A stretch of 64,000 bases of DNA from Polychytrium aggregatum. Taxonomy: Eukaryota > Chytridiomycota > Chytridiomycetes > Polychytriales. Positions 1-64,000 of this stretch are shown piece by piece. The position numbers and the translations under genes were made by a program. The notes below the pieces were generated by a model. The model did not search any database. It saw only the letters and a list, made by a program, of their open reading frames with translations, and was not told the DNA's origin. The DNA lies in NCBI RefSeq assembly GCF_025602895.1, contig NW_026516235.1, forward strand, positions 1 to 64,000, given 5' to 3'. The first letter of the stretch is position 1, and the number at the start of each line of letters is the position of its first letter.

Positions 1-166
1 ATATCATGCAGTGAAGGGGAGGGAGAAGAGCCGGGCACCAGATGCCGAGACGTAGGCCAGTGGCGGGCGATGGCTATGCGGCGAAATTCTGGGAGATGGA
101 TCTTGGCAGGTTGGCATTTGCCCAGCGGGCTGAAGAATTGACACAATCGGCCGTCTCGCGGAGGAC

Positions 167-1604
167 TCAGTGTCTGTTTCCGCCGGTAGACTCGGGCGCG
201 ATCTCGTTCTCGATGGTCAGGTCGCTCTGGTTGGGCTCGAGGGTGTCCACGGGCTGCGATTCGAGGCGCTTCTTGGCCTTGTACTTGCGACGCAACTTCA
301 TCAGGGCAAAGCCGACGATGGAGGTAAGCCAGTAGGCACAGTACCCAACAACAGAGCCGATGGTGGCAACGTTGTTCCAGCCCAAGAGCGCGTTGAAGAT
401 TTGCCAGCCGATGTTGTTGGATGTGCTGAGCAACGGATTGCAGCAATTGAGATACCACAGCGTGGATCGAACGTCGACGAGAGGGATACCAACAACATTG
501 TCGGGATCGGAGATGCCAAGGTTGCGGGAGAACATCTGGGCCTCGAGGAGGTAGACGCCCTTTGAGAAGAGACCCGAGCCCATCAGCAGCATCACAGCGG
601 TGCTGCAGATGAAGAACCACTTGAGCTGGATCTTTCGGCCACCCCTAAAGTGGCATCGAGAGGAAGACGAGTGAACCAACGGCGATTAGTTCATGTCGAG
701 CACAAGCCAGCGCATCTCGGCCGATACTCGTGCGCTGCCAGACTGCCCTGTGCCCCGGCGGAGGTACTAGTTGCGACTGTGGCTGCTGCAGCTGGGTCGA
801 AGTACGACACTCACTTGTACATGATGTATCCGATCAGACAGCCCAAAAGGATGCCGCAGATGGTGGCCAGTGGAATAGCCCTGACGTCGTCCGTAAGCGA
901 AACCTATCCGTGGCAATACAGTCGCTGATCAGTTCCTCATCCTGGCTTATGTGGCCGCGGATATCGAGGGAGACGGCACAATCGATGAGACTTACTCCGC
1001 CGACGATGAGAACACCCTCGACACCTTCACGCACGACCGAGACAAAGGGCAGGAGCATCAGGGCGTATTTGCCCTTGCCCCGCACGGTCGGGCGCTTCTC
1101 GTTGGTGTTCAGGGACTTTTCGAGCTTGTCTTTCCAGTGGTCGCGCTTGGACTCGGAGGCCAGCATTGTCAAGCTCATGCCGCCGATCAGGAACGAGGCG
1201 ATCAGCGAGAAGCTGCCTTCCCAAGCCAGCTCGTTCTGGGACCAGGCATTGGCGCTGTTGGCAGCCAGATAGAAGATGGCAATGAAGACGGCGCCGATGA
1301 TCAAGCTGACAAGCAGACCCAAGGCCGTTCCGATCCACACCTGAAGAGGAAACATGCCGCGCCAATCGGACGGGATATCAGCGATGCGCAACTCGATCCA
1401 AGACACGAGCCCAGGGCCAGGCGTACTCATTTGCAGGCAATGCACAGAGCGCGCCGACGGGCTTACTTGTTTGCGGAGGTGTTTGGAGATGATGGGATCC
1501 GGGAACGCTTGGGCGATGAACGTCAGGAGGACCGAGACGATGATGGCGGCCTCAAAGGTCTCGCGGAAGATGACAAAGAAGATGGGGATTGAAAAGTATC
1601 CCAT
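167..1604 (-). CDS. FTR1: High-affinity iron permease (Ftr1 family), 4 exons
   Basis: Plasma-membrane iron permease that takes up Fe(III) delivered by its partner multicopper oxidase. Exons on the minus strand are 1604-1467, 1340-996, 903-815 and 644-167; together they encode 349 aa in one open frame, close to the usual family length. Both REXXE iron-binding motifs are visible: RETFE at residues 14-18 in the first membrane segment, and REGVE at about 150-154. Several further hydrophobic helices follow, and the C-terminal tail is charged (KLRRKYKAKK), as expected for a cytoplasmic end. All splice sites are GT-AG. The start is the first Met, directly before the hydrophobic segment. It is divergently placed to FET3 at 3118, the classic arrangement of this two-subunit system, so shared iron-responsive control is likely but not shown. 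Confidence 0.95.
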
Positions 1605-2188
1605 GGTGCATCAACTGTGATTCGAGGGGAGGTAGCTTTGGACGGAGAGATACGGAAAGCTGTTCAGCGCAAGCGCAGGATACACTTGGACGAGAACAGG
1701 GGAGCGAAGAGTATGAGGAGTGATCCAGGCACGGCCCCAAAGCAAGCGGGAAGGAGAATGTATGGACGAAGACTCTGTGGAAGCAGAGAGGGACGAGGCA
1801 ACAACATTGATGCAAGGCCAGTGGCGGGAACGGAGGGCGGGAGCAATAGTGGCGGTGGTAACAGGGTTCGGCGGACGACCAAAGGGGCGGGTGCTGCAGA
1901 CGGCAAGGCAAGGGCAACTGCCAGTAGAGCGGGACACGAAGCCCGAGGCAAAGAAGCTCGAGGCAAGGCTCGATGGTGGACTTACCGATGCTACTTGAGG
2001 CCAGAGAGGACGATGATCGAGCTGAGGCCAAGCCGGATTGGGACGGACGAAGAGAGCAAAAAAAAATGAATGGGGCGAATGTACTGGCATGGCGAGCACG
2101 GCGGCGAACGGGCCCTGTTGCACAAACAGCCGCAGTCTGTGCGCATGGGTCGAAGGGACGGCGGGCCAATGGGGGGGCAGAAAAGTCA

Positions 2189-2336
2189 AGGAGGGATATC
2201 ATCACGGAGTGAATATCATCAGGGAGTGAATATCATCAGGGAGGGATCTCGTTATGGAGGGATGTCGTTATGGTGTGAATGTCATTATAGAGCGTATATC
2301 ACCATGGAGTGAACATCATCGAGTGAATGTCATCGA
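2189..2336. repeat. Imperfect ~17-bp tandem repeats in the FTR1/FET3 intergenic region
   Basis: About eight degenerate units of the type GTGAATATCATCAGGGA follow one another, the first copies nearly identical and later copies drifting (TCGTTATGG, GTCATTATAG, ACATCATCGA variants). The block lies midway between two divergent iron-uptake genes. It could be simple replication slippage or a cluster of regulator sites; the sequence alone does not decide. Confidence 0.7.
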
Positions 2337-3060
2337 GACTGGCGGCCGAATCGATCCATCTCATCATCTGGGAGCGTCCACAGAGACAACGCAGCCAACA
2401 GAGACACAACAGAACCAGCGGTGAGTCACGTCGCACACGGCAGCGGATGAATCTGTCCCAACCGCAAAATGCGCGCACGGGTCGCCCGGCCAATCGGGCT
2501 GAGGGCGGCGCCGGCCAATCGCTGCGCCGCAGGTGTATGACAGCGCCGGCTGTGTCACCGGCACGGCGGGCTGTGCCAAGTGCGGGCCAGTCGCCGTTGT
2601 CTGTGTGCGCATCAGCAAGCCGCTGTGGCGCTTGGTTTCCCGCCCGAACGGGCTGCGCTTTTTTCTTGCGGCGGGTCTTTGGGCTCGGTTCATCTGGGCA
2701 AGCAACGATCTGATCCACGTTCGTCCAACGTCCATCCCGACAACGTCCATCCGACGACGTTCCAGCTCAGCGACGTTCGAGCTCGACCACACCCGGCCAA
2801 CCGTCGGCAATATCCACCTGGTCGGTATCCCTCGCAAGCACCTGCAGAGCCATCGCCGAGTACGGACACGCCCGATTGCCCCGCACTTCGTGGCAGCGGC
2901 ATTCATCCGCTGTTCGATCCGGCCTCCCGCCCTCGCCGTCCCGACAACACATCTCATCCCGCCGCCTGGGCTCCCTGCTTTGCCCCCGCCTTCCCAGCCA
3001 GACTGCCATATTCGCACGTCGGCAACGCTGATCTCTGACACCTGCTCCACAGCCCATCCC

Positions 3061-3116
3061 GAACACTCGATCCCGAACACTCGATCCCGAACACTCGATC
3101 CCGAACACTCGATCCC
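3061..3116. repeat. Perfect 4 x 14-bp tandem repeat in the FET3 leader
   Basis: The unit GAACACTCGATCCC is repeated exactly four times and ends two bases before the FET3 start codon, so it probably lies in the 5' untranslated leader or core promoter. Copy-number change here could alter spacing of the start site. Confidence 0.9.
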
Positions 3117-3117
3117 A

Positions 3118-5754
3118 ATGGCCAAAGCCAGCATCCTGGGCGTGTGGCTGTTGCTCGCCACTTTGGCCTTCGTCGCCAGAGCCGCAAACGTTACCGTGAA
3201 CTGGGATATCACCTATGTCTACAACGTCAACCCCGACGGCCTCGCCGCACGCTGGGTGATCGGCGTCAACGGATCGTGGCCGTGAGTACCCGCCGCTGCA
3301 TTCGCTGGATGTAGTGTCTGCAATCGCTCCCAACCAGTGCTGCACTACTGGCTTCCTCGCCATGCTGGTTCTCATATTCCCGGATGACTCTTCATCGACT
3401 CCAGCATCCCCGCCATCAATGTCACCGAGGGCGATCTGCTCATTCTTAGTGTCGTAAGTGTGCATCGCCCACCCACGCATCTGCTCCATCCATCCATCTG
3501 GCTCGGCCGCATCTAACTCGGCCACCACTCGCTTGCAGAAAAACTCTCTCAACGTATCGACGTCCCTCCACACCCACGGCATGTTCCAGAACGGAACAGG
3601 ATATTATGACGGCGTGCCCGGTGTGGTGCAGTGGTAGGTATATCTGGAATCGCTGCATCGCTGCATCACTGCCGCAGTGCATGTGCTGCTATCCAACAGT
3701 ATCTAGGCACCATCCCGCTCCAAGTGCACCCCATGCACACTCCGTCCGACTTACAATCATATCATTCGGTGCCATCGTCGCATGTTGCGACAATGTCCTG
3801 CACGCACCTCTCAGCCCCATTCAGCCTGGCCAGTCCTTCACCTATCGCATCCCCATGCAGCAGCACGGCACCTACTGGATCCATGCCCACTACAAGGGCC
3901 AGTACGGCGATGGCCTGCGCACTGCCCTCACCATCAAGCCGCAGACACCGGAATACTATCAGTACGATCAGGAGTATACCGTTGTCCTCTCCGACTGGTA
4001 CCACACTCCTCATGACGACCTCATGGTCAAGTTCATGAGCCCTTACAATCCCACCGGATCCGAGCCCATTCCAGGTAATGTGCCCCGCCTTGAACATGCT
4101 GCTACAACTTCTTCCACACACATCGCAGAGCCACTTCCAGCCTGCATCCAAACCGCTCGCCGGACGCTCTCACTGACTCGTTCCTGTGATTCTCCTTGAT
4201 CCAGACTCAGCTTTGATCAACGACAACTCGGACAACAGCACCTTCGCCATCACCGCCGGCAAGACTTATCGCTTCCGTCTGATCAACGTGTCGCTCATGC
4301 CATCAATGTTCATTTCCATCGACGGCCACAACATGACCATCATCGAGGTCGACGGTGTATGTATTTAGTCAGATAGCAGTCCCGCTCTCATTCATCAGAC
4401 CATTGACGCCTTCTTTCCACCACAATAGATCGATGTTCAGCCGTACACTGTCCAGTCTCTGCCCATCACAACTGCCCAGCGATACTCGATCCTCGTCACG
4501 GCCCTCAACACCACCACACAGAACTTCCAGTTCCACGCTGACATTGACCCTAGCATGCTGGACTTTCCCGACAAGTGCACCAAGCCAAATGCGACTGCCA
4601 CGTTGATCTACAACGCCACAGCTCCGACGGCCGTCATGGATCGTGTGCCCTGGAACATGACCTTCAACGACATGGAGCTGGTCCCGGTCGTCCCAGTCGC
4701 CGCGGTTGACCCTGACACATCCTTTGAGCTCAACGTCATTATTAATGTTTTCGACGATGCCTCTAACCACGCCACTTTCAACAATATTGTCTACGCTGCT
4801 CCTCCCGTCACTCCGGCTCTCTGGACTGCGCTGACCATGGGCCCGCAGGCCACCGATCCGACTGTCTATGGTCAGAACAGCCACCCTCTGGTTCTGCAGC
4901 ATAACCAGATGGTGCAGGTCGTGATCAACAATCTTGACAGCAAGGGCCATCCCTGTGAGTTTGCGACCACTCGACCGTTGGTGCTGTGGTGCGCTTCGGC
5001 GGCTGTTGCGAACCCCTTTTGGCAGTGTCCCGGACGATTTGCGATGCATGAAGAGGGTCCATGGAATGTATGCTGGCTCGATCGGCTCACCAGGCTGCTC
5101 TTCTCTCAGTCCATCTCCACGGCCACGTCTTCCAGGTAGTCTTCCGCTCCACCGAGGCGGGGCAGTACTACAACTCCAGCATCGTCATCCCTCCTCAGCC
5201 CAACCCTGTCCGGCGCGACACAGTCATTGTTCCTGGCACCGGCAGCGCCGTCTTGCGGTTCCGCGCCGACAATCCTGGCATCTGGTTGTTCCACTGCCAC
5301 ATTGAATGGCACTGTGAGTATTGCTTGAGAGTCGGGTGTGAGCACTCCCACCCCCTGGCGCACAAATCATTGTTGCACTGCATCGAAGCGATGTCTTGTG
5401 TTTTGGACATTGGCAGCGCTGTGAAGTGAACCTTGGCCACTTGTCCTGATATTTGATACCCTTTCATGCTCAACAGTGGAGGCAGGCTTGGCCGCCACTT
5501 TCATCGAAGCCCCGCTCGAGATTCAGTCCCGCATCGCCGTTCCCCAGGAGCTCAGCAACTTTTGCACAAACAACGGCTTCAAGACCTCGGGCAACGCCAT
5601 GGGCAACAACGGCACGGACCTGACCGGCTACCAGCTCACGGCGCAACCCCTGAGCGGCAACTTTGAAACCAAGGGCATCATCTCGCTGGTCGTGACCATC
5701 GTCGTTGCCTTGCTCGGACTCGGCACCGTCGTGTGGTTCGGCCACCATCAGTAA
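3118..5754 (+). CDS. FET3: Multicopper ferroxidase (Fet3-type), 8 exons
   Basis: Cell-surface copper oxidase that oxidises Fe(II) so that Ftr1 can import it. Exons 3118-3281, 3405-3453, 3539-3633, 3815-4074, 4205-4356, 4429-4954, 5110-5313 and 5477-5754 give 575 aa. Visible features are an N-terminal signal peptide (hydrophobic residues 4-20), the copper-ligand motifs LHTHG, WIHAH and FHLHGH, and the type 1/3 signature HCHIEWHLEAG, whose last part is created by joining exons 7 and 8. Many N-x-S/T sites suggest glycosylation. Near the C-terminus is one membrane helix ([20 protein letters not shown]), the topology of Fet3 rather than of secreted laccases. The divergent FTR1 partner supports the ferroxidase call. 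A laccase-like activity cannot be excluded from motifs alone. Confidence 0.95.
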
Positions 5755-6370
5755 CTCGGGATCGCTGAAGCTCCGACTTGCACCGATCCCTGCATGGCGA
5801 TCGTTACCTCTGGACTACCAGGCCGTCCAAGCACCGCCGCGTGTTCTTTATTATTAGTACCCTTGAATTCGAACAGGCGACTCCTCACAGAGGCGCTCCT
5901 TCGCCCAGAAGAGAGCCTCCCACTGACCATAGATTCAGCATACTTGCAATCCTCATCTGCCGAGCGTCCTCACACCTCCCTTCTCCCTCGAATTGCTTTC
6001 ACCATGCATTCACTGCTTCGGCTCTTGCACACCCGTCAATCCCTTTCTTTCCTGGCTGCGTCATGGTCCCTGTAGATTACCCGATAGACACGCTTATGGA
6101 TACTGGTTGCTTCTTGCTGCGGATGATGAAGGGATTTGCAATTGGACTTGTGTCTCGCCGTACCCCCCCCCGCCCAAGATTCACTCTGCTGTCCATATTA
6201 TACAATACTGTGCCGTCAGCCCCATTTGCGATCACATCTCTGCCCGTCCAGGACCAAAGTTGAAGCATCGGTCTGTGCAATATGAATGACACCATCGCCG
6301 CAATCGTGCCCCACAACACGGCAAAGTCGGATCATATCATACACCCAGTCAAGTGGATCTAATCGTTTCC
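5755..6370. other. Intergenic sequence 3' of FET3
   Basis: No gene seen. It holds the FET3 3' untranslated region and unremarkable sequence up to the repeat that begins near 6371. Confidence 0.5.
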
Positions 6371-6525
6371 CTGGGTGTCCCTGTGTGAGGGAGGAAGACA
6401 CAGGGCAAAGAGCATAATCGCCGCAGGACATCGGCGAGGGGATTATATAGGGGGGCCGATCAATGTCGCCTGATTTACACAAGACACGCAAGTCATTCGT
6501 GCGTGAAAGTGTCCCATTGGCGGTA
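6371..6525 (-). repeat. TATA-containing repeat 'R2', copy B, abutting a transposon end
   Basis: Read on the minus strand this segment matches 52279-52481. Both begin with a TA dinucleotide and GGGACACTTTCAC, continue with RATGACTTGCGTG, then contain a TATATAAT box followed by CTCGCCGA and GGCGATT, and both end in CACACAGGGACACCCAG. Copy B lacks a G/T-rich stretch present in copy A. Its starting TA is the same TA that ends the deleted transposon at 6524, so the two units sit back to back. It may be the terminal region of a related element; the other end was not found. Confidence 0.7.
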
Positions 6526-6802
6526 CACTGTATTCAGGGGGAAATGGGTGAAGACCGCCGGTCGCTCTCCAGTCTCCACAATCGACCTGCACACTAGTCT
6601 CGGAGTGCCAGCGGTGAATGGTGCTTTTGGACACACTGAAGATGGTGGCGACCTTGTGCAAGCTGCCGAGCTGCGATGCGGGAATCGAGGGTGCTGTGTT
6701 TGGCCATGAATGCGATGAGTGGGTGGGTGTATTCAGGTCACAGAAAAAAACCCTGTCATGGCTCAAAACGGGGGTGTCCCGTTTCATTTTGGAAACGCGG
6801 TA
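6524..6802 (-). mobile_element. 279-bp internally deleted Fanzor/Tc1 transposon (MITE-like)
   Basis: Both ends are bounded by TA, and both terminal sequences align base for base in length with the 30-bp inverted repeats of the full element at 52510-56248. On the minus strand it begins with the AAACGGGACACC terminus, keeps the helix-turn-helix codons of the transposase (KVATIFSVSKSTIHRWH), then jumps directly to the last codons of the Fanzor gene (reading V-C-R-S-I-V-E-type DNA, GTCGATTGTGGAGA...GCGACCGGCGGTCTTCAC) and ends at the other terminus. So it is a clean internal deletion of the same element family, incapable of coding either protein but keeping both ends. Confidence 0.9.
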
Positions 6803-6918
6803 AAACCCGCCAATATGGAATCGCTACGAGTTCAAGATCTGCTGCTTGGCTGTGGCCACCTTGAGCCCCTCCCTTCCTCAAGTCTCCACGCACATCCCCC
6901 CCCCAGCAGCCCACAGCG

Positions 6919-9900
6919 ATGCCACCCAAGAGCAAAGGCTCTGAGTCAGACTGGGACATTGATGACGATGATCTTAACGACCTTCTTGGCGACTCGGACA
7001 ACGAGCGGCCCCCTTCCAAGGGCCCACCCAAGCCTGCTGTGTCCGCTGCAACGACCGACAGCGATCCCTCGTCCAGAGCGCGGACGGGCTTTCTCGACGG
7101 CGACACCAAGCCAAACCACTCGCCATCGATGCAAGTAAAGTGCACCCGTCCCTTGCACTGCAACTTCACATGGCTGCCCATAGTCCACCCACACCCCCTG
7201 ACTCTCATGACGCGCCCGTCAGCCATCTCATGTCATGTCCAACGGGCTGATTTGGCATCGTCGCGACATGGGTTCCATGCATCGCCTTTCCCAATCCAAC
7301 TCGCCCGCGCTCAAGGGTCCTGCATTCCAGCACCGCTCGCAATCCATCATCACCAGCGGCCACTCTGCCATTCGTCGCGTGGATATATATGCCATAGCGT
7401 TCTCGTTGGATTCTCGTCCGCGTTCGCGCACCTCTCTCATTACATCTTTGTCTGTCCGCTGGCCTCATTGCAGAGAAAGCAGCCCGAGGTCAATACCGTG
7501 GGCTCGGCTGTCCCCACGTTGTCGACGCAGCCCACTGGCATGCACCCGAAGCCCTTTGATGCCGGAGCAGCACCCAAGCCCAGTGTGTCGATGCCGCCAC
7601 ACGGACCGAGCCCAGGGACTACCGACAACGACTTGGACTCGCTCGACTCGGCGCTCTTTGGCCTCTCGGGCATGAAAAAGTCGCAGTCGAGCGGCATTGG
7701 ATCGATTCGTATGCCACCCGAATCCAAATCGGGGGTCCAGGCGGTTGGATCGGCTGCCAAGGCCAACATAGAGAGCCGAGGGACGCTCAACTCGACGCTG
7801 GGCGAAGGTCTCAAGACGAACGGTAGGGCTTCTGGGGACAACGGATGCTGAACGACCGCCCATCGGCAGCTTCTCGAGCATTCACCAGCCAGCCGAGCTG
7901 TACAAACAGCCATGCACTAGCAAGCAATCCACACTGTCGTCTCGGCCACGTCCCTGCTCATTTTCAATCCGTCATATCATTCTTGTGCTGCAGCCCCGTC
8001 TCCACTTGCTTACATTCACCTTGTTTTGTCGCGACAATACCACAATCCTCATCTCCGCGATCGAAATGCCATCAATATCCAAATCAGAGCTATCCAGCAG
8101 TTTGGTAAGCCGATCGAGTGCCCAGACGGCCAGGCAACCTCATCGACCCGAATGTCACCGCTAAACTGCAATGCACCTTACACGCACCCACAGCTCTCGG
8201 TCGGTTCTCAAGAGATATCCATCCCGTCGTTTCTTCTGAGCAATTCAACAGCGGGAAACAGGCGCCCCAGCCGACGAGGGACTGCTGGCAGCCTCGGCGC
8301 CGACGAGAGTGGTGCCGCCGGCTTGACCACAGGTGCCGCCGGTAGTGAGAACCATCTTTCCTTTGGCGGGCTCGCCCCCCAACCCGACACCCATGGAGCT
8401 TCGCTATTAGCTCAAGGTAGACCACCAACCTTCGACGCTCTTCCGTTGTATTGCCATGGCCACGTCCAACGGAGTGGCTTGGATGGGCTGGTCTTGACTG
8501 ATTTATCTGAATGTGGTCGCCGGCTCCAATGCAGACAGACCTCGCTCGGCACTGGGCTCATCTACTGCCGATGGAATCTCCCGAAGGGTAAGATGCACTT
8601 TTGGAGGCGGGCTGGATACACGCTGTCCCTTGCTCCTTTCTTGCACAAGCGCTTGCGATGATACGTCAGCGGGTAGTAGCCCCTGACGATTTTGCAAAGC
8701 TGTCTTGTGCTCGTTGTCTCGACAATCGATGTGCTTGCTGACTTTGTTGATGCAGCCATCGGCGGCCCAGCACAAGGACAGCGACAATGATGATGATCTC
8801 TTTGACAGTCTTGGGCTCGGGGAAAGTCGACCTCGGACTGCCCCTGCCCCAGCCCCAGCCCCAGCTTCAAGCACCTCCGGGACGGGACCGGTGTCTATGC
8901 CAGGGTATGTGGCAATCTCGAACGAGCTCAATAGTCTGGCTTCGATTCCGCCCGGCCGTTTGTTTTGGATGCAAGAAGATCGACTGTGCACCACATCCAT
9001 TCAACAGCAACAACAATGGCACCATGATTGCCATCGTTTCGCCATCGACCGTGAGACCCGAGGAAACCATCGGTGTGACCGGCTTTGAGTTAGCACATCT
9101 GACGACATATTTCTTGCGGCCGGCAGAGCCTCAAGGTTCGGCGGCTCCAAAGAGCCCAATATTGCCGGGGCTTTGCACACAGGTGTTCCAAGCCTCCGTT
9201 TCAACGACGCAGATCCATCCGGACGCACCGCCCAGCCCACCAAGGTTATTTCGGAGCGCAAGGCACCGGATGTAGCACCGAGGGTAGCCCCTGTTTCGAA
9301 AAAGTCAGGCGAGGACGACGAGTACATCCCGGCGTTCTTGCTCGAGGCATCTGGGCGACGCCGGTCGAGAGGCGATGCGGCCGGGCGCTCCGGGCTCGGG
9401 CTGCCGATGGGTCCTGGTATGTTTCCGTGTGATTTTGGGTCGGAGGAGGAAACAGCTGTGTGGTGCTAGCCGCGTGTTTGAGTTGTTTCTGGAAGACCAA
9501 GCTAGTTGCCGGAGACATTGATCAACGGATCTGGCGACACTAGCTGCCGTAGATGACCCCAAGATTGGCCAGGGCCCAATTTCTTTCAAGAACGACATTC
9601 CTGAAGGTAGCTAACCTCACCGCTCCAATGCCGCAAGCACTGATCCGATCGTCACCAGAGATACCCCTGCATGGGGTATTCTCGCATGCTGGAGACTGTT
9701 TCTAGCAAACCCATGACAGCAACGAGCCTGGCGCACCCAATCGTCTGCAGCGCCTGACACATCAATAACCACGTCGCTCCATTCTTGCTCGTTGATGCCG
9801 CTTTGCCGAGACAGCGCCGGTCTCCAAATCCAACATCGATCTGCCGTTTTTGAGTATGAGCTGTCGCGCCGATTGACAAACCAGCTTTGTTTCAACGATC

Positions 9901-12900
9901 TCTGGCGACTGACGAGATCCTTGCACCGACAACTGCGTTCAGAAAGCGGCCCCGAGGTCAAGAACAGCTCGACGCTTCCATGTAAGAGAAGCGCATTTGG
10001 GTCGAGGGCTCCATGTTCGTCATCGTGCGCCTTGTCAATAGCTGCCTTTCCACCAGCAGCAGCCCATGCATGTGATTCACTGTCATTCAATCATTTGCCT
10101 CTTTATTTTTCAGCGAGACGCCAAAGTTTTTGCTTGGAAGTCAAAGGATCAAACGGGATGAAGGTGAGTTCAGCGCACCGCCAGGTGTATCCATGTGGCT
10201 ATCAAAGACACTCGACGCTCTTGCTCAACGATACGTGCATGCTGTTCCATCTCCCAGACGCAAAGCTAGCTCAGGTGAGAGCATGATGCCGGTCGTGCCG
10301 GATGCTCGTTGTGTGCTGCCACGGGCCGATGACCAGTCGGCTCTCTCCGGCAGAGCGAGGAGAAAGGGGCCCAAAACGTCCCCCGAAGTACCTCACGCAC
10401 GAGTCTCAAAGCTCGATCCGAAAAGCAAGCCCATCCTGCCCTCGTCTCCAAGCAGAGCACTTCGCGCCAGGGCAGCAAGCCTGCTGAAGAGGTACGGCGG
10501 CCGCATCATCGCCGCAGGCATCGGCGACATCCTTTCGTGTCTCTTCGTCAGGTACCGATCTTACCAACGAATGTCAAGCGGTTAATCTATCGCCTCATTT
10601 CAGCCTCACGACTCGGACTCGGGTACGTCGTTGTCGTCGGTGGCTCTAAGCCTCAGCTCGGATGAGGACGAAGTTGAACCTGAAGCCGAACCCAGCGACG
10701 CCACAAAGTTACCTAAGCATGGTCCAACCCGGCACAAAGCTACCGAGAAAAGAGCCAAGAAGACCAAGATGCCAGAGAATGGCCGTGCTGCTACCGAAAT
10801 CGACGGACGGATGATTGCAGGTCTGTCGGGGGTCGTAGCGCCAAAGCGCCAGTTGGCGAGGCAGCTGCTGTGCTTCGGATCGATGTACATCTCTGCTCGA
10901 TCAACGAATCGACCGTTTATGGCTCTGGGTGCACAATCAGATGTCCTGATGGAGAAAATATCAGGGCCGGAGTCAATGAAACGCTGCTTTGGGTGCGTGG
11001 GCTTGACCACCGCCTCCCAAATACAGAGTGATTGCCACTGATCACCAGCTACTCATGCAGATGCCACCAAGCGGACGGAGGAGCTTCATTCAGAGATTCA
11101 AAGTCTGTCCCTCACGCTCAAATCGGCGATGGAAGACTTTGAAACGCGCAAGAAGGGCTATGAGGAGCAAATCGACTCTCTACACAAGAGGATCAAGGAG
11201 TTGGAGGGTAGTCTCGTCGCCAAGGATAAGCAGGTCTTGTAACGATTCCACCGTGGACAGAGCAGGCAGCAGTAATGGTCTGTCTTGATATTTCGCACCG
11301 GGGCTGAAGTGAGTATACGCGCCGCCGTTTCAACTCCCACTATAGTTCACAGAGGAGAAATCGGAGATCAACAAGCTCCATCTCGACGAAATCAACAAAG
11401 TGATCGAAAAGTACCAGGGCCTGCTCGATGATTTGCGAGCGTCCCATCTCAAGGATAAGGAGCAGATCACGGCGTACCACCAAGAACACGTAGGCATCCA
11501 CGCAAAATATCCTGCTGTGCTCTGCCTTGCTGACAGCAAACGTCCATGACACGCCGGTTTGTGTTGCCCAAACAGCTACAGAAGCTTATCCAGATCGAGA
11601 CGGACAAGCTGAAGGTTGAGCACGAGAAGCAGCTGTCCGAGCTGAAGCACCATCATCTGGAAGAGGTAGATGGCATTTCGATTGGCGACCATCGTTGCAC
11701 ATCTTTTATCAAGCCAAGCCAAGCCAACTAACTCGACTGTTCGTCCTGGCAGCTCAACAAGACCATTTCAAACGCGGAATCGACGCGGCAGATTGCCCTC
11801 CTGGCAGAGAGACTCGAGACAAGCTCGCGACTTGTGGATTGCATGCAGCTTAAGCTGGAAAGCGACCATAGCTACAGTATCAAGGTGGGCATGGGCAACG
11901 ATCCCGAATGTCGATGGGGGCTATTTTGTCTCCATACACCAATGCATCCATGCATCCATGCATCTTTCGATTCCACTGACGCCGTCTCCATGAGCAGGAG
12001 CGCGAAGCCGCCTTCCAGATCCGAGAGAAGCAAATTTCGGAGGTGTGCTCCCCAGTGAATACCCTGCTCCGTAGTACCGATTGAGCAATCCGATCCGTTT
12101 GTGGCGATTCTTGAGTACTCTCGAGTGCCGGGACTGCGTAAGCCGGAGCTGATCAAATGGGATCGACATCCGTTTTCTTACCGACAGATGCAGCAGGCTC
12201 TGAATGCCCAACAGAAGGAAATCGAGGTGGAGAGAGAGAAGGTCTGTATGCTCAGAGTGGCTGTTACAAGCGGGAAGGGAGTATCAATGTTTGGCTGATG
12301 TCCGCATAACCGGAAGCCTAGACGTCGATGGTGACATGTGCATACACAGTTACAAGCATGTGGTCGTTGTGCTTGCTGACGCAGCTCTGCTTCATAAATG
12401 ACACCTCCGATTGATATCCAAAGATACAAGAGCTCGTCAAATCGCTCGATCAGAGTATGATCGAAGCCAAGGAGCAGCATCTGAAAGAAAGACAAAAGAT
12501 TCTTGATGAGCAGACGAAGCTGGAACAGCAAATGGTACGTACTGTCCATGTTTCTGCGCGGGGAGTGTCTCCATAGTACTCCACTTTGGGCTACTCCTGG
12601 GACCTCGTTACTTTCGGGAAGAAATTACAGACCGCACAGACATATACGCAACAAAAATCCTGAAACTAATGCCAATCAATAACCACACAGGACTCAGTTG
12701 CCAAGGAAAAGGAGGCATATAAACAAGAGCTCAACTTTGAGCGGCTGGAGTTTGTCAAAGTTCGCGAAGAGTGGACACTAGAGAAGCGACGAGTGCTGAA
12801 CCAGATGAACGAGGTCTGTCCGCCAATACGGCCGAGAAGAGTGCCCACATATCCGAGATGGCTTGTGGATGTGGATTCTCAGACGCGAGTCGTGACACTC

Positions 12901-14312
12901 GCAGCGATGATCGACCCTCCACGAATTATAGCGCCAATCGCTAGCGCCCTTGATGCCACCCAGCTAACTCCACACCTGCGACCGCCTTATATAGGAACGC
13001 AAGGCGATCGCGCTCGAGAGAGCCGAGCTCGAGGCGCAACGAACCTCGATGGGCAACATCGAGATCGATCTACGACATCTCAAAGAGCGGGAAGAGGCCC
13101 AGCTCAAGGCCGGTGTGTATCCGTGCGTCTGGATCCACAGCTCCACCATAATCGACCGATGTTCGCACAGCAGTCGTTGCCCAACTTTACTGACATGACC
13201 GTCGCAACCGGGTTAGATCGCATCATCCTCGATCGTGAACTCCGAGCACTTCGGGTGAAACAAGACGAGTATCATCGCGAATCTGCTCTGATCCGTGCGG
13301 GACATTCCAGCTTGGACATGCTCAAATCCAGACTGGAGACAGAGCACAATGTCTTTGAGGCACAACGAAAGGAGTTCGAGGCCAAGATCCAGGATGCCAT
13401 AAAGATGCACGCGGAAGCCAGTTAAGTGGCGCATGTCGGCCCCAAGTTAATGGCGGTGCTATGTACAAGAGCTGACCGGGAATGGATGTCCCATCCTCCG
13501 ATTGTGCATCGGCTGCTCCTCAGTGAACGCCAAGCAGGCCGCTCAGTCTGTCCTGAGACAGGCACAAATGTCCACCACGGCTCTGGAAGAAGAGCGGAAC
13601 CGAGTAGGTCCATTCGCCGCCGATGGCCTAACCCAAGCATCTGCGGAATGGAGCAGAGCGAAGAGAGATGGGGAAGATGGCTATCGAACAGCACCCAGGC
13701 GAGCGAGGTGTGGAAGTCGCCAAGATGGTGTGCTGTGCCGGGATTTCGATTCCGAGTGCCGACCTCGACACTTCGTCGATTCAGCATGATATCCAACCCC
13801 AGGGAACTGACACCGCCCTTGGAATCCATACACTATTAGTTGGCACAACAGAAGCACGATATCGAGGAAGAGAAGAAGAAGCATGTCGAGGACAGACTGG
13901 CCCTCGCCAACCAGCGTTGTGTGAGCCTTCGGGAGCAAGGCTCGCTTGAGCCCACAACAGCACGGGTCCGCCTGGGTCCATCGGATGGCCAAGTTGTTCG
14001 TATTGCCTCGATGCGATCGGCGACACCCTCTGCCGAAGTGCTGCAAGGAGCATACGTGATGCCAAAGCCATCCAAGGCCCACCTGTACTTTGGCGCCCGA
14101 CACGTTCCGAATGCCCGCCCAAGGCCCAGCTCAATCTCAGCAAGCACACAGCTCGGCAAAGGTCGGACGAGCTCTCGCACTCTTGCCTGGGCACGTACAG
14201 AGCCTCACGCCCGAGATTCATCGCCACCATCCTTACCACTCCCGTGGTCGAGCCGGGTGGCAAGTCGCGGAGTAAATGGAGGGATACTGACGATGCTGCT
14301 GGACACGCCTGA
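6919..14312 (+). CDS. Long coiled-coil protein resembling distal-appendage protein FBF1 (many exons)
   Basis: A very intron-rich gene. The N-terminal half is acidic and Ser/Pro-rich (WDIDDDDLNDLLGDSDNE near the start, then IPSFLL and YIPAFLLEASGRRRS stretches, and a FGG...SLRFNDAD segment); the C-terminal half is almost pure coiled coil. Coding blocks that can be read include 6919-7134, 7474-7822, 8194-8416, 8756-8904, 9127-9416, about 10600-10820, then short coiled-coil exons at about 11062, 11345, 11573, 11752, 11999, 12187, 12421, 12693, 12997, 13216, 13525 and 13840, with a plausible last exon from 14130 to a stop at 14310-14312. The LLGDSD start, the Phe-Gly/Arg-Phe segment and the long coiled coil recall FBF1, which anchors cilia at the plasma membrane; this is family resemblance judged by eye. 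Another centriolar or structural coiled-coil protein is possible. The region 9420-10590 and the last exon are poorly resolved. Confidence 0.55.
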
Positions 14313-14857
14313 GCGAGGACCGGGCTTCGCGGCGAGGTCATCGTCGGGGTGGCACCAAGACTCGATGGAGCTTGAGATCGACTCGTATCTGCAGACGCCG
14401 CTGCCCAAGTGTCCTCCCGACGACACTGAGAAGATCGACGGCCAGCCCGGTGCGGCCCAGGATGCAGTGCGGGGCATGAATGCAACTGTGCTTGCCCAGC
14501 CGTGAACATGACCGCCTGTTGCGCAGACCGAATACAAGAGCACAGCGCGCCGCTCAGTCGGGGTGGGAGCGCGCTGGTTGGCTGTGGCGGTCGCGCACCC
14601 GCCTCCGCCCCCCGCCACAGCCAACCAGCGCAGCCAATCACCGTGCGAGCGCCACACCCACCACCCACGTGGCGCAGTCCCTATTGGCGGGCGCGCCTTT
14701 GTTTGTTGACGGACTTGGCGGAGCGCTGCCCACCCATGCCCAAAGTCCCGCTCCATCGCCATATCTTGCCACCCGTCCTTGCGCCAGGTGGCTTCTCTTC
14801 GTCGTCCCCCCCCTGCCTGCCTGCATTCCCGGCCGATCCGATCTCCTCTACGTCGCC

Positions 14858-17295
14858 ATGGCTGAAAACCCGATCTATCTGGCTGGATTCATCCTGCTGT
14901 CGCTGACCTGTGCGCTGGTGTCGTACTACTACCGAAACGTCAAGACCCCCGAGTCCACCGAGACGCTCGAGCCTCTGACGGCCGCGACAGAAGGCGATGA
15001 GGACAGCGATCGTCTCATGAGCACTCTTGCCGATGCTCCGGCGGGCAAGGTCGCCTCGTCCTTCGCCAACACCGCAAACTTTGACTCCTTCAAGAAGAAC
15101 TATCTGCTCGTCTACTCCCTGGTCATGAGTGCGTGAGCCCATTTTCCACCGTTTTCGTCCTGTCGCAGCCGAAGAGAGGGGCGATGCGGTGCACTGCAGC
15201 TGGAGGTGGCGTTCGCATATCTGGTCCTATCCGGCTCACACAAACTCCCCCAGTGTCGGACTGGCTCCAGGGACCCTATATCTACCAGCTCTACCGCGAC
15301 TACGGCTATGACCTCAACGACATTGCCATCCTGTTCATCACTGGGTTTCTGTCCTCTGCCGTTCTCGGCACCGTCGTCGGATCGATTGCCGACAGAGTGT
15401 ATGTCTCTGGAGCCTCGCTTCCCCCTTCCCTCCATCCACCAGCCTCTCAAGACGCTGCCCTGTCGAACTGGGTCGCCGAGCTTGCACAGCTCGGTTGCGC
15501 TGACCACCTTTATCCTATCCTCTCTTATATCATACCTGCGAACCGATCCGTGGCTGCGTCGCCAGTGGCCGCAAGACAATGTGCCTGGCCTTCTGTGTCG
15601 TCTACACCGTCTCCTGCTTGACAAAGCTCTCCCCGGCCTTCTCGGTGCTTTTGCTTGGCCGAGTCACTGGCGGAGTCGCAACGTCGCTCCTGTTTTCTAC
15701 TTTCGAGGCATGGATGGTCAGCGAGCACTTTTCGAGAGGTCTGCATCATCCCAGAGCCCAATCTGCTGCTGCTGCTTCCATGTCGTCGGTGTCTCCTGCC
15801 ATGGCTTCCAATGCACATGGATGGCTGACCATGCCGCTCCCCTCAGGCTTCAAGGATTCTCTGCTTTCCGACACCTTCTCGTGGGCAACTTTCTTGAACG
15901 GCCTCGTCGCCATCATCTCTGGTAGGCTTTGATTCCGCGTAGCGACGCCGCCTGCTCATGATTCCAGCCCTCTGACGATGTTGCTTCCCAGGCGTCCTGG
16001 CCAACTTCCTCGCCAACATCTGGGGACCTGTGTCTCCGTTCATGGCATCAATCGTCTTCCAAGGTGCCGCTGCGGCCGTGATCTCAACGACCTGGTCCGA
16101 AAACTACGGCAGCGAGGTAATTGTGCACCCCTTCGGTGGACGAGGAGAATCACGCTGGCGCTTGAGTTGGTTTGGGAGCTAACGTCTGAACACCCCCCCC
16201 CACAGAAGCCCAAGGCCAGCTCTTCATCGCTCAAACAGGCCATTTCGGTGATTTTCAATGGTGAGTTCGGCCACAATCTGCAGTCCCAGCAGCCGCCCTG
16301 CCGCTCAATCGTATTGGCGACTATGGCCTCGCTCGCACCACTGCTTGGCCAGCTGTCTGCGCTGAGACATGGGCTTGTCGCTAACACATTTGCATCGATA
16401 CAGACTCGAACATCCGCTCAACCGGACTGATGCAAACCTTCTTTGAAAGCGCCATGTACACGTTTGTGTTCCTCTGGTCGCCAGTCCTTGAGAACATTAC
16501 CCGTAAGCCATCCCTCGAGCTTCGGCCGATTGGCCTGCCATTTGCATCTGCATCTCTGTGTGTGCATCTGTGTCTGCATCCGATGATCGCAATCGCAATG
16601 ATCGGCTACAACGGGCAATTTGAAGGTGCACTAAGACTACGTGCCTACACAGCGACGTCGCTCTCACTTCCCTACGGCATCATCTTTGCCGCCTTCATGG
16701 TGTCAATCATGATCGGCTCGGTCATCTTCCGTGTGCTCAACGCCGAGCGTATGAGCCACAAGATCATTGCCCGCAATCTCTTCCTGGCGGCTGGAGTCTC
16801 GCTCGTCATCCCGGCTCTCTTCATCCAGGTGCGGACGCTCCTCCGTGTCCACAGACTTGCTGTTGCCGACGGCTGTGGGCGGCGCGCGGCATCGGTGTTG
16901 ATGACGCACTATGCTATGCCATGCCTGACTTGCTGACCAATAACTCCCGACCACACCAGAATGCCACGATTCTGTTTGCCGCCTTCAACCTCTTTGAGCT
17001 CTGCTGTGGTATCTACTATCCCACCCTGGGCACGATCCGATCCAAAGTGATTCCCGAAGAGATCCGCGCCACCGTCATGAACATCTTCAGAGTCCCGCTG
17101 AACCTGATCGTTGTCGTTACATTGCTGAAGGTCAAGGATATTAGCCAGAGCCTCCTGTTTGTTCTCTGCGCTGCGTCTGTGATTGTGGCGGCATACTATG
17201 CCACCATCGTCTCTGTCCAGACCAAGGATGTAGTCAAGATCGTCGACAAGGATACGACTGAGATGTCATCAATTGCCGTTGCCGAAGACGAGTGA
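14858..17295 (+). CDS. MFSD5: Major facilitator transporter of the MFSD5 (molybdate-anion transporter) family, 9 exons
   Basis: Exons 14858-15128, 15254-15398, 15566-15738, 15847-15921, 15992-16116, 16206-16260, 16404-16502, 16653-16828 and 16960-17295 give 484 aa in one frame. The protein starts with a membrane helix (ILLSLTCALVSYYY), then the family-typical sequence SDWLQGPYIYQLYRDYGY and the MFS loop motif GSIADRVGRK (partly formed across a splice). About twelve hydrophobic segments follow, including GRVTGGVATSLLFSTFEAW and TFFESAMYTFVFLW, which are characteristic of MFSD5. The family is linked to molybdate uptake in algae and animals. Transport of molybdate here is inference. The C-terminal tail is hydrophilic and acidic. 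Confidence 0.88.
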
Positions 17296-17552
17296 GCGAT
17301 CGCATACCACACGCGAGAGATGCGCGGCCTTTGGAAACATGGCCACTTCCTTTCCCATATTTTTTGAACTATACTCAGATGCCCACTGATACCAGAGTCG
17401 CGCAGGACTTTAAGTGAAGGGGAGCAGGGCACCATAACTTCCCGCCAGACCAATGCACATTTGGAAGAGTGTCGCTCGGGGCAAGGCTCGGGAGTATTGG
17501 CTCTCTCGATGTGATCCGGAGCGGCCAAGCAGAGGACCACAGTGCGGCTTGA
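17296..17552. other. Intergenic sequence
   Basis: Short 3' flank of the MFSD5-type gene before the transposon relic; no gene or repeat seen. Confidence 0.5.
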
Positions 17553-17815
17553 TACAGTCGGTCCAGAAAGAAACGGGACAGTTCCTTCCTGGCTTCAGAT
17601 GTCTGAAACCCGCTGACTGACTGTAGGCCCCAGTGAGCAAGCTGTGAGATTGTTTCCCGTCTTGGTTGGCAATCGAGCGGTTTTGGTTGGATGGGAAGCA
17701 TGGTCTTGAATACACCCGGTCGATCTCCTGTGGCGATGATCGACTGGCATACCGAGATCATGTTCCTTGAGGCATTGATGTCTCGATCCCACAGCGTATG
17801 GCAGCTTGCAGCGGC
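17553..17815 (-). mobile_element. Truncated Fanzor transposon relic (3' end only)
   Basis: On the minus strand it reads the last part of a Fanzor gene, with the RuvC-III region CHTLWDRDINASRNM and the tail GDRPGVFKT, followed by a 3' region and a terminal repeat ending in TA at 17553. It is about nine-tenths alike by eye to 40214-40770 over this stretch. The Fanzor frame is lost upstream of about 17815, where similarity stops. A hairpin GGCTTCAGAT/GTCTGAAACC lies at 17591-17610, 38 bp from the end. Sequence from 17816 to 18008 is not recognisable. Confidence 0.85.
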
Positions 17816-18008
17816 CGAGGAGGCCAGGCGGGCCCGATGTTGGATCCAAGCCCACGTCCTTGCGGCCCTGGTCTTCTCTGGCCGCTGGACCAATCGCCTT
17901 GATCTGCCGCTGAAGCCCCACGACCCGGCTGCCTCGACACCAGCCCGGCCACCATAGCATCCGCTGCTCTCTCTCCGTCACCATCTGTATCTGCCGACGT
18001 CGCCAGCG

Positions 18009-21000
18009 ATGAGCCACCAGTCGAGGACTGCCCGAAGCCGTGGCCAAAACCAAGTCCAGAGCCAGAGCCGCAGCCAGAGCCTGAGCCAAGTCGCAGGCCA
18101 GTCTTACAGCCAGAGCCAAAGCCAAAGCCAAAGCCAGAACCGCTATGATCTTCTATCGGAAGCCCCGCTCCCCTCGGAGGAGGACACCGATGTCGGCTCG
18201 ATGGCCTCGAACAAGCTCTCGAGCGTCAGCTCCAGCATGCGCTCCCAGCTGGCCTCCACCACCCAAAGTCCTCCCAACCATGCTCACGGCGGCCCGCGGA
18301 TAGGCTTTCCGGGAGGCGACCACTTTGCGCATTCCGAGCACCACTCGCACGAGTCGCTGCGATATCATCTCGGCAGCTCTCTGACGGCCCTTGCCGCCAA
18401 CTCTGAAAAGAACCATGTTGTCGTCGTCGGGAAAAACGGTATGCGGTCGTGAGGTGGTTGCGAGGCGTCTCTGCAATCAACATCCAATATCCCCGGTGCA
18501 TCCTCTCGTCTCGCTCTGACTCTCTTGTGTCCTTCAACAGTCATCAAGATCCTCGGCGTTGCTGGCTCGTCCATCACGGAATATATGAATCTGCGAGTTG
18601 GATTCCAGTCGAGTCAAACCTTCCAATGCAGCGATGTCCAGTGGGGACGAGGAGGTTCGTTGGCTTGAGCAGGGCAACAGCAGCAACAGCAGCAACAGCA
18701 GCAGCATTGGGCGTACCCGACAGCCGACCATATCAGCCTCCAACGGCTCAGATGATTGCATCGACTGAGGCCCATGTTTTCAACTGGGTATCGCTCATGC
18801 GACTAAGTCCTTACATAACCCTGCCCTCGTGGACACTTCACTCCATCCTCTCGACAACCCTCTGAACGCTCATACGTGCCGACAGAACTGTCCAGCACCA
18901 TCGTCGCTGCCACAATGAGCAACTCGATTCTCGCCTGGGATATTCAGCGGACAAGCCCGATCAAGTTTGGTACGCTGTCCGTGCGATCCAGTCGCTGAGC
19001 AACCATGCCGGTGAATCTGGCTTCAGCAACACTTTGCCATCGAGGACACTCTGATGGCAGCACAGACGCTGATCTCCTCCGCCTTGCCCACCGGTGCTCC
19101 AGACAGATCCATCGCCGACTTTGATCAAGTTGTCAACCGCCTCTCGTTTCATCCAACTCAGAATCGCCTCCTCTTGTGCGGGTCGCAAGACGGCATCATT
19201 CGGCTCCTCGATCTGCGCGAACGGTCATCCCATGCCACAGCATTTGAGGGACGTGCCGAAGGAGTTCGGGATGTGCAGTTTTCCCCTGTCAACGGCCACG
19301 AATTTGCGGCTGCGTTCGAGAGTGGCATAATTCAGGTATGGGCCTTTCAGGACATGCGCCATCTGCTCAAGCTCCTGACGAACATGCCATCGGAGCCTGC
19401 CGATTGACGCCATACGACAACAGAGGACATGCATTAGTGCCGAGCCTGGTGGCTGATGCCTGTGGACATGGATTTCGATATCCCCTCCTTGCAGAAATGG
19501 GATCTGCGCCATCAATCCGCGTGGGTGAAGAAATGGGCTGCCCACAATGCAGTTACGCTCTCACTCGACTGGCATCATAGCGGCAAGTACCTCGCCAGTG
19601 GCGGTCGCGACAAAATCATCAAGGCAAGTACTACGAGTCTGATGGAGTCCTCGGCCGTCCTTGTTGAAGAAGCGCCTGCATCGCCGGCACTGTTGATGCA
19701 GTCAGCGGCGAGAGACTGAGATGCGACTTTTCGCTGGCTCTGTTCCCCTGCCACTAGGTCTGGGATGCCACCGGTGACGCTCGCAAGCCCGTTGCCAGTA
19801 TCCAGGCCACCATGCCTGTATCCCGGGTTCAGTGGCGACCAGGCTACGATTGGCAGCTGGCTTCGTGCTATCTCAACACGGACAACCGCATCAATATCTG
19901 GGATCTCGGCCGGCCATTCATCCCGTATTGCAGCATCGAGAAGCCCGACAATACGACAACCGGTATATGCAGCGTCGTTGCATTTGCTTGCAACAGTCAT
20001 CATCGCAACCGCACTGGCGGTTGGTTCGACGCTCCTGTTTTGGGGGCGAGCGGGAGGGCACACACAATGCCGGGTGCAGAGTCTGCATTAGCAGCAACTA
20101 ACTGGCCTGTATTCTCGAAACAAACGACCGCAGGGCTCCTGTGGGCGAACGAAGACACAATGTGGACGTGCTCGAAGGAGCAGTACTTTTTCAGATTCAA
20201 CATTGACAAATGCAGCGCGCGCCCCTTTGACCAGATGAGCCGAGTCGGGATTGCATGGAGCCCTGACAACACCTTGGCGTTCGCAGCCGACCAGCATGAG
20301 GCCCATGAGCAGAGTATCGCCTATTACCGGTAGGGCGAGGCTCTCGTCTGCGCATTATTCCTCGCAATGTTGCAACGCAGCACACAACCAAGGCCAATGC
20401 CCGCCCTCCCTATCCTGCACGCACCTTTGACACCTGTTTACCACCGTTTCCTCTACCGCCACCATTGCCATCGGAACCAACCTATTCCAAGCCACAAACC
20501 GAGTGCGCCGACCATCCAGCCGCAGCGCCCAGGGTCCGATGTCGATCCCCCGCAAATCCAGGTCTACCACCCCCAGCAGCTCTCCGGATACATAGAGCGC
20601 TTCGGCTTCGATTTCGGAAACTTTTCTCTCTTTGCGGAAAGCTACAGACTGGACTCGGATCCCGATAAGCTCTACGAAACCTGCGGGCAGAATGCAATGA
20701 TTTCTGCAAAGGTGGGCCAGCGGACCGCGTGCCAGACCTGGCGAATGCTGCAGCTCCTCATTGCAGACCATGCGGCCGGTGAGGCCTCTCGCTCGAGAGG
20801 ACGCAACCTCACTGCCCTTCTTGGAGCGGTCCACGATATCGATGAGAGCGACGAGCCCCACAACCCTCTCGGGGACCCGATGCAGCAGGACCCATTCTAC
20901 ACCCACGAGGACTCGAGTGTAGCATGGCTCCCCCTTCCTCAAGACAAATTGTCGCGCCACATCGGCAACACCGATTCGGAGGAGAATAGCGAAGAGGAGC

Positions 21001-22807
21001 CGTACGAGCCGCGAGAACGCCACGAACACGATCAGGACGACGGTGGCGACGAATACGACGCAGGCCCGTTGCCATCCGACCCCGAGTCCGGCTCGCCGCT
21101 CGGCAATGCAGACTATCCTAAAGACGCCTCTAGGCAGAGAAGAAAGGCTGGCAGCCCACGCCACGACGGCAGCAAGCATCGTGTCCATGAGCGCGACAGC
21201 GATAATGACGACGACGACGGCGGATATGAAGAAGATCGCGACGAAAGTGACGAAGGCGAAGGGGCTGAAAACGACAGCCTCTACGATGGAAAGCGGATCC
21301 CGATACCTCGCTCCGACCTCGCGGCCGGCATTGCTGAGTCTTCGACCCCAAACACCACCCGCCTGGCCTTTGGCGACCACTTCGACGTCGGCACTTTGCC
21401 TAGCAGCCTCCGGGCCACGCCGCTGCATTCCCGTCCAACCTCGGCGTCCAAGGCACGGACAAAGCATTCACGGAGCAGGGATCGTCCACGCAGCGCTGGA
21501 CGGGGGAGGCGAACGCCATCTCCCGTGACCGACGAGCCCCTGCTCCGACGATCTGGGACGGCCAAAAGCAGTTCGAAGCCGGCGATACCCGAGTTTATCA
21601 TTCCCGAGTGGGACTGGAAGGACTATTTGGAAGGCGTGCTGACGTACTATTCGAATCTGGTAAGGCTCGCGACCTCTGCTCCCTCCCCTGCCTCAAACGT
21701 GCAACCGAAGCAGGAGCTGCGTTTCGCTGCTTTGCGCTGCAGCACCATGGCGCCGTGATGCCACAGCTGCACTATATGTGCTGTGCATATTGGGATGGAT
21801 GATCCTGCGCTGATTCACTCTCACCATGCTACCCTCGACTCCAGGGAAACGTCCAAATGTGTGTCGCACTCTCGTTTGTGATGGAACAAGTTGTCGAAAT
21901 CGACCAGGAGAGACTCAAGCGATGGGTGTGGGCGTATATCGGTAATGCCAGTGCCCTACCATCGCAACAGTAATATCTGGGCCCTCGACTGCGATAGCCG
22001 TACGGGTGGCTTATTTTGACGGTATTTCTTCCAGATTTGCTCTGTCGTTTTAGAATGTGGACACTGGCAACAGAAATCATCAAGCGATGCTCAATTCCGG
22101 AAATCCAAGAGAAGAGCCAGGCATGTATCGGTGCTCCGTGCCCTCGGGGCGAATGGGAAAGCCATTTGCGGCGGAGCGGTGTGGTTGTAATGCCAGACAC
22201 ATGGAGACAGGGCGCAATTCAGCGGCGCGGACTCATAGCGCCATCGGGCACATCTATTGTGTAGGAATCGACCGTGATACACCAGTCGTGCCAAGTATGC
22301 AAAAGCTCGATCACAAATGCGCCATTTAACAAATGTGCCAAATGCAAGACCAAGTTGCGGTGCTCGCTGTGGTGGGTGTCGAGGCAGCTGTCATTGTCCG
22401 GGAGCACTCCTCCCGCTCACGGCACTCGACCAGCGAGATCCTCGTTTTGACATCTATGTCCAACACAGCCACAAGGCAATCGAGGGTCTGTTTGTGTGGT
22501 GCCAAGGCTGCTCGCATGGTGGGCATATCGAGTGCCTCAAAGGTAAGCGTTTGCTTGTGACCCTCCGCGAATGTACACAGTCGGCCTGGCGCTCTCCGAC
22601 GCGGACGATTGCCCTTTGGCTGGCTGTGTGCTCGAATATTCGTGGTGCCTTGCCTGAGTCTGGCGGCGGGATATGGGTGACTGAAGCAGCGATTCCTGTT
22701 TCGCTTATGTGATTCGTCAAGACTGGTTCGCCAACAACACCGAATGCTGCACCGGATGTGGCCACCAGTGTCTGCCCGAGACGTTTGTCGAGAAGATTGG
22801 AGAATAA
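18009..22807 (+). CDS. SEA2: WDR24/Sea2 subunit of the GATOR2 (SEACAT) complex, 13 exons
   Basis: Vacuolar/lysosomal-membrane complex subunit that helps signal amino-acid sufficiency to TORC1. Exons 18009-18438, 18541-18654, 18886-18969, 19061-19335, 19495-19623, 19758-19962, 20134-20329, 20381-21659, 21845-21941, 22035-22120, 22265-22371, 22469-22542 and 22722-22807 give 1053 aa. The N-terminus is a Gln/Ser repeat tail, followed by WD40 blades (FHPTQNRLLLCGSQDG, LASGGRDKIIKVWD, INIWDLGRPFIPY), a low-complexity acidic middle, a helical region (IPEWDWKDYLEGVLTYYSNL) and a C-terminal RING-like zinc domain containing GLFVWCQGCSHGGH and CCTGCGHQCLPE, diagnostic for WDR24. Intron 5 (19624-19757) uses a GC donor, GCAAGT. 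The exon 10 end is uncertain: it needs another GC donor at 22121 or a GT donor about 65 bp later. Confidence 0.9.
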
Positions 22808-23316
22808 TGTGCTCGGTCAGCGTTTTGCTTGGCGACCGTAGCCTATCACTGAGGAGCACTGTGAACAGCCACCTCGGCCGCAGTGCTCAGGAGAAGCCAG
22901 CCAGATGCGAATGGGATCACCGACTCCTGGTACACGGATGGGTTGCAACCTGCTTTGTAGCCGTGACGCTTTCACCCTCCACAAGCCCAAAGCGGAGAGA
23001 TGCCCGATAGGGATTGGGAACACACCCAGATGCATGCGCACATGTCCGGATTCGTTTCACTTCATTGTTTGCGATACAGTCTATCAGTCTTGCGTCTCTC
23101 GCCTCGAAAACAAACCCGTGCGGAATCATATGATATAGAATTCGGTAAATACAAGCTGGTTCGCTAGGGCGATACAGTCAAAGTGGAGGAGAAATCGAGA
23201 GAGGAGTTGCGCTGCTGTCTGAGCTCAGAGAGCCTATGCGCTGTCCGCAACGTTTACAGCGGGCACAGGCTTCTTGAGGAAATCAGTGCATTGCAGAGAC
23301 CCAGAGCTGCTGCCAG
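22808..23316. other. Intergenic sequence between convergent genes
   Basis: About 0.5 kb holding the 3' flanks of SEA2 and the mannosyltransferase gene. No gene or repeat seen. Confidence 0.5.
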
Positions 23317-25587
23317 CTACGACCAGTATTTGGTCAGCCACTCCATATAATGCTCAAAGTGGCCCCTCCATGGATCGTTGCGGTATGCCCACAGATCCCG
23401 GTATTTCTGGACATTGAGGCGAGAGGGAGAAATCCGGGGCACGGTTAGGTACGGCGAGAAGAGGCCGATTGCGATGGGGTTTCGGAACAAAGCCGCTGGC
23501 CCCTTTCACACAAGCCCATACGTATGCCAAGGGCCCTTTCGATCGGCGAGATCAGGCGATGCTACTCTCACAGCCCACCTTCTGCCGCAGGTCACACGTG
23601 CACTTGTTCTGGACAATGTATCCCTTGGATGGGATGTCTTGAGGGCAATGCAGACGGTCGCTGTGGCGGTATCCTAGATGAGGTGGGGGGGGGGCCATCA
23701 GTGATGGTGGATGGCACAGGACAGGGGGAAGCAAGCAAACACATCCGTAGACAACACCGGCTTCAAGACGTTCGCAGCACACAGACCCGACACAGCACTG
23801 ACGCCAGCAGATGCAGCGGCGGTGGATCCTCACCAATGTCGTAAAAGTAGTGCATTTGGTTTTCGTTGAGCAGCAGGCCGGCCGCCAAGGTGTGCACGGG
23901 AGCATCGCCCCACCGCTCAAAGAAGAACCCGCCCGTTCGATCGAGATAGTCAAAGTAGTCGTTGTACTCTTTGCTGCGGAACCACTTGAGATCGGCAATC
24001 TCAAAGTTGGTCCAGAAGTGGATGCCGTTGTAGTCATTCTTCTTTGTGTCGTGGAAGGCCATGAGATGTCGCGGCACAGCCTTGCCTTTCTTGAGCTTGA
24101 TATAATCCATCGTAGATTTCCACAGGCCGCGGACGGTCTGGAGATATTCGTTGGCGATGATGGTGAAGCCGTAGACCTTGTTGTTCTTCTTCATCAGCAG
24201 AAACGGATCAAAGTCGATGTAACAGTAGTAATCTGTGCTTGGCTCGATCTGAAGAAGGGGATTGCAGGGCAAGCACAGCCGCATTAGTCGGCTGACGCTC
24301 AGGCGCATTGGCGGCGATTAAGCATGGATAGCGATGGGTACATATGGGTGCAGATGGGTGCAGATGGGTACAAATGGGTGCAAATGGGCCGATCCGAATG
24401 CCTCAGCAATCACTGGACGAGCCATTGAGCCATGCAATTGAACCGAGCAACCGAACCAAGCAATTGGACGGAGCGTGGCATTTGCAAAGATCGGAAGCAA
24501 AGGATCGTCCGTTCCCCCTCGGCTTTACGCAAGCCGCGCTTACCCGCCAGTAGTACTCATATTTCTCCATCAGTGGGTGCTTGTAGAAGAACCCAGAGTT
24601 CCATCGGCACATGTGGTGGTAGCTCTCGAGGCCACCATAGAGATAGCCCTCAAACTCCTGGCGCGCCATCTCGCGATGGGCACGCTTTGGATCGATGAAG
24701 GACGGCAGCGACCAGTGCTCCTTTGGGATCAGGGCAAACTCGACGGTCGCCTGGGTTGCATTGCGGACGCGATCGATAAACTCCTGGGTAAAGGGCTGAT
24801 CGTTAAAGATGGCATAGGGATAGCGGTAACGGGAGTTGAAGGTGCGCTCAAAGGACTCCATCGTCGCGAGGAGATCGTCGAGCTCGCGGTTGCGCACGAC
24901 AGAGAGGATCACGGCGTTGACCCGCTCTTCGGTCTTGGTCGAAGGACAGTGCTCCATGGCGGTTTTGGCGGCCGCGCCCGAGTCGATGATCTTGTGCTGG
25001 TCCAGCAGCTCTTTGAGGTAGCGGTTCTGATTATAGAGCTCGATCGTGAGGTTGAACGAGTCGCGCTGGCTCTGCTCAACGAGATCGGACCGGAGCTGCT
25101 CGAGCTCGCTCTGGACCATGAGCCGCGTTCGCTTGAGCTCGTCGGCAACGGCAGGGTCCGACAGGGCCTGGACATGGTTCAAGACGGGCTGCTTGGGCTG
25201 GTTTTGCTCGGGCCGCTTGGTGCGGTCTTGGCTGGGCAGCTTCGCGTGGTCTTTGCTCTGTTGCGGGACATGATCATGGCTCGGCTTCTGGCCATTCGCA
25301 GAGCCCTGGGCTGTCCAGCCGGCGCGATCAGCCCTCACAGCCTGCGGCGGCCGATCGTTCGCCTTGGAAGTCGCAGCCGGAGGCTGCTTGCGGACATCAT
25401 TCGTGCGCTTGGGATTCAGGACTACAGGGCCCTGCTGCTCGACGCTCTCGTCCACGGCGCTCATCGCCGCTGGCGAGAATAGCGTGAGCACCGCGATGAC
25501 AATAACACCCAACAGCAGGACGGTCTGAAGCCGCCGAGATATCAAGCGAGAGAAGGGCAAGGCAGCCCGATATCGGTGGAGAATCAT
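23317..25587 (-). CDS. Golgi alpha-1,2-mannosyltransferase, KRE2/KTR family (GT15), 4 exons
   Basis: Type II Golgi enzyme adding alpha-1,2-mannose from GDP-mannose to glycoprotein glycans. Exons on the minus strand are 25587-24544, 24248-23834, 23673-23579 and 23502-23317, giving 579 aa. It has a short cytoplasmic N-terminus, a signal anchor (TVLLLGVIVIAVLTLF at about 23-38), a long Gln/Lys/Pro-rich stem, then the catalytic domain: FNDQPFTQEFIDRV, WRIEPSTDYYCYIDFDPF, HFWTNFEIADLKWFRS and FFFERWGDAPVHTLAAGLLL, which match the family core nearly residue for residue. The WRIEP motif is formed by the exon 1/2 junction. The last exon encodes an unusual aromatic tail (YRNDPWRGHFEHYMEWLTKYW) in place of the usual Cys-rich end; this exon is well coding but its attachment to the gene is inferred. 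Confidence 0.9.
24332..24390. repeat. 10-bp tandem repeat inside mannosyltransferase intron 1
   Basis: About six copies of a unit near ATGGGTGCAG (with ATGGGTACAA variants) lie within the 295-bp first intron. Simple minisatellite; no function apparent. Confidence 0.85.
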
Positions 25588-26238
25588 CTTGCAAGCGGCA
25601 ACCGACCAAGCTGGCTGTCGAATATCTGACTCGAACGCAAGTTAGGATGTAGCCAGAGAGACAGCAGAGCGACGACACAGGCGCTGTGGCCGCGGGAGTT
25701 GTCTGAATCGCTGGAGGGAAAGGCAAGAAGGGAGATCGGCCGGATGGGAGGGTGCTTTTCCTTGGCCAGGGAAGATGATGTTGTTGTGGGGGGGGGTCAA
25801 GATCACTCTGTTTCTGGCGGCATTCTTGGTTGGCTCGCAGCTGTGAAGGAATGGGGTTCTGGCGGCATCGGGAGCGAGGGGGATGTTTGGCGCGAATGCC
25901 AGAAGGCGGCGGCGGACTGCAGCGAGTGCGAGCCCTATTCGCCGAGCCAAGGTGCATCTCCACGACAGCATGAAGTGCGCAGAAGCAAGCGGGGAGGTTG
26001 TGGAGATGCCCGGATCGAGCGGATCAGCCCGATCAAGGTCCAGATGGATCGTGTCGACGGCGCTGGTGATCGCAGAGCGAAACGGAGCCATTTGGGTTTT
26101 CTGGATGTGAATCCACCCCATCCATCACCAGAGACACCCAAGGCCCAGAGTGCATGGCGGACGACCACGGTTGTGAACTAGAATGTGGGCACCACACCGG
26201 CACCCGTGGTACATCCGGACTGTCTTGCGGCATCTGTA
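25588..26238. other. Intergenic sequence
   Basis: About 650 bp containing the promoter of the minus-strand mannosyltransferase and the 3' flank of the oxygenase gene. No additional gene seen. Confidence 0.5.
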
Positions 26239-27888
26239 TTAAGCCATCAGTTTCAACAAGCCCAGCTCGGTCTGAACCTGCGAGCCAGCCTCGGTGGGCG
26301 GGTACCGAGCGGCGCGATCGCTGTTCTTGAATTTACCGAGGGGCTCCAGTATCTGATCCGAAGCAATGTGGAAAAACATTGTCGACGAGACTCTCCACAG
26401 CGGGCGTCCGAGTGCCTCTTGTGTTTCGATGGCCTGTTCGGAACGGCTGTGAGTCGGCAGCTCGAGAACAGCAGCAAAGGGCAAGAACCGCATGGCAAGA
26501 ACCGCATGGCAAGAATGGCATGGCAAGACATTGCATGGTGTAGTGGTTGCAGACACGAACCTTGAGCGTTTCAGGCAAGACAGCAACCTCATGGAAGCCT
26601 GCTGGGATCTCACCACCGGTCAGCCACTCCATCTGCTTGCCCGCTTGGACCAACAGGCAGCCGTCGGGGATCTGGACCCTGAGCCGCTTGCCCTGCTTGG
26701 TCCAGATTCTCAGACCGGGATATCTCGATTTCCCGTGGATGGTCAGGAAGTTGAGATCGGTATGGAAGCCTGCGGAGGAAATGGTCGGGTCAGCAAGAGG
26801 GGCTCGATGGGACACAGCTGTCCGATTGATGAGGCTGGCAGAATACCGCCGATGCGCATGCCTCTCGTTCAACCATCGAGCGCAACAGAGCTATAGACGT
26901 CCGGTCAAATCGGCAGCACTTACCAGCAAGCACCGTGCCGGGTTTGCTGTAGGTGGCAAGATCGCTGCCGGTCGGGGCAAGCAGATGCGGGCCGAGGTTG
27001 GTCATCCTGGCAAAGGTGTCTCTGGGTATATCAAATCCAATGGCCAGCATCTCGGCAAGGGTGTTGATGGCACCGAACAGCTTGGATCCCCAGGCGTTCA
27101 TCTCCTCCGGCCATTGAGGAAACTCTGCAGCGACATCCAAAAGAGGGCCGATTAGTTCGAGCCCCTGCACAGCGTTGCAGTCTGCTCACATACCCTTTGG
27201 GATGACCTGGGGTGCGTTAAGCTCCCTGTACTTGGTGTGCTCGGGACGGTCCCCCATTCTCCAGAAGAAACGCCACTTTGGGTCAGGGCCTGAGAAGTCG
27301 ATCGGCTTGTCGTTCGGACTCAGCTGTTGAGTACACGCATTAGAACAGCGAGTCAGTCAACCGGTTGGCCAGACCATCCAGTCGACCGGACCGGCACATG
27401 CCAGAGAAGAAGGCAATCATGCTCTGGACAAGAGCCCCACAGACAGGCGCCCGGGTCTGTCGATGCTGTCCGGCAGGGACCCGACCCAACCATACCCGGC
27501 CAACGACAAGAGCGTGATCAGTCAGGCGGACATTGCAAGCGCGGGCTATTCTTACCGCCTCGACTCGCTTCAGGCACTCAGGATCCCTGCCGCAGACGGG
27601 CAGCTCGGTGCGCTCGGGGGTGGCTCCGACTTGGTAGCCGAGCTCCGGTCGGACGTCCAGCATCTTGAGGTCCAGAGGCTGGTCAAAGTAGGCCTCCATG
27701 AGATTCAGGAAGCGGTCGTTGTCGGACTCGGAGACGCGTGGGTCTCTGAGGATCAGGATAGAGTATTTGAGCAGCGACTCGGCAGCCGAGCGGCACTCTT
27801 GCATGGCCTCGGGCGAGAGATTGGCGGAGGTACAGGACAGGAAGGGTGTCAGGTCGACGGTGGGGAGGGTCAGGGTGGTGTCCTGCAT
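26239..27888 (-). CDS. 2-oxoglutarate/Fe(II)-dependent oxygenase, isopenicillin-N-synthase-like, 5 exons
   Basis: Exons 27888-27556, 27323-27194, 27124-26924, 26769-26561 and 26415-26239 give 349 aa, the normal family length. The N-terminal half resembles the DIOX_N domain (LPTVDLTPFL, then SLLKYSILILRDPRV, FLNLMEAYFDQP). The iron ligands are H224 and D226 in FHTDLNFLTIHG and H281 in AGFHEV; R299 and S301 in WRVSSTMFF are the likely 2-oxoglutarate-binding RxS pair. So the active site looks complete. Substrate cannot be read from sequence; such proteins range from secondary metabolism to catabolism. No biosynthetic cluster is visible around it. The intron 4 donor (GTTCGT) is atypical. An 11-bp minisatellite sits just upstream of the start. 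Confidence 0.88.
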
Positions 27889-27899
27889 GGCTGGCTGGC

Positions 27900-27992
27900 T
27901 GGGTATGGATACGGATGTGATATGGATGTGATACGGATGTGATACGGATGTGATATGGATGTGATATGGATGTGATATGGATGTGGATGTCG
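27900..27992. repeat. 11-bp minisatellite upstream of the oxygenase gene
   Basis: Seven or eight copies of GATATGGATGT / GATACGGATGT follow directly upstream of the minus-strand oxygenase start at 27888, probably in its leader or promoter. The two variants are interspersed, as in recently slipped repeats. Confidence 0.9.
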
Positions 27993-28416
27993 CTGGCTGG
28001 GAGAGAGCAGGGCAGAGCACGGTGAGCCGAGCGCATGCGACGGGAGCAGCAGGCCGAGTTGCAGCGGCGATGGACAGACCTCCGAGGCAGATGGTGGACA
28101 GACCTGCGGGGCCGATGGCGGAGCCGACAGGGCCGGTTTTGTACCAGGGCGGTGCGCAGTCGCATGTCGCACCAATGCGCTGTCATGTGTCAGCGTGTGT
28201 GTGTGGCGCCAGTGCATCGCCACACACATCGCCACGCACCACACGCACTGCCACGCACACACACACACGCCCTCCGAACGCAAATTTTTCTTCCAAGCCG
28301 CCGCCGGGACAACCGCTGCCTGCACACCATCTGCCGCCGAGCTGCCGAGCCGAGCTGCTGTCTCGACCACGACCATCAGCGCAGCCGCCAAACTCTCTCG
28401 CCGCACTCTTGCCAGC

Positions 28417-29199
28417 ATGAGCTCGGTCTCTATCCGATCGCGGGTTCTCGCCTCCTACAAAGAGCTCCTCAGGGCGCAGCAAGTGACATTCGCGGGCGAT
28501 CTGCCCCAGCTTCGAGGTGGCCAAATTGCTCCCCCCCCCTTTCAGTGTCCTGTCCACTGTGCAAAACGCATAAGGCAGCGGCCCGAGCACCAGAGAGTTA
28601 CCGCCATTTGAGCTTGCCGGCACTGCTCCTGCTTGCTGTCCGGTCAGCGTCCAGTCAGCGTCCAGCCCGGGCCCGTTCGGCCGATCATCCGGCATTCCTC
28701 CTGATCCCATCTGCCTCCATGTCTGCACTTGGGATTGTTGTCTGACCCATCATCTCGGCCTCTGTTCGCCGCTCATCATGGCTGCTCTGCCTGTCTCTCT
28801 CCAGCCTCTCGTGTGCACACCCGAAACGAATACATCAAAAACAAGGATGTCGCCGATGCCGCCCAACTCGAGCAGATGATCAAGGTCGCTCAGCAGGCCG
28901 CCACCATCATCCGGAAGAACATTGTCCAGGGTGTCAAGTCCTCGGAAAGCGAAAAGTTCCGTACGTATTCCGTTCACTGCCCACGAACTGGATCTGTGGC
29001 CTCCGCTGCCCTGCTGCACCTGTTCCTGACCCTTGGCCGCAACATTGTGTCTGCCCCGACAGAGATCCGCATCCATGAAGACACCGAAATCAACAGCAAC
29101 GACACCATCTTCAAGCACAAGCGCGAGAAGATGGCCAAAGAGGGAGCTGCTGCCCCTGGATGCTGCGGCAGCCAAGGACAGCCCCCTCAGCGAGCGTAA
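28417..29199 (+). CDS. MZM1: Mzm1/LYRM7-type mitochondrial matrix chaperone, 3 exons
   Basis: LYR-family protein that stabilises the Rieske Fe-S subunit for complex III assembly in the mitochondrial matrix. Exons 28417-28516, 28805-28960 and 29063-29199 give 130 aa, the usual size. The LYR-type helix is SYKELLRAQQVTFAGD near residues 14-29 (Tyr-Lys in place of Tyr-Arg). It is followed by TRNEYIKNKD, a central helix with AATIIRKNIVQGVK, and the family-typical end RIHEDTEINSNDTI. The C-terminus carries an extra Cys-Cys and Gln/Pro-rich tail (GCCGSQGQPP). Both introns are GT-AG and restore the frame. The promoter flank contains GT/CA-rich microsatellite tracts near 28190-28270. Confidence 0.9.
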
Positions 29200-29810
29200 T
29201 ATCCCTCGGCCTCAAGCTCCTCCGTCTCTCGCTGCATCACACCATTGACCTCCGCCTCCGCCTCCGCTCCCATAATATCGACTCTGTACCATTGGAAACG
29301 GGGCACTCGGTCGAGTCCCCGGTCAATCTCTCCTCCCGGGTCCTGAATACACACGTTCATTCATCGCTCATGATGGATATTGCAGCACCACATCGCCGTC
29401 AGCAGCGCACGATTCATCGTTCCAACTTTTGGCAGGCTCATGAGCGCCACCAACTCGTCTCTGTGTCTGAGGGACAGTTACAAAGCAATGACAACACAGC
29501 AACGGACACAGCAGCCAAGCACCGAGTGCGAGATTGAATCTTCGAGGCCGAGATACAAGAAACGATTGCCGACAAGCGTCGGTGCCGATGACAGCTGCTG
29601 CGGCGGTGACTTGTTAGATTTCATAGATGAGCGCCACCGACCGATTGCGAGTCCTTGGCCAGAGCCATTGGGGTGCTGGTTTGATCATCCAAGAGTCCGC
29701 ATTGGTCGTTGGACGACAGTGTGGCATTTGATGACTGCATATCACTGGACGCTGTGCAGGCATCGGGAGGACGGTGCACCCGGCAGCTCTGCGGTGGTGC
29801 CACCAGGTAA
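29200..29810. other. Intergenic sequence between convergent genes
   Basis: About 0.6 kb, 3' flanks of MZM1 and the TIR-TPR gene. No gene, RNA or repeat recognised. Confidence 0.5.
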
Positions 29811-32800
29811 TCACCATTCCTTTGGCATAACGCTGCTGCCAAGGTCCCAGAGCCGGAACGTTGTTGGCTCGGTCTCGAGACGAGCCCGGGTCAGTGTCTT
29901 GAGCAGATTCAGCAGCTGTGCGTCACCGGTGGTAGCGACAGAAGGACTCGGCGATGCATCTGGCTGGCTCGTTTTGATCCTGTCAATGGCGCTTGTCGCA
30001 AGCGAGGTCAGTGTTGCCTGATGCCCTGCCGTTTGGAGCCCCATCACCGTATCGAGAGATTCCTGAGCATGAGCCAGGGCGTCGCTGGACATGCCCTCGG
30101 CAGCCTCGGCCAGTCCCAGGGCCATCAGCGTTGTCGCAACGTCGACGTGCTTGCGAGTCGGATGGACCTCGACAAGGTAGCTCAGCGCCTCGCGGTAGTG
30201 CTTGATGGCATCTCGAGGACGGCCTTGGGCGCTGTCAATGTGGCCGAGGTTGACGAGTGCGACGGCGATCTGCGTTTGGCTCTGGGCATCGCCGAGGTTG
30301 CCGAGAACGCCGACAAGCTCCCGGGAGTACTGAAAGGCATCGTCATAATTGTCCGTGACGTGGGCCACGGGCCCGAGTTTGGTCAGCACAGCGGCAACAT
30401 CGACATGGGCTTGGGTGCCGAGAACTTTGGTGAGAGTGTTGAGCGACTCGTGATAAAGTTCCAGAGCAAGCTTGTAGTCGCCCAGGGCGCGGGCCAGGTC
30501 GCCCTGGACACTGAGCAGCTTGGCCACATCGGCGTGCTCACGAGTCTCGTGGACCTGAGCCAGGATATCGATTGCATGCCCCAGATACGCGGAGGCTTGC
30601 TCGAGTTGGCTTCGACTTTCGGCGATGGCGCTCATACGGATAAGCACCACAGCAGCGCCGGGGTGCGTTGTGGCGCCGCGGGCTTGAGTAACTAGCTCCA
30701 GCGATTCTTGATAGAGCTTCAGAGCCTTGTCGGACCGCCCTTGGCTCTGGGCAAGATCGCCGGTGTTGAGGACGATCGCGGCAACTTTTGGATGCTGCCT
30801 GGTGCCAAAGTAAGCGGCATTGATCTCGATGGCTTCCTGGTAAAAGCTGTAGGCTTCGTCGTAGTGCCCGTTTGCAGTCGCAAGGCCGCCGAGATCCGCC
30901 AACACAGCTGCGATTTCGAGGCGCATCCTGGTGCCGAAGACTCTTGCCTGGATCTCAAGCCCTTCTTGGTGATATCGAAGGGCATCTTTATACTTGCCCA
31001 TGTGGGACTGCAGCTTTGCGCGCTCGTGGAGGAATCGCGCGACGTCCAAGTGGTCCCTGGTCCCAAAGACGGCGAGTTGGATGCCCAGCAGGTCTTCGTA
31101 CAGCGTGTGTGCCTCGTCATGCCGGCCTTGCTCTCGAAGGGCACTCGCGAGACTGCCGAGAATGTCCGCAATCTGGGCGTGGCTTCGGGTGCCGTAAAAC
31201 GCAATGGCGCCTTCCAGAGTCGACGACAGGATCTCCTCGGCTCTCTGGAATTGGCATTTGGCGCTGGAGGCTTCTCCGAGTATCGTCAGAGCATGGATCT
31301 GGTGCTCCTCTGTGAAGACACTTGGGACAGCGTGCTGGATATAGGGGTTCAGGTGACGGGCTGTGTCGAGGATGTACCGGCCAGACTGCTCCTTGGCGTA
31401 GGCGACAAGTGCAATCCCCACGCTTGTCTTGATGTCGTCCATCTCTGCTTCGTGATGCGACTGTATATACTCGCGGACTGCGTGCTGAGTCAAGGGGTGC
31501 ATCCGGCAGCGACCAGCAGCGGCGAGCTGCAACAATCGGCTCGCAGCAAGAACTTGAACCAGGGCGTCGACTGCGGGATATTCAAGGGATGATACATCAG
31601 CGATTCGTTCGGTTAGTTGCTACAGGCACAACCAAATGCGGAAGCCCGTGCACACAGTACGAAGTCGACGACAGGCCAATATTTGCGCCAATCTGGGCCA
31701 GATCGTTGTGCGTCTCTCAACTAGACGAGATCGTCACCAGTCAGGTATCGATGCTCAGTGCAATAGCTCGTCACTCAGAGCACATCGTCCTTGGCAAGCA
31801 GGATCGTTGCCAAAACAAAGCACCAGCAGGCTCCACAAGAGAACGGTCGTTGGCAAGTGCTTCATCATCGCACAGTACCCCCAGCTATCGCACAACCACC
31901 AAATCACCGCTCCGCAACAAGCATTGTGCATATCGGTTGCCTAATAACTTACCATCGTCGGAAATCTTCAGCTGAAGCGCGATGAAGCGAATCAACTCGA
32001 GCGAAATGCCCTCTGGCGACAGAAGTGCCGCAGAACCAAGCATCCGGATGGCGTTCATTTTATAGGCACTTTCCTTCGACAGCAGATCCATCGATAACTC
32101 CACCAACGATTTGAACGTGAGCTTGGACGAAGGTGCCTCGCCAAACTGCTGGCTCAGAGACGCGAGAGAGCGGGCGCCAGCGACAATGCCAATGAACGTT
32201 TGGATCGCAAGCGGTGATGGGTCGATTTTGGAGACGATCGTCTGCAGGGTTTCCTTGGCGGTCTGTGAGGAAACATGGCTTGCCATGGCGGGATGGGCAA
32301 GGAGATATTGCAGCGCCGTGTCCTCGGTCCACGAGCCGAGGTGGAGCGGTTCCTGTCTGAACTTGAGCATCCTGGTCTTGAGCGCAACCAGAAAGTGGCC
32401 GCTGGCAATGGTCTGGAACCGAGTCGCTACGACGACATCGCCGCCGAATCCGGTGGCTCGACAGTATTCAAAGGCAAAGTTGGCGACCTTGGGGTCATCT
32501 ACGTGGTCGACGATGAGGAGGTAGCCTCGGTTCTGGGCAAAGAACGCGGCGGCATGACGACGGATGACGCTCTGATCAACACCTGGAAAGATCTCGCTCA
32601 GATCGTCCAGGACCGAGGCCGTGCTGGAGCAATCGATCCAGTAGATGCGGGCGTATTGCGGGTGACGGCCGATCGTTTCGGTGATCTGGTGGTCGAGCTC
32701 GTCGCGATTAAGCGACTGCAGCTGGCCAGACATGTAGAGCATGAACTGGCGGGCCAGGACGGACTTGCCAGAGCCCTCGGGCCCGGAAATGATGGCCCGG

Positions 32801-33724
32801 CCGTTCATGGTGACCTGGCGGAGGAGGTAGTCGAGATGATCTGGATTGACGCGATGGGTTGGCTCGCAAAAGTGGCGACTGTCCAGCTTGGCTTGCAGCT
32901 CTCTCCCGATTCGGTTTGGCAGCAGTGTGCTGAGGATCTGATATATTCTCTTGTGGGCTTGCTTTGGGTAGTAGCTGTAGTGAGGTAGGCGCATCATGCG
33001 CTCGATGACCTGCTTGACAGAGTCGAAGACAGGATCGCCTGGAAACAGGGTTGCGTCTGGAACGAAGGGACTGAAGGTGCCCTGACGAGTGAAGGGTCAG
33101 ACCAAGAGCGAGATGAGACATTAGAGAAGGGATATGTGCCGACCAGAGATGATTTGAGCACGCCGCATGGATTGGGCCTGGGATTCATTCAGGCATCCAA
33201 AGATCGGGCAGACAGCGGGGCGATTGACGGGATTTGAACGGGCATTGCAGGGAGCCGCGGGCGACAGAAACAGCTCTGTCGATTGCATTGGCTGCTGACC
33301 AGACAAAACTCACTGTGGATTCGTCCTGGGTGGCAACGAGCAGCGGCACGACCTTGAAGGTCTTGCCACTTTCCATCAAGTCCATCGTCGTCTTGATCTC
33401 GAGGATGACATTGTCTTCCTGGCCCTTTGCAGCCTTGTCCTTCATCATCTTGGCAGAGCCGAGGCTGACCAGCAGGACGATAACCGAGCTCTTGGGAAGC
33501 GCACCCAGGAATCCGTCACGCCAGGCGTTGGCATCGACGAGACAGTCGACATCATGGAAAACAGCGATGCTCTTGCCGTGACGGGGGCCGATCGTGCCGA
33601 GGTGCTTCTTCAGATCCGAGACGGTGCCGAACTCGGTGGCGACCCGGTAAGAGAGGAAATAGTCGTGCTTGGGTCCATGCGTCGTGCAGACATAGGTTCT
33701 GCCAAGGCCCTCTTCGTCCGGCAT
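29811..33724 (-). CDS. TIR - P-loop ATPase (STAND/NB-ARC-like) - TPR protein, NLR architecture, 3 exons
   Basis: Exons 33724-33314, 33081-31953 and 31570-29811 give 1099 aa. Residues 1-137 form a TIR-like domain: KHDYFLSYRVATEFGTV is the first strand and box 1, IAVFHDVDCLVDANAWRDG and VIVLLVSLGSAKMM follow, and NVILEI places a Glu where TIR NADases have their catalytic residue. Residues from about 230 are a P-loop NTPase: GPEGSGKS is Walker A, GYLLIVDHVDD is Walker B, and a helical region with LSPEGISLELIRFIALQL follows. From about 560 to 1010 there are tetratricopeptide repeats of the kinesin-light-chain type spaced about 42 residues, each with a G-T-R-x-H-x-D/K-V-A core. The sensor-less order TIR, switch, repeat is that of NLR immune receptors and STAND proteins. 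A role in non-self recognition or cell death is inference from architecture. Confidence 0.87.
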
Positions 33725-34047
33725 GACAGCGCGATGGAGGTGGGCGAGAATGAATCGATGGACTCGGATGCAGGGGTTTTTGGGGGACGGAGGCCAAGGC
33801 CAAGATCGAGATGCAGACCGAGGCGACGGACTGACAGGGGCAAGCCACCGCGGGATGCACAGCCCAAGAGCGGGAACTGTGGGGGTCGGGTCCGATCGCT
33901 TGCCATGGAGGATGGCCTTGGTGGCAGAAGTTCAGGCTGAAATCGATGTTGGGCTGCTTCTCGATTACGGAAGGCATGTGGGACAAAAACGAGGCCATTG
34001 CTCCGCACGAGTCGATATGAAGTCGGATTTGCTGATGCTGTGTTATC

Positions 34048-34118
34048 GCATGGTTGGTCCAGTGGTAGAATTGCCGCCTGCCACGCGGCAGACCCGGGTT
34101 CGATTCCCGGACCATGCA
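34048..34118 (+). tRNA. tRNA-Gly (anticodon GCC)
   Basis: The 71-nt cloverleaf folds cleanly: acceptor stem GCATGGT pairs with ACCATGC, the D arm contains the A-box TGGTCCAGTGG, the anticodon loop TGCCACG sits on a CCGCC/GGCGG-type stem, and the T arm is the standard GGTTCGATTCC (B-box). Anticodon GCC gives glycine. No intron is present. Confidence 0.97.
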
Positions 34119-34183
34119 CTTTTGCTCTGTTCGTCAGTCGCAGACACGATCGTTGCTTTTGAACTTGAATTGGGTGACCACGG

Positions 34184-34450
34184 GTGTGTTTTGTGGAGGG
34201 AAGCTGGGAAAGGCGCGGCATCTCATCTTGGGCCTGCTTGAAGCTCATATTTACGTATTTGGCAGTGCTACTTCCGTGGCGAGGGATTGCCGGAGGACAG
34301 CAGAAGGCGCTCGAGTGGCTCGGCAAGTCGGCCGAGCAAGGCAATCAATACGGGCAAGATTGGCTCGGTGACTGTTACAGAGATGGATATGGAGTCGCTC
34401 AGAATATCAACACTGCCGTCCTCTGGTACAGCAAATGGATATATGAGTGA
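34184..34450 (+). pseudogene. Fragment with one Sel1-like repeat
   Basis: The open stretch encodes one clear Sel1-like repeat and part of a second (EWLGKSAEQGNQYGQDWLGD, then YRDGYGVAQNINTAVLWY). Sel1 proteins normally carry many such repeats, and the sequence upstream of about 34290 does not look like the family. No intron joins it to other repeats nearby. I read it as a decayed gene fragment, or a terminal exon whose partners are gone. About 450 bp of AT-richer sequence without genes follows to 35002. Confidence 0.5.
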
Positions 34451-35002
34451 GAGCTGCAACTGGGGCGGATGAGCCAACTTTCTCACTCGCTGCTAGGCAC
34501 CGCACGGTACTGATCGACGACTGGTTAAAATCAATATCAATATCATAAACAATATCAGCAGTGCCCCGATGTCATGCCGTCACTCGTTTTCTCTCTCAGC
34601 ACTAAATCTGGAACCATGCTCAGAGTATCGTTAACAGTCTGGTCGAATGGATCAGGACCAGCTGTCGGTATGATGTCGGTGTGGCTTTCTTTAGCTGCAC
34701 CCCAGACCACGACCTCATCACTGAGTCGCCGACAATCCCCTGAGGCGGGTTGTATGTACTGATGTATTGATGTGCCAGAGCAATCCGATACACCGAGGCA
34801 TTGTACTAGTCGGTCGTTCTATACTGCCACATAATCGCACCCAAGATTTGCTCCAGGAAAGTAACTCCGGTCACGATGTATCAACAGAGCGCTATCGATG
34901 AATCCACTACCACTCAAGCACCACCCAGGTTGTTCTCTTCTTCACCTGACCTTACTTTCGTCACCATCTGAACTGAGGCTGATCGATAAATATGTGATGG
35001 CT

Positions 35003-37924
35003 TTATATTAATACCCTCAGTTGCGGTGAATCAGCCCTCAGTCGGACGAACAATACATTGAATATCGATTGCTGCATGCCACTGCAAATCAATATCCGGA
35101 GCAAGGGCATAGGTGGGATTCCTTCGATCGATCGCAAATTGGAGCATGAGTATAGATTCAGTTCCAAGAGCCTCATCAGGGACGCAGGAAACCCCTCCAG
35201 CGACGTAAGCGAGGGGCACCAGACAGAGAGGATCTGAAGCGACGGCATACAGCTTGGCAGTCCACGGAGGTTGCAAAATGAACCGTTCAGATACAGAATC
35301 TTCAATTTGGGTGTGTATGGAAAGCGATCAAGCGACTCGAGACTTGACGAGTGCGACATATCGAGCACCTCAAGCGAGTCGATGTGATTCAGGGGTATGT
35401 CCAAGATCTTCAGTCCTTTGGGGGTAATCAATTTTCTCAAGTTTGGGAGACAAGGAATCCCCTTGAGTGATGCAAGCTCAGAACAGCTTGAGAAACCAAT
35501 GTGTTGAAGCGAGTAGAGTATCCTGGGCATCCATTGCAGACTCCGTATCGATGGAGGCAGTATCAATGTTGTCAATTTGGGCATCTCAGGCATTCCCTTG
35601 AGCGACCTTAGTCGAGCGCAATCACTTATATCCAAATGTACAAGGGACGGAAGTACTGGCGACAGTCCTTGAAGATCCTCAATCTTTGCACTGAGAGTCA
35701 GTGTTTCGAGTAAATGCATCTCGGGCATGCCTCTGAGAGACTTGAGAATATGCCAGCTGACATCCAAGTGCTTTAGATAATCGAATCTTGGTGGCATTCC
35801 CACAAGACACTCGGCTTTACTGTCCCTCCAGACCATCTTTTCCGCCGTTTGGTCGATGCGCAGTACATAGTTGATATCGCGATGACAACTTTCACGAGAT
35901 TGAGGGTGAACTGTGATTTTCGTCAAGGGACATTTCCAGTTCACCAGCCCTGTGGGAATATCCAGCACAGACAGCATGGAGTCATATTTCTGAGTGTAGC
36001 ATCCGATGTATGTTTTGCCTCGATCGATGCCAAGCAACTGAATATTCAATTCTGCTGACATGTCTCTTGCCATGCGAGTGCCACCGATTAGTTCGTTGGA
36101 GTTCCCGACTCCTGATGTCCTCAAGAAGCGACTGAGTAGCTCGTTTGGTTCCTCCATGAGTACATTGAGACATTTGCTTGATAGGTTCGACTCCGACAAT
36201 GCATCGATGACCACCAGGCTCAGCAATATCCAGAATTGATTGAATGCTAGACGGGTAGTGTGCGACCGACGCTTCGCAGAACAACTCCTCCATTGGGGCG
36301 ATGTTTGAAACCAATGAATGATATCAACAGCATTCTTCAGACAGATCGATTGAGGAAGCCAGATGCTCCTCAATCCCGGCATCGGTGGTAGTCGCTCGAG
36401 CGACTCGAGTCGATCGCATGTCCACATGTTCAAGTACGTTAGCGAGTCAAGTTGGCTTGGAAATCTATACAGGCTCTGGATGGATCTTGGAAGTCTGAGC
36501 TCATTCAATTTTCGCAACGGAGGAAACCCAACAAGAGATGTGATTCGACTGCAGCGGCTCAGATCCAACACCTTCAACTGGCCAAAGTATTGATAGAGAG
36601 GTTCGATGTTCTCGATGAGTGGAGGGAGGCTCACTCTGATAACACTTGGTATCTGGGAGAGTCCGTTGAGGCTCTGGATGTTCGCACACTCGGATAAATC
36701 GAGACGAGTCAATTTCGGCAAGGTATTCGACATTCCTTCGAGAGTGACAATGTTGCACCGAATCCTCAGGTAATCGAGTTGCTGCATCTCGGGAAAGCCA
36801 GAAAAGTCCGTGACTTCGTTGGTTGAGTTATCAATGATGAGAGTTCTGATGCGGTGAGAGATCTCTGGCCAGTCGGAAAACACAGAGACCCCACAGTCGA
36901 CCAATCTGATACATGGCGCATGAGATGCATCTTGAAGAAAATACAGTTCGTGTGGGAGGAGCTTGGATATTTGTTCGTCGGTGTGATATGGGTGATGATC
37001 GAATCGGACAATGTTCAGAAATAGTGCGTACGGGTTGTGTCCAATATTAATTCTCCTGGAGCGTCTATATGACGGCAGCAACAAAATGGAACTGTCGAGT
37101 ATTTTGAATTGGTCTTGTGGGCTAAGGGAGCGAAGATCATCGGAAGACTTGAAACGTTCATTTCGGACCACTTTCAGATATTCAACGGAGGTGAATGGAT
37201 ACTGAAGACCTAAACCATACCTCTCGTGGCTGATGATGCACCGAAGCGACCTTGAATTGGCGAAAGCCCACCAGAGAGGCAGTTCCTTCTGATATGCCTC
37301 AAAGCTCGCTGGATATCCGTTCCTGCGTGTGAGGAAGAAGAAAACACCCTGGAGGAGGTCCTTGGCATCGATGAATCCTTTGACCTTGTCAAGTACATCG
37401 CGGAACTTGGCTCTCTTGGAGTTGGGAATAGATGCCCTGCCATCGATGTGAGATTTAACAGCACGGAGCCTTCCAGCTTCGGAAACGAGCGAGAGGATGT
37501 CCTTGTACTGTGGCGCCAGGCGAGGAAGGAGAGCCAGAGTCGCGATGCCGATGGTTGCGACAAAGGCATCGTTGCAGACCAAGATCGTGAGGATGTCGTG
37601 GGAGGCGAGTAAGGCACAAACGTGGCTGGGATAGCCGGAATGGGTGTTGCCGGGTGGATCGGTCTCGGCGACAGCATCTGGACTCGTATCGAGGCGGGCG
37701 ATCTTGGCGGGACTGCTGTCTGTGAGATCACAGCTGGGGGTGCGTTTTTGAGACATGCTGGATTGGCTTGGCTTGGCGGATGGTGTGCGTGGGATGGGAA
37801 CGAGGACGGCGGTTTTGTGCTTGGTCCGAGATGCTGCTTCGCTCTGGATACCCTGCTTCGCTTGCTGCGCAACAGTTCGGACATTCCGCTCGACAGCTCC
37901 GTCGCCATGTTGTCTGGTTGTCAT
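35003..37924 (-). CDS. Intronless leucine-rich-repeat protein
   Basis: Single-exon frame of about 973 aa. The chosen start at 37924 (ACCATGACAACC context) drops 44 upstream in-frame residues to 38056 that look non-coding. After a Ser/Pro-rich basic leader comes a helical domain (HVCALLASHDILTILVCNDA, WWAFANSRSLRCIISHERYG) that I do not recognise. From about residue 390 to the end there are leucine-rich repeats of about 23-25 residues, with segments such as LPKLTRLDLSECANIQSLNG and MPKLTTLILPPSIRSLQWMP. Codon use is visibly more AT-rich than in neighbours and there are no introns, unlike almost every other gene here. No signal peptide or membrane helix is seen. It may be a member of a recently expanded or retro-copied LRR family; function is unknown. 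Confidence 0.85.
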   Translation of the reverse strand: MTTRQHGDGAVERNVRTVAQQAKQGIQSEAASRTKHKTAVLVPIPRTPSAKPSQSSMSQKRTPSCDLTDSSPAKIARLDTSPDAVAETDPPGNTHSGYPSHVCALLASHDILTILVCNDAFVATIGIATLALLPRLAPQYKDILSLVSEAGRLRAVKSHIDGRASIPNSKRAKFRDVLDKVKGFIDAKDLLQGVFFFLTRRNGYPASFEAYQKELPLWWAFANSRSLRCIISHERYGLGLQYPFTSVEYLKVVRNERFKSSDDLRSLSPQDQFKILDSSILLLPSYRRSRRINIGHNPYALFLNIVRFDHHPYHTDEQISKLLPHELYFLQDASHAPCIRLVDCGVSVFSDWPEISHRIRTLIIDNSTNEVTDFSGFPEMQQLDYLRIRCNIVTLEGMSNTLPKLTRLDLSECANIQSLNGLSQIPSVIRVSLPPLIENIEPLYQYFGQLKVLDLSRCSRITSLVGFPPLRKLNELRLPRSIQSLYRFPSQLDSLTYLNMWTCDRLESLERLPPMPGLRSIWLPQSICLKNAVDIIHWFQTSPQWRSCSAKRRSHTTRLAFNQFWILLSLVVIDALSESNLSSKCLNVLMEEPNELLSRFLRTSGVGNSNELIGGTRMARDMSAELNIQLLGIDRGKTYIGCYTQKYDSMLSVLDIPTGLVNWKCPLTKITVHPQSRESCHRDINYVLRIDQTAEKMVWRDSKAECLVGMPPRFDYLKHLDVSWHILKSLRGMPEMHLLETLTLSAKIEDLQGLSPVLPSLVHLDISDCARLRSLKGMPEMPKLTTLILPPSIRSLQWMPRILYSLQHIGFSSCSELASLKGIPCLPNLRKLITPKGLKILDIPLNHIDSLEVLDMSHSSSLESLDRFPYTPKLKILYLNGSFCNLRGLPSCMPSLQILSVWCPSLTSLEGFPASLMRLLELNLYSCSNLRSIEGIPPMPLLRILICSGMQQSIFNVLFVRLRADSPQLRVLI

Positions 37925-38506
37925 GGTTCCCACGCCGGGGATTGTGTGAGGAGTTTGGCGGCAACATTCTGGACATGTGCGAAAGGCGCTGTGGAAGGTT
38001 GGTGAGGCATGGAACGACCGTGGGTGAAACATGGGAGCCGATAGTCCACCTCCCAAGTTGCCATGTCTTACTTCTCTCCTCTATGTACTACTTGGGCGGA
38101 CCAGGCCTTGATGGCTTTCGATTGAAATACAACAATCCAGTCGAGAGGGACTTGTTTCCCCAGCATTGGTTCTGGTGTGCTACGAGATGCAAGGGAGCAT
38201 TGCACTGTCCCATCGTGAGGGCCAGGGGGCAAACTGCGGGTGTCAGCAACGCACATCTTGCTGATGGCCAAGGAGGCGGGAGGAACCGTCGGCCATGCGA
38301 TCAGCCTGAATGCCATTTTCATGCCGGCCGACCGCGAGCGCTCCTCGTTGTCTGTTGCTGCCGTCGAATTCACCCGCCGTCGACGCATCGGCCTCGATCA
38401 TACCCGCCTCTATCCATTCACACATACACTGATCGATCTATCAATCGACTGATCAAGAACATCTGCCGCCGATTCGCTCTCAGGGACACCTCCACCCACT
38501 TTGCCG

Positions 38507-40198
38507 ATGCCAGCGCACTCCCTGGCTCCAAGCCGTTTGCGGCTGCCCGTCATTGTCGCCCCCATGTTTTTGATCTCCAACCCAGCCATGGTTGTGGCAG
38601 CTTGTCGGCAAGGCAAGTCGCCGCCCAATGCGACGATCGCCTTTTGCGATGGACATGAGCGCTGACGCCCTGTTCTTTGCCTCGGGATAGGGATGGTGGG
38701 CACCTTTCCGGCCCTGAACACCCGCACCGATACTCAGCTCAAGGACTGGATCAAGACGATTCGGCACGAGCTTGGCAGACTCCGGAACAGCCTTCCGGAG
38801 CAGCCTGTTGCCCCGTTTGGCGTCAATCTGATCGTCCACAAGACCAACAAGCGGCTGGAACAGAACCTCGAGAGCATCGTGGAGGGACAGGTTCCCCTCG
38901 TCATCACGTCGCTGGGGGCTGCACCGGTGAGCATGCCTTGTTGGAATCAGGCCGCTCACTCGGATCGCAGGATATGGACAGCGAATGCAGTGTGAGCACC
39001 ATCTATCAGTGCATTGGCTTTCCGTCGGAGCCCCTGTGAATGACCGTCGATATGGATGCCCGCCGCGATGCTTCGTATGCAGAATGTCATCAATCACATC
39101 CACGCCTATGGCGGGAAGGTCTTCCATGACGTCACCAACCTTCACCATGCCCGCAAAGCCGCCGAGGTATGCATATTATTCGAAACTGGACCGCTTCGCT
39201 GCATGGCGCCGGTACTCGGCCAGAGACCAGGGCTGCTGATCGGGCTGTCGGTGGTGATGACTCGTTGGTGAGATCAAATGACATGCCAGGTACCCTGACG
39301 ATCTTTCTCGAATCTTGCTTGCAGGCTGGTGTCGACGGACTCATCGTTGTTTGTGCCGGGGCGGGTGGGCATGCTGGAGTCGCAAGCCCGTTCGCGCTGA
39401 TTCCCAAGGCAAGTTCATGTCTGTTGAAGAACACAACTCCCCTCGGCCTGGATGCATCGCATCTGCAGCCGGCCCCAGTGCAGTTTCGGAATAACGCAGT
39501 GTTGGCGGTTGTACCTCTGCACCAGATCCGTGCGTTTTTCAAGGGCACTGTTGTCATGGCTGGGGCTATTAGCGACGGCGCCGGCATCCGGGCAGCGCAA
39601 GTGCTCGGTGCAGATCTGGCCTACATGGGCACCCGATTCATAGCCACCCAGGAGAGCGGCGCTCCGGCCGAATACAAGAGAATGATCCTCGAAAGCGAGA
39701 TGGGCTCAGCACCGGACTACCTGCCCGTGGTGTACACTGATCGAATCAGGCAAGTGCAACCACTTCCCGAGGGAATGTGGGCGGCTCTCTGATGCAACGC
39801 ATCGCCCGCTCAACCGAGGCACCGGGATTCGCAACGGACTGGTGCCGTGGGCTCGATCGTGCTCACTCTCGATTTGTGTCCACAGTGGTATCCACGCCAA
39901 CTTCTTGAAAAAGAGCATCGAGTCGGCAGGCATCAAGCTGAACGACGCATCAACCCTGAGCCCGATCGAAGATTTTTCAAAGCCCGAGGGTGAGCTGTTT
40001 GCAGCCATAGTATGCGAGGTGGTCGTCGACGAGGCCATGCTCCTGACGACCATGTGTTTTGTTTGGACTGCTACAGGCCACAAAGCGTGGAAAGACATTT
40101 GGTCCGCCGGACACGGCGTCATTGCGATCAACGATCTGCCGTCGATCGAGGGTCTGGTCGGGCGGCTCGAGAGCGAGTACCGCAACAGCACGATCTGA
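38507..40198 (+). CDS. Nitronate monooxygenase (2-nitropropane dioxygenase family), 7 exons
   Basis: FMN enzyme that oxidises alkyl nitronates. Exons 38507-38612, 38691-38926, 39083-39166, 39325-39408, 39526-39749, 39886-39989 and 40077-40198 give 319 aa. Visible motifs are the N-terminal LPVIVAPMFLISNPAMVVA, the strand HAYGGKVFHDV, the phosphate-binding VVCAGAGGHAG followed by SPFALIPK, and GAISDGAGIRAAQVLGADLA with GTRFIAT after it, all characteristic of the class. Introns 1, 4 and 5 begin with GCAAGT, not GT, and end in AG; the frame and family motifs can only be restored with these GC donors. The remaining introns are GT-AG. A transposon relic begins 15 bp after the stop. Confidence 0.9.
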
Positions 40199-40213
40199 TG
40201 TTGCAATCGCCTG

Positions 40214-40770
40214 TACAGTCGGTCCAGAAAGAAATGGGACAGTCACTTTCTGGCTTCAGCGGCCTGCAGCCTACTGAACTTCCATAGGCCCAGCGGGCAG
40301 GCCGTGAGATTGTTTCCCGTCCTGGTTGGCAATCTCTTTGTTTAGGTTGGTTTGGGAAGCACAGTCTTGAATACACCCGGTCGATCTCCTGTGGCGATGA
40401 TCGACTGGCATACCGAGATCATGTTCCGTGAGGCATTGATGTCTCGATCCCACAGCGTATGGCAGCTTGTACAGCTCCGGACAAAGTGTGGTTTTTCGAT
40501 ATCAAGGTATTCGACCTTCTCGAGTCGCTTGGCTTCCCGACAATGTGAGCATACCTGGGATGTGTTGAACTCGTTCACCGAGCACACATGGATCTTGGGA
40601 CTTGGTGTGGTGCTCATCCAGCGCATCTTGAGCTGGAAGCGATTCCCACAATGGCGTCCTTGATTCAAATCACAGAATGGTCATGGCCAGCGCGCGATTG
40701 TATTGGGTAGCAAAATATTTGATCAATCGTCAAAATCACGGGTGTCCCGTTTTTTATTGGATTGACTGTA
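40214..40770 (-). mobile_element. 557-bp defective Fanzor/Tc1 transposon with both ends
   Basis: Flanked by TA at 40214-40215 and 40769-40770, with inverted terminal repeats of about 30 bp (TACAGTC...GGGACA on each side). The minus-strand 5' end is closely similar to the left end of the intact element, including the ATGACCATT start of the transposase at about 40679-40687. After a large deletion it continues in a Fanzor frame that keeps RWMSTTPSPK, then NEFNTSQVCSHC, CTSC and WDRDINASRNM, i.e. the shifted catalytic Glu, the zinc finger (C-x2-C/C-x2-C) and RuvC-III, but not RuvC-I. A hairpin lies at 40252-40271, 38 bp inside the end. It cannot encode a working nuclease. Confidence 0.92.
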
Positions 40771-41096
40771 ATCGCACCGGATGAGCCAGGGCAGTGACAG
40801 CCAGCAGCCTACCGATGTCGCCCGGCAGTCACTCCAAGAAGAAACAGTATCCACGTTTGTGCAGAGATGACGGCGTTCGAAACGGGACCTGAATACACAC
40901 GCCATGGCCAAACAGTATGCCCAAGGAGACCGAGGTCGTGCTCACAAGCAAACGGGATGCTGCCCTGTTCCAAGCGAGCATGTCGTCTATGATTGCATCT
41001 GCCCAATACGTCCATGGATTTGCACTCCGGGCGTCTCGGTGCATCCCTGTCCTTGCTCCCCTGGTCCCAGAGCAGCGTGCCTCGGACCTGTGCTTT

Positions 41097-41097
<1 letters not shown>

Positions 41098-41183
<86 letters not shown>
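41098..41183. repeat. 7-bp tandem repeat, about 12 copies
   Basis: The unit CGGCAAT is repeated without error about 12 times. It lies between the transposon relic and the perilipin-like gene. The perfect homogeneity suggests recent expansion. Confidence 0.97.
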
Positions 41184-41469
41184 ACATGCGCCAGCGTCCG
41201 TGCAATCAATCAACCGGATCTGGCAGCCCCGCCAAGGCCAGGCCGATCGGCATCCCAACCCTTGCTTGCGCCAGAGCGCACGTGAAGAACGCGCCCGCAG
41301 CAAGGGGCGATTTCACATGCCTGGGCCCGAGCCCGAGCAGCAGCGACACGTGAAAGACATGTGCGTTCTGCCGCCACACGCACACACGGCACTGTGGCGC
41401 AACACGCGCCCCGGGTATGACATTGTGTGACATTGTGTGACAGAGAGTGTGCGCACTGAGAACAACGGC

Positions 41470-41567
41470 GCCAACGCTGAGCAATTCGGATGCGATTAGG
41501 ATGCGACTCGGATGAGATTCGGATGCGACTCGGATGCGATTAACATGAGATTCGGATGCAGGCGATG
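41470..41567. repeat. Imperfect ~10-bp repeats upstream of the perilipin-like gene
   Basis: Degenerate copies of GGATGCGACTC / GGATGCGATTA / GGATGAGATTC follow one another. They are within 400 bp of the TATA box of the downstream gene. Confidence 0.7.
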
Positions 41568-41730
41568 CGGAAAGCGCAAGCGTCTGCGCTGGCCCGATCC
41601 GCAGCGCCGCCATCGCTCTCACTGTCGCTGTCGCTTCTGCTGGCCCCCCGCACACTCCCTTGCACCCCCACGCGCTCGCCACCCGCCGCGCGCATCGCAC
41701 AATCCACACACACACGCTCACCCTGGCCAC

Positions 41731-41740
41731 TTATATAACC
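41731..41740 (+). promoter_or_regulatory. TATA box of the perilipin-like gene
   Basis: TTATATAACC lies about 105 bp upstream of the ATG at 41842, followed by a pyrimidine-rich leader (CGTCGTCTTTCGTCGTC). This is the kind of core promoter seen in strongly expressed fungal genes, and the gene's codon bias agrees. Confidence 0.6.
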
Positions 41741-41841
41741 CACGCGCCGACCCGTCGTCCTTCGGCGCCATCGCATTCTCCGTTGTCGTTCGTCGTCTTT
41801 CGTCGTCTTCCCCGTCGCCCATCCTCGTCTCCATCGCAGCC

Positions 41842-42459
41842 ATGTCTTCCTACACCGATAAGGCCAAGGACGCCGCCAACTACGTCGCCGCCGTCGCCGA
41901 CCCCTACCTTCCCCAGACCGTCAAGACCGCCGTCTCGACCGTCGTCGACAAGGCCGTCGCTGCCTACCCCCAGGTCCACTCCTACGCCACCGAAAAGTAC
42001 ACCCAGGTCGTCGACTACGGCAAGGTTGCCTACAACGGCGTCACCACCACCATCACCGCCTACACCCCTGGCCCCGTCATGACCATCGTCAACCAGACCC
42101 TCGAGTCCACAAAGTCCGTCCGCGAGACCCCCGTCGAGGCCATCAAGCAGTACGTTCCCACCTTTGTCGTCGAGTCGGGCGAGAAGACCTACGAGATCGT
42201 CAAGGGCCAGATCCACGCCACCCGCGAAAAGGTCGATGCCACCTCCGGATACATCGTCGAGAAGGTCAACGGCACCGTCTCCCAGCTCGTCCACATCCCC
42301 CAGGTCGAATCCATCATCCACCAGCTCCAGACCCTCACCGAGCCTGTCCTGTCCAAGATCGGCGTCCACCTGCCTGAGCTGAGCCACTCGACCGAGGCCG
42401 CCACCGACGATGCTGCTCCGGCCGCCACCGAGGCTGTTCCTTCGGCCGAGTCTCAGTAA
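41842..42459 (+). CDS. Perilipin-like lipid-droplet protein, intronless
   Basis: A single exon of 205 aa with extreme preference for C-ending codons, which marks a highly expressed gene. The protein is a series of amphipathic helices with regular Val/Thr/Tyr faces (AVSTVVDKAVAAYPQVHSYA, TIVNQTLESTKSVRETPVEA, YEIVKGQIHATREKVDATSG) and a short Ala/Glu-rich acidic tail. There is no signal peptide or membrane helix. This pattern fits fungal perilipin/CAP20-type proteins that coat lipid droplets, which are abundant in zoospores. The call rests on pattern and resemblance and no catalytic motif exists; another amphipathic-helix protein is possible. Confidence 0.55.
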   Translation: MSSYTDKAKDAANYVAAVADPYLPQTVKTAVSTVVDKAVAAYPQVHSYATEKYTQVVDYGKVAYNGVTTTITAYTPGPVMTIVNQTLESTKSVRETPVEAIKQYVPTFVVESGEKTYEIVKGQIHATREKVDATSGYIVEKVNGTVSQLVHIPQVESIIHQLQTLTEPVLSKIGVHLPELSHSTEAATDDAAPAATEAVPSAESQ

Positions 42460-42848
42460 ACGTGCCCGTTGCCTGTTCGCTTGCTTAACCTGCTGTTGGT
42501 TTGGTTTGGTTTGGTTTGTCTTTCCATCTCCCATCAGACTCGCTCTTGACGGCTGGCACACACCGCTGACGTGCGGGTGCCGTTACCGACCTTTTCCTCT
42601 TCCCCCTCATTTTTGCTCTCTCCATTCCTCTCGCTACTCGGTCTCGTCCCCGGCCCGACAGAACACCTTGTATATTGCTGCAGGCCGGGATTGCTCCTGG
42701 CGCCTGAATACACACTCGTCACAGCGACGATCCACAACTGCATCGAGCTCTTCTGCCGCTCTCAGCAATCTGGATCCGATGCAGCCTTCCCATAGCTTCC
42801 CGGCAATTCGCGTTCGCCCATTCGGGACTTGATTTTGCCAGTCGGTGC

Positions 42849-44239
42849 TCAGGCCGCTGATTCGATGATCTCGGCTCCGAACGTGATCTTGGCGACCCCA
42901 GCCAGTGTTCCATGCACACCGCAGTACTTTTCTGCCGACAGCTGGATGGCCGATTCGACCTGCGTTCAAGTTCGCGGTGGATGAGAACAGAGTACGCCGT
43001 TTGACTGCACTTTGATTGCACTTTGATTGCACTTGGCGATCTGTATGTGCCCTCGTCATTGTGCATTCTTGCAACCCCCCCCCGGCAAATCCCCCAGACC
43101 CACCTTGGACTGCTGCAGGGACTTGCCCTCGACAACAAACACCATGTGGATCCGCTCAAACGGCCGGGGGTATTCGGTGCCGCGTTGCCCATCGATGCGG
43201 ATCTGCCAGGGGTCGGAGAAGCACATGAGTTGACTGTGGTTGGCTTTGCGGGTTATTTCGTCGAGGCTTTCGAGCGTCTCCGAAACACATACTCGGAAGA
43301 CGATATGGCCATGCCGCTACTCACCCTGATTTGCTCCACAACCTGCTTCTGCTTCTTGAGGATGCTGATGACGTCAATCTGCGCAGGACCGTCCTGGGCT
43401 TGAGTATCTTGGGCTGGCATCACAGTACCAACGACAGTAGCAGCGTCAAAGGCCCGTATGAAGCCCGAGAAGCACTCACCGCGGCACACCCTCCAAGGGC
43501 CATCAGCAGCATGTTCATAGGGCCAACGCCGGGCATATCAGCCGAGGCCTGTGGGCAAAGGCGGTCAGTCTGGATTGTCTCGGCTTCTCTGCAACCGCTC
43601 GCAATTCTGCCGACAGCATGCATCCGAGTTGACTATGGCCACAGAGCTGCTCTGTCGGACTGTCCCGGCTTCGGTTCCGGCTTCAGCTTCGACAACCTGT
43701 CTGCTCAGACAAATGCCGTCCATATAGTTCTGCGTCTCAACCACACGTACCGACATCTGGAGCTCGTGGCCCCGCTCGTCCCGTCCGATGAAACCAAGGG
43801 TGCCTGGAATCCAGTCCACCTGCGGGATGAGAACGCTGCTGTGAGGACTCGGCATGACGGCTTTTACTGATCTGCTCTCACTCGGGGCACTGATCGCACT
43901 CCCAAGGATTGAGTGCTCCTCCGTTCATCGTCATCCCATACGCCGACCAAACTTGGAGGCACCGAACATATCCCATCTCCGACGGATCCCAGCCCCCCAC
44001 CTGCATCTGCTTGCACAGCAAGCGAGCCAACATCCCACCTCTGTTTTCGATACCGGGCGGCTCGGATCAAACTCGGGCTTGCTTGGGCCTCCGTGCGAAC
44101 AAATCAATGTCGTAGCAAAGCCCCGGCGAGCGCCCGGACCCGCACATGGCTGGATGGCAGCAGCCGCAAATCTGGCGAAAGAACCGGGCCTGAAACGGGC
44201 CGATCCAGTGATGCGCTGGGCGGCTCGGTGGGCAAGCAT
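42849..44239 (-). CDS. OsmC/Ohr-type peroxidase-like protein with mitochondrial presequence, 6 exons
   Basis: Exons 44239-44039, 43819-43751, 43548-43480, 43378-43325, 43202-43104 and 42959-42849 give 200 aa; every intron falls between codons. Residues 1-45 form an Arg/Ala/Ser-rich, acid-free presequence ending near GARRGFATTL, typical of mitochondrial import. The OsmC fold follows: GFIGRDERGHEL, then PMNMLLMALGGCAAIDVISI with the first conserved Cys, an Arg-containing strand, and LSAEKYCGVHGTLAGVAKI with the second. The two Cys are the redox pair that reduces organic hydroperoxides in this family. A mitochondrial antioxidant role is inferred. An 11-bp triplicate (TGCACTTTGAT) lies in the last intron near 43005-43037. 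Confidence 0.88.
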
Positions 44240-44999
44240 GGCTGAGAGTCGAAGGGGGTGGAGGAGAGGAAGAAGCGAACGGACGGCGATCGACAGAAAT
44301 CGGCAAGCAGCGGGGTGAAGTGATGCAGTCGACGTAACCCAAAGAGGACGAGCAATGCTGATTGGGGATGACGAGCCAACCAACCCGGCATCGGAAAGAC
44401 ACTCCCGAGTTGCAACCCCACCCCCGGGTCAGTTCCTGCCAGTGCCAGAGCAGTGCCAACAAACATCCCAAGCAAAAACGAGATACTCGCGCCGACTGTT
44501 GTAATTCAATGTATTTGCATTCGGCCATGTTTCGGGAAAGACATTCTAATCAATTCGGGAAAGTACCGCCCTCTCGTATCCCGGAACATACAGCTTTTTG
44601 GCGGCCCTTGGCATCGAAGAAGATTCGTGTTGGAAAAAAGTGAAAGCAATATTGCAGCGGAACGGAACGGCCGACTTGGTGGGGGTGCCAAGTAAGCAAG
44701 CAAGAAAAGAAGCTCAGGAGGTACCACCTGATGGTAAACTTATCCAAGGAGGTATCGGATTGCTGCGGAGCCACAGCCGTCAAAGCAGCCCAGTTGGTGA
44801 CATCAGGATGCAAGACCAGTCACACCGCATAGGCGGAGCAGAGCCGCCGGATCCATGATGGCAGCGAGAGCTCTTCTCTTCCGACATGGACGATCGCAGT
44901 CGGCTTACTGTTGGAGCCGTGCCCAACACTGCGTCGTCCGAAAGAGAGTGAGTCGGCAGCCGATGTGCAGACTGAGACAGAGTCGCCAGGGTTGCCAGA
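44240..44999. other. Intergenic sequence
   Basis: About 760 bp containing the promoter of the OsmC-type gene and the 3' flank of the next minus-strand gene. No gene or notable repeat seen. Confidence 0.5.
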
Positions 45000-47900
45000 C
45001 TAGAACTTGGTCTGCTCCACCTCAGAGATGATTTGTTCGAGTGAATTAGCCGAGCCCTCGCCGTTCTGCAGTGTGTTGGAGGACTTGAGGATCGATGAAA
45101 TCGAGCCGCCGCCGTCGCCCAGGTTGGTGCTCATGGTACTCTTGTTGAACGACTCGATGTTGGGCTCGCCAGCTTTGGTGCTGTTGCCGGAATCACCGGA
45201 CTGGAGCTGGAAGACCGAGGGCGACAGCGATGACAGCGTCGAGGTAGACTGTCGCTCGTCCTTGCGGGCGGGTCCCGAGGTAATGTCGTCGCTGGACTGG
45301 AAGGGCTTGACCGGGGTGGCCTCGATCACCTTGGAAGCGGCAGGGGGACCGCTGCCGGGTCCCACAGTCCCCCAGAGGCTGATATTGCTTTGGCCGACCG
45401 AAGCAGCCCGGACCAGCTCTCCGTCTTCGTCTGGCTTTGGGTCTACAGTCTTGGGGACCGGGGCCTTGGGTGCCCACAGGTTGATGTTGCTCTGGCCAAT
45501 CGATGGTGATCGGACGAGGTCTTCGTCTTCAAAATGTGCGGCCGGGCCCTTGGCGACCTTGTCGTCCTTACTCGGCACCCGGACCGACGACGACGACGAG
45601 GACAGGGACCAGGGCGAGGGCTGCTTACCGGCATTGTCGACCTGGCTCTTGTAAAAGCTGCCCTGGAGCGTTGGCAGAATGTTGTCCTGTCCCAGCGACG
45701 GAGCTCGGACCAGCTCCTCTTCGTCGAGCATCTTGGCGACAGCAGGCGGCCTGCCCTTGACGGACTTTCTCAGGTTGCCGGCCGAGCCTGTGACGGTACT
45801 CCGGGCCTCGGTCTTGCGGGTGCCTTCGAGCTGCTCGACCGAGTACGACACCTTCGAGGCCTCCGTAGCTGCACCTTTGGATTCGCTCAGCTTGGGAAGG
45901 GCAGGCTCAGCGGCAGCCGCTCGACCAGCCGGAGCCTGATCTCGGACCAGGCTCTGCCTCTGGCTCTCATGCGCTTGCGCCTCCCAGATCTGGTCCCCAA
46001 TGTCGAGGACAGCGTCGAGGTCGCCGCGCTTGAAGCCCGCAACGACCTCACGGTAAAACTTGAGCATAGTCAAGTCCGTGGCCGAGCGCTTGTACAGCTC
46101 CTTGCTGGCCGTGGTGAGCATGTGCATCCAGTCCTCGTCCATCATGTAGGATACGGGCTGCGGGTCATGCACATCGGTGCGGAGCTTTTCGAGCCGATGC
46201 TCGATCCAGCTCAGGATCTCCTTCGGGGTCCTCCACCACTGCGACAGATCGAATGAGTCAGAGCAGCACACGGTTGAAAACTCGGACGCCGCCGAGGCCT
46301 CCAGGAACTTGAGCTCCTCGTCCATCTCGAGGAAGGACAACGGACCAAAGGCGGCGGCCTGGGGCTGCAGCGTCGCGCGCATCTCTTGGACGCAGGACCA
46401 TAGGCTGTTCTTGAACTCGGCCGTGGGAATCTGCGGCTCCTTGTGCAGGAGCTCGTGCCCAAAGCTAAGGGCGGTCTCCAAGACCAGGAGCACTGGCGGC
46501 TTGGACAGCGTCTGGCTGGCTTCCAGCGACAGCCGCGAGGTGGCTTTGCTCTGGATGCGCTTCTGGTGGATCCGGCGGATGACCTTGTTGACGACGGCAA
46601 GGATCTGACTAACCTGGATGCTCGAGTCGAGGTTGATCGACTGGTTCAGCGGCCGATCGTAGACCTGAAAGATCGATCGCAAGGTGTCGGAATAGTCGGC
46701 AAAATCAAAGCCCAAGAGCTGGCAAAAGCGGTCCAGGCTGAAGGGCATCTTCTTCTGCTTGACGACAAGGTCAAAGCAAGGACTCAGGAACTTTTGGATG
46801 TGGTAGGAGATGTACTCGGCGCGCATCACTTGGAACTGTAGCAGCGGGATGCTTGCCGGCCTGTTGTGCACATTCCACAGCTGCAGCGGGGCCGAAGCAC
46901 CCTCGCTGAGCTTGATGCCGGTGGTGCCACCGGGCGGGAGCCATCCCAGAGCCTCGGCCGTCTGCTCGATCTTGGGCAAGACCTCTGCGATCTTGGCAAC
47001 CAGGCGCTCAATGTCCGAGAATCCAACGAGCTTTGACGGGATTTTGGAGACTGGCTCGAGGCAGGCCTCGAGGGTCGGGGCGGTCGGCAAGACTGAGCCA
47101 ATGGCAGCGTTTCCGGTCGCATAGATCTCGAGCATGCGCCCGTGCAGAGCGGTATTCAAAAACTCGAGGGTTACAAAGCCGGCGGCGCCTGTCAGCGGCA
47201 GCAAAAAGTCGTGCAGGTAGCTCAGGCTCTTGATGACCATCCAGCTGTCGGTCTTGAAGCTCGACGGGAGATTCTTTGGCAGCGATTCAAGAAAGAAGGG
47301 CTTGATATTTGTGTTGACGCCGGCTAGCTGGGTACCGATATGGACCATCCACTTGACCCAGTCCGACAGAGCCGAGTCCTTGAAGCCAAACGATGGCGGA
47401 CCGACGTCGCCTCTGAAGCGCGACTTTGTCAGAAACGAGAACTGGAGTTCCTTGACATGGATGCGGTACGAGGCGTCAAACAGATCGAGTTTGGACAGCA
47501 GGATTGGCGGGTAAAAGTGGGTCTCATCAAAGTGAGCCTCGAAGATGGCACCCTGCGCGGTGTTGATCAGGATGTCATGCAGGATCTTGGCCTCGTTCGC
47601 TGCCAGACCAGCACGGCCCTCCATCAGCACCGTTCGGATGGTGGCCGTTTGGTTAGAGTTGATCTCGCAGCCACACAGGCAGCCAGCGGGATGGCCCGAC
47701 AGATTATCAAACAAGCGCTGGAGCTTTCCGATGGCGAGCGCCAGGTTCTCGTACACTGCTTCCTTGGACTCGGGCAAGGACGAGACGCAAAACACCTTCA
47801 GGCGCTCCAGGAACTTTGACTCGTCGCGCTTCATAAACGACGACTCGCTGAAGCCGCATTGGTAGCAGATCGAGCGAAAGGTGGTGTCGGGAATATCGGC

Positions 47901-48322
47901 CCACTGGATGCGCAGGACAGACTCGTAGTAGCTCGGATCGACGCGCTGGAGCTGATGGAGCAGCAGGAAGACAAGGACAATGGTGGACTCGCTGAGGGTG
48001 CTGGGGTCGACTGGGGTGGTGCAGGGATTGGCTGGATGGATCTGAGCTGTGGTCCTCTTTGATTTGCGCTGAAAGAGGCCACCTAGACACTAGCGGGACG
48101 GACATGCAAGAACATGTTAGCAATGTGCAATGTGCAATGTGCAATGTGCAGTGTGCAATGTGCAATGTGCAATGTGCAGTATGACAGAGCCTCGGCACCA
48201 AGGCCTGTGGACATTTGAGGCCAGAGCCGTATTAACAATGATTTACTCACGCCGGTGCTCTCTGGGCCGCCTCCCTTGGCAGCGCCAGCCTTATCTTTGT
48301 TTGGACTTGATACTTTGGACAT
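45000..48322 (-). CDS. Large protein of unknown function with a triple LVR-x-x-S-x-GQ-x-NI motif, 2 exons
   Basis: Exon 1 is 48322-48251 (24 codons, Lys/Gly-rich), exon 2 is 48068-45000; together 1046 aa. The frame clearly continues upstream of the first internal Met at 47834, through SESTIVLVFLLLHQLQRVDP and IQWADIPDTTFRSICYQCGF, to the acceptor at 48069. The body (about residues 40-700) is mostly helical with no motif I can name; a CLCGCEIN cysteine cluster lies near residue 155. The C-terminal 300 residues are Ser/Pro/Asp-rich and carry three copies of E/D-LVR-A/S-P/A-S-x-GQ-D/S-NI, two followed by LW, which look like short peptide-binding linear motifs. Codon use is ordinary for the window. 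I do not assign a function. Confidence 0.85.
48121..48179. repeat. 7-bp tandem repeat in the intron of the 1046-aa gene
   Basis: About eight copies of CAATGTG (some CAGTGTG) lie inside the only intron (48069-48250). Simple repeat. Confidence 0.92.
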
Positions 48323-49482
48323 TCTACCCCGAATGCCACTGTCATATACCCAAGAAGTGGTTGTGAGTGCCAAAATGAGTCTGGAATACAGGGCCAGCAC
48401 AATGTCGATGCTCCGCTGTCGAGTGCAAGCGGCCTGGGTGCGTCTTGGACTTCAGAGGCACCCGTGGGAATGGTCAAAGCGAATGAACGGGAAGCAATAG
48501 CGACAGAGCATGAGGCGATGCAGCGACGGCTCGATGCGAGGGATATGGAAGCTTGCTTCGTACCTGGCAAAGTGGATAGCTGTTCAAAGCAGTAGATGGT
48601 CGTGCGTTCGCTGCTGATACCACTACCGATCGATGGCAAGGGTGTGTCCGGAGCCTCGCTCACTCTTGGTCGGGTCTCGTATCTATGAGAATATCGACCA
48701 GGGCTTTTCCGCTGGAGGGGCAAAGGGCGAATGCGAAAAGGTGTGCAGATGGAGAGATGAGGAGATGTCGAGAGGCTGAGGAGGGTCGTGGAGGGTCGCT
48801 CGGTTCTATTGCGGAGCTGAACGGCACAACAATATCGATCAGGCCCGGTCGACTGGCTGCGGGAGTACAGAGATTGGTGTGCTTTGACTGTTGGGCTGAG
48901 AGACGCCTGGTGCTGGCGACCAAGACTCGAGAGCGAGAGGGGCGAGAGCTAGAACAATACCCATTTGCGCAGAGTTGCCGTCGGTGCACCGCCGATCACC
49001 GAAGGGACATATTGTGTGCGTCGAATGCATCTGTCGGCATTGTAAAGGACGGGCGATATGCGAGCAGGCCATTGAAGGGAGCGACGTTGCTTCGCCGAAT
49101 CAGACAATATGTATTCGAGTGAATTGATTGGCCACGGCCATCGATACATTTCGCACAGCGAAAGCTGGCTGCTCCAGGTACAATCTTGAGATTATCATCG
49201 TTGCCATACGATGCAGCGACCTGGTGCGCGATGCTACTCCATGAGAGAGCGAGGGACACGCCGTCGTTCGCCCTCGACCTTGGACTGGCATCGCAGATCT
49301 GGCCAAGGGCACGTTAATTGTGTAGAGCCTGATCAAGGGGGATCGGCGGATGTCCATATCTTCGTGGGACCGGCACGTTTGGTATGCGCTGTGATGGCTC
49401 GAGGGGCGACTTTTTCTTCCAGGGAAGCAGCCGTAATCGTGCCGAGCCAACAAAGGCGGGGCGGTTTTACATTGAACGAGGC
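48323..49482. other. Intergenic sequence
   Basis: About 1.16 kb between the 1046-aa gene start and the stop of the next minus-strand gene. I read both strands and see no supported gene, RNA or repeat. Confidence 0.5.
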
Positions 49483-51978
49483 TCATAAATTGCTCTCAAG
49501 CTCAGCCTTGGACTCATCTTCCACTTCCTCTGCATGGTAAAAGTCGAGCCAGAGTATGTTGGTTCGAGCAAAGACGAAGGGCCGGTGTGCGAACCGGGCG
49601 TTAGGGCGGGGACAGAGGACACATCGAGTAGTCCACGAGTACGTACCCTCCACAAACTCCATCGTCGGAACGTCGGAAACAGGTGCTCGCTTTGAGCGCT
49701 TGGAGTTGACCTCGGTCATTCGCTGCTCGACAACCTATTGAGCGAGGCCGCAAGATATGTGAAGGGAGATGAGTTGGGTCGTCGGTCTGCAGCGGGGTGG
49801 CCTGCGACTCTGTCGCTGGTATCACGCTTACCTTCTTGAATCGAGAAGCAATCGCCGGGAACGCTTTCAGGGACGTCTCCAGGTTGTTCCGAGTCAGCAC
49901 GAGGCACTGACATGGCTCCAGTGCTCGAATGGAGGCTGTTCGTGGAATGTCAAACAGCACGCCGAGTTCACCTGTTGATATATGACAATGCCGACTCAGC
50001 GCAAGCCCCTGTGGCACTCCATCGCTGCCGTGGTCCCATCTCTCAACTGCATGTCGAGTGGCTCACCAAAGAACGAGCCCTGATTAATCTGGCTGTACTG
50101 CGTCGTTGCGTCCGTCGACAGAACTTCGACCTTGCCACGCAGCAGAAAGTACATTTCGCGGCCAATTTCCCGCTTCCGGATGATGAACTCGCCCTTGGAA
50201 AAGATGGCCATCTTCATCCCCGATTTCAGTTGGCGCTCAAACTCGGGCAGCTCCGTGGCGATGGCGATTTCCTCTGGCGACGTGAGTTCTTGGACCCCTC
50301 CGCTGTTGGATTTTGAGCTATCCGGGCTAATCCGAAAGGCATTGGAGCTGGATGATCGGGCGATCATGTCTGGCAATGACGAGGGCTTTGTCCCGTCGGT
50401 AGTTATATCATGAAGGCGCCTCGACGGCGTACGCTTCCCCTTGCCTGAGCTCCGGGTTGATGTTCGGGAGACCCCAACGTTCTGCAGCGAGTTCGGAGGC
50501 GGTGACTTGTCCTGTGGACTGCTCAAATCGGTCGAGAGAGTGATCTGGATGGTGGGATCCGAGCGCTGGCGCCGAGGATTCGTTATCGTGTGAAAAGCTC
50601 GGAGTCTTGGACTGCCTGTGGCATCCTCAACACAGCCAACGGACCACCGCCGGCGTCCTTGCGGAGTAGACTGTTGTGGCTGCACTGCAGGCTGTTGTGG
50701 TGTCGGGCTTGGGATGACGACTCCAAAGGCCGAGAAGGTGTTCAGAGGATCGGCCGGGGAGGACTCTGTGGCCGCAAATACGTTCCTGGCTTCCGGCAGC
50801 TCGGTCGAGCCACTGCGACACATGCTACTGCTGTCTCTGAGTGACACAGATGTACTTCCAGCCTCCCGGCGACGGCCAGAGGAGTGGCGGCTGACCCCGA
50901 CTTCGCTGTTGAGCGAGCTTGTTGGCGACGTTCCTCTGATCGAACTTCGAACGGATTGTGCTGGACTGGATACGGATGCTATCGAAGAGCGAGGGCTTCC
51001 TCGCACCGCCGGCGATTGAGACGGGAAGTTGGTGTTTGCATGAAACGACGGACGTGCATTGAATCGAGGTGAAGGAATCGGCGATGTTCGGATGATTGAC
51101 GTGGTCGAGGATTGATGCTCGGAGACCCCGAGGAGACTGCGGATGTGCTGGGGCATATCGTCGACGTTTTTGAAACTACCATCGGTGGACATGATACTGC
51201 CGGAGAGCTGTTCTGGATAGTCGTCGGAAAGGTGGCGGCGGGTGATGCTGGAGAACGGACTACTGGAGGAGATGCGGTGTGTGTTTGGACGAGGCATCGA
51301 TGACGGGTTCGATGGTACGAATGATGCCTGGCTCAGCAAGCTGTTGCCCGAGTCTTTTGCTTTGATATCGCTGCCACTCGAGGCGACACTGTTGTTGGAG
51401 ATTTTGTAGGTTACTGAGCTGATGTTGATGCTCTGCCGCCTCACACTGCTCCTTACAAGAATCTCTGCCTCGGTGCGGTAGTTCAGGGTGCTTGGCCGCT
51501 GGATAGATTTCCCAGAACGGCTGGTTCCAGTAGCCATATAAGAGCGAATTGTAATGGATGTTTCAGGAAGCGACATTCTCCTATTTGAGACGCTGCGCAA
51601 CTCTGGATTGGCGGGAGGTGTGGTGGCCGCGGTGTGCAGTATGGAAGGCGGGCCGACCTGCGATGCAGGAGGTATGTGGGATGCTTGTGCCATGGTATCT
51701 TGTTGGGCCTTGCTTTTGATATCGTGGGACGCTTCACTTTGGGTGTTGGATTCGTCATGCGACTTTCTGCGCGAGTGATGGAAGAGTTTGAGGAAGGCAT
51801 CGGAGGCCCGTCGCGACTTGCGTCTGGGCGGCTGGTTGAGGAAGCTCCGGGTGCGCTCGCTTATGTCTTCGGGAGCGGATGGGGTTTGGTGGGCGGGATC
51901 GGGTGCGGGTGGCTGCTGCTTGAGCCCACCCAAAGCCTCCTCGCCTTGGACTTCGACTCGGGAGGTATTTTGGCCCAT
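49483..51978 (-). CDS. Cyclic-nucleotide-binding-domain protein with N-myristoylation-type start, 3 exons
   Basis: Exons 51978-50067, 49971-49832 and 49734-49483 give 767 aa. The start MGQNTS fits the N-myristoylation consensus, so I prefer it to the longer frame that begins at 52242 in unlikely sequence. A basic patch (RRKSRRASDAFLKLFHHSRR) and a long Ser/Arg/Pro-rich, probably disordered and phosphorylated region of about 550 residues follow. Near residues 590-690 is a cyclic-nucleotide-binding domain: IFSKGEFIIRKREIGREMYF, then the phosphate-binding cassette FFGELGVLFDIPRTASIRAL, whose Gly-Glu-Leu and Arg-Thr-Ala are formed across the exon 1/2 junction, so binding looks intact. The C-terminus is acidic. 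A further in-frame intron (donor GTACGT near 49646) may be removed from the last exon without changing the stop. A membrane-tethered cAMP/cGMP sensor is inferred. Confidence 0.82.
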
Positions 51979-52278
51979 GTGTGGGAACAGCGGAGCCAAA
52001 GATTTGTGCTGTTTGGATCTGGATGAAAATGCTTCAGTGAGGGAGGGTACGAGGCTCCAGCAAGAGCAGGCCGATATTTTCGCGCAATCGGTAAAGAAGG
52101 CAAGCGAAGAAAAGGTGCCGCTGAGCCTCTTCGGAATTACGGCTGGCCCTGGATGTGGCAGAGCGTAGGAAGAGAGAGGATCGGAGATTGATTGGAGACC
52201 CACCCGAGGGGGGAATTCCAAGTGGCTCGTACAATCGGCCACTCGAAAGCTGAAAGCGGGGAAAGTCGGGGATTTGAT

Positions 52279-52481
52279 TACAGAAACGGGACACTTTCAC
52301 ACACGGATGACTTGCGTGGGTTGTGTGGGTTGCTTGGTTGTGTGGGCTGTGTGGACGGTGTTGGTTGTGTGAATCGGACGACTTTGATGGCACCCAAAAC
52401 CCTATATAATCCGCTCGCCGAGGTCCTCTGGCGATTTTGCTCTTTGCCCTGTGTCTCGCTTCCTCACACAGGGACACCCAG
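52279..52481 (+). repeat. TATA-containing repeat 'R2', copy A, just upstream of the intact transposon
   Basis: Matches 6371-6525 (minus strand) from a TA plus GGGACACTTTCAC start to a CACACAGGGACACCCAG end. It contains TATATAAT at 52403-52410 and a G/T-rich insertion (GGTTGTGTGGGTTGCTTGG) absent from the other copy. It ends 29 bp before the left end of the Fanzor element. Its TATA box is about 190 bp from the transposase ATG and points towards it, so it could act as a promoter, but that is inference. Confidence 0.7.
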
Positions 52482-52509
52482 CAGCACCATCGACGAGGCT
52501 TTGGGGTGT

Positions 52510-52539
52510 TACGGGCGATCCAATAAAAAACGGGACACC
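52510..52539. repeat. Left terminal inverted repeat of the Fanzor transposon
   Basis: Starts TACGGGCGATCC and ends ACGGGACACC. It aligns without gaps to the complement of 56219-56248 and to the matching end of the relic at 40741-40770. Confidence 0.92.
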
Positions 52540-52594
52540 CAGGTTTTGACCATTCATCGAATATTTTGTTACCCAATGTTATCGCGCGCTGGCC

Positions 52595-53527
52595 ATGACC
52601 ATTCGCCACACATCCGACTTTCGCACCGCCGCATTGCGATGCTACGCCCTCATCCATAGCCTGCGTAAGGTTGCCTCCATATTCAGTGTATCCAAGAGCA
52701 CCATCCATCGATGGCACCGAGGATGCAAGCTGGATGACCCATCCCGGGTCCCAGCTCGCAGATCCACTTTCTTCGAGCAGGCATGTCCAGTCATTCGCAC
52801 CCTGATTGAACAGGACCCGTTCCAGACTGGTCCTGTGTTGCGATGCAAGCTCGAGTCCATCCTCCAGAGGAAAGTATCACTCTCACTCTGCCACACTGCC
52901 ATCCACCGAGCAGGTCTCTCACACAAGAGAGCAACACACCTCAACAAGTCCAAGCGACTGGATGAGCGAGTGGCACAGTTCAGGGACCAGGTCCGCTCCA
53001 TCGACCCACGACGATTCGTTTTTGTCGACGAGACAGGGATCAGGAAATCCATTTTCCCTCTTTACGGATACTCACCGAAGGGTACTCCGCTTCGCCAGCG
53101 CAATCACATGAAACACAAGTCCGTCTCGGCTGCATTTGCCATCAACCACTCTGGTGTGCTGCATCGCATGTACATCCCCACATCATTCAAGACACACTCG
53201 ATGGTCGAGTTCTTTGAGCGAGCGAGCTTCCCAGACGACTCTGTGATTGTGATGGACAATGTCAGCATGCACAAGACACGGGCTGTCCTGGACTGCATCG
53301 AGCACCGAGGATGGTCAGTGATCTTCACCCCACCTGCTTCACCCGACTTCAATCCCATCGAGAACTTCTTTGGGATTGTGAAGCATCAGTACAGGAAGGC
53401 AGGAGCGCTGAATGCGTCCGAGGGGTTCAAGATCGGGATGGTCACATTGTTCGAGTCTGCCGTTCGGAGGGTGCTTCCAGATGTCTTCCCACGGCTGATT
53501 GAGCGAGCGATGCGCTTCTGGGGTTGA
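52595..53527 (+). CDS. Tc1/mariner-IS630-type transposase (DD34E)
   Basis: Intronless, 310 aa, 85 bp inside the left terminus. The N-terminal DNA-binding region has a helix-turn-helix (LRKVASIFSVSKSTIHRWHR) followed by a second winged-helix-like segment (LQRKVSLSLCHTAIHRAGLS) and a basic linker. The catalytic core is complete: D145 in FVFVDETG, D221 in VIVMDNVSMH and E256 in DFNPIENFFGIVK, with 34 residues between the last two. The WSVIFTPPASPDFNPIE block is the superfamily signature. The length is normal for Tc1-like enzymes. It should cut at the 30-bp ends and integrate at TA. No frameshift or stop is seen, so it may be active. Confidence 0.95.
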   Translation: MTIRHTSDFRTAALRCYALIHSLRKVASIFSVSKSTIHRWHRGCKLDDPSRVPARRSTFFEQACPVIRTLIEQDPFQTGPVLRCKLESILQRKVSLSLCHTAIHRAGLSHKRATHLNKSKRLDERVAQFRDQVRSIDPRRFVFVDETGIRKSIFPLYGYSPKGTPLRQRNHMKHKSVSAAFAINHSGVLHRMYIPTSFKTHSMVEFFERASFPDDSVIVMDNVSMHKTRAVLDCIEHRGWSVIFTPPASPDFNPIENFFGIVKHQYRKAGALNASEGFKIGMVTLFESAVRRVLPDVFPRLIERAMRFWG

Positions 53528-53778
53528 GCTCCCTCCAATCAAGCCGCCATTTTCGCGTTCACATCCCTGGCTTGAACCTCTCGGCGATTTTTGAACAGGG
53601 TCGCTTCCCCAACCAGCCCGCAAAGACGGGTTCCTGCTCTCGGGTATAAATGCCACACCTTCGTCCTGCTGCTTTCTTCCCTCATCTCGCCTTGATCTGA
53701 TCATCGCGCTATTGTACGATAAAAAAAGTCTCTGCTCTGACCAGTACCACTGGCAGGCATCCAGCATCCTCTGCCCCC
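53528..53778 (+). promoter_or_regulatory. Promoter region of the Fanzor gene within the transposon
   Basis: The 251 bp between the two transposon genes contain a TATAAA box at 53645-53650, about 130 bp before the Fanzor ATG, followed by a pyrimidine-rich stretch (CTGCTGCTTTCTTCCCTC). This suggests that Fanzor has its own promoter and is not read only through from the transposase. Confidence 0.6.
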
Positions 53779-56148
53779 ATGCCTCCGAAGCGCAAGGGTA
53801 CCGGTGATGGCCAGCCTCGGCCACCCAGGCCCAAGAAAGCCGGGTCACAGTCGGAGCCTGTCTCTGGTTCGTATTCTGATCCCACGCATGCTTGTTCGTC
53901 TGTTGCTCCGTCGCTCACCACTGCTTCTGCAGATCCAATGGATGTCGATCCCACCGAGCCTGGTCCATCTACTTCCTCGAGTACCGGCAAGCGATGTCCC
54001 AAGTGCGACGGTACCGATCACGAACGTTGCAACACTAGCAAGTGTCCCAAATACCGGCCCCTCAAGAGTTCTGTCGTCCCACTCGTGGATGGAAGGTCAT
54101 CGGCCCCTCAGTTCAGCTGCTTCAAGCAGACGATGGATGGCTGTTGTCTCAATCCCGCTCTCCGCGACAAGATCCAGGCCACCGTCGAGGCCATGACCCA
54201 GATCCAGTTCGAGGCATCCAGGCTGCTCAACCTGCACATCCTCCGGTGCATCGAGCAGGATCTTCCCGTCCCCGTCATCTCCAAGTCCACCCCTGCTTTC
54301 ATCCGCCAATGCTTCACGATCGTCCAGGCCGATGCCCTCTCGCCGACCGGGGACAATGAGAAATACAACGAGCATCTGGTCGCTTCTTTTCGCGACTACC
54401 AGACCACTCGGCACGCAGACCTGCCTCCGGCCCCTCGTCTGCCTGATGGTGCTCACAGTCAGCTTCTCACACTGGCTGTCAATGCCTATGCCACCAACTG
54501 CACCACCCACCTCGACCTGGCCTACTGGAGACTCCTTCGTCGCTTCTGCGCTGCCGTCTTCCCAGCCAACAAGCACAAGCACGAAGCCATCGAGGCCTGT
54601 CTCGAGCTCTTCGAGAAACCAGGGCAGACTCCACCCAAGGCCGATCTCGAGTTCCTCTATCCAGACTTTGGCCACGTCCTGGACGAGTTTCGGTACAGCA
54701 ACGACCAGGACCGCTTCCGGGCCCTCCATCGCCTCTCACACCATGTGAGAATCCTCGCCCGAGACAAGATGGTCGACAATGTCCACAAGTGGATCGACTG
54801 TGACATGCCCGCCCTCCGAGTCACCGAGCTGCAGCGCCAGACCGAGCTGGACGAGCTCACTGCCAGAGGCATTCCCTCCGACGACAAGAGGTTCACCAAC
54901 GCCAAGTCTGAGCTCGGCACCACCAAGGCCAAGATCAACAAGCTGGCCGCCAGGATCAAGTGGTGCCTCAAGCAGCTCGCTCTCGACACTCCTCCGGCCG
55001 TGTGCACGATAGTTCCTCTGTGCACTGCAAGGGCCAAGTATGTCAAGATTGACACGGTCACTCTCTGGGATCTCCTGGGTCCAAAGAAGCGCCTTGGACT
55101 CACCCGGGACAAGCTCAAGGAAGAAGGTGATGACGGTGTCAACAACCAGGATCGTCTCTGGCGCAGTTGCTTCAAGCTGCGTAGTTCCCTCTTCCAAGAG
55201 CGGGACGTGAACAAGAAGCTGTTCAACTACGAGATCAGCACCGATGGCATTGGATGCACCATCGGTCTCGTCAAGTTTGTACGTCGAACCGATCGCACCG
55301 AGACCTCCGAGCCTCCTCCGACTGCCGAGCAGCGCATCCAGGCCCACATCGGCGACCCAGACCCCGATCGCACCACTTGGATTGGCATCGATCCTGGAGT
55401 CGGCTCCATCTTCACGGCGGTCATCCAAGCACCGGGCCACCAAGACGAGGTGGTCTCGTTCTCCAATGCCCACTACCAGCAAATGTGTGGCCATACGTCC
55501 AACACCAAGTGGCACAACACCATGAAGTATCGACTCGATATCGAGACCTGGATGTCGACCACTCCCTCGCCCAAGGTGTCGTCCTCGGAGGCTTTCAAGG
55601 TCCATCTCACCCATGTCCTGCGACCGGAGCTGCGAGTGCAGCTCGACTTCCACCTTGGCAAGAAGGCCCGTCACCATCGCTTCACGGGCCACAAGAGACG
55701 TCAAGTGGCCGTCGACAGGATGTGCAAGGCCGTCCTGAAGCACGCCCCGATACGGACCGATGTGGTGATCGCCTTTGGCAATGCATCATGGCGACAGGGC
55801 AAGGGCTATGCATCCAGCCCTCGGAGGCAGCGGTTTGCTCAGTACTTTGAGCAGTTCGAGCACCACCGTCGCCGTCCCAATCACCATCATGGAAGCGTCA
55901 AGGTGGCCTCGACGAACGAGTTCAACACCTCGCAAGTGTGCTCCAAGTGCCTGGAGCCAGTTCGGTTGGAAGGACTCGATGCGCCCAGTGTTGCGAATTC
56001 CCACTTTGTCAGGAGCTGCAAGAATCCCAGCTGCCGGACAGTGTGGAATCGCGACGTCAATGCGGCGCGCAACATGATCACAGTATGCAGGTCGATTGTG
56101 GAGATCGGAGAGCGACCGGCGGTCTTCACTCGGAGGCTGCCAAAGTGA
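53779..56148 (+). CDS. Fanzor (Fanzor1-type) RNA-guided DNA endonuclease, TnpB homologue
   Basis: Intronless, 789 aa. After a Pro/Ser-rich leader there is a zinc knuckle typical of Fanzor1 (CPKCDGTDHERC then CP, from C73). A long helical region follows, matching the wedge/REC part of TnpB-like proteins, with DELTARGIPSDDKRFTNAKS near 355. The RuvC nuclease has D538 in WIGIDPGVGSIFTAV (RuvC-I). The usual RuvC-II Glu position reads VVIAFGNASW, with no Glu. E714 in STNEFNTSQVCSKC, about 46 residues later, sits at the alternative Glu position described for Fanzors, and D759 in WNRDVNAARNM is RuvC-III. The zinc finger is C721, C724, C747, C752. All catalytic residues are therefore present. Fanzors are established to cut DNA using an RNA made from the 3' end of their own locus; activity of this protein is inferred. 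Confidence 0.95.
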   Translation: MPPKRKGTGDGQPRPPRPKKAGSQSEPVSGSYSDPTHACSSVAPSLTTASADPMDVDPTEPGPSTSSSTGKRCPKCDGTDHERCNTSKCPKYRPLKSSVVPLVDGRSSAPQFSCFKQTMDGCCLNPALRDKIQATVEAMTQIQFEASRLLNLHILRCIEQDLPVPVISKSTPAFIRQCFTIVQADALSPTGDNEKYNEHLVASFRDYQTTRHADLPPAPRLPDGAHSQLLTLAVNAYATNCTTHLDLAYWRLLRRFCAAVFPANKHKHEAIEACLELFEKPGQTPPKADLEFLYPDFGHVLDEFRYSNDQDRFRALHRLSHHVRILARDKMVDNVHKWIDCDMPALRVTELQRQTELDELTARGIPSDDKRFTNAKSELGTTKAKINKLAARIKWCLKQLALDTPPAVCTIVPLCTARAKYVKIDTVTLWDLLGPKKRLGLTRDKLKEEGDDGVNNQDRLWRSCFKLRSSLFQERDVNKKLFNYEISTDGIGCTIGLVKFVRRTDRTETSEPPPTAEQRIQAHIGDPDPDRTTWIGIDPGVGSIFTAVIQAPGHQDEVVSFSNAHYQQMCGHTSNTKWHNTMKYRLDIETWMSTTPSPKVSSSEAFKVHLTHVLRPELRVQLDFHLGKKARHHRFTGHKRRQVAVDRMCKAVLKHAPIRTDVVIAFGNASWRQGKGYASSPRRQRFAQYFEQFEHHRRRPNHHHGSVKVASTNEFNTSQVCSKCLEPVRLEGLDAPSVANSHFVRSCKNPSCRTVWNRDVNAARNMITVCRSIVEIGERPAVFTRRLPK

Positions 56149-56248
56149 TCTGTTTTATTTCTTGTGGCTTTGCTTGACGCAAGCACAGCACATACTACAT
56201 GTTCATGGAAACGGCTGTGGTGTCCCGTTTTTTTCTGAATAAAGTGTA
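56100..56248 (+). ncRNA. Candidate Fanzor guide RNA (omega/fRNA) region
   Basis: In Fanzor and TnpB elements the guide RNA covers the end of the gene and the non-coding 3' region up to the transposon terminus. Here that region runs from the last codons to 56248. It contains a perfect hairpin, TGCTTG-ACG-CAAGCA, at 56171-56185. The same part of the element is retained in all four defective copies in the window. The 5' end and folding are not determined, so the start given is a guess. Confidence 0.45.
56219..56248. repeat. Right terminal inverted repeat of the Fanzor transposon
   Basis: Reads GGTGTCCCGT inwards to AAAGTGTA at the outer end; the complement aligns without gaps to the left repeat and to the outer end of the deleted copy at 6524. 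Confidence 0.92.
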
Positions 56249-56688
56249 GAGTTGCAGCGGCCGCATGGGCCAGTGGTGCTGGCGGCGGGTCCATTACAGC
56301 GCATCGAATAGGCAATCAGACACCATTTCCCTGGGACAAACCACTCTGCACATGGATCAAATCGCACTCGGCCAACAACGGCCAAGGCCACATCATCTCA
56401 TAGAGTCAGTCCAAGACTTGCAATACCGCTGCGGTCATGTCGGTCTGGGTGGTTTTCGCCTTTGCTCCGCGCCTCATGGCCCACGCCACCGCGGCTGGTG
56501 TCGCACCAGCCCACTCGCGGCTGTTTTGGTCACCTGCCTTTGCGCTCTTGCCATGCCCAAGACCTGCATCCTCCGCCCACACCTCTGCCCTGTTTCGTCG
56601 TCCATCCCGCTCTCTCCAGCCCCCATCGGCACCGTCTCATATCCCTCCCCCTCATTTCTCACCATCACACTCCCTCCAGCGATCTGCC
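56249..56688. other. Intergenic sequence
   Basis: About 440 bp between the transposon and the secreted-protein gene, ending in a pyrimidine-rich leader. No gene seen. Confidence 0.5.
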
Positions 56689-57636
56689 ATGAAACTGCAG
56701 GTGTCTCATCTCTGCCTGGCTCTGGCTAGCCTCGGTAAGACCATCGTTGCCGTCGTTGCCGTCGTTGCCGTCCTCACATTCGAGACTGACTAGAGCTCTG
56801 GTTTGAATAGCCGGCTCGGCCCTGGCTGACGCCGGACCGGGACAGACTTGCGGCGGTCTTTTGATGACTCTCTGCAACAGCGACTTGACCTGCATCGTGG
56901 ACAGCTACATGATCTCCGACAACACCGGCGTCTGTGTGGCCACCTCGAACGTGAGTCGCTCTGCTCGTCCTGTCGGTGCTGCTGCCGCTGATTCACAAGG
57001 GCTCCTGAGCACTCGCTGGGATCTGCGGTGGTGCCAGATCACCGAACAGCACCATGAGGAACGTGCAAGATGGAAAAACGGATGGGCCGAACGTGAAGCG
57101 TGTCCCTGGAACGTGGTATCCCCGATCGATTGCCTTCTCATCTGGCTGCGTATCTGTCTATTTGGTCGATATCTCGTCTCCGCGCTCTTCGTCACGCCAG
57201 GTCGTCGATGCCAACCAAGCCTGCGGCGGGAACTTTGTGTGCAACAATAGTTTGATGTGCGTCGTCGCTGATCCTGCCAACGCGACGGCCACCGTCTGCA
57301 AGCCCTATGTAAGATTTGCTATCGCCGATGGTTGGGTGTGTCGGAACCGATGCGGGTGCGATCCGGAGATACACTGACGCGGGCGCGGATTCCTCCCGAG
57401 CAGACCGAAATTGCTTTGGATGGAAGCCAGTGCGGACCAACCATCAACAAGTACTGCAACCCGAAGACGGCACAGTGCATTGGCGGAACATGCAAGACAG
57501 GGTGCGTCGCGATCGAGCAGCGATGAGCACCGGGGCGACCCGATTGTCGGGAAGAGGGTGATGCAGCACGACACCGAGAATGTTCTTGGAGCAAGCGCCG
57601 CCGTGTCGACTAATCCGGATTTGCACCACCGGTTCC

Positions 57637-57673
<37 letters not shown>

Positions 57674-57843
57674 CGGCAGCCACCGTGACCACCGGTCCGT
57701 CCCAGACGGCCTCGACTTTGGCAACGGCAACACCGGCTGCTGCGTCGCCGACTTCCAAGAGCCCCGCCTTCCGTGTCGTGCCGGCCGCTGTCCAAATGAT
57801 TGCCCTCGGCGGGATGGCTTGGATGCTCGGCACACTGGTCTGA
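56689..57843 (+). CDS. Secreted cysteine-rich, Ser-rich protein, probably GPI-anchored, 5 exons
   Basis: Exons 56689-56734, 56811-56950, 57201-57308 and 57404-57501, with a last exon starting at 57642 (after a TAATCC branch-like site) or 57567 and ending at 57843; about 197-222 aa. The signal peptide is formed across the first splice (VSHLCLALASLAGSALADAG). Three related short modules follow, each with C-G-x(5-7)-C-x(4-5)-C and then a C (TCGGLLMTLCNSDLTC, ACGGNFVCNNSLMC, QCGPTINKYCNPKTAQC). A poly-Ser/Thr stalk encoded by AGC repeats leads to a hydrophobic C-terminal tail (AAVQMIALGGMAWMLGTLV), as in GPI-anchored wall proteins. The Cys modules resemble small dickkopf-like or wall-associated repeats of fungi. 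Function is unknown; surface exposure is inferred. Confidence 0.75.
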
Positions 57844-58080
57844 AACAGCGACTGGATGCTCAGAGATCGTTGCCTGGAGTCGCGGATCGCTGTTGTATGT
57901 CTCGTTTCGTGTGAATGTCAATATCTATGGTTTGTAGTTTGCTGTATGAGGTCCTGGTTTCCACCGTGAGTTGCGTCGATGCACGGAGGCGGCGTGTGGG
58001 ATATCATTGGGGGAGGTCCTGAGGTCTATTGCGATGGCGATGAATGCACCACAAACACAAGACATGAGACATCAGACGCG

Positions 58081-58140
58081 AAACACCAAACAAGACACCA
58101 AACAAGACACCAACCCTGAAACACCAAACAAAACACCAAA
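58081..58140. repeat. A/C-rich tandem repeat
   Basis: Repeats of AACACCAAACAAGACACC-type sequence, about four imperfect units. Intergenic. Confidence 0.75.
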
Positions 58141-58321
58141 CGTGAGACACTGGCCTGTCTTCATTGGACGGATTCGCGGACTGTGCATGGCCCGACGCGC
58201 GCTGTGCCATACAGCGTCGCGCAACTGTGGGACAAGTGCAAGTGGATTGTCTGTTGGGCAATCCTGTGGTGGAGACATGCACTCTTCGCGGCACTGGCGT
58301 CGCTGAACGATATGCGTCATT

Positions 58322-58470
58322 CGCATCATTGGAAGCGCCATTAGCATCATTGGAAGCGCCATTAGCATCATTGGAAGCGCCATTAGCATCATTGGAAGTG
58401 CCATTAGAATTAGCATTAGCATCATTAGCATCAGAATTATCGGCATTAGCATCAGCATCATTGGCAGCAT
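58322..58470. repeat. 21-bp tandem repeat with degenerate tail
   Basis: Four near-identical copies of ATTGGAAGCGCCATTAGCAT plus one base, then shorter derivatives built from CATTAGCAT. Lies in the 1.3-kb stretch 57844-59160 between the secreted protein and the SH3 gene, where I see no gene. Confidence 0.9.
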
Positions 58471-59160
58471 CGTCGACAGCAGTGCTGGCGTCCCCGCGCC
58501 TGTCCCGGCCAACAACGAGGAGCACAGTCGCGTCGCCCCCGGTCTCGCTGCCGTCTCGTTGCTGTCTCGCTGTTCTATTTCAGGACCGCCTCGCCTTTGA
58601 TCCTCCAAATGTCCTCTTTGCTCTCCATCGCCCTGCCCCTGCCTGTGTCGCTTCTTCTGCCCACCCCGGCGACTCGTCGATCCGACGACTGCCTCCATCT
58701 GCTCGCCTGGGCCGCATCGCCTCGATCACGCTGCTGCGTCTCTGTCGCCCCAGTCCCGGCCTCCAGGTCAGCTACGCCCACTGCGCTCACCAGCAGCGTC
58801 TGCACCGTCTGCGTCAGCCCGTTGTATCCAACTGCATGTCTGCTTGCTTTCTGGCCTGCTTTCTGGCCTGCCTGGTCGGCGGCCTCGTTCTAACGCTTGC
58901 TCTCGATTCCGATTTGTTCTTGTTCCTGCTCTTGTCTTTGCTGCGATGCATCGACATCCGTCGGCTGCTGCATCTGGTGCCCATTACGTCTGTCAACCTC
59001 ATCCTCAACTCCCTCTTTAACCGGTCACCGTCGTCGCCCACATTACGGCACTCTTCTCTCTCTCGACCATCGAACTTTCGCCTCGTCGCTCTCCGACCGG
59101 CACTTGCTATCCTTGATACACTCGGGCCTCCGTCTGCTCTCAGCGTACATCGTTCTTCCC

Positions 59161-60117
59161 ATGGATTCCAGCGGCGATCCTTCGGCCGGCACCAACACCA
59201 CCCTCGTCGTCGTCGTCGTCGTCGCTTCGTTGGTGACACTCTTCTTGAGCTTTGTCGGCTATCGATATGTGCGTGCAAAGTTCATCCCGAGTCCGGCTCG
59301 TCGTCCAAGCGATGACGCTCCCGAACGCTCGACCTCTCAGCGCAAACTCGTCAGCGTGCTCTTCCACTCCAGCAACTCTCCCACCGGCAGCACAACCTCG
59401 CCCGGCATCACCGCTACCTCGCCCAGCATGCACCCGGTCCTGCCCCAGTCCAGTTCGTCCATGCCTCTTCCTCCCATTCCCGAGTTTCTGGCCCAGCCTT
59501 CCTCGGACCAACGCAGCGACCGTAGCGACCGCAGCGACTATGAGACGGACAGCAAACGGTCTCTCGACTATGTTCCAGGCAAAACAAGGGCCCGTGCCCT
59601 CTCCCATGTTTCGTCCGTCTCTTCCTTTGGCCACCAGGACTCGGAGAACGGCGTGATATACTATCGTGTGCGGATTGCCCACAATGCGCAGCGGCCCGAC
59701 GAGCTGACGCTTGTCCCTGGCGAGTCGGTGTCTGTCTGGAAGGTCTTTGAGGATGCCTGGTGCCACGGATACTCGATCGATTCAGAAAAGACCGGGTTCT
59801 TCCCGCTCTCGTGCATCCGCAATTCTCCAAAGCTGTACACCCACTCGTCGTCCAAGAGCTCTCGATCGATCGCCGGCAGCCGCGCGCCAACCCACTCTGA
59901 CGACAGCTTCAAGCCCGACGGCAAGCCTCTGACTCCTCTGGCCTCTTCTCCGCTATCGCAAATAGTGTCCGTCAACAACTCCTTGAACAGAAATCGTCTC
60001 TCGAGCTCGAGTGCACTCAGCTTCGAATCCAGCAACGTCGCAACGATGCTCCGACCGCAGAAGCGCGACGCCAGCTTGAGCTATGTGCCTCCAGCTGTGC
60101 CTGAGGGCCAACCCTGA
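59161..60117 (+). CDS. Membrane-anchored SH3-domain protein, intronless
   Basis: A single exon of 318 aa. A short Ser/Thr/Asn-rich N-terminus precedes one strong membrane helix (TLVVVVVVASLVTLFLSFVG at about 14-33) followed by RYVRAKF, so the rest is probably cytoplasmic. A Ser/Pro-rich linker leads to an SH3 domain at about 166-225: YYRVRIAHNAQRPDELTLVP, GESVSVWKVFEDAWCHGY and KTGFFPLSCI contain the ELTL, WCHGY and FFPLS landmarks of the fold. A Ser-rich tail follows. The first residue of the usual ALYDY motif is replaced. The start was chosen at the Met just before the membrane helix; longer in-frame starts upstream are in intergenic-looking sequence. The layout recalls fungal polarity or fusion proteins of Fus1 type; the partner is unknown. 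Confidence 0.82.
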   Translation: MDSSGDPSAGTNTTLVVVVVVASLVTLFLSFVGYRYVRAKFIPSPARRPSDDAPERSTSQRKLVSVLFHSSNSPTGSTTSPGITATSPSMHPVLPQSSSSMPLPPIPEFLAQPSSDQRSDRSDRSDYETDSKRSLDYVPGKTRARALSHVSSVSSFGHQDSENGVIYYRVRIAHNAQRPDELTLVPGESVSVWKVFEDAWCHGYSIDSEKTGFFPLSCIRNSPKLYTHSSSKSSRSIAGSRAPTHSDDSFKPDGKPLTPLASSPLSQIVSVNNSLNRNRLSSSSALSFESSNVATMLRPQKRDASLSYVPPAVPEGQP

Positions 60118-60504
60118 GGCCGCAGCAGTGCATCCTCTGCATCATTCATATTCCCTATCCCACCCCTCCACGAATGGCCAGAGCCTGTGGCCAACCGATG
60201 CTTGGTCCGTGCGCCCTGCCGTCGGCCGCCCGTCCGCCTGGTCGGGCATAATTTTGCACTCACCCGTCTCTATTACTTTCCTCTGCCTTGTTTGAACCAC
60301 TCCTTCGTCCCCAACTCTGCTCAACTCGACCCCCGCCGGTCGGCCATGTACCTTACTTGTCACTTTCACTGTCATCATGCTATGAATTTCAACTCGTGCT
60401 CCCCTCCTCCCAGCGCTGGCTGCCTGCATGCATGGATCGATGCGGACCCTTCTCCTTTGGTGCAGTGCGCGGCTCTTGCGACAGGATGGGACACCCGGAT
60501 TCTG
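60118..60504. other. Intergenic sequence
   Basis: Nearly 400 bp of 3' flank of the SH3 gene; no gene seen. Just before the relic there is GGATGGGACACCCGGATTCTG, which resembles a transposon terminus in part only. Confidence 0.4.
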
Positions 60505-60790
60505 TACAGTTGTTCCAGGAAAATACTGGGGCAGTGTCATTTTTTCTCTGGCACCAGAGGCCTGAAGCCTGCTGAACTCCCGTAGACCCCCCCCTCGTAG
60601 GCAAGCCGTGCGATTGATTCCGGTCTTCGTTGGCAATGGCTTTGCTTCCGTTGGTTTCGAGAGCACAATCTTGAATACACCCGGTCGATCTCCTGTGGCA
60701 ATGATCGACGGACACGGTGCCTCGATACGGCAGGTTGGTGGATGCATTCGACTCCTTGGACCTCCCGAGTCACTTGGCCTCCATTATCCT
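60505..60790 (-). mobile_element. Degenerate Fanzor transposon relic (3' end)
   Basis: From TA at 60505 inward it aligns with 40214 and 17553: a terminal repeat (TACAGTTGTTCCAGGAAAAT), the hairpin at 60550-60569, the conserved TTGGCAATGG stretch, and then Fanzor C-terminal DNA (TTGAATACACCCGGTCGATC). It carries more substitutions and two deletions, and similarity fades near 60790. No open frame remains. Confidence 0.8.
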
Positions 60791-62074
60791 TGGGTGCACT
60801 GTTCGGTTATGGTGGATGAGTGGTGCACCCAGGACCCAGAAAGAAACGGCGGCCCTGGCTCGGACAGCGTGTCCCGCTTCGCTTTGGGATCGGCGTAAAC
60901 TCGGTCGTCACAAACTCGACTGTCATAAGCTCGGTCGTCATGAGCAATGCCGAGCGTGCCGGCTGCATTGTCGCTGTTCTGGGCCATGGTGCGTGCTTTG
61001 TGCCGACAGCTGCCGTGCTCCCACCGTCCTGCCGGCACTGTTGGCGATTTGGGCAGCAGCGAGGCAGCAGCGGGCATCCTTGCGCCTGGCAACCACATGT
61101 GCGGTGGCGGGGCGATGTTGATCAGCCAGGAGGCGACGGAAGCCCAGATGCGGTTGACATTCGACACAATCCCCTGCTTCATCCAATCAAACTTGCGTAA
61201 ACAATGATAGAGACCCAACGTCGCCGTGGATCCCATTATTGCTCTGTATGCAGTTGTGCTGCCGCTCGCTACAATGCCATTGAGCGCCGTTCGCTGCTTG
61301 CTGTTGGTCCTCACTCGTCCGCCCCTCTGATCTTGCGCTGCTCTGTGATTCGGGGGCCTACGCAAATAAACACAATAGATCACTTCGATCGACCAGCGTG
61401 CTGGGTGAATGTGGGCGAGGCTTTCTCTGCTCTGCTTTCCCATCCCCGCTCCGTCGTCGCATCCGGATTTTGCAGCCACAGGCCAGAGTCCATACCAGGA
61501 CCAGCACTGGCTATCAGTATCGATCCTTGTTTCTCATCAGCCCGCGGCTCCCTCGGCCTGTCCTGTCGCCAATACCGTGAGCGAGTACTTTTCTGGTCAC
61601 CATCAGGTTTGTGGGTGTCTCTTGCCGACGGAGGGTGGAGGCTGCACCGCCCAGGACGGGCTTGGTGGTGCGGCTGGAGCCTATGTTTACCATAGGCACC
61701 GTCGCTGTTGCCGCACCGAGGTTGTTGTTGTCCGTCGACAAACCACTGCGGCTGGGCCGCTGCCTCGCCCAGAGCTCGTTGGCTCAACCGAACGAATGAG
61801 TATTCAATGTACCGTCGCCTTACTCAACGGCCTGCCTTGATCTCCACCCTGCCCGGCTCCCTCCCATCCCCCGCCAGCACCCGCACTGGATAGCGAAGCG
61901 GTTTTGCCTCCCCCTCCCTGCCTCGCCTGCACTGTCCTCGACCAAGTACTTTGACACCAAGCATCGCTCATCGGGCCTGTCCATATCCAACCTCGGTTCT
62001 CCGCGTGTCCGCACAGCAATTCTCGATCTGCGACTGCGATCCAAGTCGGCCCCACATCCTGTCAGCTCAAAGCG
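60791..62074. other. Stretch without a firmly supported gene; possible small minus-strand gene about 61135-61741
   Basis: No confident gene in 1.28 kb. On the minus strand a Met at 61741 opens a protein-like stretch (NLGAATATVPMVNIGSSRTT) that could be a first exon. Further down, at about 61240-61135, another stretch (IMGSTATLGLYHCLRKFDWM) looks hydrophobic-to-basic and coding. I could not join them with convincing splice sites, so this is only a possibility. Confidence 0.25.

Positions 62075-64000
<1,926 letters not shown>

Follow-up and report, generated by a model that had tools for sequence, protein, structure and literature searches.

What does a Fanzor nuclease do for the transposon that carries it, and how do the copies of such a transposon come to differ from one another? 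The benefit of Fanzor to its transposon is unsettled in the available portions of the literature consulted. The first 64,000 nucleotides of contig NW_026516235.1 of Polychytrium aggregatum (the window) contain a Tc1/mariner DNA transposon that carries a Fanzor1 as its second gene, with both reading frames open. Its family offers dozens of intact copies, both alleles at several sites, a predicted target-adjacent motif (TAM), and alleles with differing contents between agreeing flanks, which together permit a direct test of the role of Fanzor. Repeated ectopic gene conversion has probably overwritten the copies at shared sites, with the family forming one recombining pool.

The TA-flanked element lies exactly at 52510-56248, both TAs included, according to the alignment of left ends (39) and right ends (40). 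The left junction reads TA followed by C, with a T in the flank, and the right junction reads GTG followed by TA. TA is present at the left junction of 44/44 distinct sites (in L030 only after a one-base alignment shift) and in 40/41 right ends, the remaining one having TG. The earlier note had described matching 30-bp ends with TA; the TA stands, and the match is partial.

52510..52539, + strand: left terminal inverted repeat including TA, agreeing with the right end at 22/30 positions
56219..56248, - strand: right terminal inverted repeat including TA, from the end alignment and its 22/30 match to the left end
52595..53527, + strand: DD34E transposase of 310 aa, Tc1/mariner (IS630-like), from the open ORF, profiles, and catalytic residues
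53645..53650, + strand: TATA-like box 5' of the Fanzor gene, by sequence match only

The transposase matches PF13358 (E 4.2e-24) and NF033545 IS630 (E 1.4e-36), both above cut-off. Its frame is open and D145, D221, and E256 are all there, as had been claimed, with 34 residues separating D221 and E256. The DD34E transposase, TA duplication, and terminal inverted repeats identify the element as a member of Tc1/mariner (IS630-Tc1-mariner). The TATA box ascribed to the element is also present as the single TATA[AT]A between the two genes, a sequence match only. A phmmer search of solved structures with the transposase gave nothing useful, and the viral contigs searched held no relative of the transposase or of the Fanzor alignment.

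53779..56148, + strand: Fanzor1 RNA-guided nuclease homologue of 789 aa with an intact frame, from the ORF, PF07282, and a profile match to SpuFz1 (8gkh)

The Fanzor ORF matches PF07282 (E 6.4e-9) and has D538 (in DPG), E714 (Ealt), D759 (the final D), and the zinc-finger cysteines C721, C724, C747, and C752, in line with the description of an undamaged 789-aa protein with all RuvC acids and both zinc sites. A DPG at RuvC1 together with an Ealt glutamate placed six residues ahead of the zinc finger is given as the Fanzor1 "fingerprint" in the available part of PMC10711439, and both are found here as D538-P-G and E714-x6-C721. Likewise, the Fanzor1 pattern D-X(125,275)-[TS][TS]XX-C4 zinc finger-X(5,50)-RD, from the accessible text of PMC3627910, is found as D538, T717 S718, C721 C724 C747 C752, and R758 D759. 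Among 40 copies, D538 and D759 are conserved in 40/40, E714 in 39/40 (K in one), and C721 in 38/40 (R in two). A single-sequence phmmer search of solved structures with Fanzor gave no match at E 0.01. A profile of seven sequences matched SpuFz1 (8gkh) weakly and at the C-terminus only (E 0.0041), and the same profile gave E 0.06 for the Guillardia theta Fanzor1. The guided_TnpB model matched the protein only below its cut-off. The dN/dS of Fanzor is 0.28. This low value was rejected as proof of selection on Fanzor itself, because copies with a deleted transposase (0.153) and full ones (0.148) show equal constraint across transposase codons 90-190.

How might this nuclease find a target? Three stretches at the edges of the element are relevant.

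52509..52511, + strand: left-junction TTA, made up of the flanking T and the TA duplicate; predicted TAM, from the T bias at 44 sites
56149..56248, + strand: predicted guide-RNA scaffold (3' untranslated stretch, right end, and TA), from its position (PMC10432273, PMC10711439, both as far as available)
56249..56263, + strand: predicted guide, the first 15 nt of the right flank, from the SpuFz1 extension

The base preceding the left TA is T at 41/44 distinct sites, A at two, and C at one (background T 0.242, p 3e-22). The right side has no mirror of this T, the +1 position being A in 8/35. By analogy with the SpuFz1 TAM, CATA, TTA at the left junction is a predicted TAM, and a 14-15 nt extension is reported for SpuFz1 (both in the available part of PMC10432273). 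Nucleotide diversity is 0.025 in the 56149..56248 region versus 0.039 in the Fanzor coding sequence. The consensus fold of right ends scored z -2.9 against column shuffles in the element's own family and -4.0 for 20 ends of the second Fanzor type (FZ2), with no clear double change. For the window copy, folding the 3' end as a single strand gave no signal (z -0.02).

Is the element mobile? The genome contains at least 57 near-identical copies of the window Fanzor (scored), 47/57 of them without a stop. The empty TA sites for which the earlier note proposed a search are absent at the seven sites searched as joined flanks. A second allele is present at 4/7 of these sites and is filled at all four; the other three sites are represented by one locus only. 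The closest non-allelic pair among the aligned copies differs by at least 2.6%. These results do not support the proposal of a recently or currently mobile element. The family comes close to the uniformly fixed and divergent copies that had been named as evidence against it; divergence cannot date copies if their contents have been exchanged.

The second Fanzor type has at least 53 genomic copies that are 40% identical to the window Fanzor, and part of these sit behind the same transposase. Several deletion derivatives were said to lie near the window copy, and four are listed here, each with the identity of the same-site stretch on C395.

6546..6797, - strand: transposase and Fanzor 3' fragments with a weak left-end match (99.3%)
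17553..17808, - strand: derivative with an FZ2-type right end (99.0%)
40211..40771, - strand: window-family left end, FZ2-type right end, and a Fanzor C-terminal fragment (99.4%)
60502..60709, + strand: derivative resembling 17553..17808 and 40211..40771 (99.9%)

The derivatives exist, and the idea that they are simple deletions of the window copy fails: those at 17553-17808, 40211-40771, and 60502-60709 are not, because they have FZ2-type right ends or resemble those that do.

What do the two alleles of a site contain? On C395, the allele of the window copy has another member of the family inserted at that TA. It differs by 3.9%, lacks 243 bp of the transposase gene, and has one stop in its Fanzor. 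In nine allelic pairs with sequence, the elements differ by 1.94-3.93% in 7/9, beside a range of 2.6-5.1% for 699 non-allelic pairs; the zone of deletions (53370-53560) is masked in pair differences, which hides 10 of L016/L036 and 13 of L020/L026. The remaining 2/9 pairs are unswapped (0.45% and 0.03%). Allelic here means flanks of 200-1400 bp, with C257/C395 instead compared at five places. The flanks have 14 differences over ~6,870 positions, a sum added by hand that leaves out the right flank of L002/L012 (95.6-97.6%) and includes three pairs with the left flank only. As a control, the window derivatives were compared between C257 and C395, and 4/4 proved 99.0-99.9% identical; these derivatives are short and less similar to their relatives. 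The pair L002/L012, with its diverged right flank, may be an old duplication.

Ordinary mutation was rejected as the main source of the allelic differences, since in 537/629 of them both states are also found at other sites, versus 0.111 for simulated fresh mutations. Alleles also differ by 100-250-bp deletions that other sites share; counts near the shared deletion in L008/L009 are inflated because of misalignment. Another source could be repeat-directed mutation of the RIP type pushing alleles apart, and about 70% of the biallelic polymorphisms are indeed transitions. However, the recurrence of both states, a transversion share (0.27 to 0.35) that is similar for rare and for common variants, and the shared deletions led to its rejection as the main source, making it very improbable.

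Evidence for exchange comes from linkage among copies. The r2 is 0.37 below 10 bp, 0.042 at 25-50 bp, 0.031 at 50-100 bp, and 0.028 above 400 bp (baseline 0.027). In other words, linkage is near baseline beyond ~50 bp, and transversions alone behave similarly; the near-range value was reached by 0/1000 permutations. Tract edges are further evidence. The pair L053/L025 has zero differences left of 53698 and then 46 by 55011, and 57/60 differences of L016/L036 lie at or right of 53401, while those of L020/L026 are spread without a clear edge. On these sequence comparisons the family resembles a pool in which copies at shared sites recombine, and we infer ectopic gene conversion as the cause of the overwritten contents. 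In one recombining pool, the lineage of a site cannot be read from divergence or from deletion type. Divergence may not date copies of such elements.

Could the mosaics be false, created when reads of different copies were mixed during assembly or polishing? Dozens of 3.7 kb copies at ~96% identity are difficult to assemble, and the analysis uses the assembly sequence alone. However, the allele differences include 100-250-bp deletions common to other sites, tract edges, and intermediate-frequency variants. Furthermore, linkage is lost within ~25 bp rather than at read length, and every pair of non-allelic copies in the alignment differs. An artefact of this kind is improbable.

What starts the conversion? 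Ectopic gene conversion of the ordinary kind, acting on any similar repeats after meiotic or mitotic breaks and with transposase and Fanzor uninvolved, has an even chance of being the explanation. Long similar copies are natural partners for it, and no observation speaks directly against it. The differences are patchy inside the element, the outer 195 and 128 bp being identical in L002/L012, and linkage also drops with distance in the ends of the FZ2 subgroup (13 copies). Repeats in this genome may undergo conversion generally, the comparisons being of Fanzor-family elements only.

If the proteins act as their families do, the transposase would insert the element at TA by a cut-and-paste route, and Fanzor would bind an RNA made at the right end, with a 3' extension that reproduces the flank. 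The Fanzor-RNA would then cut TTA plus flank, which is the site vacated by the element, and repair of the break would copy an element back into it. Element-made breaks, by excision and Fanzor re-cutting, may also drive conversion, with repair that uses the homologue as template and switches to other copies, so that sites stay filled while their contents are swapped. We consider such breaks a possible but minority explanation of the exchange. Intact frames are found for Fanzor in 31/40 copies versus 16/40 for the transposase, but the copies were selected by best Fanzor or transposase score, mainly Fanzor, which favours intact Fanzor frames. The TTA asymmetry (41/44 left sites) fits this explanation, as do the filled second alleles (4/4, with 0 empty at seven sites), but old fixed insertions would give the same occupancy. 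TnpB is reported to act in this way in bacteria (available part of PMC11870625). No footprint or empty site was seen, and the observed tract edges fall inside the element. A fuller version, in which the nuclease keeps sites occupied through re-cutting and copy-switching refilling of excised sites and makes dozens of dispersed transposons a single recombining gene pool, with whole Fanzor-plus-right-end modules exchanged behind one transposase, is doubtful. The copies appear to stay in place while sequence from sister copies overwrites their interior, and this may be a natural trace of cut-and-copy repair. Among the papers listed by a literature search combining Fanzor and gene conversion, none concerned Fanzor elements, judged by title, and a search on gap repair and template switching gave no papers.

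How does the element compare with known systems, as far as the available parts of their sources go? SPu-1 of Spizellomyces punctatus also has a Fanzor1 (SpuFz1) between 30-33-bp ends at TA sites (PMC3627910, PMC10432273), and fixed bases at its left end make up the TAM (CA plus TA there, T plus TA here). It too has many copies and Fanzor-less relatives. However, SPu-1 has a single ORF, SpuFz1 is only a distant protein match (8gkh profile E 0.004), and the portions available (PMC3627910, PMC10432273) mention no exchange of contents among copies. The mariner elements PGv-1 and PUl-1 resemble the element here in encoding a mariner transposase together with a Fanzor1, with TA duplicates, and the association of Fanzor with mariner-type elements was already in the literature, as the earlier note stated (PMC3627910). 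PGv-1 is single-copy and viral (PMC3627910), whereas the family here numbers at least 57 copies, and one transposase precedes two Fanzor types. In the TnpB of IS200/IS605, for which retention and gene drive are discussed, the nuclease is guided by its own flank and the TAM equals the insertion motif (PMC11870625), as is predicted here. That TnpB differs in its transposase and its prokaryotic host, whereas the active site here consists of DPG plus Ealt.

The transposon of the window occupies both alleles of its site. The second allele lies on contig C395, where collinearity with the window holds at five places. The flanks of the two alleles differ at 2 of 500 bases compared, and the elements themselves differ at 130 of 3306 positions. 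In the C395 allele, 243 bp are missing from the transposase gene and the Fanzor carries one stop. Features of the window include:

52510-56248: transposon, including the TA on each side
52595-53527: transposase, 310 aa
53779-56148: Fanzor, 789 aa
34048-34119: predicted tRNA-Gly (gcc)
41083-41200: short tandem repeats, 7-bp TCGGCAA units
58293-58460: short tandem repeats, 21-bp units

The transposase contains D145, D221, and E256, as the earlier note had claimed, matches DDE_3 and the IS630 family in profile comparison, and would move the element by cut-and-paste. The Fanzor, which would cut DNA with a guide RNA, displays the DPG and Ealt features called a Fanzor "fingerprint" in the available text of PMC10711439, and has a C4 zinc finger and a final RD. 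A profile of seven relatives reached SpuFz1 (8gkh) at E 0.004 across the C-terminus, and the match to the prokaryotic guided_TnpB model fell below the model cut-off. Terminal repeats are indeed present, although the 30-bp ends described earlier as matching are identical at 22 of 30 positions. The Fanzor-mariner association that the same note drew from the literature is on record, since mariner elements with Fanzor1 are described in the available text of PMC3627910.

A search of 64.68 Mb in 418 contigs found at least 57 scored copies of the window-type Fanzor (10 of the 57 with one stop) and at least 129 transposase matches. Among the typed transposase matches, one lies no more than 400 bp upstream of the Fanzor in 31 of the 57 copies. 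The alignment comprised 40 elements with both ends present, namely 39 including the window copy plus the C395 allele; locus L019, lacking the left end, was left out. Of these, 31 have an intact Fanzor frame, 16 an intact transposase frame, and 14 both. Two near-identical alleles were dropped for deletion typing, and the 38 remaining copies had 18 full-length transposase genes, 12 with a common C-terminal deletion, 3 with another, 4 with a common N-terminal deletion, and 1 other.

Joined-flank searches of the assembly for the empty TA sites that the earlier note had proposed to look for found none at seven sites. A second locus was present for four of the seven and was filled in all four; three sites had one locus. 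Where length alone is known, alleles are unequal on contigs C379/C124 (3497 vs 3387) and C90/C389 (3738 vs 3614) and nearly equal on C64/C79 (3740 vs 3741). Sequence was available for nine allelic pairs, three of which cover ~2.3 kb and the left flank only. With 53370-53560 masked, their elements differ by 3.93, 3.44, 3.15, 3.13, 2.15, 1.98, 1.94, 0.45, and 0.03%; non-allelic pairs (n=699) differ by 2.6-5.1%. Allelic flanks show 14 differences in ~6,870 positions, a hand sum that leaves out the right flank of the pair L002/L012, which is 95.6-97.6% identical and contains another repeat.

Where do the allelic differences come from? Both states are present at other sites for 537 of 629 differences, and random fresh mutations were expected in simulation to have both states elsewhere in 11% of cases. 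The pair L053/L025 has no difference left of 53698 and all 46 within 53698-55011. Likewise, 57 of 60 differences between L016 and L036 lie at or to the right of 53401. These two patterns look like conversion tracts. Differences between L020 and L026 are scattered without a tract edge. The apparent exchange could instead come from a misleading assembly, which we consider improbable. As a control, stretches with four window derivatives were 99.0-99.9% identical to their same-site C395 counterparts; this control is partial because the derivatives have shorter sequences that have diverged further from their relatives. Ectopic gene conversion would be the exchange process. No report of Fanzor elements swapping contents between copies was found in the available text of the open-access literature searched.

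Linkage among copies has been lost. Calculated from 217 shared variants across 38 copies, r2 was 0.37 below 10 bp, 0.085 at 10-25 bp, 0.042 at 25-50 bp, 0.031 at 50-100 bp, and 0.028 beyond 400 bp, with 0.027 expected without linkage. The transversion-only curve was similar. A common transposase deletion (16 carriers among 38 copies in this count) was linked to variants up to 150 bp away and hardly farther. Linkage equilibrium is thus nearly reached among the aligned copies. What would supply the breaks? Ordinary causes have an even chance of doing so, and supply by excision together with Fanzor cutting appears rather unlikely. Purifying constraint (dN/dS 0.28 for the Fanzor, 0.225 for the transposase) has no power to decide the source, because deleted transposases are as constrained as full ones.

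Left ends suggest a possible target-adjacent motif (TAM). Sixty were examined and 44 distinct sites kept; the base before the left TA is T at 41, A at 2, and C at 1. The left end of locus L030 needs a one-base shift of reading and has TTA there too. The first base past the right TA is G12, C12, A8, T3 (35 sites), so the left T preference has no mirror. The available text of PMC10432273 describes multi-copy Fanzor elements whose left flank equals the TAM; for SpuFz1, a conserved CA next to the left end plus TA gives the TAM CATA. By analogy, the TAM of the window family is predicted to be TTA, and a one-sided transposase preference for the left T would look alike.

A second Fanzor type, FZ2, stands behind the same transposase. 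Between its left end and its transposase stop, locus L028 (contig C63) matches the window family at 96%; past the stop it has FZ2 (854 aa, 40% identical to the window type) and a different right end. FZ2 has at least 53 copies (identity 77-100%), seven of which, by eye count of coordinates among the matches listed, lie 93-94 bp downstream of a window-family transposase. The Fanzor and right end therefore seem to act as one module. Of 20 FZ2 right ends fetched, the 13 that form the 81-85% group (L068-L071, L073-L081) are directly followed by a common sequence that starts AGTATCTCGCACTG, with small gaps; of 150 candidates, 40 places scored for it. This group seems to be part of a larger repeat or inserted in a repeated target; if so, its guide would be nearly constant. 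An FZ2-type fragment also adjoins the allelic loci L002 (from ~4580) and L012 (from ~4573), followed by unlike sequence in the two, which in L012 is this same constant flank (AGTATCTCGCACTG...).

Diversity is 0.025 in the predicted guide RNA scaffold (56149-56248) vs 0.039 in the Fanzor CDS. Against column shuffles, the consensus fold had z -2.9 for the window family and z -4.0 for FZ2-type ends (20 of 22; the two left out were either family-1-like or allelic to a window copy). No clear double changes supported the consensus folds in either set. The single-strand fold was no better than shuffles for the window strand (z -0.02) and had z -1.81 for FZ2. These fold statistics lend weak support to a guide RNA at the right end.

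Other features were noted. The open frame at 24403-25587 of the window matches the mannosyltransferase family PF01793, a fungal family, which makes a fungus the probable host. A stretch of ~80 bp just outside the element (52400-52481, and again at 6371-6452) contains CTATATAA and recurs at 79-92% identity in at least 36 listed places; it is probably an unrelated repeat or promoter-like unit. In the right flank of locus L060, left-end-like sequence starts no more than about a dozen bases from the right end, which suggests same-family neighbours in the same direction.
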